Both the position numbers and the translations under genes were made by a program. Below the pieces are notes generated by a model, which had not been told where the DNA came from, did not search any database, and saw only the letters and a list, made by a program, of their open reading frames with translations. This document shows, piece after piece, positions 1 to 13,784 of a DNA stretch of 13,784 nucleotides. The stretch's first letter is position 1. Every line of letters begins with the position of its first letter. The stretch is from Nitrospirales bacterium. Lineage in GTDB: Bacteria > Nitrospirota > Nitrospiria > Nitrospirales > UBA8639. The DNA lies in contig JAJDBO010000308.1 of NCBI GenBank assembly GCA_029261305.1, forward strand, positions 1-13,784. Reading direction: 5' to 3'.

Positions 1-2
1 GA

Positions 3-467
3 TGGACCGGATTGCTGATTGTGGCCATAGTGTTAACCGGGTTAACCTATAGTCATTATCAACAACATTTAGCGACGCTGTCTCCCAGCCAGGCAAAGAC
101 GCAAGGCCTGAACCATGAAGTCCGAGTTTTGGGAATGGTTCAAGGCGGGACATTAGAAGGCAATGTCGAGAGTGGAGACGCCACGTTTGCCTTGGGGGAA
201 AACGACTCGACTATTCCCGTTCATTATCATGGACCACCTCCAGATAATTTACGCGAACTGAAGACTCTGATCTTGATTGGGAAGTGGAATGCCACGGATA
301 ATATCTTTGAGGCTCGTGATATCGGCCTAGTCACGAATTATGGCTTTGTCGTTGGAGCATATTTGATCGGCCTGATTCCATTGGCAATTTTTTTGTTTGC
401 CATGAGTCGGCGGGTAGGACTGTTGTATGAAGAAATTAAAGCATCAAAACTCTATCAGGAAGAATAA
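3..467 (+). CDS. CcmE-like OB-fold protein with CcmD-like C-terminal membrane tail (5' partial)
   Basis: The reading frame is open to the left edge, so the true start is probably outside; the first usable start inside is a TTG at 12. From that TTG, residues 1-11 end a membrane segment and residues 20-107 line up with the following CcmE: 'SPSQAK' against 'TPSEVK', 'VRVLGMV' against 'VRVGGMV', 'TIPV' and 'GPPPD' against 'GIPPD'. This suggests the same OB fold. The heme-binding HxxxY of CcmE is absent, with 'IGLVTNYGF' in its place. A second hydrophobic segment (about 111-131) followed by a basic/acidic helix ('SRRVGLLYEEI') looks like the small subunit CcmD, which holds CcmE to the CcmABC transporter. 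I infer a tandem duplicate of CcmE that lost heme attachment and carries the CcmD role. It could also be annotated simply as a second CcmE. It sits 3 bases before ccmE. Confidence 0.6.
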   Translation, partial: WTGLLIVAIVLTGLTYSHYQQHLATLSPSQAKTQGLNHEVRVLGMVQGGTLEGNVESGDATFALGENDSTIPVHYHGPPPDNLRELKTLILIGKWNATDNIFEARDIGLVTNYGFVVGAYLIGLIPLAIFLFAMSRRVGLLYEEIKASKLYQEE

Positions 468-470
468 ACC

Positions 471-926
471 ATGGGTTCAAAAAATAAAAAAATCGGGATT
501 ATCGTCAGCCTTGCTCTAGTCGGTGGCGCCTTAGCCTACCTTGCCCTCGGGAACTTTGGAGAGAACCTGGTGTATTTCTTTACCCCATCCGAAGTAAAGG
601 CGTTTGACTCCGGATACTATCAAAAAAAGGTGCGCGTCGGAGGCATGGTTGTGGAAGGCAGCATGGAAGCCTATGCTGATCGCCTGGGAATGACTTTTGA
701 ACTCACGGATGGTGAAGCCACGATTCCTGTGACCTTTGAAGGTATCCCGCCTGACTTGTTTAAAGAAGGGCAAGGTGCCGTGGTTGAAGGCTTCTGGACC
801 GGGCAACATAAATTTCAATCCAACCTCATCATGGCCAAACATTCCGAAGACTACATGCCCATTGAGCTCAAACGTGCGGGAGTAGAACTTCCTCGCAAGG
901 ACTTCATGAAATCCCTGGTTCAATAG
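471..926 (+). CDS. ccmE: Cytochrome c maturation protein CcmE (periplasmic heme chaperone)
   Basis: CcmE covalently binds heme from CcmABCD on the periplasmic face and delivers it to the CcmFH lyase. The 151-residue length is normal for the family. Residues 8-26 form the single N-terminal membrane anchor, followed by the OB-fold domain with 'TPSEV' (38-42), 'VRVGGMV' (54-60) and 'TIPVTFEG' (84-91). The heme-attachment motif 'MAKHSEDY' is intact, giving His124 as the covalent ligand and Tyr128 as the axial one (HxxxY, the ordinary form and not the CxxxY variant). The start is the ATG at 471, with AGGAAG at 457-462 eight bases upstream. It lies 3 bases after the preceding CcmE-like gene and 21 bases before ccmF, clearly in one operon. 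Confidence 0.95.
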   Translation: MGSKNKKIGIIVSLALVGGALAYLALGNFGENLVYFFTPSEVKAFDSGYYQKKVRVGGMVVEGSMEAYADRLGMTFELTDGEATIPVTFEGIPPDLFKEGQGAVVEGFWTGQHKFQSNLIMAKHSEDYMPIELKRAGVELPRKDFMKSLVQ

Positions 927-947
927 AACCACGAACCCCTATAAATC

Positions 948-2897
948 ATGATCATTGAAATCGGACATTTTTCCGTTGTCATCGCTCTTGTACTCTCGGC
1001 ATTTGGCATCGTCTCGTCCTTTCTGGCGCTCCAGACTCGCAATGTGGATTGGGTGCGAGTCGGACGCATCGCGCTCACACTGATCTTTATTCTCCTGTCC
1101 ATCGGCATGGGGTCGTTAATTTATTCGTTCCTCGTTCGTGACTTTTCGGTCCACTACGTTGCTGCCACGTCGAATTCGCAACTGCCCTTGTTTTATACCG
1201 TGGCTGCGGTCTGGGGTGGCCATGAAGGTTCACTCCTCTTATGGGTCTTTATTCTGTCCGCATTTAGCACGATTGCCGTCTGGCTCCATTGGCGCACACA
1301 ACCAGCGATCATGCCCTATCTGATTGGAATGGAATGCCTCATCATCATGGGCTTCTTGCTCTTGATCCTGTTTCTCTCAAGCCCCTTTGATCGACTCATA
1401 CCAACTCCCGCCGATGGGAAAGATTTAAATCCCCTACTCCAAGACCCTGCCATGGTCATGCATCCACCGATGCTCTATATGGGATACGTGGGATTTTCGA
1501 TTCCCTTTTCCTTTGCCATGGCTGCATTATTTTCTGGTCGACTGGGAGAAGAATGGATCAAGGTCACACAACGTTGGACGATCTTTGCTTGGCTCTGCTT
1601 GACCACTGGAATTTTGATGGGCGGCTACTGGGCCTACTATGAATTGGGCTGGGGAGGGTATTGGGGCTGGGACCCTGTGGAAAACGCCTCGTTTATGCCA
1701 TGGCTCGTTGGGACGGCCTTTCTGCATTCCGTGATGGTTCAAGAGAAGCGGAAGATGTTTAAAGTCTGGAACCTTTTCCTGATTATCGTCACGTTTTCAC
1801 TCTCGCTCATTGGCACGTTCCTGGTGCGTAGCGGTGTGCTCACGTCGGTTCATACCTTTGCGACTGATCCTGAGCGCGGACTGTATATTTTAATTTTTGT
1901 GGCAACAGTCATTGGCATTGCTTTTGGTACGTTAATCTTACGAGCCCACAAACTGAAAAGTCAGGTCGAAATGGACTCTATGGTGTCGCGGGAGTCAGTA
2001 TTTCTTTTCAATAATTTATTCTTTCTGGTCGCAGCGGCCACGGTCTTTTTGGGCACCCTCTATCCTCTCATGGTTGAAACCTGGCAGGGTTCAAAAGTCA
2101 CAGTTGGGCCTCCGTACTACAATACCGTGTTCATGCCTGTCGCTCTTGGACTCTTGTTTATGATGGGCGTCGGACCCTATATTCCTTGGCGCAAAGCGTC
2201 CGAAGCCAGCATAAAGAAAAACTTTTTGGTCCCTCTAGCCGTGGGACTTGTTTCCACGATCGTGCTGTTCGCCCTAGACATTCACAGCGTCTTTGCCTTG
2301 GCTGGCACCTTTGTTGTGGGGTTTGCTGGCGCAGCCATTGCTATCGACTTTGGAAAGATTTCGGCGCTGTATTCTCGACGAGAATCTAGCAGCCTATTGA
2401 AGGGCGCCCTCTCGGCGTTCACCTCCAATCAACGTCGATATTCTGGAATCCTGACCCATGTCGGCGTGCTCGTCCTGGTTGTCGGAATTATTGCCTCGAC
2501 GGTTTACCAAACAGAAAAAGTCGTCTCACTCAAGGTTGGCGATGAGTTCGTCATTGATGAGTATCGCATGAAACTCGAACGCATCCACGAAGTGAGGGGC
2601 AAAAATTGGAGTGCACAAGAAGGCGTGTTTGAAGTCTACGAAGGCGATCACTTGCTCACAAAATTACGCCCCCAGAAACGCGTGTACGATGCTTCACAAA
2701 CCCCGACGACTGAATCGGCCATTTACGCGAAAAACATGGGACATATTTTTCTGACCATGCCAGATGTCTCACCTGAAGGCGTGGCAGTCGCTAGAGGCGT
2801 GATTAATCCACTGATCCTCTGGGTATGGGGCGGTGGTGGAATTATGGGGCTTGGGGTGTTATTGAATATTTTCCGCCCAAGAAAAAAAGACGAATGA
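948..2897 (+). CDS. ccmF: Heme lyase subunit CcmF (cytochrome c maturation)
   Basis: CcmF is the large inner-membrane subunit of the System I heme lyase; it takes heme from CcmE and, with CcmH, ligates it to the CXXCH of apocytochrome c. The 649 residues match the family length. The protein is polytopic, and the tryptophan-rich WWD signature lies at about 235-252 ('GWGGYWGWDPVENASFM'). The four histidines known from the E. coli protein appear at nearly identical positions: His172 in 'MHPPMLYMG', His260 before 'SVMVQEK', His302 in 'SVHTFATD' and His504 in 'GILTHVG'. A soluble periplasmic stretch (about 520-617) precedes the last membrane helix (620-641). No clear Shine-Dalgarno precedes the ATG at 948, so translation may be coupled to ccmE. 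All key residues are present and I see no truncation. Confidence 0.97.
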   Translation: MIIEIGHFSVVIALVLSAFGIVSSFLALQTRNVDWVRVGRIALTLIFILLSIGMGSLIYSFLVRDFSVHYVAATSNSQLPLFYTVAAVWGGHEGSLLLWVFILSAFSTIAVWLHWRTQPAIMPYLIGMECLIIMGFLLLILFLSSPFDRLIPTPADGKDLNPLLQDPAMVMHPPMLYMGYVGFSIPFSFAMAALFSGRLGEEWIKVTQRWTIFAWLCLTTGILMGGYWAYYELGWGGYWGWDPVENASFMPWLVGTAFLHSVMVQEKRKMFKVWNLFLIIVTFSLSLIGTFLVRSGVLTSVHTFATDPERGLYILIFVATVIGIAFGTLILRAHKLKSQVEMDSMVSRESVFLFNNLFFLVAAATVFLGTLYPLMVETWQGSKVTVGPPYYNTVFMPVALGLLFMMGVGPYIPWRKASEASIKKNFLVPLAVGLVSTIVLFALDIHSVFALAGTFVVGFAGAAIAIDFGKISALYSRRESSSLLKGALSAFTSNQRRYSGILTHVGVLVLVVGIIASTVYQTEKVVSLKVGDEFVIDEYRMKLERIHEVRGKNWSAQEGVFEVYEGDHLLTKLRPQKRVYDASQTPTTESAIYAKNMGHIFLTMPDVSPEGVAVARGVINPLILWVWGGGGIMGLGVLLNIFRPRKKDE

Positions 2898-2938
2898 TGT
2901 TTCGTGATTCCCTAGAGGACTTGAAATAGTTTTTTACG

Positions 2939-3493
2939 ATGACTCGAACCACACAAATTACTATTCTTGTTGTGCTCCTCGCTTTACTCTCTTTGTTCTA
3001 CCAAGGGCTGTGGGGCGACCCACGACATATTCCACCAGTCCTCGTCGGTACCCAAGCTCCTATTTTCCAAGGGCCTGATGTTGAATCAGGCGAACCACTT
3101 TCCTCTGAACAATTTAAAGGCAAAGTGATCCTGGTGAACTTTTGGGCTTCTTGGTGCCAAGAATGCAAAGTTGAGCATGAGGACCTGTTACGACTTCACG
3201 CGGAATTTAAAGACCATCCGGAGTTTGTGATGCTGGGCATCAATTACCAAGATGAAGTGCCAAAAGCACGCGCCTATTTAAAACAATACGGGTCCAGCTT
3301 CCCGCATATGCGTGACGTCAAAGGGGCCTTGGCCATCGACTTTGGCGTATACGGCGTACCCGAAACATTCGTCATCGATCAAAAAGGCGTGATTCGTCAT
3401 AAATGGATCGGCCCGATCGTGGGTGATGTCTACACCAATCTCACGAAAAATGTTCTCACGCCGTTACTCAAAGGCACGGAGCCCACGACCTAA
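2939..3493 (+). CDS. ccmG: CcmG/ResA-type thiol:disulfide oxidoreductase
   Basis: This is a membrane-anchored periplasmic thioredoxin that keeps the heme-binding cysteines of apocytochrome c (and CcmH) reduced. Residues 6-22 form a single uncleaved anchor or signal segment. The TlpA/ResA-like domain follows, with 'VNFWASWCQEC' giving the redox pair Cys73/Cys76 (WCQEC; the canonical CcmG/ResA centre is more often WCxPC or WCExC). The cis-proline loop is 'YGVPETF' (Pro141). The 184-residue length suits CcmG, DsbE and ResA alike; the ccm operon position favours CcmG. The ATG at 2939 has a poorly placed AGAGGA about 20 bases upstream, and the 41-base gap from ccmF is the longest inside this operon. 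The next gene begins at the base after the stop codon. Confidence 0.9.
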   Translation: MTRTTQITILVVLLALLSLFYQGLWGDPRHIPPVLVGTQAPIFQGPDVESGEPLSSEQFKGKVILVNFWASWCQECKVEHEDLLRLHAEFKDHPEFVMLGINYQDEVPKARAYLKQYGSSFPHMRDVKGALAIDFGVYGVPETFVIDQKGVIRHKWIGPIVGDVYTNLTKNVLTPLLKGTEPTT

Positions 3494-3958
3494 ATGTCAC
3501 GTCTATTGACCATGATCATCCTGCTGTGCTTCGCCTTCCCCATTGGAGGCTTGGCGGAAACTGTGGATGAAACAGAGATTGATGAACGGGTACGTGCGAT
3601 TGCAAAAAACCTTCGATGTACGGTCTGCCAAACGGAAAACATTTGGGAATCTGGGGCTCCACTTGCGCATCAAATGCGAGACGTAGTGCGAGAACGAGTC
3701 ATCCTCGGGCATTCAAATGAAGATATCTTGATATACTTTCACAGTCGCTACGGCGACTACATCATGATGGAACCGCCAAAGCATGGTTATAATTGGCTGA
3801 TCTGGTTAGGCCCGTTTCTTTTGTTACTTGGAGGTGGAGTGTTATTAGCGAAGGAAATCAAAGGGTGGGTGACCCGAACACCTGCACCGCCTACCGAAGT
3901 TCTACCACCCCTTGATGAAGAATCTCGACGGCGAATAGAACAAGAACTCCAGCCCTAA
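3494..3958 (+). CDS. ccmH: Cytochrome c-type biogenesis protein CcmH
   Basis: CcmH presents a redox-active cysteine pair to the apocytochrome CXXCH and works with CcmF and CcmG. A signal peptide spans residues 1-21 (likely cut after 'GGLA'). The family signature 'LRCTVCQTENI' places Cys42 and Cys45; the usual form is LRCxxCQNQ, so the second half differs slightly. A helical domain leads to 'YGDYIMMEPP' (86-95), and one membrane segment lies at about 101-119, followed by a Pro/Glu-rich cytoplasmic tail. At 154 residues it is the short CcmH form; the TPR part found in E. coli CcmH is here a separate downstream gene. The ATG directly abuts the ccmG stop codon (no intervening base), which points to translational coupling. 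Confidence 0.94.
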   Translation: MSRLLTMIILLCFAFPIGGLAETVDETEIDERVRAIAKNLRCTVCQTENIWESGAPLAHQMRDVVRERVILGHSNEDILIYFHSRYGDYIMMEPPKHGYNWLIWLGPFLLLLGGGVLLAKEIKGWVTRTPAPPTEVLPPLDEESRRRIEQELQP

Positions 3959-3977
3959 CCTCTCCCAACAAATTCTC

Positions 3978-4904
3978 ATGTCGATTATTTTCGTTATTGT
4001 CTGCGTCACCATCCTCATCGGAGTCACCCTCGCCATTTCCTTGCCGTTTTGGAAAAGAGATCCGACGACGCCCAACCTCATAACGCAGGAGGCGGAGGAA
4101 GATCAGGAACGGGCAGACCTTTCTGTTGAACGGGAGGTCCTACGACAATCCCTACAAGAACTTGATGTTGAGCTGGCTCAAGGACGATTGGAACAAGAAG
4201 ATTATGATCGACTCAAAGCCACGGATGAACGACGCTTAATTGGAGTTCTAGATCGGCTTGAGGTCTTGGCCACATCTACTGCTCAAGCCTCTTCTGCAGC
4301 GGAAACAGCAAAGAAAGGGAATGCATGGGGATCGGCCATTGCCGCCAGCTTGGTCGTGTTGGTGTTATCGGTGGGGATTTATAGTTTCCTGCAATGGCGC
4401 ACCATTAATAGACTCGTCGATGTTCAAGCGGAGATGGCTGGCCAACAACAAGCACCCGACCCACGAGAAATGGTCGCCAGGCTAGAAGCCCGGCTCAAAG
4501 AAAATCCGGATGATGTGTCAGGACAATTGATGGCCGGTCGATCCTATATGGCTTTAGACCGTGTTGATGATGCAAAAAAATCCTATGCAAAGGTCTTAGA
4601 GCTTGATGCTCGAAATCATGAAGCGAATTATAATTTGGGCGTCATCATGATCGAAGAACGAAAATTCGACGACCCCAAAGTCTTTGAAGCGGCCCTGGTT
4701 CATTTCGACAAAGTGTTAGTCGATCTGCCCAATCAACCCGGCGTCAATTGGTACAAAGGCTTGGCCCTGTGGTACCTGAAGCGCTATCGCGAAACCGAAG
4801 AATTCTGGGCCACCGCCCATAAAAACCTCAAACCCGGCAGCCAAGACGCTGACTTCGTCAAACAAGCCCTCGCCAAACTCCGCGAAGGCGAGACACCGTT
4901 TTAA
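3978..4904 (+). CDS. ccmI: CcmI-like TPR protein (apocytochrome c chaperone)
   Basis: CcmI binds apocytochrome c and brings it to CcmFH. Residues 2-24 form the first membrane segment, followed by an acidic coiled-coil cytoplasmic loop (about 39-92). A second membrane segment follows (about 118-138), and then a periplasmic TPR domain (about 160-300, e.g. 'AGRSYMALDRVDDAKKSYAK' and 'LGVIMIEERKFDD'). Two helices, a leucine-zipper-like loop and a TPR tail is the CcmI layout. At 308 residues it is shorter than the roughly 400-450 of many proteobacterial CcmI proteins, so the TPR array is compact. It begins 19 bases after ccmH and is the last gene of the operon. The name rests on architecture and position more than on strict motif identity. 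Confidence 0.82.
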   Translation: MSIIFVIVCVTILIGVTLAISLPFWKRDPTTPNLITQEAEEDQERADLSVEREVLRQSLQELDVELAQGRLEQEDYDRLKATDERRLIGVLDRLEVLATSTAQASSAAETAKKGNAWGSAIAASLVVLVLSVGIYSFLQWRTINRLVDVQAEMAGQQQAPDPREMVARLEARLKENPDDVSGQLMAGRSYMALDRVDDAKKSYAKVLELDARNHEANYNLGVIMIEERKFDDPKVFEAALVHFDKVLVDLPNQPGVNWYKGLALWYLKRYRETEEFWATAHKNLKPGSQDADFVKQALAKLREGETPF

Positions 4905-4937
4905 AAAATTAAATTTAGGAAAATACTTCATTTGAAC

Positions 4938-4958
4938 ATTGCCAGGCTAGAAGGCAAT
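4938..4958 (+). terminator. Weak candidate terminator of the ccm operon
   Basis: ATTGCC (4938-4943) and GGCAAT (4953-4958) form a perfect 6-bp stem around a 9-base loop, and the stem end merges into a short T run (4958-4961). It lies 34 bases after the ccmI stop, where an operon terminator is expected. The short stem and only four Ts make it a poor intrinsic terminator. Confidence 0.35.
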
Positions 4959-5040
4959 TTTCAATGGTAGGGAATTGTTAAAGTAACCAAAATTTTTGGC
5001 CCCAGTTCTCATACTCCTTCCAAGAATCCCCAGTCACACT

Positions 5041-5160
5041 TCTGCCGGCACCCAGGCTATGGACCTTGAGACAAGAGTCGCTCAGGCCCTTCTCACAGAG
5101 CAACCTCCCACCATGCAGATCCCGGAGTCTTCGGACGGAACCCCACCTTCTCATATTGGA
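5041..5160. other. GC-rich block of unknown nature with hairpin potential
   Basis: Counting bases gives about 58% GC for 5041-5160, against about 43% for 4981-5040, 33% for 5161-5220 and 25% for 5221-5280. On the minus strand GGGCCTGAG (complement of 5081-5089) can pair with CTCAAGGTCC (complement of 5061-5070), with one bulged A and one G-U pair, around a 10-base loop. The plus-strand version has an A-C mismatch at the G-U position, so folding favours a minus-strand RNA. The 8-mer TTCTCATA occurs on both sides (5006-5013 and 5148-5155). It could be a small RNA, a dispersed repeat, or a scar of a mobile element. I do not recognise it. Confidence 0.35.
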
Positions 5161-5329
5161 CTTTTTGTTTGAACAGCTTACCTGCCCAAAATTCCTACTT
5201 TCCTTAGGTACTTTCTTTAAATAAAAAAATTGTTTCACTGACAATAAGGTTAAATCCCAATATCCTGTAATAGTAAATACCTTAAGAATCCAATTTTTGA
5301 TGTTGGCAACTAATATGAATTTCCCCTCT

Positions 5330-5359
5330 AATCATCTGCAGCCATAGCAGCTGATGATT
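5330..5359. repeat. Inverted repeat upstream of the CHAT gene
   Basis: AATCATC (5330-5336) and GATGATT (5353-5359) are perfect complements, and an inner TGC/GCA pair can extend the stem. No T run follows on either strand, so a terminator is unlikely. It lies about 135 bases upstream of the CHAT gene start and could be an operator or simply chance dyad symmetry in AT-rich DNA. Confidence 0.3.
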
Positions 5360-5491
5360 TAAAAAGCCAAATCCTTGTGCAGTTATTTTACAATCAAAAT
5401 TTAGGGATTAGCCTAGACAGGAACCTTCAGTAAGCGTAAATTCGCAGACTTATTAGGCAAATATATCTACCAATTTACCTAGGCAACGCTA

Positions 5492-8260
5492 TTGTTAAAA
5501 TTTTCAAAAAATATACGTACATTGCTCCTTTGGATCTGCTTCATCTTAGTTACTCCCCTGTTCTTTGGTTGTACATCTATTAACCAACTCATTGAATTTC
5601 AACGTGCACGGGAACTGATAGGTCAGGAACGGTATTATGAGGCCGAGCCATATGCAAAGAAGTTAATAGACCTCACCAGACACACAAGGCTTCAGAGTCC
5701 TCTACTTTCTACTGAAGCCATGAATTTGTTGGCACTCATTTATGCCAACCAAGGGAAACTTGCACGGGCGGAGGAACTTTATAAAGACAGCTTGGCCATT
5801 CGTCAGAGAAAATGGCCCAATGAAAATGAGCAAGTTTCAGACTCTTTAACCAATCTTGGCCTTTTATATACAAACTTTGGGAAGTACGAAGAGGCAGAGA
5901 GACTTTTAAATGAAGCGCTTAGGATTCGAGACAAAATTTTGTCTTCCAATCACCCAAAAATAGGGGCAGCATTCAACAATTTAGGTAATTTTTATTTTAA
6001 AATTGGTCTCATGGTAAAAGCCGAGCGTTATTATTCACGTTCCATAGAAATATTGGAAAACGCTACAGACAATGAAGCAGCTATCACTGCCCCCCTTAAC
6101 AATCTTGCAGATATTTACAGAAATACTGGCAGGGCAGGTAAGGCATTAGAATTGTCTAACCGGGTTTTAATAATTCTGAATGCTAATCCTTCTGAAAACG
6201 ACCTAAAGATAGCTTCTACTTTAGATGACCTGGGAGGACACTACTTTAAATTAGGTGACTATGCCAAGGCCGAATTCCACGTTAAGAGAGCCTTAATAAA
6301 AGTGGAACAAAATTATGGGTCAGATGCCCCATACGTTGCTTTCCTCTTAGGGCACCTCGCTGAAATCCGCCGTCTGCAAAATCAGTATTCTGAAGCACTC
6401 GATCTGTATAACCGTTCAATAATAATTAATAAAAGAAGTTACGGAGAAGATCATTTTGTTACTGCAAATAATTATCACAACCTTTCCCTTCTGTATAAAA
6501 CAAATGGGAAATATAAAAAGGCTCTAGAATTTGCCCGTAAATCTACACAACCCTTTCGATGCTGCTCAGACTCACCAAACCAAAAGAATTTACAATTCTT
6601 TGCATCCAAACGACGTGACCTTGAAGATTTCTTTATTAACCAAGTTGATATATTATATTTATTCATGGATTCGAAAGACTCTATTTTACAAGATCCGACT
6701 CTTATGGATGAGTCTTTTAAAGTATCCCAACTCGCTCATCATTCAGAAGCGGCTAAGGCCTTAACCCGGATGGCGGCTCGTTTTGCTGTAGGTGATGTCG
6801 GTCTTTCTAAAATGGTTCGGGAGCATCAAGATGCTGTTAGGCGTTATCGCCATCTTGAAGAAAGGTTATCTGATGAGATTAGTAAAAACCCAGCCGAAAG
6901 AAATCAGGATGAAGAAACCTACTTGCGGAATGATCTAAAGGAAATAACAGAAAGAGTAGAAAAACTAAATAAAGAATTGGAAAATCATTTTCCAGAGTAT
7001 ATAGAGTTGGTTAGCCGAGAACCGCTTTCGTTAAAAAGTACGAAGAAACTGCTTGCTCCAGATGAAGCCCTCTTATGCTATCTTGTAACAAAAGAAGCTA
7101 CTTTTTTATGGGTAATTCGTCGAGATAACGCCATTGTTAAACGTATTGGAGTACCCCACGATCATTTTTCTCAAAGGATTATGAAGTTGAGAGCTGGTCT
7201 TGATTTACAAGGTAATCAAGGAATTCCCATTTACAATCTAAAAGAGGCCTCCCAATTGCATGAAGATCTCGTCAGTCCTGCTGCACCCTTGTTAGAAGGC
7301 ATAAACCATATTCTTCTAGTTCCAGATAGTCCTCTTGAAAGTCTACCTTTCGGAATACTAATTAAAGATGAACCAAATTTTGAAGTTGATGAATCTCAAG
7401 ATATAAGAGATTTCCGGACAGCCTCCTGGATGTCTCGTGACTATTCAATATCAGTCTTTCCGTCGGTGAGCTCCCTTAAGTCCCTACGCAGAGTAGTAAA
7501 ACCTTCCAAAGCAAGTCACGACTTTATTGGTTTTGGCAATCCACTTCTTATGGGAAAATCACACTCCCCTCTAAATTATTCAGTGGATCAGCTCTTTACC
7601 CCAAGTGGGGTCGCAAATGGTGAGATCATCCGCCAATTTCCAGCATTACCGGACACAGCTAAGGAAGTTAACGACATCGCGATAGCATTGAACGCTGATC
7701 CAGACAAAATATTCTTACAAGAACGGGCAACTGAACTCCAAGTCAAAACTTCAGACCTCTCCGACTACCGAGTTATTGCTTTTGCCACTCATGGACTTAT
7801 AGCAGGAGAGCTCATGGGATTGGCGGAACCAGCGTTAGTGCTTACCCCTCCGGCAGAGGGATCAAAAGAAGATGACGGTCTACTTACCGCAAGCGAAGTG
7901 GCTCAGTTAGAATTGAATGCAGACTTAGTAATCCTTTCAGCATGTAACACTGCTGCTGCTGATGGATCGCCTGGAGCAGAAGGGTTTTCTGGCCTAGCTA
8001 GAGCTTTTCTCTATGCCGGTGCTCGTTCCGTTTTGGTTTCACATTGGTATGTGTCGTCTGATGCCACAACCCGTTTAACAACGAAAATATTTAGGTTAAA
8101 GGCCCAAAATCCATCATTGACATACACACAAGCTCTAAAACAGTCTATGGCCTGGCTTTCTGATTCAACACTCCCAAGATACGCCCATCCCAGCTATTGG
8201 GGACCGTTTTCTATTGTGGGTGGGATTCCCCACCAACTAGAAACCTATGCAGAAAACTAG
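5492..8260 (+). CDS. TPR-CHAT protease-like lipoprotein
   Basis: This 922-residue protein joins a TPR sensor or scaffold to a CHAT domain (caspase/HetF-associated peptidase fold). The N-terminus is a lipoprotein signal: basic 'KFSKNIR', a hydrophobic core, and lipobox 'FFGC' with Cys27; the +2 Thr suggests outer-membrane sorting. About seven kinesin-light-chain-type TPR units with 40-44-residue spacing cover residues 40-356 (e.g. 'NLGLLYTNFGKYEEAERLL', 'NNLADIYRNTGRAGKALEL'). A charged helical or coiled-coil linker lies at 435-500, and the CHAT domain at about 515-915. The catalytic pair is visible: His767 in 'IAFATHGLIAGE' and Cys818 in 'LVILSACNTAAADG', followed by the family-typical 'GLARAFLYAGARSVLVSHW'. 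The start is a TTG at 5492 with AGG at 5481-5483; no in-frame ATG lies before the signal core. CHAT domains are mostly known from cytoplasmic proteins, so an exported one is notable. The substrate is not evident from sequence. Confidence 0.9.
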   Translation: MLKFSKNIRTLLLWICFILVTPLFFGCTSINQLIEFQRARELIGQERYYEAEPYAKKLIDLTRHTRLQSPLLSTEAMNLLALIYANQGKLARAEELYKDSLAIRQRKWPNENEQVSDSLTNLGLLYTNFGKYEEAERLLNEALRIRDKILSSNHPKIGAAFNNLGNFYFKIGLMVKAERYYSRSIEILENATDNEAAITAPLNNLADIYRNTGRAGKALELSNRVLIILNANPSENDLKIASTLDDLGGHYFKLGDYAKAEFHVKRALIKVEQNYGSDAPYVAFLLGHLAEIRRLQNQYSEALDLYNRSIIINKRSYGEDHFVTANNYHNLSLLYKTNGKYKKALEFARKSTQPFRCCSDSPNQKNLQFFASKRRDLEDFFINQVDILYLFMDSKDSILQDPTLMDESFKVSQLAHHSEAAKALTRMAARFAVGDVGLSKMVREHQDAVRRYRHLEERLSDEISKNPAERNQDEETYLRNDLKEITERVEKLNKELENHFPEYIELVSREPLSLKSTKKLLAPDEALLCYLVTKEATFLWVIRRDNAIVKRIGVPHDHFSQRIMKLRAGLDLQGNQGIPIYNLKEASQLHEDLVSPAAPLLEGINHILLVPDSPLESLPFGILIKDEPNFEVDESQDIRDFRTASWMSRDYSISVFPSVSSLKSLRRVVKPSKASHDFIGFGNPLLMGKSHSPLNYSVDQLFTPSGVANGEIIRQFPALPDTAKEVNDIAIALNADPDKIFLQERATELQVKTSDLSDYRVIAFATHGLIAGELMGLAEPALVLTPPAEGSKEDDGLLTASEVAQLELNADLVILSACNTAAADGSPGAEGFSGLARAFLYAGARSVLVSHWYVSSDATTRLTTKIFRLKAQNPSLTYTQALKQSMAWLSDSTLPRYAHPSYWGPFSIVGGIPHQLETYAEN

Positions 8261-8267
8261 ACTAGTT
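8255..8267. repeat. Inverted repeat carrying the stop codons of both convergent genes
   Basis: AACTAG (8255-8260), a single A, then CTAGTT (8262-8267) form a perfect inverted repeat. The left TAG (8258-8260) ends the CHAT gene on the plus strand, and the right CTA (8262-8264) is the TAG of the minus-strand gene. No terminator fits between them, so each transcript must run into the other gene. Confidence 0.7.
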
Positions 8268-9191
8268 ATCCTGCCATTTTCTGTATATACCATCACTACT
8301 TTTTAGATTTGGGGAATGATCAAATAAAAAATCTTCAAATGAATTTTTGTGATCTATACTAAAGTCTGGTTCAAAAGGATACCAATCGTACCCAATTACT
8401 TCATTCCTATAATTATTATTCGCGCCTCGCACTTCTTCGATAATATCTTTGGGCAGAAAAGCAGGGGAAAACGCAATTGGTAGAATTTCCTTGCTTTCAA
8501 GAAGGATTCCTCTTTTTACAGCGTATCCAATCTTTGTATCAGCATTTGCATCAATAATCTGTCCTTTGAACCGTTTCAGCTTTGAAAATTCAAGCCTCAA
8601 ATCTGCGAGGGCTCTAGCATCAGCAGAATGTAAGAGTCCTGTATAGATCAGAGGGCGGCCAACCAAAAGTCGCCCAATAATTACAATTTTTTTATTTACC
8701 TTATCACGATCAACTGGGGGACCTGTCATATAATCTTTGAGATAAGTACATTGATCACTTAAATTTCTTTGAAGATCTACAGCCGCTACCCTCTGGATTG
8801 ATACATCGGAAAATCTGATTAAGGAAACATTGTCTATATTGGCTGAAGCAGAGCTAACGAAAAACCTTGAAAGGTTCAACGATAATTTAGCATCTCCTTT
8901 GTTAATAATTATTACCTGAGGAAGTGTGGATGGTACAGGAGGGAGTTCACTTAACTTAGGAAAACACTTTTCCGCTCTATCTAAAAACACTCCATCGGCC
9001 ACGTTATAAACATCTCCAACTTTTTGGTCCTCTGGCAGAAAAATGGGAATAAGATTGAGACGCTTGAAATATAAAATCAGGGTTTTTTCATAGTCCTCCT
9101 GCCCATTAGTTTTAATACGAGCGGCAAAGGTGATATTCACTGAATTTAATACAAATGAAAATAATATTAGCAGAATAATTATCAAGTTCAT
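8262..9191 (-). CDS. Secreted protein of unknown family, convergent with the CHAT gene
   Basis: I do not recognise this 309-residue protein with certainty. An N-terminal signal peptide (residues 1-23, very hydrophobic, likely cut after 'ITFA') predicts export to the periplasm or beyond. The mature part has no further membrane segment and only two cysteines (Cys76, Cys148), which could form a disulfide. It contains alternating beta-like stretches: 'PQVIIIN' (91-97), 'VSLIRFSDV' (122-130), 'KKIVIIGRLLVG' (167-178), and a lysine-rich section with strands around 200-240 ending in 'LPIAFSPAFL'. The charged/aromatic tail (about 248-309) looks flexible. The order of elements resembles, faintly, bacterial gasdermins, but those lack signal peptides and no defining motif is certain. 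AGGAG (complement of 9203-9207) lies 11 bases from the ATG. It is convergent with the TPR-CHAT gene with one base between the stop codons, so partnership is possible but not shown. Confidence 0.7.
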   Translation of the reverse strand: MNLIIILLILFSFVLNSVNITFAARIKTNGQEDYEKTLILYFKRLNLIPIFLPEDQKVGDVYNVADGVFLDRAEKCFPKLSELPPVPSTLPQVIIINKGDAKLSLNLSRFFVSSASANIDNVSLIRFSDVSIQRVAAVDLQRNLSDQCTYLKDYMTGPPVDRDKVNKKIVIIGRLLVGRPLIYTGLLHSADARALADLRLEFSKLKRFKGQIIDANADTKIGYAVKRGILLESKEILPIAFSPAFLPKDIIEEVRGANNNYRNEVIGYDWYPFEPDFSIDHKNSFEDFLFDHSPNLKSSDGIYRKWQDN

Positions 9192-9313
9192 TTTGAATTA
9201 TTCTCCTAGAATCAAAGACCCTAATAAATAATGACTGTTTAAAGAATTGGTGATTTGCGAAGGATTAGACCAACCAAGAAGCCAGCGGTGGTAGAAGGAT
9301 AAAGAATCTAAAC

Positions 9314-9433
9314 TTAACCAATCACACTCACTGCTGCCTTCGCCAGCCCTACAGGAATTTGATTAAACCAATTCCCAAAGGGGCATGATTTTCGATAGAG
9401 TTGGGATAGTGTTACAATTTTCGCTGTATCCCC
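9314..9433 (-). pseudogene. Possible gene remnant: 39 open codons without a start
   Basis: On the minus strand a frame bounded by TAG (complement of 9434-9436) and TAA (complement of 9314-9316) reads with protein-like composition, e.g. 'LYRKSCPFGNWFNQIPVG' then 'LAKAAVSVIG' at the end. There is no ATG, GTG or TTG at its beginning and no ribosome-binding site, so it cannot be a whole gene. It could be the last piece of a decayed gene or a chance open frame; 39 codons is within chance expectation. I cannot name a family. Confidence 0.2.
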
Positions 9434-9614
9434 CTACAAAATAGGGTAAAAAATTCAATTGCAGATATATCAATGAACCATTATCATCAAATATCCCAAG
9501 GAACAAACGACTCTATTTTAAATATTAATGAATTAAATTACGATTCATAATTTCCCGTGAACCTAGGTACTAAATTTTCTTTTGTCAATATTAGTGATGG
9601 ATACAATTATTATT

Positions 9615-9620
9615 GGAGGT
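9615..9620 (+). promoter_or_regulatory. Ribosome-binding site deciding the start of the first lipoprotein
   Basis: GGAGGT sits 6 bases before the ATG at 9627, an optimal spacing. It outranks the upstream TTG (9582) and the downstream ATG at 9687, which has no Shine-Dalgarno sequence even though it would give a shorter, more typical lipoprotein signal. Confidence 0.75.
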
Positions 9621-9626
9621 ATTCAA

Positions 9627-10040
9627 ATGAGAAAGAAACGCAGGCAATTCATAAAAGAATTTAATTTAGAAAATGCGTGTTCTCAGATGAAACTAATAAC
9701 TCTAATAATACTTGGCTTATCTCTTGTCGGCTGCAGCTCTGACATAGCTAATCGTTGCTATAAATGTGGAAAATTTCCACCAAAAAATAAAGAAGAAGTT
9801 TTGATTCTTGACTCTAAACCAACAAGGCCTTTTGACGTTATTGCCGATTTCCAGTCTAGGGGAGAAACTCCTAGTGATTTGCAAGAGAAGGCTGCTGCGA
9901 TTGGAGCTGATGCGGTAATAGTTTCCCATGTTGGTGGGTTTTATTCACGTGATGAGGAATGGGCATCTCAGGACAGGTACAAAGGGGAATTTCACGATCA
10001 CATTTTAGGCACGGCAATTAAATTTAAGGAGGAGAACTGA
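9627..10040 (+). CDS. Small lipoprotein with YbjQ/RcsF-like fold and CxxC motif
   Basis: This is a 137-residue protein from the ATG at 9627. It has a basic, unusually long n-region (about 20 residues, 'MRKKRRQF...'), a hydrophobic core and lipobox 'LVGC' with Cys36. Directly after the anchor comes 'RCYKCGKF', a CxxC pair (Cys44, Cys47) that could bind metal or form a disulfide. The remaining domain has the order 'EEVLIL...PFDVIADFQSRG...LQEKAAAIGADAVIVS', the alpha/beta pattern of the YbjQ/RcsF/DUF4156 group of small envelope proteins: a strand, a 'GADAV' turn after a helix, and a strand. A shorter start at 9687 is possible. The stop is one base before the next gene, so the two are co-translated. 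The family assignment comes from pattern only; function unknown, perhaps envelope sensing. Confidence 0.72.
   Translation: MRKKRRQFIKEFNLENACSQMKLITLIILGLSLVGCSSDIANRCYKCGKFPPKNKEEVLILDSKPTRPFDVIADFQSRGETPSDLQEKAAAIGADAVIVSHVGGFYSRDEEWASQDRYKGEFHDHILGTAIKFKEEN
10026..10034 (+). promoter_or_regulatory. Strong ribosome-binding site for the second lipoprotein
   Basis: AAGGAGGAG lies inside the last codons of the first lipoprotein gene, 7 bases before the ATG at 10042. It is the strongest Shine-Dalgarno sequence in the window and implies high expression of the second lipoprotein. Confidence 0.75.
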
Positions 10041-10041
10041 A

Positions 10042-10389
10042 ATGAGACTTAAGTCGGTTTTTATCTTAACTCAATTACTGTTACTAACAGCCTGTGCTTC
10101 AGTTGATGTAACAAAGACAAATAAAGGGTTTTACGAACCAACTAATCCTGCAGAAGTGCAAATTTTAAAGACATTGCCAGACAATAAATATGTAGAACTC
10201 GGGACAGTTACCGTATCTGGGTTTGACAGCCAGGAAACAGCAAAAATGCATAATGCTATCCGGGCAAAATCGTCAGCTCTAGGGGCAACTGCGGTCGTTC
10301 TCACCGAAGAAGGATTGATCCCTGCAGGATTTGGGTCTTATAAGCGATGGGCAACAGGCGTGGCTATTCGGGTCACTGAAAGCCAATAA
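10042..10389 (+). CDS. Small lipoprotein with YbjQ/RcsF-like fold
   Basis: This 115-residue protein has a clean lipoprotein signal, with lipobox 'LTAC' and lipidated Cys18; the +2 Ala suggests outer-membrane localisation. The mature domain reads 'NPAEVQILKTLPDNKYVELGTV' followed by a helix 'AKMHNAIRAKSSALGATAVVL' (the run is interrupted by no gaps; key elements are the P..V start, the LG turn and the ALGA helix end). This is the same order as in the preceding gene and as in the YbjQ/RcsF/DUF4156 lipoproteins. It lacks the CxxC of its neighbour. The two genes are one base apart and look like diverged tandem copies. No partner signalling genes of the Rcs type are in the window, so a stress-sensing role is only inference. 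Alternative: a generic outer-membrane lipoprotein of unknown function. Confidence 0.75.
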   Translation: MRLKSVFILTQLLLLTACASVDVTKTNKGFYEPTNPAEVQILKTLPDNKYVELGTVTVSGFDSQETAKMHNAIRAKSSALGATAVVLTEEGLIPAGFGSYKRWATGVAIRVTESQ

Positions 10390-10424
10390 ATTTAATAAGG
10401 ATTGCTGATACATATTTGGGGGGA

Positions 10425-10442
10425 AATCAATAAATATTGATT
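10425..10442. repeat. Perfect AT-rich hairpin between the lipoprotein pair and tRNA-Leu
   Basis: AATCAAT (10425-10431) and ATTGATT (10436-10442) are perfect complements around a 4-base loop. It touches the 3' end of the tRNA gene, where transcripts from both sides must stop. It lacks a following T run on the plus strand and is almost all A-T pairs, so it is not a convincing intrinsic terminator; it may act in tRNA 3' trimming or be incidental. Confidence 0.35.
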
Positions 10443-10525
10443 GGTGCCGAAGCCGGGACTTGAACCCGGACGGGTTTCCCCACACGCCCCTCAAACGTGC
10501 GCGTCTGCCATTCCGCCACTTCGGC
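10442..10525 (-). tRNA. tRNA-Leu (anticodon GAG)
   Basis: The minus strand folds as a complete 84-base class II tRNA. The acceptor stem is GCCGAAG/CTTCGGC, followed by discriminator A and an encoded CCA. The anticodon stem is CACGT/GCGTG (one G-U pair) around loop TTGAGGG, which gives anticodon GAG for the Leu codons CUC and CUU. A long variable arm with GUGGGGAAACCCGUC-type pairing and the T arm with GTTCAAGTC complete the structure. A discriminator of A and a long variable arm are both expected for bacterial tRNA-Leu. The 3' end faces the accessory stretch at 4905-10389, the usual geometry for an integration site, though I see no repeated tRNA end there. Confidence 0.97.
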
Positions 10526-10534
10526 CTGGGCGGG

Positions 10535-10564
10535 ATTATAGGTAGGCGTTTTAACAGTTGTCAA
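10535..10564 (-). promoter_or_regulatory. Near-perfect sigma-70 promoter of tRNA-Leu
   Basis: On the minus strand TTGACA (complement of 10559-10564) and TATAAT (complement of 10535-10540) are both exact consensus hexamers, with an 18-base spacer. The 9 bases between the -10 and the tRNA 5' end are GC-rich (complement of ctgggcggg), the kind of discriminator linked with stringent control of stable RNA genes. Confidence 0.88.
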
Positions 10565-10586
10565 TCAAGCATCCCTACGGTACAAT
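10558..10586 (+). promoter_or_regulatory. Promoter of the HAD-queE-pepA-nagZ operon
   Basis: TTGTCA (10558-10563), a 17-base spacer and TACAAT (10581-10586) give a strong sigma-70-type promoter on the plus strand, with transcription expected to begin about 35 bases before the ATG at 10629. Its -35 shares five of six positions with the -35 of the divergent tRNA-Leu promoter. Confidence 0.72.
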
Positions 10587-10628
10587 TCTCAGGTTGGGTT
10601 ACTTCTCATCTTAGAGCTTCAAATTTCC

Positions 10629-11324
10629 ATGTCCGATTCCCATCTCCCTTCTTCGTCCCAATCTTCGCCCGACAGCACTGTTGGTGCATTTTTCGATGTC
10701 GATAATACATTGATCCCCGGGCAATCCATTGAAATCCGCTTTGTGCGCTATTTGTGGAAAAACGGGTTTTTATCCAAGCGCGTGCTAATCGATAGCGGAC
10801 TGTATTTGCTGTTCAACCTTCTCGAATTTTCTCTTCGTCCCTTGAGAGAACGAAAAATCTATTTGACTGATAAACGACCCGAGGGCATTGAGCCTCTGGC
10901 CAAATGGTTTGTTCGATCAGAGATCTGTCCACGCTTATCATTAAAGGGCACCACGGCTTTAGCCCAGCATCTTCACGCGGGCCATCAGGTGGCCCTAGTG
11001 AGTGGTACTCCTGAATTTCTCATTAAACCTCTGGCGCATTTTTTGGATGTGCCAAATGTATTTGCTGCCAAACTCGAAACGAATGAAGACGGCTACACAG
11101 GACGAGTTCATTCCCCTTATCCTTATGGTGAAGGAAAACGCCGATTACTCCAAACCTTCTCAGAAACCCATGGCGTGGATCTGGCTCAAAGCTACGCCTA
11201 TGGGGATAGCCCAGGCGACATTCAAGCGTTAGAATCTGTCGGCCATCCTCTCGTCGTGAATCCCATTCGTGGGATGGCCAAAATTGCGCGCCGACATCGA
11301 TGGCCCATCGCTCTCTGGGCTTAG
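10629..11324 (+). CDS. HAD-IB family phosphatase (SerB/CicA-like)
   Basis: This is a haloacid-dehalogenase hydrolase of subfamily IB, the group that includes phosphoserine phosphatase and CicA. All four motifs are visible: motif I 'FFDVDNTL' (nucleophile Asp23, acid/base Asp25), motif II 'ALVSGT' (Ser125), the motif III lysine in 'GEGKRR' (Lys170), and motif IV 'YAYGDSPGDIQAL' (Asp193, Asp197 for Mg2+). An alpha-helical cap fills about 33-110. The 231-residue length suits the family and no signal peptide or membrane anchor is evident. It is first in an apparent operon, 27 bases ahead of queE, with a weak ribosome-binding site. The substrate cannot be read from the sequence; a phosphomonoester is likely. 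Start at 10629 is the first ATG after the promoter. Confidence 0.85.
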   Translation: MSDSHLPSSSQSSPDSTVGAFFDVDNTLIPGQSIEIRFVRYLWKNGFLSKRVLIDSGLYLLFNLLEFSLRPLRERKIYLTDKRPEGIEPLAKWFVRSEICPRLSLKGTTALAQHLHAGHQVALVSGTPEFLIKPLAHFLDVPNVFAAKLETNEDGYTGRVHSPYPYGEGKRRLLQTFSETHGVDLAQSYAYGDSPGDIQALESVGHPLVVNPIRGMAKIARRHRWPIALWA

Positions 11325-11351
11325 CAGGATGTTCAACAAACCTGCATATCC

Positions 11352-12050
11352 ATGAGCATCCCGACGTCACTTCCGCTGCAGCCCAGCTCTTCCCCCGACA
11401 CCCCAGAATCCACACTCCGAATCACGGAAATTTTTCATAGTATTCAAGGGGAATCCACCTATGCCGGACAACCCTGTGTCTTTGTCCGACTGACAGGATG
11501 CCCGCTTCGGTGCTCTTGGTGTGATACGGCCTATGCCTTTCATGGCGGCAAGGACATGAGTCTGGATGCCGTGCTCGAACACGTCACCAGCTACGGCTGC
11601 CCATTGGTTGAAGTGACAGGAGGGGAACCCCTTTCCCAGCCAAGCGCATTCGAATTAATTTCCCGTCTATGCGATGAACATTTCGAAGTCTTAATTGAAA
11701 CCAGCGGAGCCATTGACATTGCCCAAGTCGATTCACGTGCTCAAATCATCATGGATATCAAATGTCCCGGCAGTGAAATGGAAGACCGAATGCTCTGGGA
11801 TAATCTCGAACACATCACTGAAAAAGATCAGGTAAAATTTGTCATAAGCGACCGTCGGGATTACGATTGGGCTGTAGACGTCGTGAAGCGGAATCAACTG
11901 ACCGAACGGTGTCCGGTGTTGTTTAGCCCAGTATTTGGCGGGCAAGAGTTACGGCCCATGGCGGAGTGGATTCTTCAGGATCAACTACAAGTTCGTTTTC
12001 AAGTGCAGCTCCATAAATTTATTTGGGACCCCGATACACGTGGGGTCTAA
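11352..12050 (+). CDS. queE: 7-carboxy-7-deazaguanine synthase QueE
   Basis: QueE is the radical SAM enzyme that converts 6-carboxytetrahydropterin to 7-carboxy-7-deazaguanine on the path to queuosine and preQ0. The cluster motif 'GCPLRCSWCDTAYAF' gives Cys50, Cys54 and Cys57 (CxxxCxxC). Upstream lies the family opening 'ITEIFHSIQGESTYAG' (24-39). 'EVTGGEPLSQP' (87-97) is the SAM-binding GGEP motif, and 'QVQLHKFIWDP' (217-227) is the typical C-terminal end. The 232 residues include about 20 extra, low-complexity (Ser/Pro) residues at the N-terminus. No other in-frame start lies closer to the conserved part, so the ATG at 11352 is kept. No queC, queD or queF is in this window. Confidence 0.95.
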   Translation: MSIPTSLPLQPSSSPDTPESTLRITEIFHSIQGESTYAGQPCVFVRLTGCPLRCSWCDTAYAFHGGKDMSLDAVLEHVTSYGCPLVEVTGGEPLSQPSAFELISRLCDEHFEVLIETSGAIDIAQVDSRAQIIMDIKCPGSEMEDRMLWDNLEHITEKDQVKFVISDRRDYDWAVDVVKRNQLTERCPVLFSPVFGGQELRPMAEWILQDQLQVRFQVQLHKFIWDPDTRGV

Positions 12051-12098
12051 CCTTTTCAAGAAACAATCAATCCTACATCAAGAGGAATAGGAGACCAT

Positions 12099-13607
12099 AT
12101 GAATTGTCAGGTGAAGCAGGGAGACATCAATAAAGAAGCCACCGAGGTGTTGGTGTTAGGTGGTTATGAAGACGACAACACATTGCCCAAGGACTATCAG
12201 GGACTGGATAAAGCACTGGGAGGGCAACTCCAAGAGCTGAATAAAAATGGAGAATTTACTGGAAAAAATCAGCAGGCGGTTTTGATTCATACGCGAGGAG
12301 CTGTACCCGCGAAACGTATTCTCTTCATGGGATTGGGAAAGAAAAAAGAAGTGACGTTGGATCGAGTGCGACAGGCTATGGGTACGGCCTCGAAAAAAGT
12401 AAAGCAGGCCGGCGCCCAAGCATTTTCAGCACCTTTGTTAGGAGCTGAGGCCTTAAGTTTATCTTCATCCGACATCGCACAGGCCATGGTGGAAGGTGCC
12501 ATCTTAGGTGGATACCAATTCAACGACTATCGAACAAAGACCGGCAAGGAGGCCAAAGAGGTTCGGTCCATTACCTTACTAACAAGCAACGCCAATCAAA
12601 TCAGTGGGATCAAGACGGGTGCAAAGCGCGGGGAAGCCAGTGCCCAGGCCACCTCGTTGGCCCGCGATCTATGTAATCACCCAGCCAATGTCATGACCCC
12701 CACTCGGGTGGCCCAGGAAGCCAAAAAGATTGCCAAAGAGTCAAAAATAAAATTGACCGTGTTGGAACGAAAAGATCAAGAAAAATTAGGCATGGGTGGC
12801 ATGATTGGCGTATCGCAGGGGAGCCAGCAACCCCCCAAGTTTCTCATCCTAGAATATTCCGGCGGCAAGAAAAAAGAAGCACCCATTATCCTTGTTGGGA
12901 AAACCGTCACATTTGATTCTGGAGGTATTTCACTCAAGCCTTCTGAAAATATGGAACATATGAAAGCCGACATGACCGGCGGCGCCGAAGTGTTGGGCGC
13001 TGTGCGTGCGGCGGCTCGCCTGAAGTTGCCGATTAATCTGGTGGGCATCCTTCCAGCTGTCGAAAATATGCCCGGCGGCCGAGCCACAAGACCTGGGGAT
13101 ATCCTGAATATGCTCAACGGCAAAACCGTTGAGGTTCAAAATACCGATGCCGAAGGTCGGCTGATCCTCGCTGACGGCCTCTCCTACGCCACCCGGCTCA
13201 AACCAAAATGTGTGGTGGACATTGCCACTCTCACCGGCGCATGCATCGTGGCTTTAGGTCAATTCGCCATCGGCATGTTGGGCAACGATGACAAACTCAA
13301 AGCCGAACTAAAAAAAGCCGGCGAGCAAGCAGGCGAACGCGTGTGGGAAATGCCACTCTGGGATGAATATTTTGAACAACTCAAAAGTGATGTGGCGGAC
13401 ATGCGCAATATCGGTGGTCGTGGAGGTGGGATGATCACCGCCGGTATGTTCTTGAGTAAATTTGTCGGCGATTACCCTTGGGTGCATCTTGACATTGCGA
13501 GCACCGATTGGAGTGCCTCTGAGCGTCCATATGTTGGCAAAGGACCAACAGCCATCGGAACACGACTCCTGGTGCAGTTTTTAATTAATCGCGCTGGAAA
13601 TTCCTGA
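12099..13607 (+). CDS. pepA: Leucyl aminopeptidase PepA (peptidase family M17)
   Basis: PepA is a cytosolic two-metal (Zn/Mn) aminopeptidase, normally a hexamer, that releases N-terminal residues from peptides. An N-terminal macro-like domain (about 1-160) precedes the catalytic domain. All active-site residues are in place: Lys268 and Asp273 in 'VGKTVTFDSGGISLKP', catalytic Lys280, Asp291 in 'KADMTGGAEV', then the family signature 'NTDAEGRL' with Asp350, Glu352 and catalytic Arg354. Each position is two less than in E. coli PepA, and the 502-residue length is normal. The ATG at 12099 has AGGAG at 12089-12093. In some bacteria PepA also binds DNA (Xer recombination, carAB control); nothing here shows whether that applies. 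It is 48 bases after queE, in the same direction. Confidence 0.97.
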   Translation: MNCQVKQGDINKEATEVLVLGGYEDDNTLPKDYQGLDKALGGQLQELNKNGEFTGKNQQAVLIHTRGAVPAKRILFMGLGKKKEVTLDRVRQAMGTASKKVKQAGAQAFSAPLLGAEALSLSSSDIAQAMVEGAILGGYQFNDYRTKTGKEAKEVRSITLLTSNANQISGIKTGAKRGEASAQATSLARDLCNHPANVMTPTRVAQEAKKIAKESKIKLTVLERKDQEKLGMGGMIGVSQGSQQPPKFLILEYSGGKKKEAPIILVGKTVTFDSGGISLKPSENMEHMKADMTGGAEVLGAVRAAARLKLPINLVGILPAVENMPGGRATRPGDILNMLNGKTVEVQNTDAEGRLILADGLSYATRLKPKCVVDIATLTGACIVALGQFAIGMLGNDDKLKAELKKAGEQAGERVWEMPLWDEYFEQLKSDVADMRNIGGRGGGMITAGMFLSKFVGDYPWVHLDIASTDWSASERPYVGKGPTAIGTRLLVQFLINRAGNS

Positions 13608-13620
13608 AGGACTTCTCCCG

Positions 13621-13784
13621 ATGACGAATCGAGACACCATCGGCCAACTCTTAATGGTCGGGTTCCAAGGCACGGAACTCTCTGCTGAGTTTATTGACTG
13701 GCTTCAGGAGTTTCGCCCCGGTGGTGTCATTCTGTTTTCGCGCAACTTGGTCGATCCCGAGCAAGTTGCGCGACTCACCAATTC
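13621..13784 (+). CDS. nagZ: Beta-N-acetylhexosaminidase NagZ, N-terminus (3' partial)
   Basis: The frame from the ATG at 13621 is open to the right edge (54 codons). 'IGQLLMVGFQGTEL' and 'RPGGVILFSRNL' are the first conserved blocks of glycoside hydrolase family 3 NagZ, the cytosolic enzyme that removes GlcNAc from anhydro-muropeptides during cell-wall recycling. GAAGGA at 13606-13611 lies 9 bases upstream and overlaps the pepA stop, so the two genes are coupled. The catalytic His/Asp part lies beyond the window, so completeness cannot be judged. A family-3 beta-glucosidase is a less likely reading because of the short, signal-free start. Confidence 0.88.
   Translation, partial: MTNRDTIGQLLMVGFQGTELSAEFIDWLQEFRPGGVILFSRNLVDPEQVARLTN

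What the first reader, a model, noticed from the sequence alone, without database searches (positions are those of the whole stretch)
8262..9191. Secreted unknown protein with a faint gasdermin-like pattern next to a CHAT protease
From memory, the order of elements recalls bacterial gasdermins: 'YFKRLNLIPIFLP' near the N-terminus, 'VSLIRFSDV' plus a helix in the middle, then a lysine-rich strand section ending 'LPIAFSPAFL' and a detachable charged tail. Bacterial gasdermins are often encoded beside CHAT or caspase-like proteases that cut the tail. If true, this would be an exported protease/pore-former pair acting from the periplasm, which I have not seen described. The resemblance is weak and the signal peptide argues against a standard gasdermin.
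Basis: inference. Interest (0 to 1): 0.7.

Follow-up and report, generated by a model that had tools for sequence, protein, structure and literature searches.

The report
Exported gasdermin paired with CHAT protease
A bacterial gene encodes a probably exported protein whose family has the predicted shape of gasdermins, the hole-punching proteins of cell suicide, and it sits tail to tail with a probably exported caspase-like protease gene, a pairing also found in a distant bacterium, which hints at a self-destruct system that works from outside the inner membrane.

The parts
8262..9191 (-). predicted exported gasdermin-fold protein, 309 aa
   Evidence: ORF; homologues; fold of family member P0005
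9203..9207 (-). AGGAG ribosome-binding site of the gasdermin-like gene
   Evidence: sequence upstream of the ATG printed
9123..9191 (-). predicted signal peptide, residues 1-23
   Evidence: hydropathy and A-x-A-like end; equivalents in the 14 of 18 aligned members that have an N-terminus; no dedicated signal-peptide predictor was available
8964..8966 (-). Cys76, first of two invariant cysteines (probable disulfide)
8748..8750 (-). Cys148, second invariant cysteine
8265..8423 (-). C-terminal tail after Gly256 (53 aa): candidate autoinhibitory tail with the predicted cleavage loop at its start
   Evidence: loop between strands 262-269 and 278-286 of the P0005 model, then a C-terminal helix; chain aligned to 7n51 2-260; cleavage inferred
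5492..8260 (+). predicted exported TPR-CHAT protease, 922 aa, TTG start
   Evidence: Pfam CHAT E 5e-48 and TPR; homologous to the A. vitis TPR-CHAT, 27% over 935 columns, E 9e-82
5492..5572 (+). signal sequence of the protease ending in a lipobox-like FFGC (Cys27)
   Evidence: sequence and hydropathy; the lipobox is atypical at -3 and -2 (rule recalled)
7790..7792 (+). CHAT catalytic His767
   Evidence: FATHG motif shared with A. vitis; catalytic role recalled from CHAT/caspase family knowledge
7943..7945 (+). CHAT catalytic Cys818
   Evidence: SACNT motif shared with A. vitis; catalytic role recalled
10442..10525 (-). tRNA-Leu(gag) at the right edge of the AT-rich stretch (possible island boundary)
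   Evidence: no repeat of its end of 10 bases or more in 4850-9700

Best explanation
The gene pair is a two-gene extracytoplasmic gasdermin system. Both products carry Sec-type export signals (the protease perhaps a lipoprotein), so both should end up in the periplasm. The small protein folds as an autoinhibited gasdermin, locked by its C-terminal tail and probably stabilised by one disulfide formed after export. The TPR part of the protease senses something in the envelope, and the CHAT part then cuts the gasdermin in the loop before the tail. The freed domain assembles into a beta-barrel pore in a membrane reachable from the periplasm (most likely the inner membrane, inserted from its outer face) and permeabilises the cell, as an anti-phage or other altruistic death response. 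Shown here by computation: ORF, export signals, homology, predicted fold of the family, conserved cysteine pair, adjacency of the pair in two phyla, CHAT His/Cys present. Inferred: cleavage, pore, target membrane, trigger, defence role.
Against: The window protein itself matches no bGSDM model and was not itself the target of a good model (its single-sequence model is useless, pLDDT 31). Foldseek TM-scores are modest (0.38-0.47 for 7n50 and 7n51) with rmsd 6.4-8.2 A. hhalign of the family against two canonical bGSDMs is not significant: score 17.2, E 0.19 without P0002, and 20.5, E 0.066 with it; of 100 column-shuffled controls the best five scored 24.6, 21.4, 20.1, 19.4 and 19.4. P0002 has no CHAT gene in the 19 kb held, so CHAT adjacency is 2 of 3 independent contexts seen; 16 of the 17 returned homologues have unseen contexts. 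The window CHAT domain is 38-43% identical to four plasmid CHATs that have no family member beside them and 37% to that of A. vitis, so the two proteases are not a special pair of sisters. P0002 is a weak relative (10-14 bits, above all 1,000 of its shuffles; not above shuffles with the 15-sequence HMM). Hydropathy cannot tell a cleaved signal from a membrane anchor, and the A. vitis value (1.43) is only a little above those of proteins without a signal here (up to 1.07). Four of 18 entries lack the signal: P0008 and P0011 start at the cut, P0019 nine residues before it, P0021 inside the protein.
Confidence: 0.58

Rival explanations
1. An offensive pore-former: the exported gasdermin-fold protein is released and, once cut, attacks neighbouring bacteria or a grazing host, as the CDC-like proteins are described to do; the TPR-CHAT protein is its maturation protease.
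Against: No secretion or immunity gene recognised among the four proteins of the stretch that were scanned (the two small ones have no family above cut-off) or among the 15 features listed around the A. vitis pair; no wider search for such genes was made. A lipoprotein-like protease in the window would stay with the producer; P0002 sits near defence genes.
Confidence: 0.18
2. Gasdermin fold without lysis: the protein makes limited or no pores and serves release of periplasmic cargo, envelope repair or another structural role; the CHAT protein regulates it.
For: A fold does not prove pores; for pejvakin it is unclear whether it forms them (PMC9612521, passage). The family is very divergent from studied bGSDMs.
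Against: Adjacency to a CHAT protease in two phyla fits activation by cleavage.
Confidence: 0.1
3. The CHAT gene next door is coincidental: the gasdermin-like protein has another activator, and both genes are merely cargo of one AT-rich island.
For: Genes are convergent in the window, not an operon; both lie in a 36-41% GC stretch that ends at a tRNA gene; P0002 has no CHAT neighbour in 19 kb; five other CHAT loci with 4-6 kb flanks hold no family member; the window CHAT domain resembles four of those more than that of A. vitis.
Against: The same kind of pair, both with export signals, overlaps in A. vitis, an unrelated lineage.
Confidence: 0.14

Closest known systems
Bacterial gasdermins (bGSDM; 7n50, 7n51, 7n52) with caspase-like/CHAT proteases
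   Same: Predicted fold over nearly the whole mature chain, about 260-300 aa, short C-terminal tail instead of a large repressor domain, neighbouring caspase-like protease gene (CHAT counted among these in PMC9612521, passage).
   Different: Export signals on both partners; no N-terminal palmitoylation cysteine in the mature form; an invariant cysteine pair instead; no match of the window protein to the bGSDM profile; 7-15% identity in the structural alignments.
TPR-CHAT of Craspase (type III-E CRISPR, Csx29; the last name recalled)
   Same: TPR repeats followed by a CHAT caspase-like protease (abstracts seen in a search listing).
   Different: No CRISPR gene recognised in the window; the protein has an export signal.
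CDC-like proteins (CDCL)
   Different: Bicomponent, activation loop near the N-terminus, little sequence similarity to gasdermins (PMC11952106, passages).
Fungal gasdermin and HET-Q2-like protease gene pairs
   Same: Two-gene clusters of gasdermin and protease, about 17% of the proteases with CHAT (PMC10989679, passage).
   Different: Eukaryotic; 'signal peptide' and 'periplasm' do not occur in that review.

Membership tests
gasdermin fold superfamily | twisted antiparallel sheet with gasdermin topology | tested here: met
bacterial gasdermin (bGSDM) | match of the window protein to a bGSDM profile (PADLOC PDLC02986) | tested here: not met
   0 families for the window protein at E up to 10; 2 of 18 members match: P0002 1.2e-8, P0017 0.0062
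bacterial gasdermin (bGSDM) | profile-profile similarity to canonical members | tested here: inconclusive
   hhalign against 2 canonical sequences E 0.19 (0.066 with P0002 included); at least 5 of 100 column-shuffled controls scored above the former, 2 above the latter
bacterial gasdermin (bGSDM) | N-terminal cysteine for palmitoylation (most, not all, members) | tested here: not met
   the window protein has only Cys76 and Cys148; 11 of 18 members have further cysteines, all within the signal-sequence region; canonical L105 and L110 begin Met-Cys
bacterial gasdermin (bGSDM) | short C-terminal autoinhibitory tail removed by a protease | tested here: inconclusive
   C-terminal strand and helix follow a loop in the model and the chain aligns to 7n51 2-260; cleavage not testable here
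bacterial gasdermin (bGSDM) | adjacent protease gene | tested here: met
   TPR-CHAT next door in the window and in A. vitis; no CHAT near P0002
bacterial gasdermin (bGSDM) | pore formation in membranes | not testable with these tools
   needs experiment
CHAT protease | CHAT domain with His and Cys | tested here: met
   Pfam E 5e-48, His767 and Cys818

The most novel reading that the evidence does not exclude
An extracytoplasmic branch of pyroptosis-like immunity: gasdermin and caspase-like protease are both exported, the gasdermin is held by a disulfide-stabilised fold, and a breach of the envelope (for example phage adsorption or DNA entry) makes the cell puncture its own membrane from the periplasmic face. 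The export-signal-bearing bGSDM-model hits in other genomes (P0002, L106, L107) would be further branches of it.
Probability: 0.4. Interest if true: 0.88.

Novelty: new variant of a known kind. Interest (0 to 1): 0.75.

Why it matters
The passages on bacterial gasdermins that I could read mention no exported one. A gasdermin and its protease that both work outside the inner membrane would change where the trigger is sensed, which leaflet is attacked and how a producer protects itself during synthesis and export. It would also mean that the bGSDM model used here misses an exported group.

Tried and rejected
Tried without result: Pfam, NCBIfam, PADLOC and PDB sequence searches with the window protein, and PHROGs (one match, E 0.13); protein database search (only itself among 1,453 candidates); the same with a two-sequence alignment (the two queries only); genome-contig scan; single-sequence AlphaFold2; PDB sequence searches with P0002 and with profiles (nothing related); phages; viral contigs; BFVD fold search (no E <= 0.001); plasmids with P0019 and P0021 (the A. 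vitis locus only).

Genome searches: 0 of 5 close relatives. Nitrospirota 11 of 395 matched at E <= 0.1; 1 of the 11 (G353) scored with the family HMM at E <= 1. Family of G353: 1 of 175, itself. 41 of the genomes behind the CcmF loci, with P0002: 1 weak match (E 0.057), in an ORF that reads by eye as an M23-type peptidase. Rhizobiales with the A. vitis protein: 1 of 397, in a short ORF beside a FixG-like ORF, no family-HMM score. Rhizobiaceae: 0 of 394. Class of G001: 1 of 186, G353. The positive control rang 2 of 2, but both sequences were in the model. So the family is rare in the genomes sampled.

Five further plasmid CHAT loci, chosen from 40 listed of 198 records, hold no family member by an HMM search over 102 loci and the window.

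Rejected: a cytosolic start at the internal Met of the rhizobial members, because the window protein has no such Met and the region before it is hydrophobic in the 14 members that have an N-terminus. Island att repeat: none of 10 bases or more in 4850-9700.

The precomputed Pfam accession PF26164.1 on P0002 I recall as the bacterial gasdermin family; no call confirmed that name, and the local Pfam lacks it.

Papers: ten searches. By title and start of abstract, no listed paper is about an exported bacterial gasdermin; several lists were cut (one search showed 15 of 45), and the main bGSDM papers are not held. Absence from print is not shown.

I then ran a CHAT search over the contexts, lowered the main confidence from 0.62 to 0.58 and raised 'coincidental CHAT' from 0.10 to 0.14, because the window CHAT domain turned out closer to unpaired CHATs than to that of A. 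vitis.

Full report
What is there. The minus-strand ORF 8262-9191 encodes 309 aa with AGGAG 11 nt before its ATG. Its N-terminus is a strong hydrophobic signal-like sequence with no second Met nearby. On the other strand ORF 5492-8260 is a 922-aa TPR-CHAT protein (Pfam CHAT E 5e-48) that also begins with a signal-like sequence, ending in a lipobox-like FFGC. The two genes converge with one base between their stop codons. They lie with two small putative lipoprotein genes (9582-10040, 10042-10389) in a stretch of 36-43% GC between the ccm genes and a HAD/queE/leucyl aminopeptidase stretch, both about 50% GC; a tRNA-Leu gene marks the right edge. CcmF is 81% identical to two Nitrospirota MAGs and 60-63% to three Candidatus Troglogloeales MAGs, so the host is most likely an uncultured Nitrospirota bacterium. 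The names of the flanking genes are my reading of the translations.

Finding relatives. The protein has no match in Pfam, NCBIfam, PADLOC or, by sequence, the PDB, only E 0.13 in PHROGs, and no other protein at E <= 1 in a 5.8-billion-protein search. A six-frame search of 395 Nitrospirota genomes gave one credible relative, P0002 (BLASTP E 2e-6). tblastn against plasmids gave a clear one on an Agrobacterium vitis plasmid, E 2e-18 over 74% of the protein. A protein search from that one returned 17 proteins, of which two bear rhizobial names and one (P0005) is 99% identical to the query. I aligned 16 of the 17 (P0020, a disrupted fragment, was dropped) with the window protein and P0002 (A3, A4). 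An HMM of 15 of them, without the window protein, P0002 and P0021, scores the window protein 121 bits; the best of 1,500 shuffled sequences scores 7.5. P0002 is a weak relative: it outranks all 1,000 of its own shuffles with three models that include the window protein, at only 10-14 bits, but was not among the top ten with the 15-sequence model.

Sequence evidence for gasdermin. PADLOC's bGSDM model matches P0002 at 1.2e-8 and P0017 at 0.0062, 2 of 18 members; it does not match the window protein. Profile comparison of the family with two canonical bGSDMs fetched here (L105, L110) lines up one 58-column stretch but is not significant: E 0.19 (0.066 with P0002 included), and at least five of 100 column-shuffled controls scored above the former, two above the latter. 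Membership therefore rests on the fold, on the P0002 bridge and on context, not on a direct sequence match.

Export. Fourteen of the 18 aligned members have an N-terminus, and all 14 show a hydrophobic stretch (1.42-3.52) before the same region; P0008 and P0011 start at the cut, P0019 nine residues before it, and P0021 lacks the N-terminal part. Two canonical bGSDMs begin Met-Cys with values of 0.37 and 1.07; three soluble window proteins give 0.49-1.04, two Ccm proteins of the window 2.87 and 3.62, so hydropathy shows membrane targeting but not cleavage. All 18 members have exactly two cysteines after the cut, in the same two columns; a disulfide is the natural reading for an exported protein, but it is inferred. 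Both CHAT partners have signal-like N-termini as well (2.62 and 2.93).

Pairing. In A. vitis the gasdermin-like gene is followed by a TPR-CHAT gene with a 20-bp overlap; the two CHAT proteins are 27% identical over 935 columns with shared FATHG and SACNT motifs. Three plasmid records carry this locus, one lineage. P0002 has no CHAT gene in the 19 kb held but lies near an AbiJ/Abi_C protein and a SIR2-pAgo protein. So CHAT adjacency is 2 of 3 independent contexts; the contexts of the 16 homologues P0006-P0021 could not be opened. Against a special partnership: the window CHAT domain is 38-43% identical to those of four plasmid loci without a family member and 37% to that of A. vitis.

How it most likely works. 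Known bGSDMs are held inactive by a C-terminal peptide of about 20 aa, are cut after Leu or Arg by a neighbouring protease, and mostly carry an N-terminal palmitoyl cysteine (PMC9612521, passages; PMC9079055, whole text). Here the C-terminal strand and helix after a loop would be the lock and the exported CHAT protein the key. The pore would form from the periplasmic side. These steps are inferred.

Context in the literature. In ten full-text searches no listed paper was, by title and start of abstract, about an exported bacterial gasdermin; some lists were cut, and the two principal bGSDM papers and the CARD paper are not held, so this is no proof. PMC11952106 (passages) cites bGSDM-like proteins fused to immunoglobulin-like domains; whether those are exported I could not check.

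More exported candidates. Searching the bGSDM model in 198 Nitrospirota and 199 Rhizobiales genomes gave 3 genomes with matches: one canonical (L105) and two weak matches whose proteins carry signal-like N-termini, a 457-aa lipoprotein-like protein (L106, E 1.1e-5) and a 263-aa protein (L107, E 1.4e-4); no CHAT gene in 18.5 kb around the first or 3.3 kb around the second.

Noticed in passing
L106:838-2211 (-), G082: A lipoprotein-like 457-aa protein whose N-terminal part matches the bGSDM model (E 1.1e-5), with an extra C-terminal part of over 200 aa without a Pfam family above cut-off: a second, different exported gasdermin candidate.
   Followed up: partly
L107:1465-2256 (-), G651: A 263-aa protein with a signal-like N-terminus and a weak bGSDM match (E 1.4e-4, profile 142-232 only); Pfam Gasdermin at E 0.21, below cut-off.
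   Followed up: partly
L092:9207-15269: P0002 lies in a Nitrospirota stretch with a Hypoth_Ymh protein, an AbiJ_NTD5/Abi_C protein and a SIR2-pAgo protein, i.e. a likely defence island.
   Followed up: partly
window 9582-10389: Two adjacent small putative lipoproteins with no family match above cut-off, in the same AT-rich stretch as the pair.
   Followed up: no
window 10442-10525: tRNA-Leu(gag) at the edge of the AT-rich stretch; no repeat of its end found on the other side.
   Followed up: yes
L105:1501-2307 (+), G123: A canonical Met-Cys bGSDM in a Nitrospirota genome, next to an ORF that reads as a metallophosphoesterase (by eye) rather than an obvious protease; no CHAT in the 12 kb of L109.
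   Followed up: partly
L098:1-7002: Pseudosulfitobacter plasmid cluster with a caspase family protein, a serine protease, two hypothetical proteins and a CHAT protein in a row; no family member found there by HMM.
   Followed up: no
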